Source: Ralstonia sp. UNC404CL21Col | GTDB taxonomy: Bacteria; Pseudomonadota; Gammaproteobacteria; Burkholderiales; Burkholderiaceae | DNA: 64,000 nucleotides | Direction of reading: 5' to 3' | NCBI RefSeq assembly: GCF_000620465.1 | Contig: NZ_JIBE01000007.1 | Location: forward strand, 1-64,000 | Shown here: positions 1 through 64,000 of the stretch, in pieces | Layout: each line of letters begins with the position of its first letter | Numbering within the stretch: the stretch's first letter is position 1 | The notes under the pieces: generated by a model | The model's input: the letters and a program-made list of their open reading frames with translations, nothing else | Databases searched by the model: none | Told to the model about the DNA's origin: nothing | Translations under genes and position numbers: made by a program

Positions 1-146
1 ATCAACTCGCTGCCAACTACCACTCGATCCACCGCCGATCACCTACCACCCGATCGACCGCAAACCCGCTCCACACCTGCTTCTCCACCACTCAACATCA
101 CCACCGCCACTTGCGTTTCGGCGCTGTGTTTTGCAGCGAGGGGCGA

Positions 147-175
147 ACTATAGGCGGGTTCCCGGAGCTTGGCAA
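147..175 (-). promoter_or_regulatory. Strong sigma-70 promoter, probably for an rRNA operon left of the window
   Basis: On the minus strand there is TTGCCA (175-170), a spacer of exactly 17 nt, and TATAGT (152-147). A C-rich discriminator, TCGCCCCTCGCTGC, follows. Such a discriminator next to a near-consensus promoter is typical of stringently controlled rRNA promoters in Burkholderiaceae. Transcription would start near 140 and run leftward; the remaining 140 nt are non-coding and could be the rRNA leader. No boxA or 16S sequence lies inside the window, so the target is inferred. A tRNA or other highly expressed gene would also fit. Confidence 0.55.
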
Positions 176-331
176 CACCTTTGTCGTGACAGGCTGATGA
201 CGCGTTCGTGAAGAATAGCCGCCAGCCCAGTCTACGCATGGGATTGCGGCCGCAAAGGACTCGCAAGACGCGGCCCGAGATACCCGATGCCGTTACTCGG
301 GTATTCCCGAGGTCACCCGGTTGGACTCTCC

Positions 332-1108
332 TTATTGGTGCTTGAACGTGGCGGCACGCTTCTCGACGAACGCGCGCATGCCTTCCTTCTGGTCTTCCGT
401 GGCGAACGTGGCGTGGAACAGGCGGCGCTCCAGATGGACGCCTTCGCTGAGCGAGGTCTCGTAGGCCGCGTTGATCGACTCTTTGATCATCATGACGGTG
501 GGCAGCGAGAAGCCGGCAATGGTTTCTGCGGCCTGGATGGCTTCGTCGAGCAGCTTGCCGGCGGGAATGACACGCGAGACCAGGCCGGCGCGCTCGGCTT
601 CCTCGGCGCCCATCATGCGGGCCGTCAAGCAGAGGTCCATGGCCTTGGCCTTGGAGACTGCGCGCGGCAGGCGCTGCGTGCCGCCTGCGCCGGGCATGGT
701 GCCGAGCTTGATTTCCGGCTGGCCGAACTTGGCGGTATCGGCGGCGAAGATGATGTCGCACATCATGGCCAGTTCGCAGCCGCCGCCGAGCGCGTAGCCG
801 GCCACCGCGGCGATCACCGGCTTGCGGATGCGGCGAATGGTTTCCCAGTTGCGCGTGATGTATTCGTTCTTATAGACGGTGGCGAAGTCGTAATCGGCCA
901 TGGCGCCGATATCCGCACCGGCGGCGAACGCCTTTTCGCTGCCGGTAATGACGATGGCGCCGACGTTGGCGTCGGCATCGAAGGCGAGCAGCGCGGCGCC
1001 AAGTTCGTCCATGAGCGCATCGTTGAGCGCATTGAGCGCCTTCGGACGATTGAGCGTAACAAGACCAACGCGACCGCGCGTTTCGACCAGAATGTTTTCG
1101 TAGGACAT
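332..1108 (-). CDS. Enoyl-CoA hydratase (crotonase family)
   Basis: This 258-residue protein has the usual length for a crotonase that adds water across 2-trans-enoyl-CoA in fatty-acid or phenylacetate degradation, in the cytoplasm. The two catalytic glutamates are present 20 residues apart: Glu112 in [11 protein letters not shown] and Glu132 in [20 protein letters not shown]. The oxyanion-hole stretch [12 protein letters not shown] lies near residues 57-68. The ATG at 1108 follows a GGAG ribosome binding site. It is divergent from paaG and shares an intergenic palindrome with it, so a PaaF-like role in phenylacetate catabolism is plausible. A general beta-oxidation hydratase cannot be excluded from sequence alone. 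Confidence 0.9.
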
Positions 1109-1136
1109 GGAAGCTCCAGTTGGAATGGATGTAATA

Positions 1137-1160
1137 TTAGCCGACCAACCGGTCGGTTAA
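1137..1160. promoter_or_regulatory. TetR-type operator palindrome (PaaR-like)
   Basis: Half-sites TTAGCCGACC and GGTCGGTTAA flank four central bases, giving a 24-bp palindrome with one mismatched pair outside the centre (G1140 against T1157). It sits between the divergent crotonase and paaG starts, 32 nt from the paaG ATG. Palindromes of this CCGACC...GGTCGG kind fit TetR-family repressors such as PaaR that control phenylacetate genes in betaproteobacteria. The regulator gene itself is not in the window, so the identity of the factor is inferred. Confidence 0.6.
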
Positions 1161-1191
1161 TCAATGAACCGATGACCGAGGAGGAGACAAG

Positions 1192-1980
1192 ATGACCAGC
1201 CCGACCATTCTGCTTGACTGGCATGAACACGTGGCCACCATCACGCTGAACCGGCCCGATCAGCTCAACAGCTTCACGGCCGGCATGCACCGGGAACTGC
1301 GCGAAGCGCTGGACAAGGTGGAGCGCCAGCGCGCCCGCGCCTTGATCCTGACCGGAGCGGGACGCGGTTTCTGCGCGGGCCAGGATCTCTCCGAACTCAA
1401 TGTCACGCCTGGGCAGATGACCGATCTGGGCCAACTCATCGACGAGCAATTCAACCCGCTGGTGCGCCGTCTGCGTGCCATGCCCTTGCCGGTGATTGCC
1501 GCGGTGAACGGCGTGGCTGCCGGCGCCGGCGCAAACCTGGCGCTGGCGTGCGACATCGTGATGGCCGCCGAGAATGCGTGCTTCCTCCAGGCCTTTGTAA
1601 AGATCGGGCTGCTGCCGGATTCGGGCGGAACGTGGTTCCTGCCGCAGCGCATCGGCGTGGCGCGGGCGATGGGGCTGGCGATGTTGGGGGAAAAGCTCGA
1701 CGCCAAGACGGCGCTCGCCTGGGGTCTGATCTGGGGCGTTTATCACGACGCCAAGATTCTGATGACCGAAGTGAATTGCATGGCCGACCATCTGGCCAAG
1801 CAGCCGACCCGTGCACTGGCCGCCATCAAGCGCGCCATGCACGCGGCGCCCACACAGTCGCTGGACGCTCAACTGGACCTGGAGCGAGACCTGCAGCGCG
1901 AACTCGGCAACTCGCGCGACTACGCAGAAGGCGTGGACGCCTTTCTGAACAAGCGCGTAGCCCATTTCACTGGCGAATAA
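1192..1980 (+). CDS. paaG: 1,2-epoxyphenylacetyl-CoA isomerase PaaG
   Basis: This 262-residue crotonase-fold protein best matches PaaG, which isomerises ring-1,2-epoxyphenylacetyl-CoA to the oxepin-CoA in aerobic phenylacetate degradation. The oxyanion hole is at LTGAGRGFCAGQDLS (residues about 47-61). PaaG-type isomerases use an aspartate where hydratases have a second glutamate, and here it is Asp143 in GLLPDSGGTWFLP. The ATG is preceded by GAGGAGGAG. paaI follows after 10 nt, so the two are likely cotranscribed. The ring-epoxidase genes paaABCDE are not in the window. Confidence 0.88.
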   Translation: MTSPTILLDWHEHVATITLNRPDQLNSFTAGMHRELREALDKVERQRARALILTGAGRGFCAGQDLSELNVTPGQMTDLGQLIDEQFNPLVRRLRAMPLPVIAAVNGVAAGAGANLALACDIVMAAENACFLQAFVKIGLLPDSGGTWFLPQRIGVARAMGLAMLGEKLDAKTALAWGLIWGVYHDAKILMTEVNCMADHLAKQPTRALAAIKRAMHAAPTQSLDAQLDLERDLQRELGNSRDYAEGVDAFLNKRVAHFTGE

Positions 1981-1990
1981 GGACATCAGC

Positions 1991-2452
1991 GTGACGGAAA
2001 CGACCCTCCACGATGCGCAGGCGCTGGCTGAAGCCGCCTGCAAAAGCATGTTCGACGCCGATGCCTGCACGCGCTGGCTCGGCATGCGCGTGGAGGCGGT
2101 CGCACCCGGCTATGCCCGGCTGTCGATGGCAGTGCGGCCCGAATTCCTCAACGGGCATCGCACCTGTCATGGCGGATTGATCTTCACGCTGGCCGATTCG
2201 GCCTTCGCGTTTGCCTGCAACAGCCATAACCACAACACGGTGGCGGCTGGGTGCAGCGTCGAATTCCTGCGCCCGGCGCATGGCGGCGAGACGCTCACGG
2301 CCGAGGCGACCGAGCAGGTCTTGTCCGGCCGCCACGGCATCTACGACGTACGCGTGACAAACCAGGCCGGCGAAGTGGTCGCCATGTTTCGCGGCAAGTC
2401 TGCACAGATTCGCGGCCAGGTCATTCCGGTCCCTGGCAGCCCAGAATCCTAG
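1991..2452 (+). CDS. paaI: Hydroxyphenylacetyl-CoA thioesterase PaaI
   Basis: This 153-residue hot-dog-fold protein starts at GTG. The PaaI signature NGHRTCHGGLIFTLADSAFAFACNSH spans residues 54-79, with Asp69 at the catalytic position. PaaI hydrolyses dead-end CoA esters such as hydroxyphenylacetyl-CoA, freeing CoA in the cytoplasm. It lies 10 nt after paaG and about 200 nt before paaK. Its 3' flank carries a long hairpin element that could attenuate transcription into paaK. Confidence 0.88.
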   Translation: MTETTLHDAQALAEAACKSMFDADACTRWLGMRVEAVAPGYARLSMAVRPEFLNGHRTCHGGLIFTLADSAFAFACNSHNHNTVAAGCSVEFLRPAHGGETLTAEATEQVLSGRHGIYDVRVTNQAGEVVAMFRGKSAQIRGQVIPVPGSPES

Positions 2453-2509
2453 TTCGACCCCGATATAAAGCCCACCCACAAGACCGCATCACCATTAGAG
2501 GACGCCTCA

Positions 2510-2630
2510 GAACCTGTTCACGATCCGTAGCGAGCGGCCCGAGGTTGGCCCGAGAAGCGCAACCGTACATGGGTACGGTGAGCATCGCAGGGCCAAGATC
2601 GGGACGCGCAGTAGGATCGTGAGCAGGTTC
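2510..2630. repeat. 121-nt nested inverted-repeat (hairpin) element
   Basis: The element opens with GAACCTGTTCACGATCC (2510-2526) and closes with GGATCGTGAGCAGGTTC (2614-2630). These 17-nt arms match at 16 positions. Inside are further paired blocks, CCCGA/TCGGG and TTGGCCC/GGGCCAA, and a terminal stem ACCGTAC-ATGG-GTACGGT at 2562-2579. The whole folds around one centre near 2570. It fills the paaI-paaK gap and has no coding features. It resembles the dispersed intergenic palindromic elements known in Burkholderiaceae. No second copy is visible in this window, so its repetitive nature is inferred. Confidence 0.7.
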
Positions 2631-2656
2631 GCACGACGGCGCCCCGAGGAGACCAC

Positions 2657-3961
2657 ATGCGCCCCCGCTCGACCGACCTGCCGCTCGATCCGATCGAGAC
2701 GGCCAGCCGTGACGCCATCCAGGCTCTGCAGCTTGAACGCCTGAGGCGCAGCCTCGCGCATGCGTATGAGAACGTGCCCGCCTACCGGGCCAAGTTCGAC
2801 GCGGCGGGCGTGCATCCGTCGGATTTGCAGTCGCTTGCCGATCTGGCGAAGTTTCCGTTCACGACCAAGACTGATCTGCGCGACAACTATCCGTTCGGCA
2901 TGTTTGCGGTGCCGCAGGACCGGATCGCGCGCATCCACGCGTCGTCGGGCACGACCGGCAAACCCACGGTTGTCGGCTACACGCTGGCGGACATCGATAC
3001 ATGGGCCGGCTTGGTGGCGCGCTCGATCCGGGCGGCGGGCGCCCGGCGCGGCGACAAGGTCCACGTGAGCTACGGCTACGGCCTGTTCACCGGGGGCCTG
3101 GGCGCGCATTACGGCGTGGAGCGTGCGGGGCTGACGGCCATCCCGTTCGGCGGCGGACAAACCGAGCGGCAAGTGCAGCTCATCTGCGATTTTCAGCCGC
3201 AGATCATCATGGTCACGCCCAGCTACATGCTGGCGATTGCCGACGAGTTCGAGCGCCAGGGCATGGACCCGGCCGCGTCGAGCCTGCAGATCGGCATCTT
3301 CGGCGCCGAGCCTTGGACCCCCGAAATGCGCAGCGCCATCGAAGCGCGCATGGGGCTTTCAGCGGTTGATATCTACGGCCTGTCGGAAGTCATGGGGCCG
3401 GGCGTTGCCAGCGAATGCGCGGAAACCAAGGACGGCCCGACCGTCTGGGAAGACCACTTCTATCCGGAGATCATTGATCCGAACACCGGCGAGGTGCTGC
3501 CCGACGGCGAATTCGGCGAACTGGTCTTCACGTCGCTGACCAAGGAAGCGATGCCGGTGGTGCGCTATCGCACGCGCGATCTGACGCGCCTGTTGCCCGG
3601 CACGGCGCGACCGGGCTTCCGGCGCATGGAAAAAATCACCGGGCGCTGCGACGACATGATGATCGTGCGCGGTGTGAACGTGTTTCCGTCGCAGATCGAG
3701 GAATTGATCCTGAAGCATGCGACGCTGTCGCCGCACTACCAGTGCGTGCTCGGCAAGGAAGGACCATTGGATACGCTGACGGTACGGATCGAGGCGGCGC
3801 TCGGCGCATCGGCGGACGCGGCCAACTCCGCTAGCAGCCAACTGGCGCGCGACATCAAGTCGTTGATCGGTGTGACCGCCGCGATCGAGATTCTGGCGAG
3901 CGGCGGGATCGAGCGCTCGGTCGGCAAGGCACGCCGCGTGGTGGACTTGCGGCGCGCTTAG
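2657..3961 (+). CDS. paaK: Phenylacetate-CoA ligase PaaK
   Basis: This 434-residue ANL-superfamily ligase has the usual PaaK length. It adenylates phenylacetate and transfers it to CoA, the entry step of the pathway. The ATP-binding loop HASSGTTGKPT begins at residue 94. Further motifs are YGLSEVMGPGV, VRYRTRDLT and the C-terminal hinge GRCDDMMIVRGVNVFPSQIEE. The ATG is preceded by GAGGAG. It sits in the same orientation as paaG and paaI, separated from them by the hairpin element. It converges on mltA with only 16 nt between stops, and I see no clear terminator there. Confidence 0.92.
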   Translation: MRPRSTDLPLDPIETASRDAIQALQLERLRRSLAHAYENVPAYRAKFDAAGVHPSDLQSLADLAKFPFTTKTDLRDNYPFGMFAVPQDRIARIHASSGTTGKPTVVGYTLADIDTWAGLVARSIRAAGARRGDKVHVSYGYGLFTGGLGAHYGVERAGLTAIPFGGGQTERQVQLICDFQPQIIMVTPSYMLAIADEFERQGMDPAASSLQIGIFGAEPWTPEMRSAIEARMGLSAVDIYGLSEVMGPGVASECAETKDGPTVWEDHFYPEIIDPNTGEVLPDGEFGELVFTSLTKEAMPVVRYRTRDLTRLLPGTARPGFRRMEKITGRCDDMMIVRGVNVFPSQIEELILKHATLSPHYQCVLGKEGPLDTLTVRIEAALGASADAANSASSQLARDIKSLIGVTAAIEILASGGIERSVGKARRVVDLRRA

Positions 3962-3977
3962 CCCGCCTCGCCTCTTT

Positions 3978-5132
3978 TTAGCGGGTGGCGACGCCGACGC
4001 TGCCGCCCTTCGGCACGAGCACCCACAGGCGCCCCGCCTGCTTCATGCGCCCGGCCAGGTCGCCGGCGGCATCGCCATGGCCGAAGTAATAGTCGGCACG
4101 CACGGCGCCGCGAATGGCGGAACCCACGTCCTGCGCAAAAACGAGCTTTTGAATTGGATCAGTCGACAGCGGTTTGGTCGTCGACAGGAACACCGGCGAG
4201 CCCAGCGGAATGTACGTCGGATCGACTGCGATCGAGCGTTCGTCGGTGAGCGGTACGCCCAGCTTGCCGATCGGGCCGCCCGTGTTGCCGGGCGTCTCGG
4301 CAAAGAACACGTAGCGCGGGTTGATGTTGAGCATCTCTTCCACGCGGCTCGGATTGGCGCGCGCCCAGGCCTTGATGCCCTGCATGGTGGCCTGCACCGG
4401 CGTAATTTCGCCCATGTCGAGCAGCCAGCGCGCAAATGAACGGAACGGCTGGTTGTTCGTGCCGCCCACGCCCAGGCGCATGATGCCGCCCTCTTCCAGC
4501 TGGACCTGGCCCGAACCCTGAATCTGCAGGAACGCCGCTTCGACCGGATCGTCCACCCAGACAATTTCCTGCCCCTGCAGCGCCGGACTGCGGATCAACT
4601 GCGCGCGGGCCGGCAGCGTTTTGCCGCGCCACGCGGCGGGCATGCGGTACAGCGGCGTCTGATAGACACCGTGGCGGGTGCGCGAGCCGCGCAGCAGCGG
4701 TTCGTAATAACCGGTGATGAGGCCGCTGTCGGTGCCGTCGTCCTTCACCACGCGATACGGCGTGAAGTTGTCTTCAAAGAACACGCGCATGGCAATCGGG
4801 TCGCCGGCATCGACCATCAGGCCGGCGGTGCAGACACGCGACCAATCGGCGCGGCGCTTCATCGCCTGGCAGTTCGATTGCAGGGCGGGCCAGGCGGAGG
4901 CAAGGTCATCGGCGGTCCAGCCCGACACATCGGCCCAGGTAGCGGGGGCCAGATGCCCGCCGAGCGTGCCTGTGGGCGCTTGCGGCGTTTCGACGCGCGG
5001 CGGCGGCCCGCTCGTGCAGGCTGCCAGCATTGCTGCGACCAGGGCTGCGGCAAAGGAACCAAACCGGGCAGCCCATCGGCGGCGCAGATCGTTGCGGGCT
5101 GGTGTCAATGCGTCCAAGGTTGCTGCTGTCAT
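3978..5132 (-). CDS. mltA: Membrane-bound lytic murein transglycosylase A
   Basis: This is a 384-residue lipoprotein that cleaves peptidoglycan to 1,6-anhydro-muropeptides at the inner face of the outer membrane. The lipobox MLAAC places the lipidated cysteine at residue 39, after a rather long N-region. A shorter start is possible. The C-terminal 3D domain is clear: FAQDVGSAIRGAVRADYYFG contains the Asp-rich catalytic region, followed by GDLAGRMKQAGRLWVLVPKG. The substrate-binding part contains GYYEPLLRGS. It is divergent from the small gene at 5207. Confidence 0.92.
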   Translation of the reverse strand: MTAATLDALTPARNDLRRRWAARFGSFAAALVAAMLAACTSGPPPRVETPQAPTGTLGGHLAPATWADVSGWTADDLASAWPALQSNCQAMKRRADWSRVCTAGLMVDAGDPIAMRVFFEDNFTPYRVVKDDGTDSGLITGYYEPLLRGSRTRHGVYQTPLYRMPAAWRGKTLPARAQLIRSPALQGQEIVWVDDPVEAAFLQIQGSGQVQLEEGGIMRLGVGGTNNQPFRSFARWLLDMGEITPVQATMQGIKAWARANPSRVEEMLNINPRYVFFAETPGNTGGPIGKLGVPLTDERSIAVDPTYIPLGSPVFLSTTKPLSTDPIQKLVFAQDVGSAIRGAVRADYYFGHGDAAGDLAGRMKQAGRLWVLVPKGGSVGVATR

Positions 5133-5206
5133 GCGTGTTTCATCCTGTCCGGTGCGGCCGCGGGCTTGGCTACAATGCCTCGCACCCGAGCTTCCCGCCG
5201 TCGACC

Positions 5207-5440
5207 ATGAGCCAATTCTTTGAAAACCATCCGATGATGCTGTTCGGCCTGGAGGCCGGCGTGGCGCTGTTCCTGCTGATCTTCATCGTGGTCTGGACGA
5301 TGTCGGGCGCCAAGAAGCATCCGCGCCCGCTGCGTGCGCCGCCCGAGCACCCGTCACGCCACAGCGACGCTGCCAAGCCTTCGCAATCGACCGACGCAGC
5401 GCCAAAAGATTCTCAAGCCGCCAATTCCGACGCGCCCTGA
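5207..5440 (+). CDS. Small single-span membrane protein of unknown function
   Basis: This 77-residue protein has one hydrophobic segment (about residues 11-31, LFGLEAGVALFLLIFIVVW). A basic turn (AKKHPRP) and a hydrophilic Pro/Ala/Ser/Asp-rich tail follow. The positive-inside pattern suggests a short periplasmic N-terminus and a cytoplasmic tail. A TACAAT -10-like box lies about 30 nt upstream. It converges on apaG with 6 nt between stops. I do not recognise the family. Confidence 0.6.
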   Translation: MSQFFENHPMMLFGLEAGVALFLLIFIVVWTMSGAKKHPRPLRAPPEHPSRHSDAAKPSQSTDAAPKDSQAANSDAP

Positions 5441-5446
5441 TTCCGA

Positions 5447-5821
5447 TCAGTGCAGCATGCGCGGCATCACCAGCGCAAATTCGGGGATGGGCGCCTCGAA
5501 ACGGTGGCCATCTTCGGCCACGCAGAAATATTCGCCGCGCATCGTACCCACGGGCGTCTTGATGGTCGCCCAGCTCGTGTACTCGAAGGATTCACCCGGC
5601 GGCAGCAGCGGCTGATGGCCGACCACGCCGAGGCCGTTCACTTCCTGCACCTGCTCTTCGGCGTCGGTAATCACCCAGTGGCGTGAGATGAGCTGGCTCG
5701 GCACGTCGCCGGTATTGCGAATGGTGATGGTGTAGGCGAAGGCGTAGCTGCCCTGCTCCGGCTCGGATTGCTCCGGCAGGTAGCGCGTCCGGACCTGGAC
5801 GGTGAGTTCGTAGCTCGGCAT
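5447..5821 (-). CDS. apaG: ApaG domain protein
   Basis: The start at ATG 5821 gives 124 residues, the standard ApaG length. An in-frame TTG four codons upstream was rejected. The protein has the ApaG beta-sandwich pattern: an N-terminal YELTVQVRTRYLPEQS, the RNTGDVPSQLISRHWVITDA strand pair, and a C-terminal GTMRGEYFCVAEDGHRFE. ApaG is a small fibronectin-III-like protein linked in enterobacteria to cobalt resistance and Ap4A metabolism, but its biochemical role is not settled. No ksgA or apaH lies beside it here. Confidence 0.92.
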   Translation of the reverse strand: MPSYELTVQVRTRYLPEQSEPEQGSYAFAYTITIRNTGDVPSQLISRHWVITDAEEQVQEVNGLGVVGHQPLLPPGESFEYTSWATIKTPVGTMRGEYFCVAEDGHRFEAPIPEFALVMPRMLH

Positions 5822-5951
5822 GACGATCCACAATAAGAATGGCGCCCATTGTGCGGCATGGCCGTGGCACCGGCAAGGCGCGAGCGGACGGTCGATCCGG
5901 CTAAAATAGCGACCTCCTTTGCGCCTGCGCGCGCCTTATCCGTCTCCCATC

Positions 5952-6680
5952 ATGTCCGTCGCCATCGATCCGTCCGGTTTCCGCATCGCCCCGTCCATCC
6001 TGTCCGCCGACTTTGCCCGCCTGGGCGAAGAAGTGCGCCGCGTGCTCGAATCGGGCGCCGACTGGATCCACTTCGATGTGATGGACAACCATTACGTGCC
6101 GAACCTGACCGTGGGCCCGCTGGTCTGCGAGGCGATTAGGCCGCACGCACAAAAGGATGGCAAGCCGGTGCCGATCGACGTGCACCTGATGGTCAGCCCG
6201 GTCGATCGCATCATTCCGGACTTCGCCAAGGCCGGCGCCGACCTGATCACCTTTCACCCGGAAGCTTCCGAGCACATCGACCGCTCGCTGGCGCTGATCC
6301 GCGACAACGGCTGCAAGGCCGGCCTGGTCTTTAACCCTGCCACGCCGCTGCACTATCTCGATCACGTGATGGATCGCCTGGACATGGTGCTGATCATGTC
6401 GGTCAACCCGGGCTTTGGCGGCCAATCGTTCATTCCCGAAGCGCTGAACAAGCTGCGCGCGGTGCGCCAGAAGCTCGACGCATACCAGGAAAAGACCGGC
6501 CGGAAGATCCTGCTGGAAATCGACGGCGGCGTGAAAGCCGACAACATCGCCGAGATTGCCAAGGCCGGCGCCGACACCTTCGTGGCCGGCTCGGCGGTGT
6601 TCGGCAAGCCGGATGCGGATGGCGGCTACCGCGGCACCGTTGGCGCGCTGCGCCAGGCCCTGGCTGGCGTGACGGCATGA
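5952..6680 (+). CDS. rpe: Ribulose-phosphate 3-epimerase
   Basis: This 242-residue TIM-barrel enzyme interconverts ribulose-5-phosphate and xylulose-5-phosphate in the pentose phosphate and Calvin pathways. Family motifs are [15 protein letters not shown], the metal-site block [23 protein letters not shown] and the phosphate-binding [14 protein letters not shown]. The ATG at 5952 was chosen because it begins just before the conserved core. An upstream in-frame start at 5919 would add a non-conserved tail. The stop overlaps the gph start by 4 nt (ATGA), so the two genes are translationally coupled. Confidence 0.95.
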
Positions 6681-7405
6681 CGGGCACGCTGCCGGCCGGA
6701 GCAGTCCGAGGCGTCATCATCGATCTGGACGGGACGATGGTCGACACGGCCGGCGACTTCCACGCCGCCATCAACGCCATGCTCAAGGCGCTGGGCGCCA
6801 CGCCGGACATGCCGGCCGAGGAAGTGGTGGGCTATGTCGGCAAGGGGTCGGAAAACCTCGTGCGGCGCGTGCTCGACGCACGCCTGCCGCCTGCCCAGGC
6901 CAACAGCCGCTTTGCGGAGGCTCTCGAGGCCTATCAGCGCGCGTACATCGCCATCAACGGCCAGTACGTAAGTGTTTACGACGGCGTGCGCGAAGGGCTG
7001 GCCGCATTGCGCGACCTTGGTCTGGCGCTTGCATGCGTGACCAACAAGCCACACGATTTCACGCAGCCGCTGCTCGCGCAGCTGGGGCTGGATGCCAGCT
7101 TCGACCTGGTCTACCCCGGCGATGCGTTCCCGTACCGCAAACCCGACCCCTATCCGATGCTGCGCGTGGCGGAGGCGTTTGGCCTGAGGCCGGCTGAAAT
7201 CGTGGCCATCGGCGACTCGGAAAACGACGCCCGGGCGGCTCGCGCGGCCGGCATGCGGGTGCTTGCGGTGCCGTATGGCTACAACCACGGCCAGCCTATA
7301 CAGGACGCCGGAGCCGATGCTATAGTCGACACACTTTTTGCGGCAGCCGAGTTGATCCGGCCCTATGCAGAGCCACACAACACAGTCTCTGCCGCTTCCA
7401 ACTGA
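6677..7405 (+). CDS. gph: Phosphoglycolate phosphatase
   Basis: This 242-residue HAD-superfamily phosphatase has motif [13 protein letters not shown] near the N-terminus, motif II in CVTNKPHDF and motif III/IV in [11 protein letters not shown]...[12 protein letters not shown]. Gph dephosphorylates 2-phosphoglycolate from DNA repair or RuBisCO oxygenation. The rpe-gph pairing with overlapping codons is common in proteobacteria. The gene runs directly into the trpE leader region: an extended -10 box (TGCTATAGT) lies inside its 3' end and a candidate leader ORF starts 6 nt after its stop. Confidence 0.93.
7318..7326 (+). promoter_or_regulatory. Possible extended -10 promoter for the trp leader transcript
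   Basis: TGCTATAGT fits the extended -10 pattern TGnTATAAT and lies inside the 3' end of gph, about 85 nt before the candidate leader ATG. No convincing -35 is visible, as expected for extended -10 promoters. The link to trp transcription is inferred from position only. Confidence 0.3.
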
Positions 7406-7411
7406 CGATCC

Positions 7412-7498
7412 ATGTTCCTGAATCGCAAACGCGTCGACGCTGGTGGTGACCGGGGGGCCTGGCCCTGGCGGCCCTGGCACGCCCTCGTCCGGGCGTAA
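7412..7498 (+). CDS. Candidate Trp-rich leader peptide upstream of trpE
   Basis: A 28-codon ORF begins 6 nt after the gph stop, in the same frame, and ends with TAA. Its middle reads AWPWRPWHA, with tryptophan codons at 17, 19 and 22. Three Trp codons in six, directly ahead of the first gene of tryptophan biosynthesis, is the hallmark of an attenuator leader peptide. Weak points: there is no good ribosome binding site (reinitiation after gph would be needed) and the stretch is GC-rich with CCTGGC iterations that could give TGG by chance. A hairpin at 7641-7665 followed by CTTTT could be the terminator. Confidence 0.45.
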   Translation: MFLNRKRVDAGGDRGAWPWRPWHALVRA

Positions 7499-7640
7499 GC
7501 GTTTGCACGGCTGCTGATCGTTCTTCCCCGGTTTCGGCATTCTGGCGCGTCATGAGCGCGCCGCCCAAGCCACCCTCGCGTCTCCTGCCCCAAACGCTGA
7601 CCGCCCGCCGGTCTTCCGCCTGCCCGCTATCGGCTGCGGA

Positions 7641-7670
7641 CGACCCTTGCGGGATCGCACGGTCGCTTTT
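7641..7670 (+). terminator. Possible attenuator hairpin in the trpE 5' region
   Basis: CGACC (7641-7645) pairs with GGTCG (7661-7665) around an inner TGCG-GGAT-CGCA stem, followed by CTTTT. The T tract is short and the hairpin is about 140 nt beyond the leader stop, further than in classical attenuators. A simpler stem ACGCCC-TCGTCC-GGGCGT at 7479-7496 overlaps the end of the leader ORF. The rest of 7499-7806 has no supported gene. Confidence 0.3.
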
Positions 7671-7806
7671 ACGACGTTCGCGCGTTCCCATCCCTGATGT
7701 TCTGCTAACGTTCCGACGGCATCATCGACGCTCTTGCGTTTGCCGTGGACCGAACGCATGCCGGCGGGCGAGCACCTGCCCGCCCGGCGAATCGACCTGA
7801 CCGCTC

Positions 7807-9336
7807 ATGACCGAACTCGAATTCAAATCGCTGGCCGACCAGGGCTACAACCGCATTCCGCTGATTGCCGAGGCATTGGCCGACCTGGAGACGCCGCTGT
7901 CGCTGTATCTGAAGCTGGCGCAATCGCACGACCGCGGCACGCACACGTTCCTGCTGGAATCGGTGGTGGGCGGCGAGCGCTTCGGGCGCTACTCCTTCAT
8001 CGGCCTGCATGCGTGCACGCTGCTGCGTGTGAAGGGCAATCGCACGGAAGTCGTCACCGACGGCAAGGTGGTGGAAACGAACGAAGGCAATCCGCTGGAC
8101 TTCATCGCCGCCTTCGAGCGTCGCCAGAAGGTGGCGCTGCGCCCGGGCCTGCCGCGCTTCTGCGGCGGCCTGGCCGGCTATTTCGGCTACGACGCCGTGC
8201 GCTTTATCGAGCCCCGCCTGGCCGAGACCGCCCCGCCCGACGATCTGCAGCTGCCCGACATCCAGCTCATGCTCTGCGAAGAGCTGGCCGTGATCGACAA
8301 CCTGTCCGGCAAGCTCTACCTGATCGTCTACGCCGATCCGTCGAAGCCCGAGGCGTATTCGCACGCCAAGCAGCGCCTGCGCGCGCTGCGCACCAAGCTG
8401 CACCAGCCGGTGGATGTGCCGGTGACATCGCCGTCGGTGCGCACCGACACCATCCGCGAGTTCGACAAGGCGGACTACATCACCGCCGTGCTCAAGGCCA
8501 AGGAATACATCGCTGCCGGGGACATGATGCAGGTGCAGATCGGCCAGCGCCTGGTCAAGCCGTTCCGCGATGCGCCGCTGTCGCTGTACCGCGCGCTGCG
8601 TTCGCTGAACCCGTCGCCGTACATGTACTTCTACAACTTCGGCGACATGCAGATCGTCGGCGCGTCGCCGGAAATCCTGGTGCGCCAGGAAGAGCGCCGC
8701 ATCCCGGCATCCACCAACGGCAACGGCGCCGACGAATCCGCCCGCATCGTGACGATCCGCCCGCTGGCCGGCACGCGCCCGCGCGGCAACACGCCCGAGC
8801 GCGACGCAGAACTCGCCACCGAGCTGCTCAACGACCCGAAGGAAATCGCCGAGCACGTCATGCTGATCGACCTGGCGCGCAACGACATCGGCCGCATTGC
8901 CGAGATCGGCTCGGTCAAGGTGACGGATCAGATGGTCATCGAGAAGTATTCGCACGTGCAGCACATCGTCAGCTCCGTCGAGGGCCGCCTGAAACCCGGC
9001 ATGACGAACATGGACGTGCTGCGCGCGACCTTCCCGGCGGGCACGCTGTCGGGCGCGCCCAAAGTGCGCGCGATGGAGATCATCGACGAGCTGGAGCCGG
9101 TCAAGCGCGGCATCTACGGCGGTGCCGTCGGCTACCTCTCGTTCTCGGGCGAGATGGATCTGGCGATCGCGATCCGCACCGGCATCATCAAGGACGGCAA
9201 TCTCTATGTGCAGGCCGCCGCCGGCGTAGTGGCCGATTCGGACCCGGATGCCGAATGGAGGGAGACCGAACACAAGGCGCGCGCCGTGCTGCGTGCGGCC
9301 GAGCAAGTGCAAGACGGCCTCGACGCCGATTTCTGA
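7807..9336 (+). CDS. trpE: Anthranilate synthase component I
   Basis: This 509-residue protein converts chorismate with ammonia to anthranilate, the first committed step to tryptophan. The N-terminal feedback site [18 protein letters not shown] is intact, so inhibition by tryptophan is expected. The chorismate-binding half has [15 protein letters not shown], the ASPEILV strand, [26 protein letters not shown] and [19 protein letters not shown] short polar stretch ([11 protein letters not shown]) sits before the IRPLAGT motif. Component II (trpG) follows after 16 nt. The ATG at 7807 has a weak ribosome binding site. Confidence 0.97.
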
Positions 9337-9352
9337 GGTTAAGGAGACCACC

Positions 9353-9922
9353 ATGCTTTTGATGCTCGATAACTACGACTCCTTTACCTACAACATCGTC
9401 CAGTACTTCGGCGAACTCGGCCAGGATGTGCACACGGTGCGCAACGACGAGATCACGATCGAAGAGATCGAAAAGCTGAACCCGGAGCGCATCTGCCTGT
9501 CGCCCGGCCCGTGCACGCCGACGGAAGCCGGCATCCTGGTTCCGGCGCTCAAGCACTTTGCGGGACGCGTGCCCATCCTGGGCGTGTGCCTCGGACACCA
9601 GGCGATTGCCGATGCGTTTGGCGGCCGCGTGATCCGCGCGCAGAAAGTGATGCATGGCAAGGTCAGCACCATCGAAAACACCGGCGTGGGCGTGTTCGCC
9701 AACCTGCCGCGGCATTTCAAGGTGACGCGCTATCACTCGCTTGCCATTGAGCGCGAAACGCTGCCCGACTGCCTGGAAATTACCGCCTGGACTGAAGACG
9801 GCGAAATCATGGGCGTGCGCCACAAGACGCTGCCGGTGGAAGGTGTGCAGTTCCACCCGGAATCGATCCTGTCGGAACACGGCCACGCGCTGCTCGGCAA
9901 TTTCCTGAAGGAACGCTTCTGA
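9353..9922 (+). CDS. trpG: Anthranilate synthase component II (glutamine amidotransferase)
   Basis: This 189-residue class-I glutamine amidotransferase supplies ammonia to TrpE, and in many bacteria to PabB as well. The nucleophile is Cys79 in [14 protein letters not shown]. The His-Glu pair is in [16 protein letters not shown]. The N-terminus [19 protein letters not shown] is typical. The ATG follows AAGGAG. Its stop overlaps the start of the next gene (TGATG), indicating translational coupling to a small secreted protein. Confidence 0.96.
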
Positions 9923-10359
9923 TGCGCCGCGCGTGCGCGATGGCGCTGGCGCTGGCGATGATGGCAAGCCTGCCGGCGATGGCTGGCACGCTGGAGGCCT
10001 GCCGGGCCGCCCAGCCCGAGGCCGGCAACGTCGCCCAATGCGTGCAGACCGCACGCAAGGCGGCACAGACGGAACTGGCGTCGGCCGAATCGACACGCCG
10101 CACCGCACTCCGCGCCCGTATCGCTGCCAACAAAGGCACGGACCGCGGCGTCGCCATGGCATTCGACCGCACCGTGCGCGCACACCAACTCTACCGGCAG
10201 GCCGAATGCGACCTGCAACGCCGCCTGGCCCGCAATGCGCCCGATGCCGAACTGGCTGAAGCCGCATGCGAGGCCGATCTCTCGCGCGAGCGCATCGGCG
10301 CCTTGCGCGACGCCGCACAGCCGGTCACCCCGGCTGCGGCAACGGCTGCGCCCAACTGA
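9922..10359 (+). CDS. Small secreted protein inserted in the trp cluster, LprI/DUF1311-like
   Basis: This 145-residue protein starts in the trpG stop codon. A signal peptide (residues 1-21, [21 protein letters not shown]) predicts a periplasmic location. The mature part is alpha-helical and Ala/Arg-rich. It has paired cysteines ([14 protein letters not shown], and later AECDLQRRL and [12 protein letters not shown]) spaced somewhat like the lysozyme-inhibitor LprI N-terminal domain. That similarity is from memory of the pattern, not a search. Its place between trpG and trpD is unusual, and it has no obvious link to tryptophan synthesis. Confidence 0.65.
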
Positions 10360-10372
10360 ATACGGAACGACC

Positions 10373-11410
10373 ATGTCCATCACTCCGCAAGAAGCGCTCG
10401 TCCGCTGTATCGAACATCGGGAAATCTTCCACGACGAAATGCTGCACCTGATGCGGCTCATCATGCGCGGCGAGATGTCGCCCGTGATGGCCGCAGCCAT
10501 CACCATGGGGCTGCGCGTCAAAAAAGAAACCATCGGCGAAATCGCGGCCGCTGCCACCGTCATGCGCGAATTCGCCACCAAGGTCGACGTGCCCGCTGAG
10601 GTGTCCGACCATTTTGTCGACATCGTCGGCACGGGCGGCGACGGCGCCAACACGTTCAACATCTCCACCGCCTCGATGTTCGTGGCGGCGGCGGCCGGCG
10701 CACGTATCGCCAAGCATGGCGGACGCGGCGTCAGCTCCAAGTCGGGCAGCGCCGATGTGCTGGAGGCGCTAGGCGTGAACATCATGCTCACGCCTGAGCA
10801 GGTGGCTGAATCGATCGAGACGGTCGGCATCGGCTTCATGTTCGCGCCCAACCACCACCCGGCCATGAAGAACGTCGCCCCGATCCGCAAGGAACTGGGC
10901 GTGCGCACGATCTTCAACATCCTTGGGCCGCTGACCAACCCGGCCGGCGCGCCGAACATCCTGATGGGCGTGTTCCATCCGGACCTGGTCGGCATTCAGG
11001 TGCGCGTGATGCAGCGCCTGGGCGCCAAGCACGCGGTGGTCGTCTACGGCAAGGACGGCATGGACGAGGTGTCACTCGGCGCCGCCACGCTGGTCGGGGA
11101 ACTCAAGGACGGCGTCGTCACCGAATACGAAATCCATCCGGAAGACTTCGGGCTGCAGATGGTCTCCAACCGCAGCCTAAAGGTGGCCGACGCCGACGAG
11201 TCCAAAGCCATGCTGATCGAAGCGCTCGAGAACAAGCCCGGCACGCCGCGCGAGATCGTCTCGCTCAACGCGGGTGCTGCACTGTACGCAGCCAACATCG
11301 CCGGCTCGATCGGCGACGGCATGAAGCTGGCCCGCGAAGCCATCGCCTCGGGCGCCGCGCGCGCCAAGCTCGATGAACTCGTGCGCGTCACCAACCAGTT
11401 CAAAGCCTGA
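10373..11410 (+). CDS. trpD: Anthranilate phosphoribosyltransferase
   Basis: This 345-residue enzyme transfers the phosphoribosyl group of PRPP to anthranilate. The PRPP/anthranilate site is in [20 protein letters not shown] and the following [21 protein letters not shown]. The second metal-binding block is [13 protein letters not shown]. The ATG at 10373 was chosen over in-frame upstream codons because it matches the usual N-terminus ([22 protein letters not shown]). trpC begins one nucleotide after its stop, so the two are clearly cotranslated. Confidence 0.96.
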
Positions 11411-11411
11411 T

Positions 11412-12215
11412 ATGTCCGACATCCTGCAGAAAATCCTGGCCGTGAAGGCCGAAGAAGTGGCCGCCGCCCGCAAGCACCGCGACCTGCCCAGCGTGCGCGC
11501 CGAAGCCGAAGCCAACCGCACCGACAGCACGCTCGGCGCCCGCGGCTTTGCCAGGGCGATGCGCGACAAGATCGCCGCCGGCAACGCGGCGGTCATCGCC
11601 GAAGTGAAAAAGGCGTCGCCGTCCAAGGGCGTGCTGCGCCCGAACTTCAAGCCCGCCGACATCGCCCGCAGCTATGCGGAACACGGCGCCGCGTGCCTCT
11701 CCGTCCTGACCGATGAGCAGTTCTTCCAAGGCCACGCCGACTACCTGCGTGAGGCGCGCGCCGCCTGCACGCTGCCGGTGCTGCGCAAGGATTTCATGGT
11801 GGATCTGTACCAGGTGTACGAAGGGCGCTCGTGGGGCGCGGACTGCATCCTGCTGATCGTGGCCGCGCTGGACCAGGGCCTGATGGAAGAACTCGAAGCG
11901 TGCGCGCTGGAACTCGGCATGGACGTGCTGGTGGAAGTGCACGACGGCCACGAACTGGACCGCGCGCTGCGTCTGCAAACGCCGCTGGTGGGCGTGAACA
12001 ACCGCAACCTGCGCACGTTCGAGACGTCGCTCGACAACACGCTCGGCCTGCTCAAGCACATGCCGGACGACCGCATCGTCGTCACGGAATCCGGCATCCT
12101 CACGCCGGACGACGCGCGCAAGATGCGCGCCGCCGCCGTCAACGCGTTCCTCGTCGGCGAAGCCTTCATGCGTGCAGACGACCCGGGCGCCGAACTGGCC
12201 CGCCTGTTCGCCTGA
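11412..12215 (+). CDS. trpC: Indole-3-glycerol phosphate synthase
   Basis: This 267-residue monofunctional TIM-barrel enzyme closes the indole ring from CdRP. Motifs: [16 protein letters not shown] near residue 60, [36 protein letters not shown] and the C-terminal phosphate loop [10 protein letters not shown]...[16 protein letters not shown]. It is not fused to trpF; trpF, trpB and trpA are not in the window, which is usual for betaproteobacteria where they form a separate cluster. Confidence 0.96.
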
Positions 12216-12225
12216 GTGCCGCACC

Positions 12226-12885
12226 ATGGCCCGCGAGATTGAACTGAAGCTGGCCGTATCGGCCGGCACGCACGACGCACTGGTCGGCTGGCTGGACGCC
12301 AATGCGCAGGCGGCCGGCTCGGTGGAATTGGCGAATGTCTACTACGACACACCCGACCAGGCGCTGGCGCGCAGCCGTGCCGCATTGCGCGTGCGCCGTC
12401 AGGGCAGCCAATGGCTGCAAACGCTGAAGACCGCAGCCGTGAGTACGTCCGGTCTGAGCGCCCGCCACGAATGGGAGGTGCCGCTGCAGAACGACGCACT
12501 GTCCGTCGATGCCTTCGCTGCCAACAACGCCGCCGAAGCCGCCGACTATGTCCGCCCGCATGCGGCTGCGCTCGCCCCGCTGTTCCGCACCGACTTCACG
12601 CGCCGCCTGTGGCATGTCGCAGCGGATGGCGGTGAGATCGAGATCGCGCTGGATGCCGGGGCCATCCTCATCCCCGGCACCCAGGCACGCGAGCCGATCG
12701 ACGAACTGGAACTGGAGTGGAAGCCCGCCGCGGGCAGCACGCTCACCGAAGACGCGATTGCCGAACGCCTGCACGCCTGGACGCAGAAGTTGCGCGCCGC
12801 TGTGACCGGCCTCGCGCCACTCGACATCAGCAAGGCGCAACGCGGCTACCAACTGTGCGCGAAAGCCACTGGGGGCCAGCCGTGA
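12226..12885 (+). CDS. CYTH domain protein (probable inorganic or organic triphosphatase)
   Basis: This is a 219-residue CYTH (triphosphate tunnel metalloenzyme) protein without a CHAD domain. The signature ExExK is at the N-terminus (REIELKLAV). Alternating charged residues line the expected tunnel strands (YYDTPDQAL, ALRVRRQGSQWLQTLKT, HEWEVPL, EIEIALDAG, IDELELEWK). Members hydrolyse tripolyphosphate or thiamine triphosphate, or make cAMP; substrate cannot be read from sequence. Its stop overlaps the GTG start of ung, so it belongs to the trp-distal operon. Confidence 0.85.
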   Translation: MAREIELKLAVSAGTHDALVGWLDANAQAAGSVELANVYYDTPDQALARSRAALRVRRQGSQWLQTLKTAAVSTSGLSARHEWEVPLQNDALSVDAFAANNAAEAADYVRPHAAALAPLFRTDFTRRLWHVAADGGEIEIALDAGAILIPGTQAREPIDELELEWKPAAGSTLTEDAIAERLHAWTQKLRAAVTGLAPLDISKAQRGYQLCAKATGGQP

Positions 12886-13673
12886 CGCGACGCGCCCATC
12901 CGGCGCAAGCCGCCCTCTTCGACGAACCGGCAGCAGACACGACCGCCGTCGGTTTCACCCCGCTGGCCCAGCAGTTCGACGCCCTGCCCGCCGACTGGAA
13001 GGCAATCCTCACGCCGTGTATCGCGCAGACCAACTGGCCGGAGCTATGCGCCTTTGTCGATGGCGAGCGCGCAGCCGGCAAACCGATCTTTCCGACGGAC
13101 GTTTTCCGTGCCCTGCACCTGACGTCAGTGGACGATGTGCGCGTCGTCATCCTCGGCCAGGATCCGTACCACGGCACGGGCACCGTCGATGGCCGTGAGA
13201 TTCCGCAGGCGCATGGCTTGGCGTTCTCGGTGCCGGCCGGTGTGCGCGTGCCGCCCAGCCTGCGCAATATCTACAAGGAAATCGAAGCGGAATTCGGCTG
13301 CAAGCTGCCGAGCACCTCCGGCAACCTGGAAGGCTGGGCACAGCAAGGCGTGCTGCTGCTGAACACGGTGCTCACCGTCGAGCAAGGCCAGGCGGCAAGC
13401 CACGCCAAGCGCGGGTGGGAACGCATCACCGATTGCCTGCTGGAGCAACTCGCGCGCGTCGGCCACAAGCGCGTGTTCATGCTGTGGGGCAGCCACGCAC
13501 AGGCCAAACGGGCGCTGCTGTCGGACGGGCACCTGGTGCTGGAGGCGCCGCACCCGTCGCCGTTGTCAGCGCATCGCGGATTCCTGGGGTGCGGGCATTT
13601 CAAGACGGCCAATGATTGGCTGGCGGCGCAGCACCAGCCGACCATCGACTGGCTGAAACCGCAGGCCGCGTGA
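12882..13673 (+). CDS. ung: Uracil-DNA glycosylase, family 1
   Basis: This 263-residue enzyme removes uracil from DNA. The catalytic motif A LGQDPYHGTG (with the water-activating Asp) and motif B HPSPLSAHRGFLGCGHF are both intact, and LLLNTVLTV is the expected middle strand. The N-terminus (about 25 residues) is a non-conserved Ala/Pro-rich tail. The start is GTG 12882, overlapping the CYTH stop. A loop at GTGTVDGREIPQAHGLAFSV is slightly longer than in E. coli Ung. It is the last gene before the 21-bp repeat array. Confidence 0.93.
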   Translation: MTRRAHPAQAALFDEPAADTTAVGFTPLAQQFDALPADWKAILTPCIAQTNWPELCAFVDGERAAGKPIFPTDVFRALHLTSVDDVRVVILGQDPYHGTGTVDGREIPQAHGLAFSVPAGVRVPPSLRNIYKEIEAEFGCKLPSTSGNLEGWAQQGVLLLNTVLTVEQGQAASHAKRGWERITDCLLEQLARVGHKRVFMLWGSHAQAKRALLSDGHLVLEAPHPSPLSAHRGFLGCGHFKTANDWLAAQHQPTIDWLKPQAA

Positions 13674-13713
13674 ACTGCGCGGGCCACGCAGCCCCATCGA
13701 TGAGCCACCGAGC

Positions 13714-14087
13714 GTCGGCTTTGACTGTCTGAGGGCCGAGTTCGGCGCTCCAAGGCCCGACTTCGAGTCTCCGACATTCGAAGTCGACTCTCCGAGGCCC
13801 GGCTTCGACTCTCCGAGGTCCGACGCTTTGACTCTCCGAGGCCCACCGTTGACGCTCCGAAGGTCGTCTTCGACTGTCTGAGGGTCGCGCTCGACTCTCC
13901 GAGGCTCAAATTCGACTTTTTTCGGCTCGCGTTTGAGTCTTCAAGATCCGTCCTCGGCCCTCCGAGGCTCGACTTCGACCCTCTGACGCTGACCTTTGAC
14001 GCTTAAACGCTGGATTTCGACTGTCTGTCGGTGGACTTCGGCTCTTTGAGCCCCGTCGTCGACGGTCCGAGGCTCAGCCCGGCCGCG
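13714..14087. repeat. Degenerate 21-bp tandem repeat array (about 17 units)
   Basis: From 13714 to the fusC-type stop codon the sequence is a head-to-tail series of 20-23-bp units. They share a core like CTTCGACTCTCCGAGGCCCGA. The middle units (about 13780-13920) are best conserved and the outer ones drift. The 21-bp period gives heptapeptide periodicity in any frame, which explains the antisense Ser/Arg-rich ORF over it. There are no unique spacers, so it is not a CRISPR. It lies between the convergent ung and FUSC genes and may act as a folded intercistronic or protein-bound element. Confidence 0.75.
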
Positions 14088-16304
14088 CTAGTCCTTCGAA
14101 ATACGCAGCGCACGCCCGAGCGCGCCGCAGCGCAATGCGATCTTGGACGTGTCAGCCCGCAGCGCCTGCAGACGGCGCTCCAGCAGGTGCATCGCCGACA
14201 GCGATTCCGATTCGGCCGCAGCGTCGACCATGCGGGAGCGTGCCGACTGATCGGCGAAGTCGGCTGCGCCCAGCTCCTGCGTGTCGCGCGGGCGCACGCC
14301 CCACCCACCTTCATGGACGGCCTGGTCGAAGCGCTCCTTGGCGCGCGTCAGGCTTTCGAGCGCGGCTTCTGCCGTCTGCTCGACCAGCGCCCGCGTATCG
14401 GCCTCGTCCAGTTCCTGCGCGCGTTGCCGCACAAGAATGCGCACCGCCGCGACGTGCGCCGCCACGAGGTAGTTCTGCACGATGAAGCGGTTCAGGTTGT
14501 CGACGGCGCGGTGCCGGCTCTTGGGCTCGTCGAGCATGCGCGCAAAGGCTGCGATGAGCCCGGTCAGCGATTCCATGAACTGCTTGCGCTGCACGCGATA
14601 GGCGAAGTCGTCCTTGAGCGTGCCGAGCAGCAAGTCGCGCGCGGCCTCGATAAAGCGGCGGTTGGTGCGCAGCACGTCGTCCACCAGCTTGGGCAGGTTG
14701 CGGTATTCCCAGCTCGGCAGGACATAGCTGAACGCGGTGGCGATGGCCGCGCCGATCAGCGTGTCGACCAGGCGTTCGCCAATGGCGCCCTTGCTGCCGG
14801 GCAACAGCAGGTTGATCTGGATGAGCACCTGCACGCACGCCGCAATGGCCGTGTAGCGGTAGCGCACGGTGACGAACGCGGCGCTGGCGGCCGTCGACAG
14901 GTACAGCACGCCCATCAGGATCCACGTCGAATGGGTGAAGCGCAGGATCACCGCTGCGATCACGCAGCCGATCAGCGTGCCGAGCACCCGGTCGAAGTTG
15001 CGCTGGCGCGTCATGCTGAACGTCGGCTTGAGGATCACGACGATGGTCAGCAAGACCCAGTAGCCGTGCGAGCTATACGGGAGATGGTCGGCAATCCACA
15101 GCCCCGCCGCCACGGCCATGGAAATGCGCAGCGCAAAACGCAGCACGGGCGAGCGCCACGTCAGCTCTTCCAGCACCAGCCGCAACTCGTATTTCTGGCG
15201 CGTGAGAAACGGCGTCATGTCGGGGCGCAGCAGCACCTGCGACAGCTCGACCGGCGTGGCGGTGGCAGCGTGCAGCTGCGCCATGAGGCGGATCGCGCCC
15301 CGCACCGTCGCCACCGACTCTTCGAGCGCGGCAATCGCCTCCATCGGCACGCCGTGATGGTTCTGCTGCAGTTCGTGCAACGCGTCTTCAATGGCGGCCA
15401 CTTCGCGGTCGTACGACAGCGGCGTGGGCGACGGCCTGTCACGGCCGACGGCATAGGCCACGCCTTCGATGTCCATGCGCATGCGTTCGATCACGTCGCG
15501 CAGCAGACGCATCACCTCGGCGTCGGCCAGCCACTGGCGCAGCAGCGGGTAGTCGGTATTGGACGACAGCAAATACTCGTAGATGTCCAGCATCCGCATG
15601 TGGATCTGCACGAGACGGCCATCGCTGGCGGTGCGGTTGTCGCGGAAGACGAAATCGCGCGCCACCTGCTGCTTGTCGGCCACCGAAATCTGCTGGCGCA
15701 CGAGCGCATTGAACTGCTCGTCGAAATCCTTGGACGCGTCGTAGAAGCCGGCCTTGCGTTCCACGTAGACAGCCAGTTCGTAGAGGCATTCGGCCAACAC
15801 CTGCTCTTTGATACGGCGGCGCTGGCCCCACGCCACCGCCATCGCAAACGCCATATAGCCGATGGCGCCGAGGAAGAACTGCAGTGTGTGCTCCACGGCT
15901 TCGCGGAAGGCGAATTCCTCGGTGAACGTGAGCGTCATGACGAACAGCGCCGCAAACTGCAGCGGCATCGTCTTGTTGCCGTACGCCACCATGAGCCCCG
16001 CCAGGAAGCTCACCACCACGATCACCGCCGGAAGGATCGCGTACGGCGTTGCCACCGCCACGAGAAACGTGACGGCCGTCGTCAGCAGCACGCACGCCAT
16101 CATCTCGTTGAACTTGTGCCGCAGCGGGCTGGGCAAATCCATGAGGCTCGTGCACAGCGCGCCGATCGACACCACCATCGCGCCCTGCAGGTCCATCACC
16201 AGCAGCGCGAGCAGCGTCAGGCCGATCACGCCGGTGGCAGTACGGATGCCGCGCGAAACGTAATGGCTGTAGAGGAACGTGCGTGGATCGTGGACGTAGT
16301 CCAT
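14088..16304 (-). CDS. FUSC-family inner-membrane protein (YccS/YhfK-like, aromatic-acid exporter type)
   Basis: This 738-residue protein shows the duplicated FUSC layout. The first set of about six hydrophobic helices spans residues 15-180, with a long cytoplasmic region (about 180-395). A second helical set (LRISMAVAAGLWIADHLPY, GYWVLLTIVVILKPTFSMT, DRVLGTLIGCVIAAVIL) and a C-terminal cytoplasmic helical domain follow. The motif WVLLTIVVILKPTFSMT...R...R..GT is the FUSC signature. Relatives include AaeB aromatic-acid efflux and YccS. The substrate cannot be assigned here. The gene's 3' end abuts the repeat array, and the M61 peptidase lies 12 nt upstream of its start. Confidence 0.85.
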   Translation of the reverse strand: MDYVHDPRTFLYSHYVSRGIRTATGVIGLTLLALLVMDLQGAMVVSIGALCTSLMDLPSPLRHKFNEMMACVLLTTAVTFLVAVATPYAILPAVIVVVSFLAGLMVAYGNKTMPLQFAALFVMTLTFTEEFAFREAVEHTLQFFLGAIGYMAFAMAVAWGQRRRIKEQVLAECLYELAVYVERKAGFYDASKDFDEQFNALVRQQISVADKQQVARDFVFRDNRTASDGRLVQIHMRMLDIYEYLLSSNTDYPLLRQWLADAEVMRLLRDVIERMRMDIEGVAYAVGRDRPSPTPLSYDREVAAIEDALHELQQNHHGVPMEAIAALEESVATVRGAIRLMAQLHAATATPVELSQVLLRPDMTPFLTRQKYELRLVLEELTWRSPVLRFALRISMAVAAGLWIADHLPYSSHGYWVLLTIVVILKPTFSMTRQRNFDRVLGTLIGCVIAAVILRFTHSTWILMGVLYLSTAASAAFVTVRYRYTAIAACVQVLIQINLLLPGSKGAIGERLVDTLIGAAIATAFSYVLPSWEYRNLPKLVDDVLRTNRRFIEAARDLLLGTLKDDFAYRVQRKQFMESLTGLIAAFARMLDEPKSRHRAVDNLNRFIVQNYLVAAHVAAVRILVRQRAQELDEADTRALVEQTAEAALESLTRAKERFDQAVHEGGWGVRPRDTQELGAADFADQSARSRMVDAAAESESLSAMHLLERRLQALRADTSKIALRCGALGRALRISKD

Positions 16305-16316
16305 CGGGCTACGGCG

Positions 16317-18188
16317 TCAGGCTGACTTGCCGCGTGCCGCACGCGTGCTGCGCGCCGCTGCCCGTTTGCCCAGCCATGCCGAGCGCAACGGCGAAGGCTC
16401 GGACGCGAGCGCCAGCGTGAACTGCGGCGTGGCATCCGCAGCCAGCGTGACGTCGAGCTGCATCAGTTCGTCGCGGCGGAACACGTGCACGGGGACGGTG
16501 TCGCCGGCGCGGTGGCGCGCGAGCATCTTGTCGAGCTGGCCGGTCGGCACACGCAGGCCGTCCAGCGCGACGACGAGGTCGCCGGCAGACAGACCGCCTT
16601 GCTGTGCCGGGCTGCCGTCAAACACCTGCTGCAGCTTGACGTAGCCGTTCTCGGTGCCGGTCTTGACGCCCAGGGCAAGCGCCGGGTCTGCCGCCTTGCG
16701 CGTGGCGCTCACGCCCATCGCCTTGAACAGCGCCGGCAGCGGCGGGTCGTCACGCCCCTCGGTCAACTGGCGGACCAGCGTGCGCAGGCGCACACCGGTG
16801 GTCTCTTCCATCAGGGTGATGAGCCCGGCTTCGGTCACGCCGCGCTGCGCGTGGCCGGCGGCGTAGAAGTCGCGGCCATACGTTACCCACAGGGCACGCA
16901 TCACGTCGTCGAGCGAACGTTCGCCGTGGGTCTGCGTGCGGATCGTCAGGTCCAGCGCCAGCGCCACCAGCGAGCCCTTGGTGTAGTAGCTGACGATGGC
17001 GTTGGGCGCGTTTTCGTCCTGGCGGTAGTACTTCGTCCAGGCGTCGAAGGAGCTTTCGGCCACGCTCTGTTTGAGGCGGCCGCTGCCGCGCAGCACACCA
17101 TTCCACGTCTTGCCGAGCATCTCCAGATACTGCGCTTCGGAGATCAGGCCCGAGCGCACCAGCATCAGGTCGTCGTAGTAGCTCGTGAACCCTTCAAACA
17201 GCCACAGCAGCGGCGTGTGGACCTCGCGGTCGAGCGCGTACGGCACGAAGGTGGCCGGCTTGATGCGCTTGACGTTCCAGGTGTGGAAATACTCGTGGCT
17301 GACGAGACCCAGGAAGGTGCGATAGCCCTCGGTGGTTTCATCGCGACCAGTGACGGGCAGATCGGCGCGCGCACACATCAATGCGGTGCTGGCGCGGTGT
17401 TCCAGGCCGCCATAGCCGTCGGTGGTCACCATCGTCATGAAGACGTAGCGGCGGTTGCTGTCGAGGAACGGCGCCGTGGCGGTCTGCGGCTCGAACAGGC
17501 GGATCTGCGCTTCGCAAATGCGCTTGAAATCGCGGGCGATGCGTTCCAGATCGAGGTTCGGCACACGGCCGGTAAAGACGGCGTCGTGCTGTGCGCCGCA
17601 GGCTTCGAACGACACCAGCTCGAACGTGCCCATTTCGACGGGGTGGTCGATCAGCTCGTCGTAATTGGCCGCTTCGTACCAGCCAAAACCGTAGCGCTTG
17701 GCGCCGGCCTTGCCCTGGACGCGGCCGGTCGCTTCGCGCAGCGCGGTGGCGACACGCCAGCCGCGGTAGGCCTCTCCGGCAGGCGGCTGGATGTCGACCA
17801 GGCAACGTTGGTCATCCGCGCCTTCCACACGCAGGAACACCGACGTGCCGTTGAAGAAGCCGTGCGTGGCATCCAGGTGCGCGGCACGCACCGACAAGTC
17901 CCACGCATAGACGTCGTAGGAAATCGTCAGCGGCCCGGTGCACGGCGCGGCCCACCACGTGTGCTTGTCGACCTTGGTCAGGCGCACCGGCCTGTGGGCG
18001 GACGACGCCTCGATCCGCACGATGTTGCGCGCGAACTCGCGGATCATGTAGCTGCCCGGAATCCACGCCGGCAGCGAAAAGCGCTGGCCCTGGCTGTCGG
18101 GCGCGTCAACCGTGACGGTGACGGTGAAAACGTGCGCCTCGGGCGCGGCGGGGGCGATGGTGTAGCGGATCGGCTTCATGGCGGACAT
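16317..18188 (-). CDS. M61 family metallopeptidase (glycyl aminopeptidase-like) with PDZ domain
   Basis: This is a 623-residue protein. The beta-rich N-terminal M61 domain is followed by the zinc site HEYFHTWNVKRIKP, with the third ligand in LFEGFTSYYDDLML. A C-terminal PDZ domain (FDGSPAQQGGLSAGDLVVALDGLRV) comes next, then a basic tail. M61 enzymes are glycyl-type aminopeptidases. No signal peptide is visible, so it is probably cytoplasmic. Two ATGs, 18188 and 18179, are equally possible starts; a TACAAT box overlaps the first, which favours the second. The preceding frame extension to 18392 is non-conserved. Confidence 0.88.
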   Translation of the reverse strand: MSAMKPIRYTIAPAAPEAHVFTVTVTVDAPDSQGQRFSLPAWIPGSYMIREFARNIVRIEASSAHRPVRLTKVDKHTWWAAPCTGPLTISYDVYAWDLSVRAAHLDATHGFFNGTSVFLRVEGADDQRCLVDIQPPAGEAYRGWRVATALREATGRVQGKAGAKRYGFGWYEAANYDELIDHPVEMGTFELVSFEACGAQHDAVFTGRVPNLDLERIARDFKRICEAQIRLFEPQTATAPFLDSNRRYVFMTMVTTDGYGGLEHRASTALMCARADLPVTGRDETTEGYRTFLGLVSHEYFHTWNVKRIKPATFVPYALDREVHTPLLWLFEGFTSYYDDLMLVRSGLISEAQYLEMLGKTWNGVLRGSGRLKQSVAESSFDAWTKYYRQDENAPNAIVSYYTKGSLVALALDLTIRTQTHGERSLDDVMRALWVTYGRDFYAAGHAQRGVTEAGLITLMEETTGVRLRTLVRQLTEGRDDPPLPALFKAMGVSATRKAADPALALGVKTGTENGYVKLQQVFDGSPAQQGGLSAGDLVVALDGLRVPTGQLDKMLARHRAGDTVPVHVFRRDELMQLDVTLAADATPQFTLALASEPSPLRSAWLGKRAAARSTRAARGKSA

Positions 18189-18247
18189 TGTAGCGTTGCC
18201 GTCCCACGCTGCCGATGGCAAATCGTCCGCAAACCCCGCCTGCCAGC

Positions 18248-19264
18248 CTATCGGTTGACGTCGACCACGACGCGCCCGCGCATCTTGCCGGCCATGATGT
18301 CGTGGGCGGCGTCGATGGCCTCCGACAGCGTCACTTCGCGCGTGATGGCAGCCAAGCGATCGGGCAGCAGATCGGCGGCCAGACGCTGCCACGCGGTCTG
18401 GCGCAGCGCGCGCGGGGCCATCACGCTGTCAATGCCGCACAGCGTCACGCCACGCAGGATGAACGGCGCCACCGTGGCCGGAAAATCCATGCCCTGCGCC
18501 AGCCCGCAGGCCGTGACCACGCCGCCATAGCGCACCTGTGCGCAGGCGTTGACCAGCGTGTGCGAGCCCACCGAATCGACCACTGCCGCCCAGCGCTCTT
18601 TCTGCAATGGCTTGCCCGGGGCGGCAAGCTCGGCGCGGTCGACGACATCCGTCGCGCCCAGCGCCTGCAGGAAATCGGCCTCGTTCGTCTTGCCGGTCGA
18701 CGCCACCACGCGATAGCCCAGCTTGCCGAGCAGCGCCATGGCGATCGAGCCCACACCGCCCGAGGCGCCCGTCACCAGGACTTCGCCGTCGCCGGGTTTC
18801 ACGCCGGCACGCTCCAGCGCCAGCACGGACAGCATCGCCGTGTAGCCGGCCGTGCCGATCGCCATGGCCTGCCGCGCATCGAGCCCCGCCGGCAATGCGA
18901 CCAGCCAGTCGCCGGAAAGCCGCGCCTGCTGGGCAAGACAACCCCAGTGCGTCTCGCCGACGCCCCAGCCGTTGAGCACCACCGCATCGCCGGTCCGCCA
19001 ATCCGGATGCGACGAATCGAGCACGACGCCCGCGCCGTCGATACCGGCCACCATCGGCCACTTGCGTACGACCGGGCCTTTGCCGGTGATGGCCAGGCCG
19101 TCCTTGTAATTGATGGTCGACCAGTCCACGCGGACCAGCACGTCACCGGCGGTCACGTCGTTGGCCAGCGCTTCGGGTGTGGACAACGCTGCGTCATCGA
19201 GGTCGACGATGTGGGCCAGGGGCCCGCCATCCTGCTTTTCCAGCATCAGCGCGCGAAACGACAT
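18248..19264 (-). CDS. acuI: Acryloyl-CoA reductase-type quinone oxidoreductase (AcuI/YhdH)
   Basis: This 338-residue medium-chain dehydrogenase/reductase lacks the structural zinc lobe and belongs to the YhdH/AcuI group, which reduces acryloyl-CoA with NADPH. The cofactor loop is VTGASGGVGSIAMALLGKLG. The N-terminus (FRALMLEK, then VRVDWSTINYKDGLAITGKGP) and the NGWGVGETHWGCLAQQARL block are typical. The ATG at 19264 starts the conserved protein; a longer frame to 19294 was rejected. Whether acryloyl-CoA is the true substrate here is inference. Confidence 0.85.
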   Translation of the reverse strand: MSFRALMLEKQDGGPLAHIVDLDDAALSTPEALANDVTAGDVLVRVDWSTINYKDGLAITGKGPVVRKWPMVAGIDGAGVVLDSSHPDWRTGDAVVLNGWGVGETHWGCLAQQARLSGDWLVALPAGLDARQAMAIGTAGYTAMLSVLALERAGVKPGDGEVLVTGASGGVGSIAMALLGKLGYRVVASTGKTNEADFLQALGATDVVDRAELAAPGKPLQKERWAAVVDSVGSHTLVNACAQVRYGGVVTACGLAQGMDFPATVAPFILRGVTLCGIDSVMAPRALRQTAWQRLAADLLPDRLAAITREVTLSEAIDAAHDIMAGKMRGRVVVDVNR

Positions 19265-19300
19265 GCCAAGTCTCCGAAGGTGAGGTGAATGCAAGCGCCC

Positions 19301-19330
19301 AAAGAAAAAGCGCCGGATCGACCGGCGCTT
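19301..19330 (-). terminator. Rho-independent terminator after dsbC
   Basis: On the minus strand AAGCGCCGG and CCGGCGCTT form a perfect 9-bp stem with a 5-nt loop, followed by TTTTTCTTT. It lies 12 nt past the dsbC stop and insulates dsbC from acuI. Confidence 0.85.
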
Positions 19331-19342
19331 CCTTCGTGCGAA

Positions 19343-20089
19343 TTACGACTTCTTGAGCGCGGCGAACTTGCGCTCCAGCGTGGCCGCATCGATCAGGCCC
19401 GGCGCCCGCGAGCCATCCGGGAAGATGATGGCCGGCGTGCCGGTCACGTTGAGCTGTTGGCCGAGCTTCAGGTTGGCCTCGAGCGGCGTATCGCAGGTGC
19501 CGGCGCCGCCCGGGGCGGTCTTGGCGGTCATCCAGTCACGCCAGGCCTTGGCGCGGTCAGCCGAGCACCAGATCTGCTTGGCCTTGGTGTTCGAGTCTTC
19601 CGACAGGATCGGGAACAGGAAGGTGTAGACGGTGACGTTGTCGACTTGCGTGAGCATCTGCTCCAGCTTGTGGCAGTACGGGCAGTTCGGATCGGAGAAC
19701 ACGGCGATCTTGCGGGCGCCGTTGCCCTTGACCCACTTCACGGCGCGGTCCAGCGGCAAGTCGGACCACTTCACGCGGTTCAGCTCGGCCAGGCGCTCTT
19801 GTGTGAGGTTGGTGGCGGTCTGCGTGTCGAGCAGGTCGCCGTTGAGCACGTAGCGGCCGGTGGCATCGCTGTAGACGACCTGGCTGCCGAGGTTGATCTC
19901 GTACAGGCCGGCCAGCGGCGACTTGGTGACGCTCTTGATCTCCACGTTCGGGCCCAGGGCCTTCTGCACGGTGGCCTTGACCTTGTCCAAGGCGGGCTCG
20001 GCGGCACCGGCGCTCAATACATAGCCGGCGCCAATGGCTGCCACTGCCACCGCAGAGGCGATGGCCGCCACCCGAATACGAAACGACAT
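19343..20089 (-). CDS. dsbC: Thiol:disulfide interchange protein DsbC
   Basis: This is a 248-residue periplasmic disulfide isomerase. A signal peptide covers about residues 1-30 (ending SAGAAEPA). The dimerisation domain follows, then a thioredoxin fold with active site DPNCPYCHKLEQM. The second disulfide pair of the family is also present (IWCSADRA...GAGTCDTP). The cis-Pro loop is NVTGTPAIIFPDG. The active site is CPYC instead of the CGYC of E. coli, a common variant. It lies 46 nt downstream of the hydroxylase gene and probably shares its transcript, ending at the terminator at 19301-19330. Confidence 0.93.
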   Translation of the reverse strand: MSFRIRVAAIASAVAVAAIGAGYVLSAGAAEPALDKVKATVQKALGPNVEIKSVTKSPLAGLYEINLGSQVVYSDATGRYVLNGDLLDTQTATNLTQERLAELNRVKWSDLPLDRAVKWVKGNGARKIAVFSDPNCPYCHKLEQMLTQVDNVTVYTFLFPILSEDSNTKAKQIWCSADRAKAWRDWMTAKTAPGGAGTCDTPLEANLKLGQQLNVTGTPAIIFPDGSRAPGLIDAATLERKFAALKKS

Positions 20090-20135
20090 AACGACTCCTG
20101 GAACCCCGAAAAACCACAAATCCGCTGAGATGGCC

Positions 20136-21431
20136 TCAGCCGAGTGCGTGCTTGATCAACAAGCGTTTGATAAATGGCGTCATGCCCACCATGCGCATCC
20201 CCGCGTTGCGTACCGTGCGGGGCAGCGCGCCCGGCAGGGCGAACAGTTTGTGCAGACCGTCCGTCGCGGCCGTGAGCGAAAGCAGATCTTCGCGGCGGGC
20301 ACGTTCGTAACGGCGCAGCAACCTCAGATCGCCATGATCGCGCATGGTTTCACGTTCCGCCATCACGCGACCGATTTCGGACACATCCCGCAGCCCGAGG
20401 TTCATGCCCTGGCCGGCCAGCGGATGGATCACATGGGCCGCATCGCCTACCAGCGCCACGCGCGGCGCGACGGCCCGGCTGGCGTGTTGCAGCACGAGCG
20501 GAAAACCCTGCGCAGGCGTGATGTTCGACAAGCGTCCGAAGCGAGCGGCGATGGCGCCACCCGCCGCAGCTTCCACCGCGCGGCACAACGCCTCGGGCGA
20601 CAGCGCGAGCAATTCGCGGGCGTGGTCCTCGCTGGCAGACCACACCATCGACACGCGCCGATCGGGCAGCGGCAGCATCGCGAGAATCTCGCCGCGTACC
20701 GGGGCGGCGTCATCCGTGGCGGCGGCCTGCTCGGCGGAGGCGCCAAGGAACCATTGCCACGCGGTGTCCTGATGCCAGTGTTCGGCCTGGAAGTTGGCGA
20801 CCACGCCAAGCTGGCGATACGGCTTCGCTTCGGCCTGGATGCCGGCCTGCTCGCGCACCCACGAATGCTTGCCGTCGGCGCCGATCACGCATTCCGCGCG
20901 GATCGTCTGCCCGTCCGCCAGCGTCAGCCGCACGGCGTCGGCTTCCATTTCGAAACCGGTGGCGGCATGCGGGAAGGTCTGCACCGTGTGGGCAAAGCGC
21001 AGCGCCGTTTCCAGCGCGCGCTCGACCAGCGACGATTCGGCAATCCACGCCAATTGCGGCGTGCCGGCTGCGTAGGCGGAAAAGTGCAGGTCGGGGTGGG
21101 CGTGCTCGCCGCGCGCGGCAGCGTCATCGCCGAAGATGCGCATGTCGTGCACCGGCTGCACGCGCGTCATGTCGAGCGCCGGCCAGATGCGCAACTGGTC
21201 CAGCAGCGCCTGGGAGCTGGACGAGAACGCGTAGACACGCGCGTCCCAGGCGTCCGGCCCGGCGGGCGCGGCGGCTGGCGCGGGCGGTGCGATATGCGCG
21301 ATGCGCAAGCCGATCTGCGCCAGCCGCAGGGCGCAGGCACGCCCGACGATGCCGCCGCCCACCACGGCCAAGTGGTAGGGCGCAGCCTCCCGGGAAGCCG
21401 CCTTGGAAGAGGAAAACGCGGGTGTATTCAT
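20136..21431 (-). CDS. UbiH/UbiF/VisC/COQ6-family FAD-dependent hydroxylase
   Basis: This 431-residue flavoprotein monooxygenase is probably involved in ring hydroxylation of ubiquinone. FAD motifs are the N-terminal VVGGGIVGRACALRLAQ, the DG motif VIGADGKHSWVR, and VALVGDAAHVIHPLAGQGMNLGLRDV with the UbiH-family consensus. The ATG at 21431 is 10 nt from a TATAAT box (21446-21441 on the minus strand), so the message may be nearly leaderless. Which ring position it hydroxylates (UbiH, UbiI, UbiF or UbiM type) cannot be told from sequence by eye. Confidence 0.88.
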   Translation of the reverse strand: MNTPAFSSSKAASREAAPYHLAVVGGGIVGRACALRLAQIGLRIAHIAPPAPAAAPAGPDAWDARVYAFSSSSQALLDQLRIWPALDMTRVQPVHDMRIFGDDAAARGEHAHPDLHFSAYAAGTPQLAWIAESSLVERALETALRFAHTVQTFPHAATGFEMEADAVRLTLADGQTIRAECVIGADGKHSWVREQAGIQAEAKPYRQLGVVANFQAEHWHQDTAWQWFLGASAEQAAATDDAAPVRGEILAMLPLPDRRVSMVWSASEDHARELLALSPEALCRAVEAAAGGAIAARFGRLSNITPAQGFPLVLQHASRAVAPRVALVGDAAHVIHPLAGQGMNLGLRDVSEIGRVMAERETMRDHGDLRLLRRYERARREDLLSLTAATDGLHKLFALPGALPRTVRNAGMRMVGMTPFIKRLLIKHALG

Positions 21432-21792
21432 GGTGAGCCGATTATAGCGGCGGGGGGTGTTGCGGCCTTGCGGGCGCGCAAAAGTGTCGCGCGGGATACA
21501 AGCGCCGCTGCCTCTGGGCTCGGGGTTTACGCCTATCGAGTCAAAGAGGCACATAAGCCGCTTTAGATCACTGATGCGTCCGCCGCATATTCAGGACGCA
21601 TATGTGCGACCTGCGCCGCAAATATGGCAAACACGTCTCCTGCCCGCAAACCCTGATGTGACGCCATTTACACCTTCGCGCAAGCACTCAAGTCATCCGC
21701 CGGGATGGACGATAAAAGCCGGGTAATTCGACGTTTTGAAGGACGTGCCCCGCCGATACAGTGCGGGTCCGATCCACGCATTTCTCATCGCC

Positions 21793-22182
21793 ATGTGGAC
21801 TTGTTCCGAACGCTCCGCCGTATCGCTGATGCTGGCCGCGCTGCTGGTACTGGCCGGCTGTGCGCAGATGCCCGCCCAGCCCCCCGCCCCCGTGGCCCGC
21901 ACCGCGCCCACGGGCGAAGTCATGACCTTCGCCATCCCGCCCGACGCGCTGGGCGCGCATGACCCGCAACTGACCGCCGTGCTGACCAAGGCGGGCGCGC
22001 TTGCCGCTGCGCAAAAACGGCCGGCGACGATCCAGGTGGCCGCACTGGCCCAGGATTTCCGCTATCTGAATCAGGCGCTGTGGAACGGCGTGCCGGCCCA
22101 GCGTGCCAGCTACGTGCGCCTGGAAAACCTGACCGTCAGCGCCAGCCAGCCCTACAGCGTGACGATCCGCACGCAGGACTAA
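21793..22182 (+). CDS. Hypothetical lipoprotein
   Basis: This is a 129-residue protein with a type II signal peptide (ALLVLAGC, lipidated Cys at about residue 23) and a Pro-rich linker. A globular part follows ending in SYVRLENLTVSASQPYSVTIRTQD, likely beta strands. I do not recognise the family. The ATG 21793 is preferred because it starts the signal peptide; an in-frame TTG at 21736 would add 19 residues. It heads a three-gene set with a secreted protein and a lytic transglycosylase. The 360 nt upstream, back to the hydroxylase gene, hold only that gene's -10 box. Confidence 0.7.
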   Translation: MWTCSERSAVSLMLAALLVLAGCAQMPAQPPAPVARTAPTGEVMTFAIPPDALGAHDPQLTAVLTKAGALAAAQKRPATIQVAALAQDFRYLNQALWNGVPAQRASYVRLENLTVSASQPYSVTIRTQD

Positions 22183-22192
22183 GAGGAACGTC

Positions 22193-22534
22193 ATGCGTAT
22201 GACCCATCTGCTCTTCCCGCTCACCGTCGGCCTGCTGAGCGTCCCGGCCGCCTCGGCTTTTGCCGCCCCGCCCGATGCACTGATGCCGGCGACGGCCGCG
22301 GCGCCCGACCGCGTCTATCCGCCCCTGCCCTCGCTGGCGATGCTGCCGCCCGGCGGCGGTAGCGGCGAAATCGAGCCCCAGCCCGCGGCACACACGCGCG
22401 GCGGCAAGCGCAAGGTTGTGACCACGCAGTGGCGCAAGGCAACCGAGCCCGTGCCGCGCATGGTGGTGTCGGAGGCCTCGCACACGTATCTGGCCGGCAT
22501 CGAGCGTCAGCTTGAAGTGGCCCTGCAGAAGTAA
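22193..22534 (+). CDS. Hypothetical secreted protein
   Basis: This 113-residue protein has a signal peptide (residues 1-24, ending ASAFAAPP). A Pro/Gly-rich disordered middle with a basic patch (GGKRKVV) follows, then a short conserved-looking C-terminus (MVVSEASHTYLAGIERQLEVALQK). The start has AAGAGG upstream and lies 10 nt after the lipoprotein gene. The family is not recognised. Its context with a transglycosylase suggests an envelope-spanning assembly or pilus accessory role, but this is only a guess. Confidence 0.65.
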   Translation: MRMTHLLFPLTVGLLSVPAASAFAAPPDALMPATAAAPDRVYPPLPSLAMLPPGGGSGEIEPQPAAHTRGGKRKVVTTQWRKATEPVPRMVVSEASHTYLAGIERQLEVALQK

Positions 22535-22558
22535 TCCACGATTGCCGCCGGAGCCGTC

Positions 22559-23032
22559 ATGCCCCTCGCCCGCCTTCTTTGCTTGAACTGGCGCCGCCTT
22601 GCCGCGGCACTCTTGCTGGCGGCTTCCAGCGTGGCGGCGCACGCAGCGTCAGGCGATTGCTTCGAACAGGCCGGCACCTATCAGGGCGTCAACCCGACGG
22701 TGCTGCGCGCGATCGTGTGGTTCGAATCGAAGGGCGACCCGGCCGCCATCCACCGCAACGCCGATGGCTCGGTCGACATTGGCCAGGCGCAGATCAACTC
22801 GATTCACTTCGGCACGCTGGCGCGCTACGGCGTACCGCGCCATGCGCTGACCGACGCCTGCGTCAACGTGTTCGTGGCGGCCTGGCTGCTCAAGCAAAAA
22901 ATGGTTCGCCATGGAAACACGTGGCGGGCCATCGGCGCGTATCACTCCGAGACGCCCGTCCACCGCGACGCCTATGCGCGGAGCATCCAGCGGGTGCTGA
23001 TGTCGTGGGGGGAATTGCGGGCCGACCGCTGA
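22559..23032 (+). CDS. Lytic transglycosylase, IagB/VirB1-like
   Basis: This 157-residue secreted SLT-domain protein has a signal peptide at residues 1-30. The catalytic Glu is in RAIVWFESKGDPAAI. The family block VDIGQAQINSIHFGTLARYGV and the C-terminal WRAIGAYHSETPVHRDAYARSI are typical of small, specialised transglycosylases. These open peptidoglycan for secretion systems, pili or conjugation. It is the last gene of the three-gene set from 21793. No secretion-system genes lie nearby, so its partner machine is unknown. Confidence 0.85.
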   Translation: MPLARLLCLNWRRLAAALLLAASSVAAHAASGDCFEQAGTYQGVNPTVLRAIVWFESKGDPAAIHRNADGSVDIGQAQINSIHFGTLARYGVPRHALTDACVNVFVAAWLLKQKMVRHGNTWRAIGAYHSETPVHRDAYARSIQRVLMSWGELRADR

Positions 23033-23063
23033 ATCGGGTCCGGCCCCGGAACCGGGCTGCCGC

Positions 23064-23441
23064 TCAGTAGTACGAGACGGCGGCGTAGGCCTGACGTGCG
23101 CCGATGGCGCGGCGCTCGCCGCTGACCAGGCGCATCAGTTCATCCTGACGCGGGCAGACCAGCGCACGCACGCGGGCGTCGTTGGCCAGGATGCGCATCA
23201 TCAGGTCGCGCTTGCGCTGCACCTCTTCCTGGGACAAGGCCGGGCGCAGACCGTGGCCGAGGCGCTCCATGTGGGCCGCGCATTCGCGCTCGAGCAAGCT
23301 CACTTCGTCCCAGTCGCCGCGTTCTGCAGCATCCACCATGTCTTCGGACAGGCTGGCGATGGCCTCGTAGCAGGCGAACAAGCCGGCGCTGTCGGAAACC
23401 GTATGGATCGGGCGAGCGGCGGTGGCGACGGTCCAGGACAT
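23064..23441 (-). CDS. FliT-like flagellar chaperone (orphan)
   Basis: This 125-residue all-helical protein resembles FliT, the chaperone that binds FliD and FlhDC. The stretch LFACYEAIASLSEDMVDAAERGDWDEVSLLERECAAHMERL is the FliT-type helix pair, followed by RDLMMRILANDARVRALV. The match is by pattern only. There are no other flagellar genes in the window, so the gene is separated from a fli cluster or has another partner. A perfect GTTACGTT palindrome lies about 190 nt upstream. Confidence 0.5.
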   Translation of the reverse strand: MSWTVATAARPIHTVSDSAGLFACYEAIASLSEDMVDAAERGDWDEVSLLERECAAHMERLGHGLRPALSQEEVQRKRDLMMRILANDARVRALVCPRQDELMRLVSGERRAIGARQAYAAVSYY

Positions 23442-23631
23442 TCTGTGCTCCAGAGTCAAATGTTGTTGTTTGGAGCAAGCCAGTGCAATAGGCATGCCCG
23501 GCCGGTGCCGAACCGCCTCCCACCCGCCCGGAAATGCCGCCAAAGCCTTTGCTGGCTTGGGTTCGCAGGATACGGAGAGCGTCCGGCGGCGGGCATCGCA
23601 GGCCTGAAAAACAGCCGCTCGGGGCGAAGTT

Positions 23632-23652
23632 GTTACGTTTCTGGAACGTAAC
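23632..23652. promoter_or_regulatory. Perfect GTTACGTT palindrome with further GTAACG copies
   Basis: GTTACGTT (23632-23639) and AACGTAAC (23645-23652) form a perfect 8-bp palindrome with a 5-nt centre. Two more GTAACG motifs follow at 23655-23660 and 23666-23671. They lie between the divergent FliT-like gene and ychF, upstream of the TACAAT -10 box of ychF (23751-23756). The factor is unknown. The rest of the 410-nt gap shows nothing else I can support. Confidence 0.4.
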
Positions 23653-23852
23653 GCGTAACGAGGCCGTAACGCCTTCACACCGCGAGCCGCCGAGCGCCTT
23701 GCCCGACCGAATGCGCTTTCATTCCGGGGCGAGAACGCACCCGGAGCGGTTACAATCACGCCTTTCCGTGAACGACGCGCACAGCCCGGATTCCACTGTG
23801 CTGCCGCCTCCTCCCGCGTCACGCAACCCCTTGATTCAGAGCCTTTTTCACC

Positions 23853-24947
<1,095 letters not shown>

Positions 24948-24962
24948 CCCGCACTGGTCCCT

Positions 24963-24994
24963 AAAAGCCCCGCCTCGCCTGCGGGGCTTTTTTC
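24963..24994 (+). terminator. Rho-independent terminator after ychF
   Basis: AAAAGCCCCGC (24963-24973) pairs with GCGGGGCTTTT (24981-24991) around a 7-nt loop, followed by T's. It separates ychF from the sigma-54-linked signalling module. Confidence 0.9.
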
Positions 24995-25131
24995 ATGGCC
25001 GCGCGCCTGAAAATGTGGCCCCGCGGTTGTAAGGTTGAGGCGGCCCGGCATCACTTTTTTACACGCGAGCGAAATCGCCCCTGCGACTTTGATGCTCGCC
25101 AACGGGCGTCACTGCGCCACTTTCGCGTCCC

Positions 25132-25146
25132 TGGCACGCCGGTTGC
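25132..25146 (+). promoter_or_regulatory. Consensus sigma-54 (-24/-12) promoter for the phytochrome-like kinase operon
   Basis: TGGCAC (25132-25137), a 5-nt spacer and TTGC (25143-25146) match the sigma-54 consensus exactly, with the GG and GC dinucleotides 10 nt apart. The predicted start near 25158 leaves a 5' leader of about 100 nt before the kinase ATG at 25260. Sigma-54 promoters need an enhancer-binding activator; none is encoded nearby. No good sigma-70 promoter is visible in the 312-nt gap. Confidence 0.65.
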
Positions 25147-25259
25147 GTAGCCCACGGCGGATACGCTGAACCCCGGCAGGCTCGACGCCCGGGGCAGCCC
25201 GCCGCTCCCGCCTGGCACGTTCAGCCGAGGCACTTGGGACGGCGCACTCGCCCAACGCC

Positions 25260-27548
25260 ATGAGTTCGCAATCGCCCCCGCCCTTGTCTGCAGTTGACGA
25301 CATCGACGCCTCGCCCGGCATCGGCAGCAACGCTGCCATCCAGTCGCGCGGTGTGTTGCTGTGCCTGTCCGAACCCGATCTGTGCATCCATCAGGTCAGC
25401 GAAAACCTGGAGACTGCGCTGGGGATACCGCTGGCCTCCGCGCTGCAAGGGCCCGTCGAACGTGTGACCGGCAGCGCGGGCCGTGAGGTGCTGGAGCGCG
25501 CCGTGGCTACGCATAGCATCGACGGCCATCCGCTCTATATCGGCACGCTGCAGACGCCGCACGGGCACGCGCTCGACGCGGTGGTGCACCGGCACAAGGG
25601 CACGCTGATCCTGGAGCTGGAGCCCGCCGTGCATGCGGCCGACGGCGCGTTTGCGTCGATGTACCCGCTGGTGCGCACGTTCGTCGCCAGCCTGCAGGCC
25701 GTCAACACGGTCGATGCGCTGACGGACGTGGCCGCGCGCGAGGTTCGCCGCCTCACCGATTTTGGCCGCGTCACGATCTACCGGATCGACAGCGATGGTT
25801 CCTTGCAGGCGCTCGCCGAAGCGCGTGACGCTGCCTATGACACCTTGGCCGGCACACACCTGCGTGGCGCCGGCATGACGCCGGAATTGCGCAGTCTGTA
25901 TAGCCACAACCCGTTGCGTCTGGTGGCGGACGTCGACGACACGCCCGTCGGTCTAGTGCCGCCGCTGCATCCCTCCACCGGACGGGCGACCGATCTGGCC
26001 TACGCAGCCCTGCGCGCCGCGTCCGAAGCACAGCGCGAAACCATGCGCGGCATGGGCGCGCGGGCTTCCCTCACGCTGGCGCTGACCGTGCGCGGCGATC
26101 TCTGGGGATTGATCGTCTGTCACCATGCCACGCCGTGTTCGCTGTCGTTCGAAGTGCGCACGGCGTGCGAACACCTGGCGCAGATTCTGTCGCTGCAGAT
26201 CGAAGCGAAGGAAGACCGCGCGGAGATCGCGCACCGCCTGGAACTGCGACGCATCCTGGTACGCCTGCTGGCGGCGATGGCCGACCGGGACCATTTCCAC
26301 GAAGGCCTGCTCGAGCACCCCGCCGATCTGCTGGGCTTTGCGTCAGCCAGCGGCGCGGCCATCGTGCGTCAGGGCGAGTGTGTGCGCATCGGCGCGGCGC
26401 CAGACGAGGCGAGCATCCTGCGGCTGACCGAATGGCTTGCCAAGGAACACCCCGGCGAGGTGTTCCACACCGACCGGCTGGCCAGCACCTATCCGGACGG
26501 CGCCGCGCTACTGCCGCAGGCCAGCGGCGTGCTGGCCGTGCAGGTTTCCCAGCTGCATCGCCACTACGTGCTGTGGTTCCGCCCCGAAACGCCGCAGACC
26601 GTGCACTGGGCGGGCGACGCGCCGGACGCAGCCGTCGACCACGACAGCCGCAACATGCTGGGCCGCACACGCCACTGGCAGCAGCACATCGCGCACACTT
26701 CGCGCCCGTGGCGCACCAGCGAAGTGGAAACTGCCGCGGAGTTCCGCTACGCCGTCCTGAACATCGTGCTGCGCCGCGCCGAAGAAGCTGCGGAACTGAC
26801 GAGCGAGCTGCGCCGCGCCAACCACGAACTCGAAGCGTTTTCGTATTCCGTGTCGCACGACTTGCGCGCACCGCTGCGCCATATCGCCGGCTATGCCGAA
26901 CTGCTCGACGAGATGGAGGGCCAGCACGTCTCGGAGCGTGGGCGACACTTTCTGCAGACGATCTCGGAGTCGTCGCGCTTTGCGGGCAAGCTGGTCGACG
27001 ATCTGCTCACCTTCTCGCAGATGGGCCGCGGCGCGCTGCACCTGACCGATGTCGACCTCGCGCAGCTCGTACGCGGCGTCGTGCGCGACCTCACGATGGA
27101 CCAGGGCCGGCGCCATATCGAATGGAACATCGCCGCGTTGCCGGTGGTGCGCGCCGACCCGGCGTTCCTGCAACTGGCGATGCGCAACCTGCTTTCCAAC
27201 GCCGTGAAATACACGCGTGACCGTGATCCGGCGCGCATCCATATCGACGCCGAACAGACCGACACCGAAACCATCGTGCGCATTGCCGACAACGGCGTCG
27301 GCTTCTCGATGGAATACGTAGCTAAGCTGTTCGGCGTGTTCCAGCGGCTGCATCGCATGGATGAGTTCGAGGGCACCGGCATCGGCCTGGCCAATGTGCG
27401 GCGCATCATCGATCGCCACGGCGGCCGCACCTGGGCCGAGGGCGAGCTTGATCGCGGCGCGACGTTCTACTTCGCGCTGCCGCGCTCGCCCGACCCGCTG
27501 GCGGCATCCGGAGCCGGCCTCCGCTCGCCCGCGACCCGCGATGCCTGA
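25260..27548 (+). CDS. Bacteriophytochrome-like histidine kinase lacking bilin-binding residues
   Basis: This is a 762-residue protein with PAS-GAF-PHY sensory domains and a C-terminal kinase. The phytochrome signature LWGLIVCHH is at residues 281-289. The kinase has the phospho-acceptor His533 (YSVSHDLRAPLRH), the N box LLSNAVKYT and G boxes (DNGVGF, GTGIGL). Key chromophore residues are changed. There is no Cys at the N-terminal attachment site (residue about 16; the following IQPHG motif reads IQSRG). The DIP motif is replaced by GMTP (205-208). The bilin-pocket His before the MGV-type stretch is Gln258. The protein therefore probably does not bind biliverdin in the usual way. No heme oxygenase gene is adjacent. 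It is cotranscribed with a response regulator and a hybrid kinase. Confidence 0.88.
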   Translation: MSSQSPPPLSAVDDIDASPGIGSNAAIQSRGVLLCLSEPDLCIHQVSENLETALGIPLASALQGPVERVTGSAGREVLERAVATHSIDGHPLYIGTLQTPHGHALDAVVHRHKGTLILELEPAVHAADGAFASMYPLVRTFVASLQAVNTVDALTDVAAREVRRLTDFGRVTIYRIDSDGSLQALAEARDAAYDTLAGTHLRGAGMTPELRSLYSHNPLRLVADVDDTPVGLVPPLHPSTGRATDLAYAALRAASEAQRETMRGMGARASLTLALTVRGDLWGLIVCHHATPCSLSFEVRTACEHLAQILSLQIEAKEDRAEIAHRLELRRILVRLLAAMADRDHFHEGLLEHPADLLGFASASGAAIVRQGECVRIGAAPDEASILRLTEWLAKEHPGEVFHTDRLASTYPDGAALLPQASGVLAVQVSQLHRHYVLWFRPETPQTVHWAGDAPDAAVDHDSRNMLGRTRHWQQHIAHTSRPWRTSEVETAAEFRYAVLNIVLRRAEEAAELTSELRRANHELEAFSYSVSHDLRAPLRHIAGYAELLDEMEGQHVSERGRHFLQTISESSRFAGKLVDDLLTFSQMGRGALHLTDVDLAQLVRGVVRDLTMDQGRRHIEWNIAALPVVRADPAFLQLAMRNLLSNAVKYTRDRDPARIHIDAEQTDTETIVRIADNGVGFSMEYVAKLFGVFQRLHRMDEFEGTGIGLANVRRIIDRHGGRTWAEGELDRGATFYFALPRSPDPLAASGAGLRSPATRDA

Positions 27549-27574
27549 TCGTTCTTTCTACGTTCATTGTCACC

Positions 27575-28042
27575 ATGCTCAAACCCATCCTGCTCGTCGA
27601 AGACAATCCGAACGACCTCGAGCTGACGCTGCTGGCGCTGGAGCGCAGCCAGCTCGCCAACGATGTGGTCGTCACCCGGGACGGCGCCGAAGCACTGGAT
27701 TACCTGCACGCGCGCAATCTCTACGCGCAGCGCGTGCCCGGTAATCCGGCCGTGGTGCTGCTCGACCTGAAGCTGCCGAAGGTCGACGGGCTGGAAGTGC
27801 TGGCGGAGATCCGCGCAACGCCCGCGCTCAAGAGCCTGCCGGTGGTCATGCTGACCTCGTCGCGCGAAGAAACGGACCTGCTGCGCAGCTACGAACTCGG
27901 CGTCAACGCCTACGTGGTCAAGCCGGTGGAGTTCCGGGCGTTTGTCGACGCGATTGCCGACCTGGGCGTATTCTGGGCAGTGCTCAACGAACCGCCGCCC
28001 GGCTCCACGCGGGCACGCCGCACGTTGCTGCCGGCGAGCTAA
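27575..28042 (+). CDS. Single-domain response regulator (Rcp1/CheY-like)
   Basis: This 155-residue receiver-only protein has the acidic pair at LLVEDNPNDLELT, the phospho-acceptor Asp in VVLLDLKLPKVDG, the Thr/Ser in VMLTSSREE and the Lys in VVKPVEF. The YLH-type loop (ALDYLHARNLYAQRVPGNP) is typical of the regulators paired with phytochromes (Rcp1 type). It begins 26 nt after the kinase stop and 25 nt before the hybrid kinase. It has no output domain, so it probably relays phosphate to another protein. Confidence 0.92.
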   Translation: MLKPILLVEDNPNDLELTLLALERSQLANDVVVTRDGAEALDYLHARNLYAQRVPGNPAVVLLDLKLPKVDGLEVLAEIRATPALKSLPVVMLTSSREETDLLRSYELGVNAYVVKPVEFRAFVDAIADLGVFWAVLNEPPPGSTRARRTLLPAS

Positions 28043-28067
28043 CCGCCCATCCGGAGCATCCGCCCCC

Positions 28068-30026
28068 ATGCCCAATCTGCAATTGCTGCTGGTCGAAGAC
28101 AATCCGCTCGACGCGGAACTCACCCGCGCACGGCTCGAAACCGCCAACCTGCCAGCCGACACGACGCTGGTCGACAACGAGACGGACTTCATCGCCCAAC
28201 TCAGCGCGCGCACCTTCGACGCCATCCTGGCCGACTACATGCTCCCGCAGTTCACGGGGGCGGAGGCGCTGGACATTGCGCGCCGCATGGCGCCGCAAAC
28301 GCCGTTCATCTTCGTATCGGGTGCGCTGGGCGAGGAGCACGCGGTCGACATGCTCAAGCGCGGCGCCACCGATTACGTCATCAAGCAGCGCCTGCAGCGC
28401 CTGCCCGTGGTGCTGCTGCGGGCGCTGGCCGAAGCGGCCGAACGCCGCCAGCGCATCGCCGCCGAAGCCGCGCTGCGCGAAGCGGAAACGCATTTCCGCC
28501 TGCTGATCAACGCGCTCAAGGAGCACGCCGTGCTCTCGCTCGACCCGCAGGGCATCGTGCGCACGTGGAACGCGGCGTCGCGCAGCATTCTTGGTTATGC
28601 GCGTGAAGACATCCTCGGCAAATCGGCGGAGATTCTGTATCCGCAGGCCGCGCGCGAGGCGGGCGAATTCCAGCGCAAGCTCGAACGCGTGCGCCGCGAA
28701 GGCAGCCTCACCGACGACCGCTGGATGCTGCGCAAGGACGGCACGCCGTTCTACGCATCGAGCGTGGTCACGGCCATCCACAACGAGACGGGGCAACTGG
28801 TCGGCTTCTCGAAGATCATCCGCGACTCCACCGAAGAGCGCATCGCGGCCGACGCCCTGCGCCGCGCGAAGGAAGAAGCCGAGACCGCCAACCACGCCAA
28901 GGACCACTTCCTGGCCGTGCTGTCGCACGAGTTGCGCACGCCGCTCACACCCATCCTGACCGCCGTGCATCTGCTGGAAATGCGCCAAGACCTGCCGGCG
29001 TATGTGGTGGCGCAGCTCGAAGTCGTGCGCCGCAATGCCGAGCTGGAAGCGCGCCTGATCGACGACCTGCTCGACATCACGGGCATTGCGCGCGGCAAGC
29101 TGGCGGTGAGCTTTGCGCTGGTCGACCTGTATCCGCTGCTGGAAAGCACGCTGGAGATGTCGCGCAACGACATGCAGGCCAAGCGGCTGTCGCTCAAGAC
29201 GCGCTTCGAGGCGGGCCGCAGCCGGCTGTATGCCGACGGGGCGCGCATCCAGCAAGTGATCTGGAACCTTGTGCGCAACGCGGTCAAGTTCACACCCGAA
29301 GGCGGCGCCATCGAGGTGCGGGTCTGGAACCCGTCGCCCTCTGCCGTTGCCGTGTCCGTGAAGGACAACGGCATCGGCATCGAACCCGAAGCGCTGCCGC
29401 GCATCTTCTCGGCGTTCGAACAGGCCGATGCATCGATCACGCAGCGTTTTGGCGGGCTCGGCCTGGGCCTGGCGATTGCCTATGCGCTGGTGCAGAAGCA
29501 TGAAGGTTCATTGATTGCCGAGAGCGCCGGCCGCCACGAGGGCGCCACGTTCACGCTCACCCTGCCGCTGGCGACCGAGATGGCGCAACCCGAGACACCG
29601 CCCTCCCCGCCCATGCCGCGCAAGCAGCCGACGCGCGGCCTGCATGTGCTGCTGGTAGAAGACAACGCCGATACGGCCGAAGCCATGTCGCAGATGCTGG
29701 AGATCCTCGGCCACAGCGTCACCGTTGCCAACGGCGCGCGCTCGGCCATGCAAGCCGCGGAGTCGGGTGCGTTCGATCTGCTGATCAGCGATATTGGTCT
29801 GCCGGACGGCAGCGGCCTGGACGTGGTGCGCGTATTCGCCGAGAGGCAGGCTGCCCCCTCGATCGCAATCACCGGCTACGGTATGGAAGACGATATCGCC
29901 CGGTGCCGTGACGCGGGCTTTACGGATCACCTGACCAAACCGGTGGATTTCAAGCGGCTGGAGACACTCCTGGCGGGCTATCTGGCCGCGCGCGATGCGC
30001 GAACCGCAGGCGTGGACGCAAGCTGA
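28068..30026 (+). CDS. Hybrid sensor histidine kinase (REC-PAS-HisKA-HATPase-REC)
   Basis: This is a 652-residue cytoplasmic protein. The N-terminal receiver (LLVEDNPLDAELT, phospho-Asp in AILADYMLPQFTG) spans residues 1-120. A PAS/PAC domain with NALKEHAVLSLDPQGIVRTWN spans about 140-260. The HisKA domain has LAVLSHELRTPLTP, and the ATPase domain has NAVKFTPEGG, DNGIGIEPEALP and GGLGLGLAIAYAL. A C-terminal receiver begins HVLLVEDNADTAEAM and has DLLISDIGLPDGSG. No membrane segments are present. Two receivers flanking one kinase fit a phosphorelay with the preceding response regulator and phytochrome-like kinase. It is the last gene of the three-gene module. Confidence 0.93.
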   Translation: MPNLQLLLVEDNPLDAELTRARLETANLPADTTLVDNETDFIAQLSARTFDAILADYMLPQFTGAEALDIARRMAPQTPFIFVSGALGEEHAVDMLKRGATDYVIKQRLQRLPVVLLRALAEAAERRQRIAAEAALREAETHFRLLINALKEHAVLSLDPQGIVRTWNAASRSILGYAREDILGKSAEILYPQAAREAGEFQRKLERVRREGSLTDDRWMLRKDGTPFYASSVVTAIHNETGQLVGFSKIIRDSTEERIAADALRRAKEEAETANHAKDHFLAVLSHELRTPLTPILTAVHLLEMRQDLPAYVVAQLEVVRRNAELEARLIDDLLDITGIARGKLAVSFALVDLYPLLESTLEMSRNDMQAKRLSLKTRFEAGRSRLYADGARIQQVIWNLVRNAVKFTPEGGAIEVRVWNPSPSAVAVSVKDNGIGIEPEALPRIFSAFEQADASITQRFGGLGLGLAIAYALVQKHEGSLIAESAGRHEGATFTLTLPLATEMAQPETPPSPPMPRKQPTRGLHVLLVEDNADTAEAMSQMLEILGHSVTVANGARSAMQAAESGAFDLLISDIGLPDGSGLDVVRVFAERQAAPSIAITGYGMEDDIARCRDAGFTDHLTKPVDFKRLETLLAGYLAARDARTAGVDAS

Positions 30027-30057
30027 GCCGCGCCAGAATGCCGCAGTGGCAGTTGCC

Positions 30058-30300
30058 CTAGCGGCGCACCAGGCCCCATGCCGCAGGCAGCAGCATGGCG
30101 CCCACCACGGCGGCCGTCCACGCCATGATCTGCCCATCCGCATACAGGTGCGCGAATTGGCCGCTGTAGTAACCGACCAACGCGCCAATCCCACCCGTCA
30201 CCAGCGCAGGGAGCCAACCCAAGCGTTTGCCTGTGGGATGCAGCCAACGCGCCGCCACGCCCACCGCCAGCCCGATCCACAGCGGCCCGATCCACCCCAT
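30058..30300 (-). CDS. Small GlsB/YeaQ-like membrane protein
   Basis: This 80-residue protein has three hydrophobic helices: residues 3-18, 29-45 (LPALVTGGIGALVGYYSG) and 58-76. The Gly-rich second helix resembles the GlsB/YeaQ/YmgE transglycosylase-associated, stress-linked membrane family, although sequence identity looks low. It converges on the hybrid kinase gene (31 nt between stops) and is divergent from hemA. The function of the family is poorly defined. Confidence 0.6.
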   Translation of the reverse strand: MGWIGPLWIGLAVGVAARWLHPTGKRLGWLPALVTGGIGALVGYYSGQFAHLYADGQIMAWTAAVVGAMLLPAAWGLVRR

Positions 30301-30531
30301 GCCTGTTCTCCGTATTGCTCTTGAGCGATTCAACTGGACGCGTACCTTAGCGCAGGACGGCGCAGAAGGCCACGGAGAAGGCCGCATGGACGCACTGCCG
30401 GTTACGTGACGAATAATCGACATTCGTCTGCACGTATCACCAGATTTGACCTGCCTCCTGCTCATCCGGGGGCCGGGCGTTATAATCCAGAGTGCTCAAA
30501 ATTCGTGCCGTTCCTTAACCGGCCGCCCCAC

Positions 30532-31839
30532 ATGCAGTTGCTGACCCTCGGAATCAACCACCACACTGCGCCGCTTTCCCTGCGCGAGAAGGTGGCGTTT
30601 CCGCTCGAGCAGCTGAAGCCCGCACTGGGCACGCTGCGCCAGCATCTGCCGCACCTCCGCAGCACGGCCGAAGCCGCCATTCTGTCCACCTGCAATCGCA
30701 CCGAAATCTACTGCGCGACCGACGGCAACCTGCCTGAGCAGACCGCGCACGAGCATGCGATTCGCTGGCTGGCGCAGCACCACAACATCGACGCCGGCGA
30801 ACTCGCGCCCCATGTGTATTCGCTCGGCCAGTCGCTGGCGGTACGTCACGCGTTTCGCGTGGCCAGCGGGCTCGATTCGATGGTGCTGGGCGAGACGCAG
30901 ATCCTCGGCCAGATGAAAGACGCCGTGCGCACCGCCACCGAGGCGGGCGCCCTCGGCACGTACCTGAATCAGCTGTTCCAGCGCACCTTTGCCGTGGCCA
31001 AGGAAGTGCGCGGCACGACGGAGATCGGCGCGCATTCCGTGTCGATGGCCGCCGCCGCCGTGCGCCTGGCGCAACGCATCTTCGAATCGATTGCGGATCA
31101 GCGCGTCCTGTTCATCGGCGCCGGCGAGATGATCGAGCTGTGCGCCACGCACTTCGCCGCGCAGACGCCGCGCGAGGTGGTGATCGCCAACCGCACGCTG
31201 GAACGCGGCGAAAAGCTCGCCGAATCGCTGTCGAACCAGGGTCTGAATGCCCGCGCCGTGCGTCTGGCTGAACTGCCGACCAAGCTTGCCGAGTTCGACA
31301 TCGTCGTCTCGTGCACCGCCAGCACGCTGCCCATCATCGGCCTGGGCGCCGTGGAGCGCGCCATCAAGCAGCGCCGCCACCGCCCGATGTTCATGGTCGA
31401 CCTGGCCGTGCCGCGCGACATCGAACCTGAAGTCGCACGCCTGTCCGACGTGTTCCTCTACACCGTGGACGACCTGGGCGCCATCGTGCGCGAAGGCAAC
31501 GCGCTGCGGCAGGCTGCCGTGGCCCAGGCCGAGGCCATCATCGAAACGCGCGTGCTGAACTTCATGCACTGGCTCGATGCGCGCAGCGTGGTGCCGATCA
31601 TCCGCGATCTGCACGCGCAGGCTGAAACGCTGCGCCAAGGTGAACTGGAACGCGCTCAGCGCATGCTCGCGCGTGGCGACGATCCGGCGCTGGTGCTCGA
31701 AGCGCTGTCGCAGGCGCTGACCAAGAAATTCCTCCACGGCCCGACGCATGCGCTCAACCACGCGCAGGGCGAAGGCCGCGAACAACTCATCGACCTGCTG
31801 CCGGCGCTGTTCCGCCAGTCCAGCCACTCCGAGCGCTAG
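30532..31839 (+). CDS. hemA: Glutamyl-tRNA reductase
   Basis: This is a 435-residue enzyme of the C5 pathway to 5-aminolevulinate, reducing Glu-tRNA to glutamate-1-semialdehyde. The catalytic Cys54 is in [12 protein letters not shown]. The N-terminal [20 protein letters not shown], the [20 protein letters not shown] linker and the NADPH-binding [17 protein letters not shown] are typical. The ATG at 30532 starts the conserved sequence; the longer frame upstream was rejected. A perfect TATAAT at 30481-30486 is a good -10. prfA follows, as in many proteobacteria. Confidence 0.96.
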
Positions 31840-31950
31840 CGGCCAGCGCATCGCACGCGCGCCGCATGTTTTTTCACGACGGGCGCGCAACGTCTGGCGC
31901 GGTATCATGCGCCGCCTTCGCTTCCAGCGTTTCCCTCCGCGACTGCCCGA

Positions 31951-33033
31951 ATGAAGCCCAGCATGCTGTCCAAGCTCGACCAACTGGCCGAGCGCATCGT
32001 CGAAATCAACGCGCTGCTTGCGCGTGAAGACGCCACCGCCAATCTCGACCAATACCGCAAGCTCACGCGCGAACACGCCGAGCTGGAGCCCGTGGTCGCG
32101 CAGTTTGCCGCGTGGAAGCAGGCCGAGGAAGACATCGCCACCGCGCAGGAGCTGGCGTCCGATCCGGACATGAAGGCGTTTGCGGAGGACGAACTCCGCG
32201 CGGCGCGCGAGCGGATGGAATCCCTCGAAGGCGAGCTGCAACGCCTGCTGCTGCCCAAAGACCCGAACGACCATCGCAACATCTTCGTGGAAATCCGCGC
32301 CGGCACAGGCGGCGATGAATCCGCGCTCTTTGCCGGCGACCTGCTGCGCATGTACACGCGCTACGCCGAACGGCAGCGCTGGCAGGTGGAGATCGTGAGC
32401 GAATCGCCGTCGGACCTGGGCGGCTACAAGGAAGTGATCGCGCGGCTGGTGGGCGAAGGTGCGTACTCGCGCCTGAAGTTCGAGTCTGGCGGCCACCGCG
32501 TGCAGCGCGTGCCGGCCACCGAGGCGCAGGGACGCATCCACACGTCGGCCTGCACCGTGGCGATCATGCCCGAGGCCGACGCACTGGCCGACATCCAGAT
32601 CAATCCGGCGGATCTGCGCATCGATACGTTCCGCGCGTCGGGCGCGGGCGGCCAGCACATCAACAAGACGGATTCGGCCGTGCGCATCACGCACCTGCCG
32701 ACCGGCCTGGTGGTGGAGTGCCAGGACGACCGCAGCCAGCACCGCAACAAGGACCGCGCCATGCAAGTCCTGGCCGCGCGCCTGAAGGATCGCCAGGAGC
32801 GTGAGGCGCAAGCCAAGGAGGCCAGCGCGCGCAAGAGCCTGATCGGCTCGGGCGACCGCTCCGATCGCATCCGCACGTACAACTTCCCGCAAGGCCGCGT
32901 GACCGATCACCGCATCAACCTGACGCTGTACAAGATCGACGCGATCATGGACGGCGACATCGACGAACTTGTCGGTGCGTTGGCCGCTGAGCACCAAGCC
33001 GAGCAGCTTGCGGCCCTGGGTGAAGACGCCTGA
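31951..33033 (+). CDS. prfA: Peptide chain release factor 1
   Basis: This 360-residue RF1 recognises UAA and UAG. The codon-recognition tripeptide PAT is in [20 protein letters not shown]. The GGQ peptidyl-hydrolase motif is in [21 protein letters not shown]. Length and both domains are standard. The gene is 111 nt after hemA; the hemA-prfA-prmC order is the familiar cluster, here with one extra lipoprotein gene before prmC. Confidence 0.97.
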
Positions 33034-33212
33034 GCGCCCAATCGTTAAAAAGCGCCCTCTCCGTAACATTCACTTGCGTTTGATACAGCTTTGCGCGATG
33101 GCGGGCCGGCCTCGCGTTCCTATAATCGATCTCGATCACGCCGAGTGCATCGCCGGTCGCATCCGGCGCACTCACCAACAAGCGCGGCAACATCACGATT
33201 AGGAGAATCGCA

Positions 33213-33581
33213 ATGCGTACCCAACTGCTGGCCATTACCGTCGCTACCACCCTCGCACTGGGCCTGGCTGCCTGCGGCAAGAAAGACGACGCCACCGACC
33301 AGGCCGCCAAGAGCGCGATGGAACAATCGAAGGACGCCGCCAAACAGGCGCTCGACAACGCCGGCACCGCCGTGACCAAGGCCGCGGACGCCGCCAAGGT
33401 GGAACTGTCGCAAGCGGCTTCGGACGCGCAGGTCTCCGCTTCGGGCGCGCTGGCGCAGGCCAAGGAGGCCGCCAAGACCGCGGCCGACAAGACGGCCGAC
33501 GCGGCGAAGGTTGCGGCAGACAAGACGGCTGACGCCACCAAGGAAGCGGCCAACAAGGTCAAGGACGCGACCAAGCAGTAA
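33213..33581 (+). CDS. Ala/Lys-rich coiled-coil lipoprotein
   Basis: This 122-residue protein has a lipobox LAAC (Cys21). The remainder is almost wholly Ala, Lys, Asp, Thr and Glu, with near-repeats such as KTAADKTADAAKVAADKTADATKEAA. The 11-residue periodicity suggests a long amphipathic helix like LEA or Lpp-type proteins. It sits between prfA and prmC, with its own TATAAT -10 box (33121-33126), a good GGAG ribosome binding site and a terminator-like hairpin after it. Function unknown; a periplasmic spacer or stress role is conceivable. Confidence 0.8.
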   Translation: MRTQLLAITVATTLALGLAACGKKDDATDQAAKSAMEQSKDAAKQALDNAGTAVTKAADAAKVELSQAASDAQVSASGALAQAKEAAKTAADKTADAAKVAADKTADATKEAANKVKDATKQ

Positions 33582-33609
33582 GCGCTGCTCCACCTCACCG
33601 ACCCGCCCG

Positions 33610-33646
33610 CGGGCCCGCGCCACATCGGCCGGGCCCGTGTTATTTT
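33610..33646 (+). terminator. Probable terminator after the Ala-rich lipoprotein gene
   Basis: CGGGCCCG (33610-33617) pairs with CGGGCCCG (33630-33637) across a 12-nt loop, followed by TGTTATTTT. The prmC start at 33679 is just downstream. Confidence 0.55.
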
Positions 33647-33678
33647 GTGCGCCCGATCTTCGCTGCTGGTCTGTTGCC

Positions 33679-34581
33679 GTGTCGTCTTCCCCCGTCATTC
33701 CGCCCGAAACCCTTGCTCGCGTGGCCGATGCGCTGACAGCGCTGGCCCGTGCCGGCCTGCCCGCACTGGAAGCACGCATGCTGGTCTCGCACGTGACGGG
33801 CCTGTCGCGCGTGCAACTCATCACGCAAGACACCTGCGCCATCGACGTGGCTGCGCGCGCGCGCATCAGCGAACTTGCGGCGCGGCGCCTGGCCGGCGAG
33901 CCGATGGCGTATCTGCTGGGTGAACGCGAATTCTTCGGGCGCGCCTTCAAGGTGACGCCCGCCGTGCTGATCCCGCGCCCCGACACCGAATTGCTGGTCG
34001 AACAAGCGCTGGACCGCCTGGAAGAACGCGATGCGCCGGCAGTGCTGGACATGGGCACAGGCAGCGGCATCATCGCCATCACGATTGCGCTGGCGCGGCG
34101 CGACGCGCGCGTATGGGCCACCGATGCCTCCGCCGATGCACTGGCCGTGGCGATCGACAACGCCAAGGCGCTCGGCGCCAGCAACGTCCGGACTGCGCTG
34201 GGTGACTGGTATGGCGCCCTGGCCGATGCCGATGCGCCTTCCGCCTTCGACCTGATCGCCAGCAATCCGCCGTACATCGCCGCCACTGACGCGCATCTCG
34301 ATCAGGGCGACCTGCGTTTCGAACCCGCCAGCGCCCTCACCGACCACGATGACGGCCTGCGCCACCTGCGCAGCATCGTCGCCGGAGCGCCTGCACGGCT
34401 GGTGTCTGGGGGCTGGCTGCTGCTCGAGCACGGCTACGACCAGGGCGAGCCGGTGCGTGCGCTACTGAACGGCGCCGGCTTCGCCAACGTCTTTACCGCG
34501 CAGGATCTGGCCGGCCACGACCGCTGCAGCGGCGGGCAATGGCTGGGGCAAAACGCCGGGGCGAGTTCCTCGCTAAAATAG
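33679..34581 (+). CDS. prmC: Release factor glutamine methyltransferase
   Basis: This 300-residue SAM-dependent enzyme methylates the GGQ glutamine of RF1 and RF2. The SAM motif is VLDMGTGSGIIAITIAL and the catalytic NPPY begins at Asn196 (IASNPPYIA). PrmC-type LLGEREFFGRAFKVTPAVLIPRPDTE is intact. The frame is open far upstream, but the conserved protein begins near the GTG at 33679, which I take as the start. It belongs functionally with prfA. Confidence 0.92.
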   Translation: MSSSPVIPPETLARVADALTALARAGLPALEARMLVSHVTGLSRVQLITQDTCAIDVAARARISELAARRLAGEPMAYLLGEREFFGRAFKVTPAVLIPRPDTELLVEQALDRLEERDAPAVLDMGTGSGIIAITIALARRDARVWATDASADALAVAIDNAKALGASNVRTALGDWYGALADADAPSAFDLIASNPPYIAATDAHLDQGDLRFEPASALTDHDDGLRHLRSIVAGAPARLVSGGWLLLEHGYDQGEPVRALLNGAGFANVFTAQDLAGHDRCSGGQWLGQNAGASSSLK

Positions 34582-34649
34582 ACGGGTTTTCCAATGTGGA
34601 TGGCAGCGCCGCAACCCAGCTGCCGCCCCTCACCCAATCGAGTCTCCCC

Positions 34650-34961
34650 ATGAGCACCACGCACGAAAAGATCGACCAGATCGTCAAAGGCCACCCCGTC
34701 GTCCTCTTCATGAAGGGCACCGCGCAATTCCCGATGTGCGGCTTTTCGGGCCGCGCCATCCAGATCCTGAAGGCCTGCGGCGTGGACCGTCCGCACACCG
34801 TCAACGTGCTGGAAGACGACGAAATCCGCCAGGGCATCAAGGACTACGCCAACTGGCCGACCATTCCTCAGCTGTATATCAAGGGCGAGTTCATCGGCGG
34901 CTCGGACATCATGATGGAGATGTACCAGAGCGGCGAACTGCAACCGCTGCTGGCTGCATGA
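34650..34961 (+). CDS. grxD: Monothiol glutaredoxin Grx4
   Basis: This 103-residue monothiol glutaredoxin has the CGFS active site starting at Cys30 (QFPMCGFSGRAIQIL). The glutathione-binding WPTIPQLYIKGEFIGGSDIMMEM is complete. Such proteins carry [2Fe-2S] clusters and deliver them to target proteins. The gene follows prmC by 68 nt, with a TAAAAT box near the prmC stop, and precedes ubiX by 19 nt. Confidence 0.95.
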   Translation: MSTTHEKIDQIVKGHPVVLFMKGTAQFPMCGFSGRAIQILKACGVDRPHTVNVLEDDEIRQGIKDYANWPTIPQLYIKGEFIGGSDIMMEMYQSGELQPLLAA

Positions 34962-34980
34962 GCTGCGTTCTCGTTTCAGC

Positions 34981-35604
34981 GTGACCCAGACCCCGAACGC
35001 CACCGCGCAAACGCCACCCGTGCGCCGCATCATCGTGGCGATCACGGGCGCGTCGGGCGCGATTTACGGGGTGCGGCTGCTGCAGGTTCTGCAGGGCCTG
35101 CGTGAATCAGCGGGCGTGGAATCGCACCTGCTGATGTCGCCCGCAGGGCTGATGAACGTGCAGCACGAGCTGCACATGGCCCGCGAAGAAGTGGAAGCGC
35201 TGGCGCACGTCGTGCATAACGTCCGCGATATCGGCGCCACCATCGCGAGCGGTTCCTTTGCTGCCGAAGCGATGGTGGTAGCGCCCTGCTCGATGAAGAC
35301 GCTGGCGGCCGTCGCGCACGGCCTGTCGGACAACCTCATCGCCCGCGCGGCCGACGTCACGCTCAAGGAGCGCCGCCGCCTCATCCTGATGGTGCGCGAA
35401 ACGCCGTTGAATCTGGCGCACCTGCGCAACATGACGGCGGTCACGGAGATGGGCGGAATCGTGTTCCCGCCCGTGCCGGGCTTTTACCAGCGCCCCAAGA
35501 CGATCGACGACCTTGTCGACCACACCGTCGGGCGCGTATTGGACCTGCTGGGCCTGCCGCAGACGTTGGCGCCCGGCTGGCCGGGCTTGCGTTCAACGGA
35601 CTAA
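34981..35604 (+). CDS. ubiX: Flavin prenyltransferase UbiX
   Basis: This is a 207-residue flavoprotein that makes prenylated FMN for the UbiD decarboxylase in ubiquinone synthesis. Motifs: IIVAITGASGAIYGVRLLQVL at the N-terminus, GSFAAEAMVVAPCSMKTLAAVAHGLSDNLIARAADVTLKERR in the middle and GFYQRPKTIDDLVDHTVGRVLDLLG at the end. The GTG start at 34981 precedes a short variable tail. ubiD is not in the window. Confidence 0.95.
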   Translation: MTQTPNATAQTPPVRRIIVAITGASGAIYGVRLLQVLQGLRESAGVESHLLMSPAGLMNVQHELHMAREEVEALAHVVHNVRDIGATIASGSFAAEAMVVAPCSMKTLAAVAHGLSDNLIARAADVTLKERRRLILMVRETPLNLAHLRNMTAVTEMGGIVFPPVPGFYQRPKTIDDLVDHTVGRVLDLLGLPQTLAPGWPGLRSTD

Positions 35605-35626
35605 ACGCCGATCAGCCGACCGCCGG

Positions 35627-35797
35627 TCAGCGACGGTGGTAATTGAAGTACACCGACGGTCCACCCCAATAGCCGCCGTAGTAGGCGGGATAAGCCGGTG
35701 CCGCATAGACCGGCGCAGGCGCCACAGCCACCGGTGCCGGATACACGGCACAACCCCCAAGCGTCGCGGCCAACAAGGCCAGAGCCACGATTTTCAT
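35627..35797 (-). CDS. Very small Tyr/Pro-rich lipoprotein
   Basis: This is a 56-residue ORF, ATG at 35797, with a clear lipobox (LLAATLGGC, lipidated Cys16). The tail is made of Pro, Ala, Val and Tyr ([22 protein letters not shown]). The composition closely resembles the secreted protein at 41308. It converges on ubiX with 22 nt between stops. Function unknown; probably an outer-membrane-anchored small lipoprotein. Confidence 0.65.
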   Translation of the reverse strand: MKIVALALLAATLGGCAVYPAPVAVAPAPVYAAPAYPAYYGGYWGGPSVYFNYHRR

Positions 35798-35918
35798 GAT
35801 TAGCGTCCTTCGGCCCCGCGAGTGAGGCCATGGGGACGTTATAAGCCGGTGCGGGCGACGCCGGCGTCATGCGGGTGTAAGCCGTGTAACCGAACACTAC
35901 GAACGCGTGTCCGTAAGT

Positions 35919-36659
35919 TCACTGCTTAGGCGTTGGTTTGCCGGCGGGTGGCTGCGCTGCCGCGGCCGGAGCCGAAGCCGACACACCAGATGCCGAAGCC
36001 GGTTTGGATGCGTTCGGGTCGACTTCGGCACGCATTTGGTCCATGACGGCCCCCGCGCGCGGCGCCCAGAGGAATTCCACGGTGCCGTTCTGCGGCTCTT
36101 CCGGAATCGCATACATGGTGATGACCGTCTGATGGGCCGCCCAGCGCGCGCGCAGTGAATCGACCGTCTTGCCGGACTTCAGCTTGAGCGGCGCCTTGCC
36201 CTCCTGCGCGGGCTTGCCGTAGCGGTCGGACAGGGCCTGGAAGACGCGCTGCTCGGTCTCCACGCCGCGCGTGGGCACGAACATGCCGGCGATGTTGCCG
36301 TCTTGGTCGATCAGCACGACGGCCTGCGGGCCATCCATCAGCTCCGGGCGCGATGTCTGCGGTATCCCGAGCGATCGGGTGCGGCCATGCGATTCCAGCG
36401 CGTCGGAGCAGTATTCGGCGACGTCCTTGCCGCCATTGGCGCGTACGTCTTCGCATGACGGCAGCTTGCGCAGCGGCTTGCCGAGCGGAAAGGCATCGAG
36501 CAGCACCGCCACGTCGCCAGGGTCGCGCACCGCCTTGGCGGGTGCCGCGGCCTTGGGGGCCGCCTTGGCTGCGGGTGCGGCAAACGCCACGGGCGCGAGC
36601 AACGAGGTCGAGATGGCAAGCGCAGCAGTTGCAGTGGCGCGTCGCGTCCAGCAGGTCAT
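35919..36659 (-). CDS. Hypothetical secreted protein
   Basis: This 246-residue protein has an N-terminal signal peptide (cleavage near residue 28, PVAFAAPA) and an Ala/Lys/Pro-rich linker. A globular middle (about 50-205) follows, with two cysteines (SCEDVRANGGKDVAEYC) that could form a disulfide. A low-complexity Ala/Ser/Pro tail ends the protein. The domain is not one I recognise. It is divergent from opgG. The 305-nt gap between them carries the opgG promoter. Confidence 0.75.
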   Translation of the reverse strand: MTCWTRRATATAALAISTSLLAPVAFAAPAAKAAPKAAAPAKAVRDPGDVAVLLDAFPLGKPLRKLPSCEDVRANGGKDVAEYCSDALESHGRTRSLGIPQTSRPELMDGPQAVVLIDQDGNIAGMFVPTRGVETEQRVFQALSDRYGKPAQEGKAPLKLKSGKTVDSLRARWAAHQTVITMYAIPEEPQNGTVEFLWAPRAGAVMDQMRAEVDPNASKPASASGVSASAPAAAAQPPAGKPTPKQ

Positions 36660-36858
36660 GCGAACTCCATTGAGAAAAGAGCCGAAAGTGTGCCACGCGG
36701 GAATCCCGGCGCACGGGAAAGCGGGTCTGACTGCCGGCAGGCGGCCTGCGTTCCCGTCAACCGAATGGCTGAGCCGCTCGAAACCGCCTGGTTACACGCC
36801 ATTTGACGCGGATACTGGCCCGATGCCGGCTGGAAACATTATCAAAATGTTGCCGGTT

Positions 36859-36888
36859 TTGATCTCGTAAAGGTCCGGCGGGTAAAAT
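36859..36888 (+). promoter_or_regulatory. Candidate sigma-70 promoter for opgGH
   Basis: TTGATC (36859-36864), an 18-nt spacer and TAAAAT (36883-36888). A start near 36895 would leave a leader of about 70 nt before the opgG start. No operator motif is obvious. Confidence 0.5.
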
Positions 36889-36964
36889 CTCGGCGGCACA
36901 GACGAATGACCGGCAGGACCGAAGCGTCACGTTCCTCGGCCCGCCGCATAGACGCGATCTCATT

Positions 36965-38557
36965 TTGAACATTCCCTCCGCTGTTTCCTCCCGCACGCCG
37001 GGGGCCGCTCGTGCGGCACGCACCCGTTCGGTAGCCGGCTATGCGCGACTGGCCGTCGGCCTGTTGGCGTTGGCTTCGGCGCATGCCGCGCTGGCCTTTG
37101 GCTTCAACGATGTGGCCGCGCGCGCCAAGCAACTGGCCGCAAAGCCGTATCAGGCGCCCGCCGACACCCTGCCGCGCGAATTGCGCGAGCTGCGCTACGA
37201 CCAGTACCGCGAAATCCGCTTCAAGTCCGACCAGGCGTACTGGCGCCGCGACAAGCTGCCGTTCGAACTCGGCTTCTTCCACGAGGGTTCGTACTACGAC
37301 CAGCCCGTGAAGATCAACGAGGTGTCGCCCGCCGGTGTGCGCGAAATCCGTTTCGATCCGCGCCTGTTCGACTACGGCCCGGTCAAGCTCGACCCGAAGC
37401 AGTTGCAGAAGCTCGGCTTTGCCGGTTTCCGCGTGCACTATCCGATGAACACGCCCAAGTACAAGGACGAGGTCATCGTGTTCCTGGGCGCGTCGTACTT
37501 CCGCGGCATCGGCAAGGGGCAGGTCTACGGCCTTTCCGCGCGCGGGCTGGCCATCGACACCGCGCTCAATTCGGGCGAGGAATTCCCCCGCTTCACCGAT
37601 TTCTGGATCGAACGCCCCACCTCCAACGCCAAGGACTTGACGATCTACGCGCTGCTCAATTCCCGCCGCGCGACGGGTGCCTACCGCTTCGTCATCAAGC
37701 CGGGCAGCGACACGGCAGTCGAGGTGAAGGCGCAGCTGTACATGCGCGAGAACGTGAGCAAGCTGGCCATCGCGCCGCTCACCAGCATGTTCTTCTTTGG
37801 CGAGAACCAACCGGCGCCTGCGCTAGATTTCCGCCCCGAGGTGCACGACTCCGACGGCCTGTCGGTGCTGTCCGGCACGGGCGAATGGATCTGGCGTCCG
37901 CTGACGAACCCCAAGCGCCTGTTGGTCAGCTCGTTCGGGACGACCAACCCCGGCGGCTTCGGCCTGATGCAGCGTGACCGCGCGTTCTCCAGCTACCAGG
38001 AAATCGGCGACCGCTACGAACTGCGCCCGAGCGCGTGGGTCGAGCCCGTCGGCAAATGGGGCGCGGGCCGCGTGGAGCTTGTGCAGATTCCGACGCCCGA
38101 CGAGACCAATGACAACGTGGTCGCGTACTGGGTGCCCGAGAACCCGCCCAAGCCGCAGCAGCCGTTCAATCTCGAATACCGCCTGCTGTGGCAGAAGGAC
38201 GCCGACAAGAAGCCGGCGCTGGCGTGGGTTGCGCAGACGCGCCGCTCGCACGGCTGGACGACCAAGCGCCCCGACGAGCGCAAGCCCGACGATACGATCG
38301 CCTTTGTGGTGGACTTTGAAGGCCCGGCGCTGGCCAAGCTCGCGCCGAACGCTCCGGTTGAGCCGGTGTTTTCGGCAGATGCCAACGGCAAGATCGAGTC
38401 GATCTTCGGCCAACCCAACACCGCGACCGGCGGCTGGCGCGTGACCGTGCGCCTCAAGCGTGTCGACGACGATAAACCCGTTGAACTGCGTGGCTACCTG
38501 CGCAGCGGCGGCACCGGACTCTCCGAGACGTGGAGCTACCTGTTACCTCCGGGCTGA
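36965..38557 (+). CDS. opgG: Glucan biosynthesis protein G (periplasmic)
   Basis: This 530-residue MdoG/OpgG protein acts in the periplasm to build and branch osmoregulated periplasmic glucans on the backbone made by OpgH. The signal peptide is at about residues 26-44 (ending ALAFG). Family blocks include [65 protein letters not shown] and the C-terminal VDFEGPALA. The only in-frame start ahead of the signal peptide is TTG at 36965; no ATG is available, so initiation is unusual. It overlaps or abuts opgH. Confidence 0.94.
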
Positions 38558-38559
38558 AC

Positions 38560-41118
38560 GTGACGACAGCCCAGACTGCCGGTGCTGCCGGCACAGCCCC
38601 CTCCACCAGCCCTGCCACAGCGCAGTCTGTGGCCGACCATTACCTTGAGGCGCTGCCGCTGGCTGCCGACGCGCGGGCTGCGCTGCTGCGCAACGCGGGC
38701 ATCGCAGCCGGTGACGACGATGCAGCGGCGCTTGCCAAGCTGCATCGGGCGCTGGCCCGGCTCGACCCCGCGCAGACGACTTCGCTCGACACCGACGCAC
38801 CGGCCTACGCCTCCGTAGGTTCGCGCCTGGATGCTGCGTATGGCGCCACGCGCGCCGATGCCGCATCGACGGAGCCCTCCGCCCAACCTGCTCCACCCGT
38901 TGAGCACGACAGCGAGGGCCGCATCCATCTGGATACCGGCCCCACCCCCGCGCGCCGTTCGATGGTGCCGTGGCCATGGGTGCTCGGCCCGATCTGGCGC
39001 GCGCGCAAGGCCATCGACCGCTGGATGCACGGCGGCAAGAAGCCGGTGCCCTATGAAGCGCCCGACTCGCCGGACCCGAAAGGCATCTGGCGCTTCGTCG
39101 GTGCGCGCCGCCGCCTGACGCTGCTGGCGCTGATGATCGCGCAGACCGTCGCCGCCACCTGGGCGATGAGCACGGTGCTGCCGTATCACGGTGCAGACTG
39201 GCTCGAAGCCATCATCATCGTGCTGTTTGCGGTGCTGTTCTGCTGGGTATCGGCGGGCTTCTGGACGGCCATTACGGGCTTCCTGCTGCTGGCCTTCCAC
39301 GGCGACCGCTTCGTCATCTCGCGCCGTGCCACGCCCGACGCCACGATTCCGGACGATGCGCGCACGGCCATCGTCATGCCGATCTGCAATGAAGATGTGC
39401 AGCGCGTCTTCGCGGGGCTGCGCGCGACGTACGAATCGTTGCAGCGCACGGGGCACCTTGAGCACTTCGACTTCTTCGTGCTGTCGGACTCCGGCGATCC
39501 GGACATCCGCACGGCCGAAGCCGACGCCTGGCTGCACATCTGCCGCGCGCTCGATGGTTTCGGTCGCATCTTCTACCGCTGGCGCCGCCACCGCGTGAAG
39601 CGCAAGAGCGGCAACATCGACGATTTCTGCCGACGCTGGGGCGGCCGGTACCGCTACATGATCGTGCTCGACGCCGACAGCGTGATGAGCGGCGATTGCC
39701 TGACGCGCCTCGTGCAGTTGATGGAAGGTGCGCCCAGCGCGGGCATCATTCAGACCGCCCCGCGCGCGGCCGGCCGCGACACGCTGTACGCGCGTATCCA
39801 GCAATTCGCCACGCGCGTGTACGGGCCGCTGTTCACCGCCGGCCTGCACTACTGGCAGCTCGGCGAATCGCACTACTGGGGCCACAACGCCATCATCCGG
39901 CTGGACCCGTTCATCAAGCACTGCGCGCTGGCGCCGATTCCGGGCAAGGGCTCGCTTTCCGGCGAGATCATGTCGCACGATTTTGTCGAAGCTGCGCTGA
40001 TGCGCCGCGCCGGCTGGGCCGTGTGGATCGCCTACGACCTCGACGGCAGCTACGAAGAGATGCCGCCCAACCTGCTCGACGAGCTGGGCCGCGACCGCCG
40101 CTGGTGCCACGGCAACCTGATGAACTTCCGCCTGTTTGGCGCGCCGGGCTTCCACCGTGTGCACCGCGCGGTCTTCATCACCGGGGTGATGGCGTATCTC
40201 TCGGCGCCGCTGTGGTTCCTGTTCCTGCTCCTGTCGACAGCCCTGCTGGCCAAGCACACGCTGATCGCCCCGGAATACTTCACGCAGCCCCGCCAGCTCT
40301 TCCCGATCTGGCCGGAGTGGCATCCGGAAAAGGCCGCCGCGCTGTTTTCCGCCACGGCCACCGTGCTGTTCCTGCCGAAGATCCTCAGCGTGCTTGTGCT
40401 GTGGGCTCAGGGGCCAAAGCGCTTTGGCGGGGCGGTGCACCTGGCGTTGTCGATGGCGATCGAAGCGGCATTCTCGGTACTGGCCGCGCCGGTACGCATG
40501 CTGTTCCACACGCGCTTTGTGACGGCGGCGTTCCTCGGCTGGAAGGTGCACTGGAAATCGCCCCCGCGCGAAGACGCGCAAACGCACTGGGGCGACGCCG
40601 TGCGCCGCCACGGCCTGCACACCGTCATCGGCATCGTCTGGGCTGCGATCGTGTATTGGCTGAACCCGAGCTTCCTGTGGTGGCTGTCGCCGGTTGTGGG
40701 TGCGCTGATCGTGTCGATCCCGCTGTCGGTGTTCTCCAGCCGCGTGAGCCTGGGACGCCGCATGCGGCGGCTGCGCCTGTTCATGATCCCCGAGGAAGTG
40801 CGCCCGCCGCGCGAGCTGCGTGCCACGCGCAAGCACCTGCGCAATGCCCCGCCCATGCCGGACTTCCGCCAAGCCGTGGTCGACCCCGTCACCAACGCGC
40901 TGATGTGCGCCATTGGTACGGCGCGCTTCCCGCAAGACAAGCGCCTCGTGGCCGTGCGCGAAGCCCATGTGCGTCACGCGCTGGAGGTCGGCCCTGACAA
41001 GCTCACCGGCAAGCAAAAGCTGGTGTTGCTGTCGGATCCGTTCTCGCTGTCGGCGCTGCACCTGGCGGTGTGGTCGTCCCCGGAACAGCGTGCGGCCTGG
41101 GCGGCTGCAGAAGGCTGA
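38560..41118 (+). CDS. opgH: Glucan glucosyltransferase H
   Basis: This 852-residue inner-membrane GT2 enzyme polymerises glucose from UDP-glucose for periplasmic glucans. Two N-terminal membrane helices (about 193-240) precede the catalytic domain. That domain has [13 protein letters not shown], the DAD motif [27 protein letters not shown] and the R-W motif [15 protein letters not shown]. More membrane helices follow. GTG 38560, 2 nt after the opgG stop, is taken as the start; GTG 38530 inside opgG is the alternative. Confidence 0.93.
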
Positions 41119-41143
41119 ACAACGCCGCCTGACGGAAATACCG

Positions 41144-41177
41144 CGCCCCACCCGCATCTTGCCGGTGGGGCGTTTTA
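41144..41177 (+). terminator. Rho-independent terminator after opgH
   Basis: CGCCCCACC (41144-41152) pairs with GGTGGGGCG (41164-41172), followed by TTTTA. It ends the opgGH operon. Confidence 0.8.
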
Positions 41178-41307
41178 CTTCCCGTTACATCCGTAGGATT
41201 TACGTATCACCTGAAGCGCCCGGCGGTTCATAGAATGGCATCACGAACTTGATACACGAAGTCGACGGCACCGCAGCCCCGGCCTCGCAACCGTAAGGAG
41301 AAGCATC

Positions 41308-41619
41308 ATGAAACGCACACTGCTCGCATTCGTTTTGGGTGGCGCCGCGCTGTGCGCCTCGACGGCGGCGCTGGCGCATGTGGACGTCGGCGTGGCGATC
41401 GGCGTACCTGCCGCGCCGGTGTATGTGGCCCCGGCACCGGTTTATGCACCGCCGCCGGTGGTGTATCGCCCGGCCCCGGTCTATGCGCCTGCCCCGGTTG
41501 TTTATGGCGGCTATTACCGCGACCGCGACTACTGGCGTGAGCGTGAATGGCGCCGTCACGAGTGGCGTGAACGCGAATGGCGCCACGATCACGGCTGGCA
41601 TCGCGGCTGGGACCGCTAA
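41308..41619 (+). CDS. Secreted Pro/Val/Tyr-rich protein with a basic Trp/Arg/Glu tail
   Basis: This is a 103-residue protein with a signal peptide ending ALAHVDV. Its middle is built of PAPVY-type repeats ([24 protein letters not shown]). The tail alternates Arg, Glu, His and Trp ([15 protein letters not shown]). Similar low-complexity periplasmic proteins are common in Burkholderiales and often annotated as uncharacterised. A strong TAAGGAG site precedes the ATG. A terminator follows. Confidence 0.8.
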
Positions 41620-41649
41620 CGCCTCGCGCGATTAGACGCTGATTGGCAC

Positions 41650-41681
41650 ACGGGCCGCTCACTGAGCGGCCCGTTGCTTTT
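41650..41681 (+). terminator. Rho-independent terminator
   Basis: ACGGGCCGCTC (41650-41660), a 3-nt loop and GAGCGGCCCGT (41664-41674) form an 11-bp perfect stem, followed by TGCTTTTGC. It lies after the secreted protein gene and before the YbaK-like gene. Confidence 0.75.
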
Positions 41682-41777
41682 GCGCGCTCGAATGCCTGCG
41701 CAATCTGCAAACCGACCTATGCTGACGTAGCGGCCCCTGCAATCCCGCCGCCGGCCGCACAGCACAGGGAGGACGCC

Positions 41778-42266
41778 ATGTCGATCTCCAGCACACTGGA
41801 CGGCTGCCTGCGCAGCAAAGGTTGCCTCTACGAGGTGATTCGTCATCCGCATACCCATACCAGCACCGAAACGGCCCGGGCAGCGCACGTTCCCGGCGAT
41901 CGTCTCGCCAAGACGCTACTGCTCGAAGACAAGCTCGGCTATGTCGCGGCCGTGTTGCCATCGACATATCACCTGCATCTGGCGGAGTTGCAAAAGGAAT
42001 CGGGCCGCCTGGATCTCACGCTGGCCGATGAATCGGAGTTGCGCGAAGTCTTCCGGGACTGCGATGCCGGCGCCGTGCCGCCCGTGGGCATGGCGTACGG
42101 CATGCCGACCTACATCGACAGCAGCCTGATGACCCACGGCGACGTCTACTTCGAAGCCGGCGACCACGAAAACGTGGTGCATATGGACATGGATCAGTTC
42201 ATGGCCCTGATGCGCGACGCCAAACCCGCCCACTTCGCGTACCGCATGCAGGGCATCCTTTTCTGA
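41778..42266 (+). CDS. YbaK/ProX-type aminoacyl-tRNA deacylase domain protein
   Basis: This 162-residue stand-alone editing domain has features of the family in LAKTLLLEDKLGYVAAVLPSTYHLHLAEL, GAVPPVGMAYGMPTYIDSSL and the end of the domain FEAGDHENVVHMDMDQF. Proteins of this type hydrolyse mischarged tRNAs (for example Cys- or Ala-tRNAPro); the exact substrate is not evident. The ATG follows AGGGAGG. It is 9 nt ahead of the CDGSH gene and probably cotranscribed with it. Confidence 0.85.
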   Translation: MSISSTLDGCLRSKGCLYEVIRHPHTHTSTETARAAHVPGDRLAKTLLLEDKLGYVAAVLPSTYHLHLAELQKESGRLDLTLADESELREVFRDCDAGAVPPVGMAYGMPTYIDSSLMTHGDVYFEAGDHENVVHMDMDQFMALMRDAKPAHFAYRMQGILF

Positions 42267-42275
42267 GGGCACATC

Positions 42276-42500
42276 GTGGCCGAGGACGTTGTCGTCACGG
42301 TCCGCAACAACGGGCCGTATCACCTCAAGGGAAGCTTCCGGATCGCCACCCAGAGCGGGCGCGAGTTGGCCGTAGAAGAAGGCCAGGCATGGCTGTGCCG
42401 CTGCGGGCACGCGTTGAACAAGCCGTTCTGTGACGGCTCGCACAAGCGCGTCGAGTTTGACAGCAACCTCGACGCGCCTGTGCCCGATGCGCCTGCTTAA
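42276..42500 (+). CDS. CDGSH iron-sulfur domain protein
   Basis: This 74-residue protein has one CDGSH motif. Cys41, Cys43, Cys52 and His56 ([23 protein letters not shown]) are the 3Cys-1His ligands of a [2Fe-2S] cluster. Small bacterial CDGSH proteins are thought to handle redox or cluster transfer. The start is GTG 42276. Its TAA stop overlaps the TAA stop of convergent ettA (42497-42499) by two bases, so the ends of both messages overlap. Confidence 0.9.
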
Positions 42501-44164
42501 CGCGTAACGGGCTTGTAGCGGATGCGCTTGGGCTTGGCGCCTTCTTCGCCCAGACGCTTCTTCTTGTCGGCTTCGTATTCCTGGTAGTTGCCCGGGAAGA
42601 ATTCAACGTGCGAATCGCCTTCGAACGCGATGATGTGCGTGGCAATGCGGTCGAGGAACCAGCGATCGTGCGAGATCACCATCACGCAGCCGGCGAACTC
42701 GAGCAGCGCATCTTCCAGCGCACGCAGCGTTTCGACGTCGAGATCGTTCGACGGCTCATCGAGCAGCAGCACGTTGCCGCCCGAGATGAGCGTCTTGGCC
42801 AGATGCAGGCGCCCGCGCTCACCGCCCGACAGCGTGCCGACGTGCTTCTGCTGATCGCCACCCTTGAAGTTGAAGCGGCCGATGTAGGCCCGCGACGGCG
42901 TTTCATAGCGGCCCACCGTGAGGATGTCCGAGCCGTTCGAGATCTCTTCGAAGACGGTCTTGTCTGCGGAAAGCGCATCGCGGCTTTGGTCAACGTACGC
43001 CAGCTTGACCGTCGGGCCGATCTTGATGGTGCCCGAATCCGGCTGCTCCTTGCCCGTGATCATGCGGAACAGCGTCGACTTACCGGCGCCGTTCGGGCCA
43101 ATGATGCCGACGATCGCGCCCGGCGGAATCGTGAAGCTCAGGTTGTCGATCAGCAAGCGATCGCCATAGCTCTTGCTGACGTTCTGGAACTCGATGACTT
43201 CATTGCCCAGACGCTCGCCGGCCGGGATGAAGATTTCCTGCGTTTCGTTGCGCTTTTGATATTCCTGGCTGTTCAGCTCGTCAAAGCGGGCCAGACGCGC
43301 CTTCGACTTGGCCTGGCGGCCCTTCGGGTTCTGGCGCACCCATTCCAGTTCTTTCTTCAGCGCCTTCTGGCGCGCCGATTCGCTCGACTCTTCCTGCTTC
43401 AGGCGCGTCTCTTTCTGATCGAGCCAGGAGCTGTAATTGCCCTTCCAGGGGATGCCATGGCCGCGGTCGAGTTCGAGAATCCACTCGGCGGCGTTGTCGA
43501 GGAAGTAACGGTCGTGGGTGACGGCCACAACGGTGCCAGGAAAGCGCGTGAGGAACTGTTCCAGCCAGTCCACCGATTCCGCATCCAGGTGGTTGGTCGG
43601 CTCGTCCAGCAGCAGCATGTCGGGGCGAGAGAGCAGCAGCTTGCACAGCGCAACGCGGCGCTTTTCACCGCCCGAGAGGTGCTCGATCTTGGCATCCCAC
43701 GGCGGCAGGCGCAGTGCGTCGGCGGCAATTTCCAGCTGCAGTTCGACGTTGTCACCGGAGCCGGCGGCGATGATGGCTTCGAGGCGCGCCTGTTCTTCGG
43801 CGAGCTTGTCGAAGTCGGCGCCTTCCTCGGCGTATGCCGCGTAGATGGCTTCGAGCTGCTTTTGCGCATCCATCACTTCGCCCAGGCCGCTCTCGACCTC
43901 TTCACGCACGGTCTTGGCGGGATCGAGCTGCGGCTCCTGCGGCAGGTAGCCGATGTTCAGGTTGGGCATCGGCGTGGCTTCGCCTTCGATGTCCTTGTCG
44001 AGGCCGGCCATGATCTTCAGCACGGTCGACTTGCCCGAGCCGTTCAGGCCGAGCACACCGATCTTGGCGCCCGGGAAAAACGACAGCGAGATGTCCTTGA
44101 GGATCTGACGCTTGGGCGGAACGATCTTGCCCACGCGGTTCATGGTGAAAACGTACTGTGACAT
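42497..44164 (-). CDS. ettA: Energy-dependent translational throttle protein EttA
   Basis: This 555-residue ABC-F protein has exactly the EttA length. It has two ATPase cassettes with Walker [10 protein letters not shown] and GPNGAGKST, signatures [11 protein letters not shown] and [15 protein letters not shown], and Walker [12 protein letters not shown] and [11 protein letters not shown]. The arm insertion in the first cassette and the basic linker are present. EttA binds the ribosomal E site and gates the first elongation cycle according to ATP level. The start ATG 44164 gives the standard [19 protein letters not shown]. Confidence 0.96.
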
Positions 44165-44303
44165 GGCGTAGAAGCGGGGGGAAACGCATGAAATTGGGAA
44201 CCCGCGGAGTGTAGCAAAGGGACAGCCCGCGCCGGGCGCGAATCGCGGATAGGCGGCGCGGCGTTTGCGGCACAATCGGCGCGATCCGGTGCAAGATAAC
44301 GGC

Positions 44304-45419
44304 ATGCCTCGCTCATCGCCCCCCGCCCCGCTGCTGACCCGCCGCGCGCTCAACCGCGCGCTACTCGACCGCCAGTTGCTTCTGCGTCGCCGTCGCATGA
44401 CGCCGTTGGCGGCGATCGAGCGGCTGGTGGCGATGCAATCGCAAATTCCCCAGGCGCCGCACTACGGTTTGTGGTCACGGCTCGAGGGATTTCGCACCGA
44501 GGCGCTCGACAAGCTGTTGACCACTCGCCAAGCCGTGCGCGGCACGATGATCCGCTGCACGCTGCATCTGGCCAGCGCACGCGACTGCCAGGCGCTGCGC
44601 CCGCTACTGGAGGCGCAGATGCAGCGCATGGCCTTCAGCAACGCGGGCAAGAGCATCGCCGACATCGACCCCGCAGCATTGCGTGCGGCGGGCCGGGCCG
44701 CGTTGGCGGATGGCCCGCTGACCGCCGTGCAGTTAGGTGAACGCCTGCAACCGCTGTGGCCCAGGCATGATGCGACCGCGCTCGCGCGTGCCATTCCGTT
44801 GCTGGAACCGCTCGTGCAGGTACCACCACGCGGCCTGTGGCGTGGCTCGGGGCAAGCGACGCAGACCACCGTCGCCGACTGGCTGGGCGAGGCCGTCGAA
44901 CCCGCCGCCACGGCCGGGGCCTTGGTGCTGCGCTACCTCGCCGGCTACGGCCCCGCCTCGGTGGCCGATATGCAGGCGTGGTCGGGGCTCACCCGGCTGT
45001 CGGCGGCGTTCGAGACATTACGCCCTCAACTGAAGGCCTTCGTCGACGAGCACGGCGTCGAGTTGTTCGACCTGCCGCGCGCCCCACGGCCCGATGCCGA
45101 CACGCCAGCGCCGGTACGTTTTCTCCCGGAACTCGACTGCGCGCTGTTGGCACATGCAGACCGTGCCCGCATTCTCGACGATAACCATCGGAGGGCGATC
45201 TACACGAAGAACGGCATCCTGCCGCCGACGCTGCTGATTGACGGCTTTGTCGCCGGCACCTGGAAGCTGGAGATGGCGCGCGAGCAAGCCACGCTCACGC
45301 TGTCACCTTTTGCCAAGCCGGCCAAACCGGACATGAGGGCATTGGAGGAGGAAGGCGCGCAATTGCTGGCCTTTGCCGCCCCCCATTGCGCTGCGCACAC
45401 CATCCGCTTCGCGCAATAA
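44304..45419 (+). CDS. Winged-helix HTH_42 / AlkZ-like DNA glycosylase family protein
   Basis: This 371-residue protein belongs to the winged-helix family that includes AlkZ and YcaQ (AlkX). The putative catalytic QxQ motif is Gln45-Ser-Gln47 in [21 protein letters not shown]. The body has [23 protein letters not shown] and, near the end, [19 protein letters not shown]. AlkZ removes bulky azinomycin adducts and unhooks crosslinks; related proteins of unknown lesion are common. The ATG 44304 is preferred over a non-ATG start at 44265. The 3' end overlaps the cyo terminator. Confidence 0.8.
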
Positions 45420-45442
45420 AAAAGGCGCCCGCATGGGGCGCC
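45418..45442 (-). terminator. Rho-independent terminator of the cyo operon
   Basis: On the minus strand GGCGCCC, a 5-nt loop and GGGCGCC are followed by TTTTTT. The hairpin lies 28 nt past the cyoD stop, and its T tract overlaps the stop codon of the convergent winged-helix gene. Confidence 0.85.
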
Positions 45443-45470
45443 CTTCCGATGCTGCGGAGGCTGGGCCTCG

Positions 45471-45839
45471 TTACATCGTCATCATGTTGGCGTTCATGTT
45501 ATGCATGACCCACAGCGAGCCGACAACGACAATCGCCAGGATCAGCAGCGTGAACAGGAAGGCCATCACGTTCCAGCGCTGGGCGGACGAGCCGTCCAGG
45601 TGCAGGAAATAGATCAGGTGCACGACGATCTGGACAACCGCCAGGGCCATCACCGTCACCAGCACCGTCTGATGCGAGTAGCCGCCGTCCATCACCATCT
45701 TGAACGGGATGGCCGTGAGGATCACCGCCAGCACGAAGCCGATCAGGTAGCCCTTGACGGTGGCATGGCCAGCGCCGCCAGCCGAATGACCGTGCGCATC
45801 GTCGTGGGCGATGGCGGTCGTTGCGTTGGTCTGTTCCAT
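45471..45839 (-). CDS. cyoD: Cytochrome bo3 ubiquinol oxidase subunit IV
   Basis: This 122-residue protein has a His-rich N-terminus (HDDAHGHSAGGAGH) and three membrane helices (about 32-49, 58-79, 90-114). The YFLHLDGSSAQRWN loop is typical of CyoD. It assists assembly of the CuB site. Its start codon abuts the cyoC stop directly. Confidence 0.94.
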   Translation of the reverse strand: MEQTNATTAIAHDDAHGHSAGGAGHATVKGYLIGFVLAVILTAIPFKMVMDGGYSHQTVLVTVMALAVVQIVVHLIYFLHLDGSSAQRWNVMAFLFTLLILAIVVVGSLWVMHNMNANMMTM

Positions 45840-46481
45840 TTACATCGCTCCCAGCAGATACACGACGGTAAACACGCCGATCCACACCACGTCCAAGAAG
45901 TGCCAGAACAGGCTCAGGCACGACAGGCGGGTCGATTGCGTCGGGGTCAGGCCTTTGCGGCTGATCTGCCACATCAGGACGATGATCCACAGCATGCCGC
46001 TCGCCACGTGCAGGCCGTGCGTGCCGACCAGCAGGAAGAACGACGATAGGAATGCGCTGCGGCTTGGGCCCGCACCTTCTGCGATCAGGTGATGGAACTC
46101 GTTGATTTCCATGCCGACGAACGCGGCGCCCAGCAGCAGGGTGATGCCGAGCCACAGCATCACTTGATCCTTGCGGCCGTTCTGCAGGCTGATCATCACC
46201 ATGCCGTAGGTGATGGACGACACCAGCAGAATGCCGGTTTCGATCGCCACGTACGACAGATCAAAAAGCTCCTTGCCCGTCGGGCCGCCGGCCGTCGCAC
46301 CGCGCAGGACGCAGAACGTGGCAAACAGCGACGCGAAGATAATCAAGTCGCTCATCAGGTACACCCAGAAGCCGAAGACCTTGGTGTCTGCGGCATCGTG
46401 GTGGTGCGCATGGTCATGCGCGTGGTCGTGGCCGTGCGCGTGACCGTGCGCGGCGTGACCGTCTAGAACATTGGAAGCCAT
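45840..46481 (-). CDS. cyoC: Cytochrome bo3 ubiquinol oxidase subunit III
   Basis: This 213-residue subunit has five membrane helices. The N-terminus is extended by a His-rich stretch ([25 protein letters not shown]) that is longer than in E. coli and might bind metal. Typical motifs: [20 protein letters not shown] and [20 protein letters not shown]. It lies between cyoB and cyoD with only 3 nt to the cyoB stop. Confidence 0.94.
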
Positions 46482-46484
46482 GGT

Positions 46485-48464
46485 TTAAGCCTGCGAACCG
46501 ATACGTTGGAAGTAGGCCGACTCGGTCTCGTGAACCTCGTGAGCGGGCACGTAGTAATCGATGTCGTCGTTGTTGCTGCGGAGGATGAAGCTGCCGATCA
46601 TGCCGACCAGACCCAGCACGGCCATCCACCAGATGTGCCAGATCAGCGCGAAGCCCATCACGATCGAGAACATGCCGATGAAGAAGCCTGCGCCGGTGTT
46701 CTTCGGCATGTGGATCTTCTCGTAGCTCGGTGCAACCTGCGTCAGCACCTCGCCGCGCGCCTTCATGTCGGCAAAGGCGTCGATGTCACGGATGACCGGC
46801 ACGCGGGCGAAGTTGTAGTGCGCCGGCGGGGACGACGTCGCCCACTCCAGCGTACGGCCGCCCCACGGATCACCAGTCAGATCGGCCAGCGCATGACGGT
46901 TGCGGATGCTCACGAAGATCTGGATGAGCTGCGAAGCGATACCGCAGGCGATGATCGCGGCGCCGATCACGGCGACGATCAGCCACGGCTGCCATGCCGG
47001 GTTGTCGGTATGGTTCAGACGACGCGTCATGCCCATGAAGCCGAGCACGTACAGCGGCATGAAGGCGGTGTAGAAGCCCACGAACCAGCACCAGAAGGCG
47101 CGCTTGCCCCACTTCTCGTCCAGCTTGAAGCCGAAGGCCTTCGGGAACCAGTAGGTGATACCAGCCAGGTAACCGAACACCACGCCACCGATGATGGTGT
47201 TGTGGAAGTGAGCGATCAGGAACAGGCTGTTGTGCAGCAGGAAGTCGGCGCCCGGCACAGCCAGCAGCACGCCGGTCATCCCGCCGATCACGAAGGTGAT
47301 CATGAAGCCGATGGTCCACAGCATCATCGAGTTCAGCTCGACGCGGCCGCGGTACATCGTGAACAGCCAGTTGAAGATCTTCACGCCCGTCGGGATCGAG
47401 ATGATCATCGTCGCGATACCGAAGAACGCGTTGACGTTCGCACCCGAGCCCATGGTGAAGAAGTGGTGCAGCCACACCAGGAACGACAGCACGGTGATAC
47501 CGGCGGTCGCCCACACCATCGACGTGTAGCCGAACAGCTTCTTGCGCGAGAACGTCGAGACGATTTCCGAGAACATGCCGAACGCCGGCAGGATCAGGAT
47601 GTACACCTCGGGGTGGCCCCAGATCCAGATCAGGTTCACGTACAGCATGGCGTTACCACCGCCATCGTTCGTGAAGAAGTGCATGTCCAGGTAGCGATCA
47701 GCACCCAACAGCGCCAGCGCCACGGTCAGCACCGGGAACGCAGCCACGATCAGGATGTTGGCGCACAGGGCGGTCCAGGTGAAGATCGGCATGCGCATCA
47801 GCGTCATACCCGGCGCGCGCATCTTGAAGATGGTCGCGACGAAGTTCACGCCGGTCAGCAATGTCCCGAGGCCCGATATCTGCAAGGCCCAGATGTAGTA
47901 ATCGACCCCCACGCCCGGGCTGTAGGCCAGCTCCGACAGCGGCGGGTACGCCAGCCAGCCGGTGCGAGCGAATTCGCCCACGCCCAGCGACACGTTGATC
48001 AGCACCACACCTGCAGCAGCCAGCCAGAACGACAGCGTGTTCAGGAACGGGAATGCCACATCGCGCGCGCCGATCTGCAGCGGCACGATCAGGTTGATCA
48101 GGCCCGTCATCAGCGGCATGGCCATGAAGAAGATCATGATCACGCCGTGCGCGGTAAAGATCTGGTCGTAGTGCTCAGGCGGCAGATAGCCGGCACCGCC
48201 GCCCGAGGCAACCGCCAGTTGCGAGCGCATCATGATGGCGTCGGCAAAGCCGCGCAGCAGCATCACGATGGCCAGAATGCAGTACATCACGCCGATCTTC
48301 TTGTGATCGACCGAGGTGATCCACTCATTCCAGAGGTAGGTCCACTTCTTGAGATAGGTGATCAGGCCGAACAGGCCCGCGCCACCCAGCAGAATGGCCG
48401 ACACCGTCACGACCACGATGGGCTCGTGCAGCGGAATGGCCTCCAGACTCAACTTGCCAAACAT
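46485..48464 (-). CDS. cyoB: Cytochrome bo3 ubiquinol oxidase subunit I
   Basis: This is the 659-residue catalytic heme-copper oxidase subunit. Haem and CuB ligand motifs are [32 protein letters not shown] (with the cross-linked His-Tyr region), [11 protein letters not shown] and [14 protein letters not shown]. It oxidises ubiquinol and pumps protons. The ATG at 48464 has AGGAG upstream; the TTG at 48470 two codons earlier was rejected. It is cotranscribed with cyoA, 9 nt upstream. Confidence 0.97.
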
Positions 48465-48473
48465 CGTCAACTC

Positions 48474-49451
48474 CTAGGAATTCTTGGCCGCGCTCTTGGG
48501 CGCAGGCAGGGCGGACTGCACCGGCAGCGGACGCGTTGCCGCCTCAGCCGTGGCCGTCGTGCAGTTGGCGCCTTCGAGCGCCTCATCGAGCGTCAGAACC
48601 TTGTCCGAGTCACCCATGTATTTGTGCAGGATGCTGTGATACAGCGACGGGTCGACCGATGCGTACGCCGCCGGCGGCACCTTCTCGCTCGGCTTGGACA
48701 GCTCGGCGTAGCCTTCCTTGGTCAGGTTCTGCGACGAGGCGCGGACCTGCTTGACCCAGGCGTCGAACTCTTCGTTCGTCATGGCCGTGGCCTTGAACTT
48801 CATGCCCGTGAAGCCCGAGCCGCTGTAGTTCGACGACATGCCGTCAAACACGCCGGTCTCGTTGGCGATCAGGTGCAGCTTGGTCTGCATGCCCGCCATG
48901 GCGTACACCTGGCTGCCGAGCTGCGGGATGAAGAACGCGTTCATCACCGTGTCGGACGTGATCTTGAAGTTGATCGGGGTGTTGGCCGGGAATGCGAGCT
49001 GGTTGACCGTCGCGATCTTCAGTTCCGGATAGATGAACAGCCACTTCCAGTCGAGCGAGACGGCCTCGACCGTGATGGGCTTCACATCCGATTCGATCGG
49101 CTTGTACGGATCGAGCGCGTGCGTGGACTTATAGGTGATCACGCCCAGCACGATGATGATCAGGCACGGGATCAGCCACACCACGGCTTCGATGGCGTTG
49201 GAGTGCGACCAGTCCGGCTCGTAGCGGGCCTTGGTGTTGGACGCGCGGTATTTCCACGCGAACACCAGCGTCAGCACGATCACGGGGATGACCACCAGCA
49301 GCATCAGGCCGGTCGCCACCAGGATCAGCGTCTTTTCTTCAGCCGCAATCATCCCCTTCGGGTCCAGGACCGTCAGGTTGCAGCCCGCCAGCAGGAGCGG
49401 GAGGCTTGCGGCGAGGAGCCGCTTCATATGTGGAACGAGTGTGTTCTTCAT
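48474..49451 (-). CDS. cyoA: Cytochrome bo3 ubiquinol oxidase subunit II
   Basis: This 325-residue lipoprotein subunit has a type II signal (LPLLLAGC), two membrane helices (about 40-65 and 85-105) and a periplasmic cupredoxin domain. The domain includes SLDWKWLFIYPE and SDTVMNAFFIPQLGSQVYAMAGMQTKLHLIA. The CuA ligands are absent, as expected of a quinol oxidase. A Pro/Ala-rich C-terminal tail is added. ATG 49451 was chosen over the upstream frame. It is the first gene of cyoABCD. Confidence 0.95.
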   Translation of the reverse strand: MKNTLVPHMKRLLAASLPLLLAGCNLTVLDPKGMIAAEEKTLILVATGLMLLVVIPVIVLTLVFAWKYRASNTKARYEPDWSHSNAIEAVVWLIPCLIIIVLGVITYKSTHALDPYKPIESDVKPITVEAVSLDWKWLFIYPELKIATVNQLAFPANTPINFKITSDTVMNAFFIPQLGSQVYAMAGMQTKLHLIANETGVFDGMSSNYSGSGFTGMKFKATAMTNEEFDAWVKQVRASSQNLTKEGYAELSKPSEKVPPAAYASVDPSLYHSILHKYMGDSDKVLTLDEALEGANCTTATAEAATRPLPVQSALPAPKSAAKNS

Positions 49452-50062
49452 GTCTTGCACAATTGCGCCGGCGATGCTTCCGGACATCACGGGAGCCCAG
49501 CAGCCCAGACAGCGGCCACAAGGGGAAAAACGCGGGAAATGAGGGAAGACCGAACTACCGGCGCCCCCGAATACAGCTGAGGTGCGGCAGCGGATCTTCG
49601 ATCACATCAGGCGCCGGTCAGGGAGAAGCTGAACCCAACGCCCTCAGTTGGCGAGGCGGACTTCGCTCATGCCGGGCATGGGCGAGGTCGAACTCCGCCG
49701 CGTCGCACAAAGCGGCGGACGACAGATCGGGGGCGTGAAAGGTCGGAGCAGGCACTACGTCATGCGCCCGTTGGGGAGCGCGGTTGGAAGTGGAATGCGG
49801 GCGCGATCTTACCGCCAGACGGCGCTTCGGATCGCGCTATCTGCTCAGGCAAATAGAAAGCGACGTCGATTGACAAGTGATGTCCGAGCCGTAGGGCTAG
49901 GGTTTACGTGGCTTTGCGGGTAAGCAAATCGAAAGTGCCTGTTGTTGCACTGCGACAATCAGCCACAGTGGCGCGCAGCCGACGTTGTCCCCAAATGTGC
50001 GCGCTAGCGTGGAATGGAGGCGAGCCACCGAGGTGGCCCGCTTCCACTTTCCCCTTACGGCG
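49452..50062. other. 611-nt intergenic region with an imperfect palindrome
   Basis: The gap separates cyoA from the Nramp gene, both leftward. At 50009-50047 there is a long imperfect palindrome. GTGGAA and TTCCAC are the outer arms, and GCGAGCCACC and GGTGGCCCGC the inner arms. It has no T tract and may be a weak terminator or protein-bound site after the Nramp gene. The remainder must contain the cyo promoter, but I cannot point to one with confidence. Small open frames here have no ribosome binding site and look like shadows. Confidence 0.5.
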
Positions 50063-51706
50063 TTATTGAGTCAGCAGCCCGGCGATGCGCACCAGCACCA
50101 GCCCGGCCGCCACCACGAGATAACCGCGCAGCACAAACATCCATGTGCGTTTGAGCGGTGTCCAGCGGGCGGGCGTGAGATGGTCGAGCGGCGGCATCGT
50201 CCAGTGATCGCGATCCAACACGCTCACACGCTGCGGATGCGGCGGCCGGTGCGTGCGCCGCTCGATGCGCCACAGCACCAGCGACATCACCACCGCGATC
50301 AGCGACCCGCCGAGCAGGATGGCGCCGATCTCGAATTCGCCGATGCCCGGGAAGAGCACGGCGGCCGTGAGGATGACGGACAACATCACGAGCACAGCCA
50401 CTACACCGCCCGTGAAAATGTTCATCGCGCGGCCGTTCGTCCACGGGCCGAGCACCGCCTTGTCATTGCACAACAGCAGCAGGAACACTGTCGCACTTGG
50501 CAGCAGCACGCCGGCCAACGATTGCACCGCATTGGTCAACAGACCGAGCGGCACGCCGGGCGTCAGCACCAGCCCGGCGGCCAACAACGTCAGGCCGAAG
50601 TAGACCGCATAGAAGCCTTTGGCCTCCGTCGGCTTGCGATGCAGCGAATGCCGCACAGCAAAGACATCGCCAATCGCATACGCAGTCGACAGCGACACCG
50701 CACAGGCGCCGATGATGCTGGCATCCAGCAGCGCAATCGCAAACAGCACACCGGCCCAGCGGCCCGAGTGGCGCTCCAGGCCCTGCGCCGTGCCGAGCGC
50801 GTCGGTGTAGTTGCCGAACTCCGGCGTGCCGTGAAACGCCTGGGCGCTGAAGGCGATCATCGCCACCGCGCCCGCAATCACGAGGACGATGCCGAGCCAA
50901 AGGTCCGCACGCTCGTAGCGGATGAAGCGCGCCGTGATGCGCTTGTCGATCACGTAGCTTTGCTGGAAGAACAACTGCCACGGCGCCACCGTCGTCCCCA
51001 CGATGGCGATGATCAGCAGCACCACCTCGGCCAGCGGCGCGCCTGCGGGCAGCGCCGGCACGAAGAAGTGGCGCGCCACCTGCCCCATCGGCGGATGCAC
51101 CATCAAAAACACGGGGATCAGCGTGAGACTGCCGGCCACAAGCACCAGCGCAAAGCGCTCGAAGCGGCGGAAGTCGCCGGTGGATGCCGCCAGCATGACC
51201 AGCGCTGCGGCAGCGCACACGCCCCAGTGCCGCGGGATCCCGAGGTATTCCAGCGCGAGGCTGATGCCGATGAACTCCGTCACGAGCGTCAGCGCGTTCA
51301 CCAGGAACAAGTCGATGACGGAGAAGCTGCCCCAGAACCTACCGAAGCGCGCAAAGATCAACCGTGCGTGGCCAACGCGCGTGACGGCGCCAAGGCGCAG
51401 CACCATCTCCTGGTTGACGTACAGCACGGGGATGAGCAACAACAGCGTCCACAGTAGCGTGGTGCCGTAGTTCTGCCCGGCCTGCGTGTAGGTACCGAAG
51501 GCGCCTGCGTCGTTGTCGCCGACCATCACGATCAGCCCAGGCCCGAGGATGGCGAGCAGCGTCCGCAGACGCGCGCGCCAGCTGTGACGGGCGCCCGTAT
51601 CGTGATGCGCGATGGTGCCGAGCGCGCCGCGAATGTCGCCCACATGAGCGTCGTCGAGTGCGGCATGACGGGGTGGTGCGTCGATGCCCGAAGCGAATTG
51701 GGTCAT
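50063..51706 (-). CDS. Divergent Nramp-family divalent metal transporter
   Basis: This 547-residue protein has about 11-12 membrane helices of the Nramp fold. The canonical helix-1 metal motif DPGN reads DAGA (residues 66-69, GDNDAGAFGTYTQAG). The helix-6 MPH motif is replaced by VAPW (GTTVAPWQLFFQQS). Both changes remove ligands used for Mn/Fe and resemble Nramp-related Mg transporters (NRMT); substrate assignment is inference. The C-terminal part is longer than in MntH. The ATG 51706 follows GGAGGT. It is the last gene after the porin and two small ORFs. Confidence 0.85.
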   Translation of the reverse strand: MTQFASGIDAPPRHAALDDAHVGDIRGALGTIAHHDTGARHSWRARLRTLLAILGPGLIVMVGDNDAGAFGTYTQAGQNYGTTLLWTLLLLIPVLYVNQEMVLRLGAVTRVGHARLIFARFGRFWGSFSVIDLFLVNALTLVTEFIGISLALEYLGIPRHWGVCAAAALVMLAASTGDFRRFERFALVLVAGSLTLIPVFLMVHPPMGQVARHFFVPALPAGAPLAEVVLLIIAIVGTTVAPWQLFFQQSYVIDKRITARFIRYERADLWLGIVLVIAGAVAMIAFSAQAFHGTPEFGNYTDALGTAQGLERHSGRWAGVLFAIALLDASIIGACAVSLSTAYAIGDVFAVRHSLHRKPTEAKGFYAVYFGLTLLAAGLVLTPGVPLGLLTNAVQSLAGVLLPSATVFLLLLCNDKAVLGPWTNGRAMNIFTGGVVAVLVMLSVILTAAVLFPGIGEFEIGAILLGGSLIAVVMSLVLWRIERRTHRPPHPQRVSVLDRDHWTMPPLDHLTPARWTPLKRTWMFVLRGYLVVAAGLVLVRIAGLLTQ

Positions 51707-51737
51707 ATCGACCTCCGTTGGGTTGGGTGTTGTCGGA

Positions 51738-51944
51738 TTACCAGTACGTGCGCGACAGACGCACAGCCGCTGCGGCGTAGCCATGGTTGGAAAGCGGCTG
51801 ACCACCGTCACCGGCCCGGCGGTTGGAGGTCGCGGGCACGGCGTCGGCGCGCTCGGGTGCAGCAGCGCGCGGCTGCACGAATACCGAGCTGAACGGCAGT
51901 GCGATCGCCGAAAAACGGCGGGCGGGAACATTGAATTTGCGCAT
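51738..51944 (-). CDS. Small ORF with strong ribosome binding site upstream of the Nramp gene
   Basis: This is a 68-codon ORF starting ATG 51944 after GAGGAG at ideal spacing. The protein is basic at the N-terminus (MRKFNVPARRF), with a short hydrophobic patch (SAIALPFSSVFV), and is otherwise Ala/Arg-rich. It ends 31 nt before the Nramp start. I recognise no family. The ribosome binding site argues that it is translated, perhaps to couple or regulate the transporter. Confidence 0.5.
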   Translation of the reverse strand: MRKFNVPARRFSAIALPFSSVFVQPRAAAPERADAVPATSNRRAGDGGQPLSNHGYAAAAVRLSRTYW

Positions 51945-52107
51945 GACACACTCCTCGCCGCGTGCGCATCCGCGTGGCACGCAGCAATGGCCGCACGCGT
52001 TGCACACACGCGGCGGCAGAATCGAAGCGATCAAGGAGCGATGCAGACACCGCTGCCTTGCCAGGGCGGCAAGTCAGCAGCAGGGAACAACCGTGCGGCG
52101 GACTCGC

Positions 52108-52152
52108 CTAGTGGGAAAAAGACGTTGGGTAAGGTCGACTCGGACTGTCCAT
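52108..52152 (-). CDS. 14-codon leader-like ORF between porin and Nramp genes
   Basis: ATG 52152 is preceded by TAGGAGG at good spacing, 16 nt after the porin stop. The peptide is MDSPSRPYPTSFSH, with three prolines, ending TAG. Short Pro-containing ORFs ahead of metal-transporter genes (for example mgtL) can sense translation speed. Here the role is speculative and there is no clear downstream terminator-antiterminator pair. Confidence 0.4.
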   Translation of the reverse strand: MDSPSRPYPTSFSH

Positions 52153-52168
52153 ATGGGTCCTCCTACGG

Positions 52169-53563
52169 TTAGAACTCGGCGTGGACGCGTACGCCGAAGA
52201 ACTTGGCGGGCCCGCGGTCGCGGTTGTAGCCCGGGTTCTGAATAAGCTGGAAATCTGGACTGATCGCCAGCGCCTTGGTCATCTGCAGGCTGTAGAAGAC
52301 TTCCAGCACGCGCTCGTGGCCATAGTTCAAGCCGCCGTCGCCAAGAAACGCGCCGCTGCCGCCCGCGGCAAGATAGGCGCGGTGATCAGGCCCCAGCATG
52401 TTCACCGCAACGGCGACACCCAGCACATCGTTCGGGCGGCGCCACGCTGTGCCCTTCAGCAACCCGCCAAACGACACGCTTCGGCCGACTTCGGTAAAGG
52501 CATACGTTTCGGTCTTGTCGTCCGACCAGTTCAGGCGCGCGAACAAGCCGAGGTCGTCGCCGGCTTTCTGTTCGAACGAAACGCCCACGCCCAACTTGGC
52601 GTGCTCCTTGCGCACCAGCCCGACGTCTGGCGCCGCGCCGGTAGCCGCCCCCAGCGCCATCGCATCGCCGAAGCGGCCCATGCGCGCCTGGTTGCGCCAA
52701 CCGAGCAAGCGCACCGTGCCCTCCTGGCCGAACACCGTGTAGCGTTTCTCCAGCTCCAGGATGTCGCCGTAATGCTTGAGGAACCGCGTGTCGAGCGGCA
52801 AGCCGTTCGATTGCTCCGGCTGCAGGAATCGGCCGGCGCGCACGGCCCAACCGTTCTCGCTGTCGATGTACTCCAGCGCCACGCCCCAGTTGTAGCCACG
52901 CGCATCGGCGGGATAGTCAAACGACGGATGCGCCATGAACGACCAGTTCATGAACTGCGTGCGCGGATCTTGCGCATATGACACCGCATCGAACACATCG
53001 GGCACCGCAAAATTGCCGGCCGTCAGCACTACGCGGCGCTTGTCGACGACGTTGGCGAACTGGTTGAAATCGGCGTCGATCTTTTCCGTGTCGCCTCCCA
53101 GGCCCCACGTCTGGCGCAGGAAAGCGCGGGCGCGGTACAGCGTCGGATTCGTCCCGGCCGTCTTCGCCAGCTCGCCGTTGGGCAATCCGCCCAGGCCGTG
53201 CAGCTCGGAGAACGCAACGCCCTGCGCGACCTCGGGGTTCACGTGAAATTCGGCGCCTTTCCATAAGCGCATCCCTAGGTCGAGCGTGGCCGTGAAGGAA
53301 TAGCTCTTGGCGCGCGCAGCACCGAGGCTGTTGTCGCCGCTGTACGCAGCATCGAACGCAGGTTTGCGTTGCCACACATAGGTGGTCTGGCCATGGAAGC
53401 CGAAGCGGTCATCCAAGTCGCCGCCGGCAATGCGCGGAAGGTCATCCGCCGCGTGCGCCACCGACATGGCCGACACCACGGCCGCCGCCCCCGCCAGCAA
53501 GCGAACCCAAACCAGCGGACGCGCTGCCACCCAGACGTACTGCAGCATCGAGAAGAACAGCAT
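52169..53563 (-). CDS. Carbohydrate-selective porin, OprB-like
   Basis: This 464-residue outer-membrane beta-barrel has a signal sequence (about residues 1-38, ending SVAHAADD). The region DDRFGFHGQTTYVWQRKPAF, the Gly-rich loop GVAFSELHGLGGLPNGELAKTAG, DADFNQFANVVDKRRVVLTAGNFAVPDVFD and the C-terminal Phe (RVHAEF) match the OprB carbohydrate porin family. The start ATG 53563 follows GGAGGT; a longer frame to 53716 was rejected. It heads a probable operon with two small ORFs and the Nramp gene, an unexpected pairing. Confidence 0.85.
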   Translation of the reverse strand: MLFFSMLQYVWVAARPLVWVRLLAGAAAVVSAMSVAHAADDLPRIAGGDLDDRFGFHGQTTYVWQRKPAFDAAYSGDNSLGAARAKSYSFTATLDLGMRLWKGAEFHVNPEVAQGVAFSELHGLGGLPNGELAKTAGTNPTLYRARAFLRQTWGLGGDTEKIDADFNQFANVVDKRRVVLTAGNFAVPDVFDAVSYAQDPRTQFMNWSFMAHPSFDYPADARGYNWGVALEYIDSENGWAVRAGRFLQPEQSNGLPLDTRFLKHYGDILELEKRYTVFGQEGTVRLLGWRNQARMGRFGDAMALGAATGAAPDVGLVRKEHAKLGVGVSFEQKAGDDLGLFARLNWSDDKTETYAFTEVGRSVSFGGLLKGTAWRRPNDVLGVAVAVNMLGPDHRAYLAAGGSGAFLGDGGLNYGHERVLEVFYSLQMTKALAISPDFQLIQNPGYNRDRGPAKFFGVRVHAEF

Positions 53564-54030
53564 GAGACCTCCCCCGCCCGCTTCTCCGACGGACGTAGGC
53601 AAACGCCGGCCGCGCCTTGCGATGGCGCGCGCAAACGCACGCAGCCACATGGCTGTGCCGGATACAACAATCGAATTCAGGAAGGGACTTACGCAGAGAA
53701 CCCACGCAAGCGCCACTACCCGCCGTGCAATACGGCTAGGCAGTGGTGAGGCGCAAAAACGGTGCGCCGAGACTGTCTAGCCGTTCAATGTGCGATCGAA
53801 GATCGACTAGAACAACTGTCCATGGAGATTGACTCCGTAGCTATGACGGGGCGCAGAGTAACAAAGTGTTGTTGATGGCGGCAAGCCTTTTCTCGGGGGC
53901 GTCGCACAGCCCATTGCGCGGCGGCAACACCCCGGCATGAGGCGCCTCGCAAGCCTGTGTCGGTACACTGCTGCGACGATCGAGCGCCTGATCGACGGCG
54001 CTCACCACTGCGATATCACACGGAGGTTTT
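53564..54030. other. 467-nt divergent intergenic region
   Basis: The region lies between the leftward porin and the rightward I78-type gene and must hold both promoters. I find no confident -35/-10 pair and no hairpin with a T tract. Short open frames crossing it lack ribosome binding sites. Confidence 0.4.
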
Positions 54031-54360
54031 ATGACGCGCTTGGCAACGCTCCTCACCACGATTGCGGCAACCCTCGGCATGGCGGCCTGCTCGGCAGCAG
54101 GCCCAGAGCAACCCAGAAACGCAGGGGAATCCAAGATGACCGAGCACACCGCTCAAGCCGCCACCTGTCAGGCGGCCGCCATTTCCGACAACGCCCTGGT
54201 CGGCAAATCCGAACAGGACGCCACGGCCCTGCTGAATGGCTGCCTCTGGCGCATCAGCGAACGCAATGGCAAGGGCTTGCCCGGCACCATGGACTACCGC
54301 GAAGAACGTCGCAACCTCGGCATCCAGGGCGGCAAGGTGATTTGGGTTCGGCGCGGGTGA
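54031..54360 (+). CDS. I78-family peptidase inhibitor-like lipoprotein
   Basis: This is a 109-residue protein. The N-terminus has a lipoprotein-like signal (TLGMAAC). The C-terminal 65 residues carry the I78 pattern: CQAAAISDNALVGKSEQDATALL, then the inhibitor loop GTMDYREERRNLGIQGGKVIWVRRG. I78 proteins block serine proteases. Here the final CG of the classic motif is missing. The ATG follows GGAGG. A terminator hairpin follows. Confidence 0.7.
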   Translation: MTRLATLLTTIAATLGMAACSAAGPEQPRNAGESKMTEHTAQAATCQAAAISDNALVGKSEQDATALLNGCLWRISERNGKGLPGTMDYREERRNLGIQGGKVIWVRRG

Positions 54361-54396
54361 AGCGTGAAGCCCGCGAAATTGAACGGGCGGACAAAA

Positions 54397-54427
54397 GAAA
54401 ACGGCCTCCGCATGGGAGGCCGTTTTG
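54397..54427. terminator. Bidirectional terminator between the I78-type gene and tRNA-Thr
   Basis: AAAACGGCCTCC (54398-54409) and GGAGGCCGTTTT (54415-54426) form a perfect 12-bp stem with A's before and T's after. It can serve the I78-type gene on the plus strand and the tRNA on the minus strand. Confidence 0.8.
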
Positions 54428-54433
54428 TGATGC

Positions 54434-54509
<76 letters not shown>

Positions 54510-54538
54510 AAAGAAACGCGATTCTAACCTAACACGCG

Positions 54539-55036
54539 TTACTTGACGACCTTTAGCGCGGGCTTTCCACCGATGCGCGGCACGTTTGGCGGTGTCGGCT
54601 CATCTTCCGGGCCCGTTTCCGCTTCGGCGGGGACCGGCGCAGGTGCCGACTCCGAATCCACCGCGGCCAGCTTGGGCGGCGGATTGTTCTCGCGTTCGGT
54701 CGCGGCCTGTGTCGTCGGTGTGCTGCGCTCCACGGGGAACGCCATACCTTGACCGTTCTCACGCGCATACACGGCGAGCACGTTCTCGATCGGCACCTCG
54801 ATCTTGCGAGACACGCCCGAGAAGCGTGCGTGGAACGTGATCCACTCGTTGCCCATGTCGAGCTGGCTGGTCGCGTCAAAGCTCACGTTCAGCACAATCT
54901 CGTCGTTCTTGACGAACTCGCGCGGCACGTTGGTGTTGTTGTCGACGAAGACAGCGATGTACGGCGTGAAGCCGTTGTCCGTGCACCATTCGTAGATTGC
55001 ACGGATCAGATAGGGCTTGGTGGAAGTTTCCGACAT
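54539..55036 (-). CDS. sspB: ClpXP protease specificity-enhancing factor SspB
   Basis: This 165-residue adaptor delivers ssrA-tagged and other substrates to ClpXP. The substrate-binding domain (residues 1-110) has TKPYLIRAIYEWCTDNGFTPYIAVFVD, IVLNVSFDATSQL, FHARFSGVSRKIEVPIENVLAVYARENGQGMAF. A flexible Pro/Glu linker leads to the C-terminal ClpX-binding tail (GKPALKVVK). It follows sspA by 72 nt in the same direction, the usual order. Confidence 0.94.
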   Translation of the reverse strand: MSETSTKPYLIRAIYEWCTDNGFTPYIAVFVDNNTNVPREFVKNDEIVLNVSFDATSQLDMGNEWITFHARFSGVSRKIEVPIENVLAVYARENGQGMAFPVERSTPTTQAATERENNPPPKLAAVDSESAPAPVPAEAETGPEDEPTPPNVPRIGGKPALKVVK

Positions 55037-55108
55037 GATGAAATCAGTGACCGTTGGGCGCGGCCGCGCGCAGGCTCAGCCCGGGCACGGCCAGCGACCC
55101 GGCGGCGA

Positions 55109-55720
55109 TCAGCGGCGCATGACCTTTTCGGACGGCGTCAGCGCTTCAATATACGCCGGACGGCTGAAGATACGCTCAGCGTATTTCATCAGCGGGGCGG
55201 CATTCTTGGACACTTCAATGCCGTAGTGGTCCAGGCGCCACAGCAGCGGCGCAATCGCCACGTCCAGCATCGAGAACTCTTCGCCCAGCATGTACTTGTT
55301 CTTGAGGAAGATCGGAGCCAGCTGCGTGAGGCGGTCACGGATGGCTGCACGCGCCTTCTCGTGGTTCTTCTCGGCGGCCTTGCCCTTTTCGTTCTCGAGC
55401 ACGGAAACGTGCGTGAACAGTTCCTTTTCGAAGTTGAACAGGAACAGGCGGGCGCGGGCGCGCTGCACCGGATCAGCCGGCATCAGCTGCGGGTGCGGGA
55501 AGCGCTCGTCGATGTATTCGTTGATGATGTTCGACTCGTACAGAATCAGATCGCGCTCAACCAGGATGGGCACCTGGCCGTACGGGTTCATCACCGCGAT
55601 ATCTTCCGGCTTGTTGAAGAGATCGACGTCGCGAATCTCGAAATCCATGCCCTTTTCGAACAGGACGAGGCGGCAACGCTGCGAGAACGGGCAAGTGGTG
55701 CCCGAGTACAAGACCATCAT
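55109..55720 (-). CDS. sspA: Stringent starvation protein A (GST fold)
   Basis: This 203-residue glutathione-S-transferase-fold protein binds RNA polymerase during starvation and is linked to virulence control. Family features: VLYSGTTCPFSQRCRLVLFEKGMDFEIRDVDLFNKPEDI, NPYGQVPILVERDLILYESNIINEYIDERFPHP, and LGEEFSMLDVAIAPLLWRLDHYGI. The first of two adjacent ATGs (55720) is used, after AAGGAA; 55717 is equally possible. It lies between petABC and sspB, a conserved betaproteobacterial order. Confidence 0.94.
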   Translation of the reverse strand: MMVLYSGTTCPFSQRCRLVLFEKGMDFEIRDVDLFNKPEDIAVMNPYGQVPILVERDLILYESNIINEYIDERFPHPQLMPADPVQRARARLFLFNFEKELFTHVSVLENEKGKAAEKNHEKARAAIRDRLTQLAPIFLKNKYMLGEEFSMLDVAIAPLLWRLDHYGIEVSKNAAPLMKYAERIFSRPAYIEALTPSEKVMRR

Positions 55721-55870
55721 GGTTGTAGTTCCTTGGCGCATGGGCCGGGGGCGGCCCGATGACGGTACAACCGTGACGACAAATGACATCGCCACGGCAC
55801 AAAAAGCGAAAAGGCAAAGGGCTAGAGCCAGTTCTCCACCGGCCTAGCCCTTGCCCGGAAAACACGGATT

Positions 55871-56614
55871 TTACTTGATGTCCTTCCAATAGGCCGCATT
55901 CAGGCGCCAGGCCAGCACGAAGAACACGCCAATGAACAACAATACCCACACACCGAGGCGCTTGCGCAGGTTGCCGGCGGGCTCCGCCATCCAGTCCAGA
56001 TAGCTGACCAGATCGGCCACCGCCTGGTCATATTCGACCTTGTTCATCTTGCCTGGCACCGACACCTCAAAGCCGACGAGCTTCTTCTCGGCTTCGCCGT
56101 GCTCGGACTTCACTTCGGCGTACTTCGGCACTTGCTGGCCTTGCAGCTCCCACAGCACATGCGGCATGCCGACCTTGTCGAAGACGAGGTTGTTCCAGCC
56201 GGTCGGACGCGTGTCGTCACGGTAGAACGTGCGCAGATAGGTGTAGAGCCAGTCGCTGCCGCGCGCCCGGGCAATCACGGAAAGGTCCGGAGGCACAGCG
56301 CCAAACCACTTCTTGGCGTCCTCGCGGTCCATGGCGATGTGCATCGTGTCGCCGACCTTGTCTGACGAGAACAGCAGGTTCTGCTTGATCTGCTCCTCGC
56401 TCAAACCGATGTCGCGCAGACGGTTGTAGCGCATGGCGCTGGCGCCGTGGCAGTTCAGGCAGTAGTTGACGAACAGCTTGGCGCCGCGCTGCAGCGCAGA
56501 CGTGTCGCTGGACTGGTTGGGCGCCGGATCGAGCGGCACGCCGCCCTCATTGGCCATCACGGGCGCGGCAAACACGAGACCGGCCAAGGCGAAAATCGCA
56601 AGCAGCTTTTTCAT
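55871..56614 (-). CDS. petC: Cytochrome c1 of the bc1 complex
   Basis: This 247-residue precursor has a signal peptide at residues 1-21 (ending PVMANEGG). The haem motif is Cys52-x-x-Cys55-His56 (NYCLNCHGASAMRYNRLRDIG), and the axial Met is in the later conserved part near NLVFDKVGMPHVLWELQGQ. The single C-terminal anchor is WVLLFIGVFFVLAWRLNAAYWKDIK. ATG 56614 with AAGGA was chosen over 56629. It carries electrons from the Rieske protein to cytochrome c. Confidence 0.95.
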   Translation of the reverse strand: MKKLLAIFALAGLVFAAPVMANEGGVPLDPAPNQSSDTSALQRGAKLFVNYCLNCHGASAMRYNRLRDIGLSEEQIKQNLLFSSDKVGDTMHIAMDREDAKKWFGAVPPDLSVIARARGSDWLYTYLRTFYRDDTRPTGWNNLVFDKVGMPHVLWELQGQQVPKYAEVKSEHGEAEKKLVGFEVSVPGKMNKVEYDQAVADLVSYLDWMAEPAGNLRKRLGVWVLLFIGVFFVLAWRLNAAYWKDIK

Positions 56615-56651
56615 TCTTGTGTCCTTCATGGGTCCTTGTGCGCGGGCTCTA

Positions 56652-58052
56652 TCAGTGCGGCGTGAACGTGACGCGCTCAGGCACTGGCTTGAAGGTCCCG
56701 ATCTGGCTCCAGATCGGCATCGCGAGGAAGAACGCGAAGTACAGAATGGTGCCGATCTGCGAAACGATCGAACCGACCGGGCTCGGCGGCTGAATGCCCA
56801 GGTAGCCCAGCACCGCAAAGGCGATCACGAAGACGATCAGCAGCGTCTTGTGGAAGCCCGGGCGATAACGGATCGACTTGACCGGCGACTGGTCCAGCCA
56901 CGGCAGGAAGAAGAAGATCACCACCGAGCCGCCCATCACGACCACGCCCCAGAACTTCGCGTCGATGAACGCGAAGCCCAGCGCCAGAATCACGGCCACA
57001 GCCACCGCCACGCCCTTGACCTTCATGCTCTTGGAGCGCACGAACAGCAGCCCCAGCATGATTGCGATGAAGCCCCACAGCCACGGCAGGAAGTCCGACG
57101 TGGTCGCGCGCAGCATCGAGTAGAACGGCGTGAAGTACCAGACCGGCGCAATGTGCGGCGGCGTCTTCAGCGAGTCTGCCGGGATGAAGTTGTTGGCTTC
57201 CAGGAAGTAGCCGCCCATTTCCGGCGCGAAGAACACGATCGCGCTGAAGATGAACAGGAACACCGCCACGCCGACGATGTCGTGCACCGAGTAATACGGG
57301 TGGAACGGAATGCCATCGAGCGGAATGCCGCGCTCGTCCTTCTTGGCCTTGATCTCGACGCCGTCCGGATTGTTCGAACCCACTTCGTGCAGCGCGATGA
57401 TGTGCGCCACCACCAGGCCCAGCAGCACCAGCGGTACGGCGATGACGTGGAACGAGAAGAAGCGGTTCAGCGTCGCGTCCGACACCACGTAGTCACCCCG
57501 GATCCACAGCGACAGGTCCGGGCCGATCAGCGGAATGGCAGAGAACAGGTTCACGATGACCTGCGCGCCCCAATACGACATCTGGCCCCACGGCAGCAGA
57601 TAGCCCATGAAGGCTTCGGCCATCAGGCACAGGAAGATCAGGCAGCCGAAGATCCAGACCAGCTCGCGCGGCTTACGGTACGAGCCGTACAGCATGCCGC
57701 GGAACATGTGCAGATACACGACGATGAAGAACGCCGACGCGCCGGTCGAGTGCATGTACCGCACCAGCCAGCCCCACGGCACCTCCCGCATGATGAACTC
57801 CACGCTCGCATAGGCGACGGGGATGCCGGCGGCGTTGAGCGTGCCGTCCGGCTTGTAGTTCATCACCAGGAAGATGCCCGTGACGATTTGGATCACCAGC
57901 ACCAGCAGCGCCAGCGACCCGAAGAAATACCAGAAGTTGAAATTCTTCGGCGCGTAGTACTCGGACAGATGCGCCTTCCACAGCTCCGATGCCGGGAAGC
58001 GTGCGTCGATCCAGCCCAGCAGCCCGGTTGTCTCCACCTTCTTCTCGGCCAT
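56652..58052 (-). CDS. petB: Cytochrome b of the bc1 complex
   Basis: This 466-residue membrane subunit has eight or more helices, binds two b haems and forms the quinol sites. Motifs: GWLVRYMHSTGASAFFIVVYLHMFRGMLYGSY, GYLLPWGQMSYWGAQVIVNL, FFSFHVIAVPLVLLGLVVAHIIALHEVGSNNPDG and the PEWYF region variant APVWYFTPFYSMLRA. The ATG 58052 follows AGGAGAGG. It is separated from petA by 2 nt. Confidence 0.96.
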   Translation of the reverse strand: MAEKKVETTGLLGWIDARFPASELWKAHLSEYYAPKNFNFWYFFGSLALLVLVIQIVTGIFLVMNYKPDGTLNAAGIPVAYASVEFIMREVPWGWLVRYMHSTGASAFFIVVYLHMFRGMLYGSYRKPRELVWIFGCLIFLCLMAEAFMGYLLPWGQMSYWGAQVIVNLFSAIPLIGPDLSLWIRGDYVVSDATLNRFFSFHVIAVPLVLLGLVVAHIIALHEVGSNNPDGVEIKAKKDERGIPLDGIPFHPYYSVHDIVGVAVFLFIFSAIVFFAPEMGGYFLEANNFIPADSLKTPPHIAPVWYFTPFYSMLRATTSDFLPWLWGFIAIMLGLLFVRSKSMKVKGVAVAVAVILALGFAFIDAKFWGVVVMGGSVVIFFFLPWLDQSPVKSIRYRPGFHKTLLIVFVIAFAVLGYLGIQPPSPVGSIVSQIGTILYFAFFLAMPIWSQIGTFKPVPERVTFTPH

Positions 58053-58054
58053 GA

Positions 58055-58663
58055 TCAAGCCTCTCCTTTCTCGTCTTTACCGATCACCAGCTTCGTGTCG
58101 GACAGGAACATGTACGGCGGAACGTCGAGGTTCTGCGGCGCGGGCTTGTTCTTGAACACGCGGCCAGCCAGGTCGAACGTGGAGCCATGGCACGGGCAGA
58201 CGAAGCCGGGGTCTCCGGCAAGCTGCACGTTGGCACCTGCGGGAAACGGACCGGACGGGGAGCAGCCAAGATGGGAGCAGATGCCGACCACGACCAGCAG
58301 GTCTTTATGCTCGGCACGGGAGCGGGTTTCGTTCTTGCAGTAGTCCGGCGTCTTCATGGTGAAGGGCACGTCGGACTTGGGGTCGGCGACTTCGTTATCG
58401 GTCTTCTTGAGCGATTCCAGCATGTCGGGCGTGCGTTTGAGCAGCCAGACCGGCTTGCCGCGCCATTCCACCACCTTCATCTGGCCCGGGGCCAGGTCGC
58501 TCACGTCCGCCTCTACGGGCGCGCCCGCTGCACGGGCTTTTTCAGATGGTGCGAATGTGCAAACGAAAGGGGCCGCAACTGCAACCCCTCCCACACCACC
58601 AGCCACGGACGTCGCAATCAATAGATTGCGGCGACCCTTGTCCACGTTTTGCTGGTCACTCAT
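58055..58663 (-). CDS. petA: Ubiquinol-cytochrome c reductase iron-sulfur (Rieske) subunit
   Basis: This is a 202-residue Rieske protein. The N-terminal GRRNLLIATSVAGGVGGVAVAAPFV is a Tat-type signal anchor (RR at residues 11-12). Cluster ligands are Cys129, His131, Cys156 and His159, with the disulfide Cys134-Cys158 (CSHLGC and CPCHGS). It takes electrons from ubiquinol. It heads petABC; a TATAAT box lies at 58716-58711 on the minus strand, about 50 nt upstream. Confidence 0.96.
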   Translation of the reverse strand: MSDQQNVDKGRRNLLIATSVAGGVGGVAVAAPFVCTFAPSEKARAAGAPVEADVSDLAPGQMKVVEWRGKPVWLLKRTPDMLESLKKTDNEVADPKSDVPFTMKTPDYCKNETRSRAEHKDLLVVVGICSHLGCSPSGPFPAGANVQLAGDPGFVCPCHGSTFDLAGRVFKNKPAPQNLDVPPYMFLSDTKLVIGKDEKGEA

Positions 58664-58908
58664 TCAAGACCCCAGGGTGAGAAATCAAGATAGATTCGCG
58701 TCAACCAAAAATTATACCCGAGCGTACCTGGCCAACGGTAGCGGTCGCGGGGGGCGTCCGTTGCGGATATAGTGGACGCACCGATTGCCCGCCAGCCCAG
58801 TCCAGGCAAGGCTTCGGCATGTCTCTTGCAACCTCGCTTTCAACAATTCAGGTCAACCGTTCGCTAGCTTGACCGTTTGTCTCGAATCAAACAATCCGGA
58901 GAAAACCG

Positions 58909-59337
58909 ATGGCACTGATGCAAGACTTCAAGAAATTCGCGATGCGCGGCAACGTGATCGACCTCGCGGTGGGCGTGATCATCGGCGCGGCGTTCGGCAA
59001 AATCGTCGATTCGCTTGTCAATGATCTGATCATGCCGCTGATCAGCCGTATTGTTGGCAAGCTGGATTTCTCGAATCTGTTCATCCAGCTGGCAGAGGCA
59101 CCCGCGGGCGTGCCTCATACCTTGGTTGATCTGAAGAAGGCCGGCGTGCCAGTCTTCGCCTACGGCAACTTCATCACCGTGGCGGTCAATTTTCTGATTC
59201 TGGCGTTTATCGTGTTCTTGATGGTGCGCGCCGTCACGCGCGTGATCGATGCCAACCCGCCGACGGCCCCCGCCGAAACGCCGGAAGACATCCAGCTGCT
59301 GCGCGAGATTCGCGACAGCCTCAAGAACAAGTCGTAA
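58909..59337 (+). CDS. mscL: Large-conductance mechanosensitive channel
   Basis: This 142-residue pentameric channel opens on membrane tension to release solutes after hypo-osmotic shock. The N-terminal helix [41 protein letters not shown] and the second helix [25 protein letters not shown] are typical. The cytoplasmic bundle ends [26 protein letters not shown] box lies at 58768-58773 with no clear -35. Confidence 0.96.
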
Positions 59338-59349
59338 TTGGAGCGGGCT

Positions 59350-60096
59350 TCACACCGGATTCGGGATATCGATGAAGGTGTGATGTACGCCAAAACGCTC
59401 GGCGAGATGATTGCCGAGAGCTCGCACGCCGCCGCGCTCGGTGGCGTGGTGGCCGGCACCGATATAGGCCACACCCGATTCACGCGCCAGATGCGTGGTC
59501 TGCTCCGACGCTTCACCACTCAGATACACGTCCACACCGGCGGCCACGGCGGCATCAAACCAGCCTTGAGCACCGCCCGTGCACCAGCCGACGGTACGCA
59601 CCGGACGATTGTCGTCGCCGATCACGAGCGGCGCCCGATTCAGCTTTGCCGACACCGTCTGCGCGAAAGCGCCTAGCGTGGTCGCCTCGGGAAGCGCGCC
59701 AATCCAGCCCAGTTCATCGTCGCCGAACCGGCCTTGTGGCGTGATGCCGAGCAACGCGCCCAACTGCGCGTTGTTACCCAGATCAGGGTGCGCATCGAGC
59801 GGCAGGTGATACGCGAACAAGTTGAGATCGTGTGCCAGGAGTTGCTTCAGGCGCGCATGCTTTTGGCCCACGACACGGCCGTCCTCACCCTTCCAGAAGT
59901 AACCGTGGTGCACGAGGATGGCGTCGGCACGCGCTTCGATGGCGGCCTCAATCAAGGCCAGGCTGGCCGTGACCCCCGTCACGATGTGCGTAATGGTTTC
60001 GCGCCCTTGCACCTGTAGACCGTTGGGGCAATAGTCCCGAAAACGGGGCGCCTGCAACAGGTCGTTCAAGTACAATTCAAGTTCTTTTCGATCCAT
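59350..60096 (-). CDS. Nif3-like dinuclear metal-centre protein (YbgI family)
   Basis: This 248-residue protein has the short YbgI-type length. The metal-site motifs are [22 protein letters not shown] and the C-terminal [30 protein letters not shown] is also characteristic. The fold is related to GTP cyclohydrolase I FolE2-like enzymes but the reaction is not firmly established. It converges on mscL with 12 nt between stops and is divergent from the protease gene with 19 nt between starts. Confidence 0.92.
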
Positions 60097-60115
60097 TTGG
60101 ACTCAATTTCGCTCT

Positions 60116-61330
60116 ATGTTGCGCCGCTTTTGGCTGTTTTTTGCGCAAGCCGTCACGGTCGTCCTGGCCGTCTGGTTTGTGATCGCCACGCTCAAGCCTG
60201 ATTGGCTGCAGCGTGGCAAGGTCGCAGTGCAATCCGGCTCGCCCATCGTCGCGCTCAAGGAAGTCGCGCCGATCGGCCACGGCGGCACCTCCAGCAACTC
60301 CTACGCGGAAGCCGCCAAGGTCGCGATGCCGGCGGTGGTCAACATCTTCAGCAGCAAGAACGCGCCGAAGCGCGGCAGCAATCCTCAAGCCAGCGCAGAT
60401 CCGTGGTTCCGCTTCTTCTTCGGCGACCGCGCCCCTGAGCAACGCCAGGAACCCACGGCCAGCCTCGGCTCAGGTGTGATCGTCAGCTCGGAAGGCTACA
60501 TTTTAACGAACCACCACGTGGTCGACGGCGCTGACGAAATCGAGGTCGCCCTGACCGACGGCCGCAAGGCCAACGCCAAGGTGGTCGGCTCCGATCCGGA
60601 AACCGACTTGGCCGTCCTCAAGATCAACCTGCCGAATCTGCCCGCCATTACGCTGGGCCGGCTGGAGAATGTGCGCGTCGGCGACGTGGTGCTGGCGATT
60701 GGCAACCCGTTCGGCGTGGGCCAGACGGTGACGATGGGCATTGTCTCTGCGCTGGGCCGCAGCCATTTGGGCATCAACACCTTCGAAAACTTCATCCAGA
60801 CCGACGCCGCGATCAACCCCGGCAACTCGGGCGGTGCGCTCGTCGACGCTGACGGCAACCTCCTCGGGATCAACACGGCGATCTACTCGCGCTCGGGTGG
60901 CTCGTTGGGCATCGGCTTCGCGATTCCGGTCTCGCTTGCCAAGCAGGTGATGGAGTCGATTATCTCGACGGGTAGCGTGGTCCGCGGCTGGATCGGCGTC
61001 GAGCCGCAGGATGTGACGCCGGAAATCGCCGAGTCGTTTGGCTTGTCACGCAAGGATGGCGCGCTGATTGCCGCCGTGGTCCAAGGCGGCCCAGCGGACA
61101 AGGCAGGCCTGCGCCCCGGGGACATTCTCACCAGCGTGAACGGTGAGCCGATCCTGGATACGACGGCGCTACTCAACAGCATCGCGCAGCTGAAACCCGG
61201 CGCGGAAGCCAAGGTCACCGTGTCGCGCAAGGGCAAGGCAGTGGAATTGACCATCGTTGTTGGCAAACGGCCCGCGCCTACGCGTCGCAACGTGCCGATG
61301 CCCTCGCAGGACGACGAAGAACAGCAGTAA
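60116..61330 (+). CDS. DegS/HtrA-like membrane-anchored serine protease
   Basis: This 404-residue trypsin-fold protease has one N-terminal membrane anchor (about residues 7-26), no cleavable signal and one PDZ domain. The catalytic triad is His134 (TNHHVVDGADEI), Asp164 (DPETDLAVLKI) and Ser238 (INPGNSGGALVDADG). One anchor plus one PDZ domain is the DegS layout, so it may act in the envelope stress (sigma-E) cascade, but DegQ-type housekeeping is possible. A strong terminator follows. Confidence 0.92.
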   Translation: MLRRFWLFFAQAVTVVLAVWFVIATLKPDWLQRGKVAVQSGSPIVALKEVAPIGHGGTSSNSYAEAAKVAMPAVVNIFSSKNAPKRGSNPQASADPWFRFFFGDRAPEQRQEPTASLGSGVIVSSEGYILTNHHVVDGADEIEVALTDGRKANAKVVGSDPETDLAVLKINLPNLPAITLGRLENVRVGDVVLAIGNPFGVGQTVTMGIVSALGRSHLGINTFENFIQTDAAINPGNSGGALVDADGNLLGINTAIYSRSGGSLGIGFAIPVSLAKQVMESIISTGSVVRGWIGVEPQDVTPEIAESFGLSRKDGALIAAVVQGGPADKAGLRPGDILTSVNGEPILDTTALLNSIAQLKPGAEAKVTVSRKGKAVELTIVVGKRPAPTRRNVPMPSQDDEEQQ

Positions 61331-61351
61331 AACGCAGGTGTCGGAATAAGC

Positions 61352-61381
61352 AAACGGCGGCCACATGTGCCGCCGTTTTTT
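61352..61381 (+). terminator. Rho-independent terminator after the protease gene
   Basis: AAACGGCGGC (61352-61361), a 7-nt loop and GCCGCCGTTT (61369-61378) are followed by further T's. Confidence 0.9.
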
Positions 61382-61676
61382 ATGCCCGCACGCTGAGCGT
61401 CAAGCCGACTCGTTGGCGAGGAAAGGGCCACTTTGGCTTCATTCCCTGCTCAACGAACAATCGATCCAACGTACCAAAAGCTGCGCTACGTACGTCGAGC
61501 TACCCTCGCCCCGCACCTTCGCTGCCCGCCCTGAACGTATGCCCGTCGTAAGGCAGCAAGCGCCCCTTGCCCCTGCTTCGCCTGTACGCCGATCTCACCC
61601 GCTGAAGCTCGCATGCCAGCCAAGCCGACTCCCGGCACAGTTTCAGCCATGCATGTGCGCTGCAAATCGTCCACCC

Positions 61677-61712
61677 AAAGAAAAACGCCGACCCCTTTCG
61701 GGATCGGCGTTT
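61677..61712 (-). terminator. Rho-independent terminator after the porin gene
   Basis: On the minus strand AAACGCCGATCCC and GGGGTCGGCGTTT form a stem with one mismatch around a GAAA-type loop, followed by TTTTTCTTT. It lies just past the porin stop. The stretch 61382-61676 between the two terminators holds nothing I can support. Confidence 0.88.
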
Positions 61713-61750
61713 AACCGTTTAATTCGATGCGCCCTTACGAGCGCGTCAAA

Positions 61751-62857
61751 TTAGAACTTGTGACGCAGGCCAACCGTAGCGCCGAACTGGTTGTTGCTGT
61801 TGTTCGGGCCCGAGAACACTTGGCTGCCGTTCGTCAGCGTCGTGCCAGCGTAGCTAGCGTCGTTCAGGCCGATCACGCCCAGACCCGAGCCACCGCTGTT
61901 CTTAGCATAGGCCAGGTTGAAGTACGCGTCGGTGCGCTTCGACAGAGCGTAGTCGGTGCCGACCACGAACAGCCACGGGTTGCCCGTACCGCTGTTCTTG
62001 AACTGTTGGTAGTAAGCCGTACCCGTCAGCGACAGAGCCGGAGTAGCTTGGTAACCCAGGCCAGCCCAGTACAGGTTCGAACGCAGGTTGCCGTTGCCAG
62101 CAACAGTTGCGTAGTTAGCCTTGTACCAACGGTAGCCAGCGTACAGCTTGGCCGGACCGAAGGCGTACGTGCCAGCGATCGTGGCGCGTTGTTCCTTGTT
62201 GTCGCTACCAACGGTCGTCGAGTTGGTTTGGTCGTACACTGCGCCGATACCCAGCGGGCCGCCAGCGTAGTTAGCACCCAGGCTCCACTCACGGCCGGTC
62301 TTGTTGCTGCCAGCGACTTCGTTGCCGTTGTAGTTGAACGAGTACAGAGCCGAGACGCTCAGGCCACCGAACGTACCGATGTACTTGACGGAGTTGTCAG
62401 CACGGCCAGCGAAGAACTGGTCTTGCGAGGCCAGCGAGTAACGCGTGGCGATTGCCATCGGGTCATAGATCAGCGAGAAGTCGTACAGCAGGTTTTGCTG
62501 ACGACCCAGGGTCAGTTGACCCCACTGGCCTTGCAGACCGACGTAAGCGTTACGGCCGAACAGACGACCACCTTGACCCGACGTGCCGGTGTCCAGGTTG
62601 AAGCCGCTTTCCAGGTTGAAGATACCCTTCAGGCCACCGCCCAGGTCTTCAACGCCACGCAGGCCCCAACGCGAGCCCGACAGGCCGCCCGAATCCAGGC
62701 CAAAACGCGAGCCGCTCGAACCAGCGGTTGCGCCCGGCACCTTGTTTGCGTAGGTCAGACCAGCGTCGACCACGCCGTACAGGGTCACGGAGGATTGTGC
62801 ATAGGCGCCACCGGCGGCCAGAGCTGCGACAGCAGCTGCAAACAGTTTCATCTTCAT
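61751..62857 (-). CDS. General outer-membrane porin (Burkholderiales trimeric type)
   Basis: This 368-residue 16-strand porin has a signal peptide MKMKLFAAAVAALAAGGAYA. The mature N-terminus QSSVTLYGVVDAGLTYANK, SGSRWGLRGVEDLGGGLKGIFNLESGF, GRNAYVGLQGQWGQLTLGRQ and the C-terminal aromatic GATVGLRHKF are diagnostic. Codon choice is strongly biased (for example GTT/GCT and CGT-type codons mixed with GTC), as in highly expressed genes. The start follows AAGGAAAG. The 332-nt upstream gap contains a CATAAT -10-like box at 62941-62936. Confidence 0.93.
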   Translation of the reverse strand: MKMKLFAAAVAALAAGGAYAQSSVTLYGVVDAGLTYANKVPGATAGSSGSRFGLDSGGLSGSRWGLRGVEDLGGGLKGIFNLESGFNLDTGTSGQGGRLFGRNAYVGLQGQWGQLTLGRQQNLLYDFSLIYDPMAIATRYSLASQDQFFAGRADNSVKYIGTFGGLSVSALYSFNYNGNEVAGSNKTGREWSLGANYAGGPLGIGAVYDQTNSTTVGSDNKEQRATIAGTYAFGPAKLYAGYRWYKANYATVAGNGNLRSNLYWAGLGYQATPALSLTGTAYYQQFKNSGTGNPWLFVVGTDYALSKRTDAYFNLAYAKNSGGSGLGVIGLNDASYAGTTLTNGSQVFSGPNNSNNQFGATVGLRHKF

Positions 62858-63189
62858 ATCGACACTTTCCTTGTCAACTGATTGGGAAATCTTGACTGTC
62901 CTTATGGACGACGCAGATACCTCACGTCTGACCGCATTATGTGCCAGCGTTGACGGATTCCGGAAACCCTTTCTGGCTCTGGGCCGCGATTTGCGGCCAA
63001 GTTGTTGCTCATGGGCAACACGCGCCGAACCCCTCGGGAAGGGGGGCGCAACCCGCTTTTTGCGCGGTGGCACAGGGGCTGGCGGGCGATTGCGCCTCCT
63101 TTCCCGCGCACCAAATTTGGCAATCGACGGCCGCTCCGATTTGTCGCCTTCGCGCCACGTTATGACGATAAGTGACTTTTAATTCTCTT

Positions 63190-64000
63190 TTATCGACCAA
63201 GGGCGGCGCGCCATCTCTTCAGGAAATCGGCACGGCGGAGCTGATCTTGATGGGCGAGTAAACCCGGGCCGACCGGGATGGGCCGATGCGTGTTGCCAAG
63301 CTCGGCGAGCAGGCGCTTCGCAGTGAGCCCTGTCTCAACGTCCTGGCGCAGCGAAAACAGGAACGCGCGGTCCGCCATCACGCTCTGGCCGTCGCGCGAG
63401 AGCATGAAGTCGAGCCAGAGGCGTGCGGCATTCGGGCGAGCGGCGCGCCGTGCAATAAAGGCGACCCGCGTCGCGACCAGCGTGTAGTCGGTGGGCATCT
63501 TGATGGCCAGCGCCGGATTGCGATCGGCGTAGCGCGCGGCATAGGAACCGATCACGTCGTAGGCGAGCAGGCTTTCGCCCGAGGCGACGCGCTCCAGCAT
63601 CGCGGCCGTGGTGATGTACAGGTTGACGTTGACCCCACCCAATGCCTTGGCAACATCCCAGAACACCGGCGTTGTGCGCGCATCTTCGGCGGCGAAAAGG
63701 AAGGCTGAGCCGGAGTGCTCGATGTCGTACGAGGCGACGCGCCCGCGCAGCAAGTCCCGATGGCCATTCAGAATGCGGGCGAAGTCGGCGTGAGTGGAAG
63801 GAATCAACTCCGCCGGCAACTGGCGCGCGTTGTAGACGAAGACGACCGGCTCGTAGCTCGTGCCGTACGCCTCGTTCTTCCAGATGGCCCACGACGGCAG
63901 GTAAGGCCGCTCGGGCGAGGCATACGGGAGTGCGTGCCCGTCGTTCACAAGCTTGAACTGCTCGGGCATGGCCGAACTCCAGACCACGTCGGCGCCGGGT
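63190..64000 (-). CDS. ABC transporter substrate-binding protein, 5' end outside the window
   Basis: This is the C-terminal 269 or so residues of a periplasmic binding protein; the frame is open to the right edge. The stretch DVVWSSAMPEQFKLVNDGHALPY, then WAIWKNEAYGTSYEPVVFVYN, is typical of the Fe(III)/phosphoglycerate (AfuA/PgtC-like) binding proteins. The later IGSYAARYADRNPALAIKMPTDYTLVATRVAFI and the end region LWLDFMLSRDGQSVMAD fit the same group. The signal peptide and permease genes would lie further right. The substrate cannot be assigned. Confidence 0.85.
   Translation of the reverse strand, partial: PGADVVWSSAMPEQFKLVNDGHALPYASPERPYLPSWAIWKNEAYGTSYEPVVFVYNARQLPAELIPSTHADFARILNGHRDLLRGRVASYDIEHSGSAFLFAAEDARTTPVFWDVAKALGGVNVNLYITTAAMLERVASGESLLAYDVIGSYAARYADRNPALAIKMPTDYTLVATRVAFIARRAARPNAARLWLDFMLSRDGQSVMADRAFLFSLRQDVETGLTAKRLLAELGNTHRPIPVGPGLLAHQDQLRRADFLKRWRAALGR

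Follow-up and report, generated by a model that had tools for sequence, protein, structure and literature searches.

Within the window (the whole 64,000-nucleotide stretch of DNA that was analysed), three genes are arranged head to tail: P0001, which encodes a histidine kinase derived from a phytochrome, P0002, which encodes a single-domain response regulator, and P0003, which encodes a hybrid kinase (Table 1). An earlier note on this DNA had described a PAS-GAF-PHY kinase, a CheY-like regulator and a REC-PAS-HK-REC hybrid kinase, a layout that is borne out by Pfam. For P0001, the domains scoring over the cut-off are PAS_2 (residues 24-123), GAF (152-315), PHY (330-507), HisKA (525-590) and HATPase_c (633-742). 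Downstream of the trio lie a small membrane-protein-like frame on the minus strand (30058-30465) and a glutamyl-tRNA reductase-like (hemA) gene (30532-31839), both named from sequence alone.

Table 1. Features upstream of and within the kinase locus (window positions), and two phytochrome loci from other family genomes (contig positions).
Feature	Position	Strand	Remarks
Candidate activator site: a pair of conserved blocks, TTGTAAGGTTGAGGCG and GCATCACTTTTTTACA, containing a TGTAA/TTACA dyad	25027..25063	+	some 95-130 nt upstream of the expected start
Sigma-54-type -24/-12 promoter (likely), TGGCAC-GCCGG-TTGC (TGGCACGCCGGTTGC)	25132..25146	+	exact match; the ATG (25260) lies 113 nt downstream
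Leader stem-loop, GCUG-AA-CCCCGG...CCGGGG-CAGC	25165..25198	+	just past the expected start; in 10/12 aligned upstream regions
P0001, phytochrome-derived histidine kinase	25260..27548	+	762 aa; Pfam and ortholog alignments
P0002, single-domain response regulator	27575..28042	+	155 aa; receiver Asp64; one Pfam Response_reg
P0003, hybrid kinase, REC-PAS-HisKA-HATPase-REC	28068..30026	+	652 aa; Asp56, His287, Asp575; Pfam
L256 (G194 contig 1), pocket-less phytochrome kinase	5580-8249	minus	open frame, then receiver
L257 (G151 contig 41), phytochrome	6019-8394		His for Tyr176, Ser for Tyr263, damaged PRxSF

In the output half of P0001, the phospho-acceptor His533 and the ATPase motifs are intact. 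The motifs SVSHDLRAPLR, DNGVGF and GTGIGL are found in all 12 orthologs from the genus, and NLLSNAVKY is exact in eight of them and reads NLLSNAIKY in the remaining four. By sequence, P0001 is matched best in the PDB by bacteriophytochromes, and among the records covered by a phytochrome search the closest named matches to its sensor are from 'Burkholderiaceae bacterium 26' (89%) and Ralstonia sp. SET104 (83%). The genus to which the window belongs is apparently Ralstonia. An AlphaFold model made with a 30-row alignment (mean pLDDT 80.1, pTM 0.60) shows the phytochrome module fold, and Foldseek matches it to several phytochrome sensor modules with a TM-score by target of 0.76-0.93 (Agp1 0.89, FiDCB 0.93), the fit to full-length chains being poorer (TM 0.57-0.59 and rmsd 17-19 for the top two).

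The residues that form the bilin pocket present a different picture. PMC11316798 lists Cys16, Asp203, Tyr259, His256, Tyr172, Phe199, Arg250, Arg218 and the PRxSF motif as key residues of PsBphP1, and PMC7164956 lists Asp207, His260, Tyr263, Ser257, Ser272, Ser274, Arg254, His290 and Arg466 for DrBphP; the same two sources supply the roles of the propionate residues (Arg222, Arg254, Ser257 and Ser272) and of His290. As the earlier note had stated, P0001 carries the motif LWGLIVCHH (281-289), reads IQSRG at residues 27-31, has Gln258, and is without the attachment Cys and the DIP Asp. Alignment with bacteriophytochromes upholds these losses and extends them to the 12 genus orthologs (Cys, His and Tyr in 12/12, Asp in 11/12). 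No genus kinase has a biliverdin-binding Cys ahead of the PAS domain (0/12). In all 12, the equivalent of Phe203 is Leu or Trp, that of His260 is Gln, and that of Tyr263 is Thr, Ala or Pro and never Tyr, and the equivalent of Asp207 is Gly or Ser in 11, the Asp being kept, at position 205, in G001. The PRxSF motif of the tongue is also broken in 12/12, the Ser-Phe being gone and the sequence reading GRT--RH or similar, a form in which the Arg of PRxSF may still be present.

Other parts of the pocket are retained. Equivalents of Arg222, Arg254, Ser257 and His290 are present in all 12 genus kinases, those of Ser272 and of Tyr176 in 11 each, and the Ser274 position is Thr in all 12. The comparison set was a locus alignment of 49 of 80 named loci and 18 from a genome search; for the cysteine and pocket counts, removal of two duplicated genus loci and of five loci from cyanobacteria left 12 genus loci and 48 others (two of the 48 identical). 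In these 48, all 11 residues considered are kept, Phe203, Asp207, His260 and Tyr263 included. Judged from this alignment, the lost side of the pocket is the one predicted to serve attachment, photochemistry and coupling to the tongue, and the kept side is the one predicted to hold the propionates. Thus, the claim that the kinase had lost its bilin pocket stands for the attachment and photochemistry residues and is too strongly worded for the propionate-holding side, which is kept in the genus. The invariance of the anchors is by itself modest evidence, because half of the GAF positions (102/191) are invariant within the genus anyway.

The enzyme that makes the pigment is likewise missing from view. 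No heme oxygenase was detected with Pfam PF01126 in any of the 16 genus genomes. Because PF01126 misses a genuine heme oxygenase neighbour gene in G031, a model of our own was built from nine family sequences, and a search at E 0.1 again returned none in 16/16 genus genomes. This model was positive in 6/6 controls, which are not fully independent, some model rows being from or identical to genes of, for example, G031, G024 and G172, and in 62 of the 65 non-genus family genomes that have phytochromes. A point against the loss of light sensing is that biliverdin could be supplied from outside the cell. The kinase might also still hold biliverdin non-covalently and sense light, as the retained fold and residues (Arg222, Arg254, Ser257 and His290 in 12/12, Ser272 in 11/12) would permit. 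This last reading is very unlikely, since it must contend with the joint loss of His260, Tyr263, Phe203 and the Cys in all 12 kinases, with the broken tongue motif, and with the lack of a heme oxygenase match in the 16 genomes. The residues lost in 12 orthologs, together with the enzyme unseen in 16/16 genomes, are best explained by a loss of red-light sensing, in agreement with the earlier proposal of an input other than red light.

The distribution of the genes suggests that the kinase travels with the hybrid kinase. Of the 16 genus genomes, 12 (the window's own included) carry a kinase ortholog, with 77-93% identity for the other 11, and a PHY domain is found in the same 12. P0003 has orthologs (88-98% identity) in precisely these 12, whereas in each of the four remaining genomes its closest match reaches 37-38% identity, and P0002 is 94-100% identical across the 12 loci. 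Both kinase and hybrid kinase are missing from G003, G005, G006 (88% complete) and G013. From these co-occurrences, the kinase and hybrid kinase set seems to have been gained or lost as a unit. Outside the genus, 41 of the 53 loci searched have a receiver 67-81% identical to P0002, and all seven Caballeronia loci that carry the hybrid kinase show the gene order bphO-bphP-RR-hybrid. Apart from the missing bphO, the operon of the genus resembles this Caballeronia arrangement. A case that weighs against the blind reading is a locus from a Planctomycetota metagenome-assembled genome (L058), which has a canonical pocket, a receiver and a hybrid kinase (41%), with no heme oxygenase in its 10.7-kb contig.

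To place the genus in context, phytochromes were surveyed in 299 family genomes, an even draw from a larger group, with a match cut-off of E 1e-60. Matches were found in 77 of the 299, 65 of them non-genus. The 113 matches yielded 111 that were used (12 genus, 99 other), G238 contig 410 and G190 contig 278 being dropped for internal stops. Among the 99 non-genus phytochromes, the Cys, the Asp and the His are each kept in 98, the Tyr in 97 and PRxSF in 96. The residue losses in the genus go beyond chance, because they are common to 12 orthologs while 98 of the 99 other family phytochromes keep Cys, Asp and His. A broader test used 71 positions conserved in at least 95% of 95 canonical family sequences, with G194, G151, G225 and G250 (the last with a reading-frame break) set aside as exceptions. 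Nineteen of the 71 positions are changed in all genus members. Four motif segments, picked after the motifs had been seen, hold 17 of the 19 lost versus 5 of 35 kept conserved positions, and a list of pocket positions drawn up from general knowledge gives a weak contrast (8/19 lost versus 5/35 kept, p 0.04).

Three of the 65 non-genus genomes have no heme oxygenase match, and these differ in the state of their phytochromes. In the case of G194, all five markers (Cys, Asp, His, Tyr and PRxSF) are lost and Gln replaces His260, as in the genus, with 21 of the 71 positions changed. Its phytochrome, on these residues, is an independent second pocket loss in the Burkholderiaceae, and the kinase is altered at Arg222, Ser257 and Ser272 as well. 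The G151 phytochrome is partly decayed, with 10 of 71 positions changed, and is possibly a pocket loss in progress. The phytochrome of G225 (contig 28, L258) is intact and canonical, with PRERF for PRxSF and 0 of 71 positions changed. For the 95 canonical sequences the median is 0 and the maximum 9, a spread that is partly the result of selecting them. Missing heme oxygenase is associated with five-marker exceptions (Fisher's test, p 9e-5), and clear decay (at least 10 of 71) is seen in 2 of 3 genomes without the enzyme versus 0 of 62 with it (p about 0.001, calculated by hand). A strict rule of heme oxygenase loss is contradicted by G225, unless its assembly has a gap there; because its phytochrome changes at none of the 71 positions, decay need not follow immediately where the enzyme is missing.

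The genus proteins also stand apart by descent. In a tree of 65 proteins made with a quick method, they group together as a single clade with a support of 100. Its stem, 0.85 in length, exceeds every other inner branch of the proteobacterial rows and is equalled by the end branch of L113. This clade sits among canonical Burkholderiales proteins with a support of 80 and in a tentative order. The ratio of GAF to HK distance is 1.35 between the genus and other family members versus 0.87 among those others, and between genus members the distances in the sensor domains are 2.3 to 2.9 times those in the HK domain. Median pairwise dN/dS among the 12 orthologs is 0.20 for PAS, 0.13 for GAF, 0.20 for PHY and 0.08 for HK, far enough under 1 to show purifying selection. 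These values fit a relaxed or changed constraint on the sensor. That the operon is a decaying set of pseudogenes, as its absence from 4 of the 16 genomes might suggest, is very unlikely, and we regard this reading as the least probable of those considered: the frame is open across all five domains in 12/12 kinases (the stop near residue 758 in G015 falls at the end), dN/dS by domain is 0.08-0.20, and the partner genes are 88-100% identical.

Expression of the trio would begin at a sigma-54 promoter. Site scans used a sigma-54 consensus and scoring weights of our own, and the exact -24/-12 match that had been claimed about 114 nt upstream of the kinase gene is present (Table 1). The pattern match alone means little, because its genome-wide count is at chance level, with 16 exact matches versus 17 for a reversed-pattern control in the 5.09-Mb genome (11 contigs). 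More telling is its conservation. Nine bases (GGCA, G and TTGC) never vary across the 12 genus upstream regions, nor does their spacing, versus 46 of 248 full columns (19%) invariant overall, and in every region the aligned site outscores all others. The exact pattern is found in 3 of 12 regions, and the base following TTGC is G in 10 of 12. The genome has two rpoN genes (Sigma54_DBD) and 17 sigma-54 activator matches, 12 of them strong, none being in the contig of the window (contig 6). As for a linked or AlgB-like activator, an NCBIfam scan of six of the 12 strong activators gave a single protein that passes a cut-off, that of the NtrC models, and the idea of such a partner was dropped.

The site could still be a chance match, with another promoter in use, as the genome-wide count and the lack of a linked activator would allow. 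This alternative is improbable given the invariant core and the following scans: among 500 simple shuffles of the kinase's own 320-nt upstream region, three reach a score of 19.5 and none 20.5, and no sigma-70 promoter was found at 24900-25300. Upstream regions of outgroup genes, 11 before bphO (two identical) and 13 before bphP, have best site scores of at most 18.0, and thus the outgroup genes examined hold no sigma-54 site of equal score, which sets the genus operon apart from them. The sigma-54 control proposed in the earlier note is therefore likely at the level of the promoter, with a core conserved in 12/12 and two rpoN genes to serve it, although the pattern by itself, at 16 versus 17, gave no such assurance; that the control is of the nitrogen or stress type, as the note also proposed, is conjectural.

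Further conserved elements flank the promoter. The two blocks upstream of it have 16-column conservation of 0.901 and 0.896 versus a mean of 0.756 in the 12-species upstream alignment, and by their position are a candidate activator site. The most conserved stretch upstream of the kinase gene is 25161-25206, present in 10 of 12 species. The leader stem-loop has a six-species consensus fold of 12 pairs, none with a two-sided change, and the folding energy of the 116-nt leader is unexceptional (z -0.59). In the Rfam scan of 24900-30600, there was no match at any family's gathering score.

Taken together, we put at roughly three in four the probability that this is an operon for a blind phytochrome kinase, still in use and expressed from a sigma-54 promoter. 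Its ancestor was probably a bphO-bphP-response regulator-hybrid kinase set, as in present Caballeronia. In the stem of the genus, bphO would have been lost and the Cys, Phe203, Asp207, His260, Tyr263 and PRxSF would have decayed, the order of these events being conjectural, while selection continued to maintain the fold, the kinase and both partner proteins. Transcription would have come under the sigma-54 promoter, yielding the three proteins together. The kinase would autophosphorylate at His533, and the phosphate would most likely pass to Asp64 of the receiver and to the hybrid kinase in a relay independent of light.

If the kinase is blind, its new input becomes the question, and here we lean towards either a small anionic ligand bound on the retained propionate anchors, or no ligand at all with control by expression. 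The first is favoured because the propionate anchors are kept. In its fullest form, which is put forward tentatively, a red-light receptor was converted into one for an anionic ligand other than a bilin by dropping attachment, photochemistry and tongue while keeping the carboxylate-holding half, with bphO deleted and a sigma-54 promoter gained; loss of bphO would repeatedly free Burkholderiaceae phytochromes from light (in the genus, in G194 and perhaps in G151), and blind phytochromes may recur as a class. The second is a variant of the blind reading and is similarly tentative. It holds that the sensor has no ligand and that output is set by sigma-54 expression and by the hybrid kinase, which carries a PAS domain of its own, and it draws on the strong conservation of the promoter and on the 2.3- to 2.9-fold greater distances of the sensor domains. 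The GAF dN/dS of 0.13 argues against it, as do the anchors, which are invariant or nearly so in the genus, whereas blind G194 has changed Arg222, Ser257 and Ser272.

A third variant, redox sensing through cysteines, is rather doubtful. Cys35, Cys303 and Cys374 are invariant in 12/12 genus kinases, and Cys35 is rare elsewhere (4/48). There is also a precedent in print: Vuillet et al. 2007 are said to have described RpBphP4 of Rhodopseudomonas palustris as a natural phytochrome turned from light sensor to redox sensor. However, Cys303 (40/48) and Cys374 (20/48) are common in relatives with a full pocket and need not be switches, and no Cys pair is tied to pocket loss. RpBphP4 is reported to be a naturally occurring bacterial phytochrome that lacks functional bilin chemistry, and in this it resembles the genus kinase; it differs in that the loss in the genus spans 12/12 orthologs and is accompanied by the absence of heme oxygenase.

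Compared with canonical bacteriophytochrome kinases (DrBphP, PsBphP1, Agp1 and those of the Caballeronia operons), the kinase of the genus shares the domain order, the sensor fold, the adjacent receiver and the propionate anchors, and, with Caballeronia, the hybrid kinase. It differs from them in lacking the Cys, His260, Tyr263 and Phe203, in the loss of Asp207 in 11/12, in the broken PRxSF, and in that the searches detected no heme oxygenase. Phytochromes that are photoinactive yet functional have been described before. For instance, FphB of Aspergillus fumigatus is a phytochrome-like histidine kinase without the PAS Cys and the GAF and PHY motifs, described in PMC12607886 as photoinactive with a function in the cell; unlike the genus kinase, it is fungal, a single case alongside a photoactive partner, and has no operon or sigma-54 promoter. 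RpBphP2 and RpBphP3 of R. palustris, according to PMC6879726, are required for a response that can do without their sensing of light quality, but they retain such sensing under other conditions. For R. pseudosolanacearum GMI1000, PMC8282871 gives a LOV protein as the sole putative photoreceptor. RprR (mBio 2025) and Rsp0254 (Sci Rep 2021) were considered as identities for P0001 and ruled out, both being LOV proteins. The evolutionary pattern in this genus was not found described: among the matches listed from the open-licence literature, no account of a genus-wide loss of bilin pocket and heme oxygenase in Ralstonia was found.

The locus would thus be a case in which a sensor has apparently switched its input and kept its relay, the pigment enzyme and photochemistry residues being gone, the anchors and kinase kept, and a sigma-54-type promoter present. 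Genes annotated 'bacteriophytochrome' in this genus are not to be taken for light sensors, and the pattern suggests an easy check on genomes, which combines heme oxygenase with five residues. If loss of bphO does repeatedly free phytochromes from light, annotation may still be labelling a recurring class of blind proteins as photoreceptors. The input of an apo-phytochrome kinase becomes testable through a set of natural variants, including the independent second case. The most divergent genus member, G001 (locus L012), has Asp207 kept, His for Tyr176 and Val for Ser272, a mix of residues that suggests stepwise loss.
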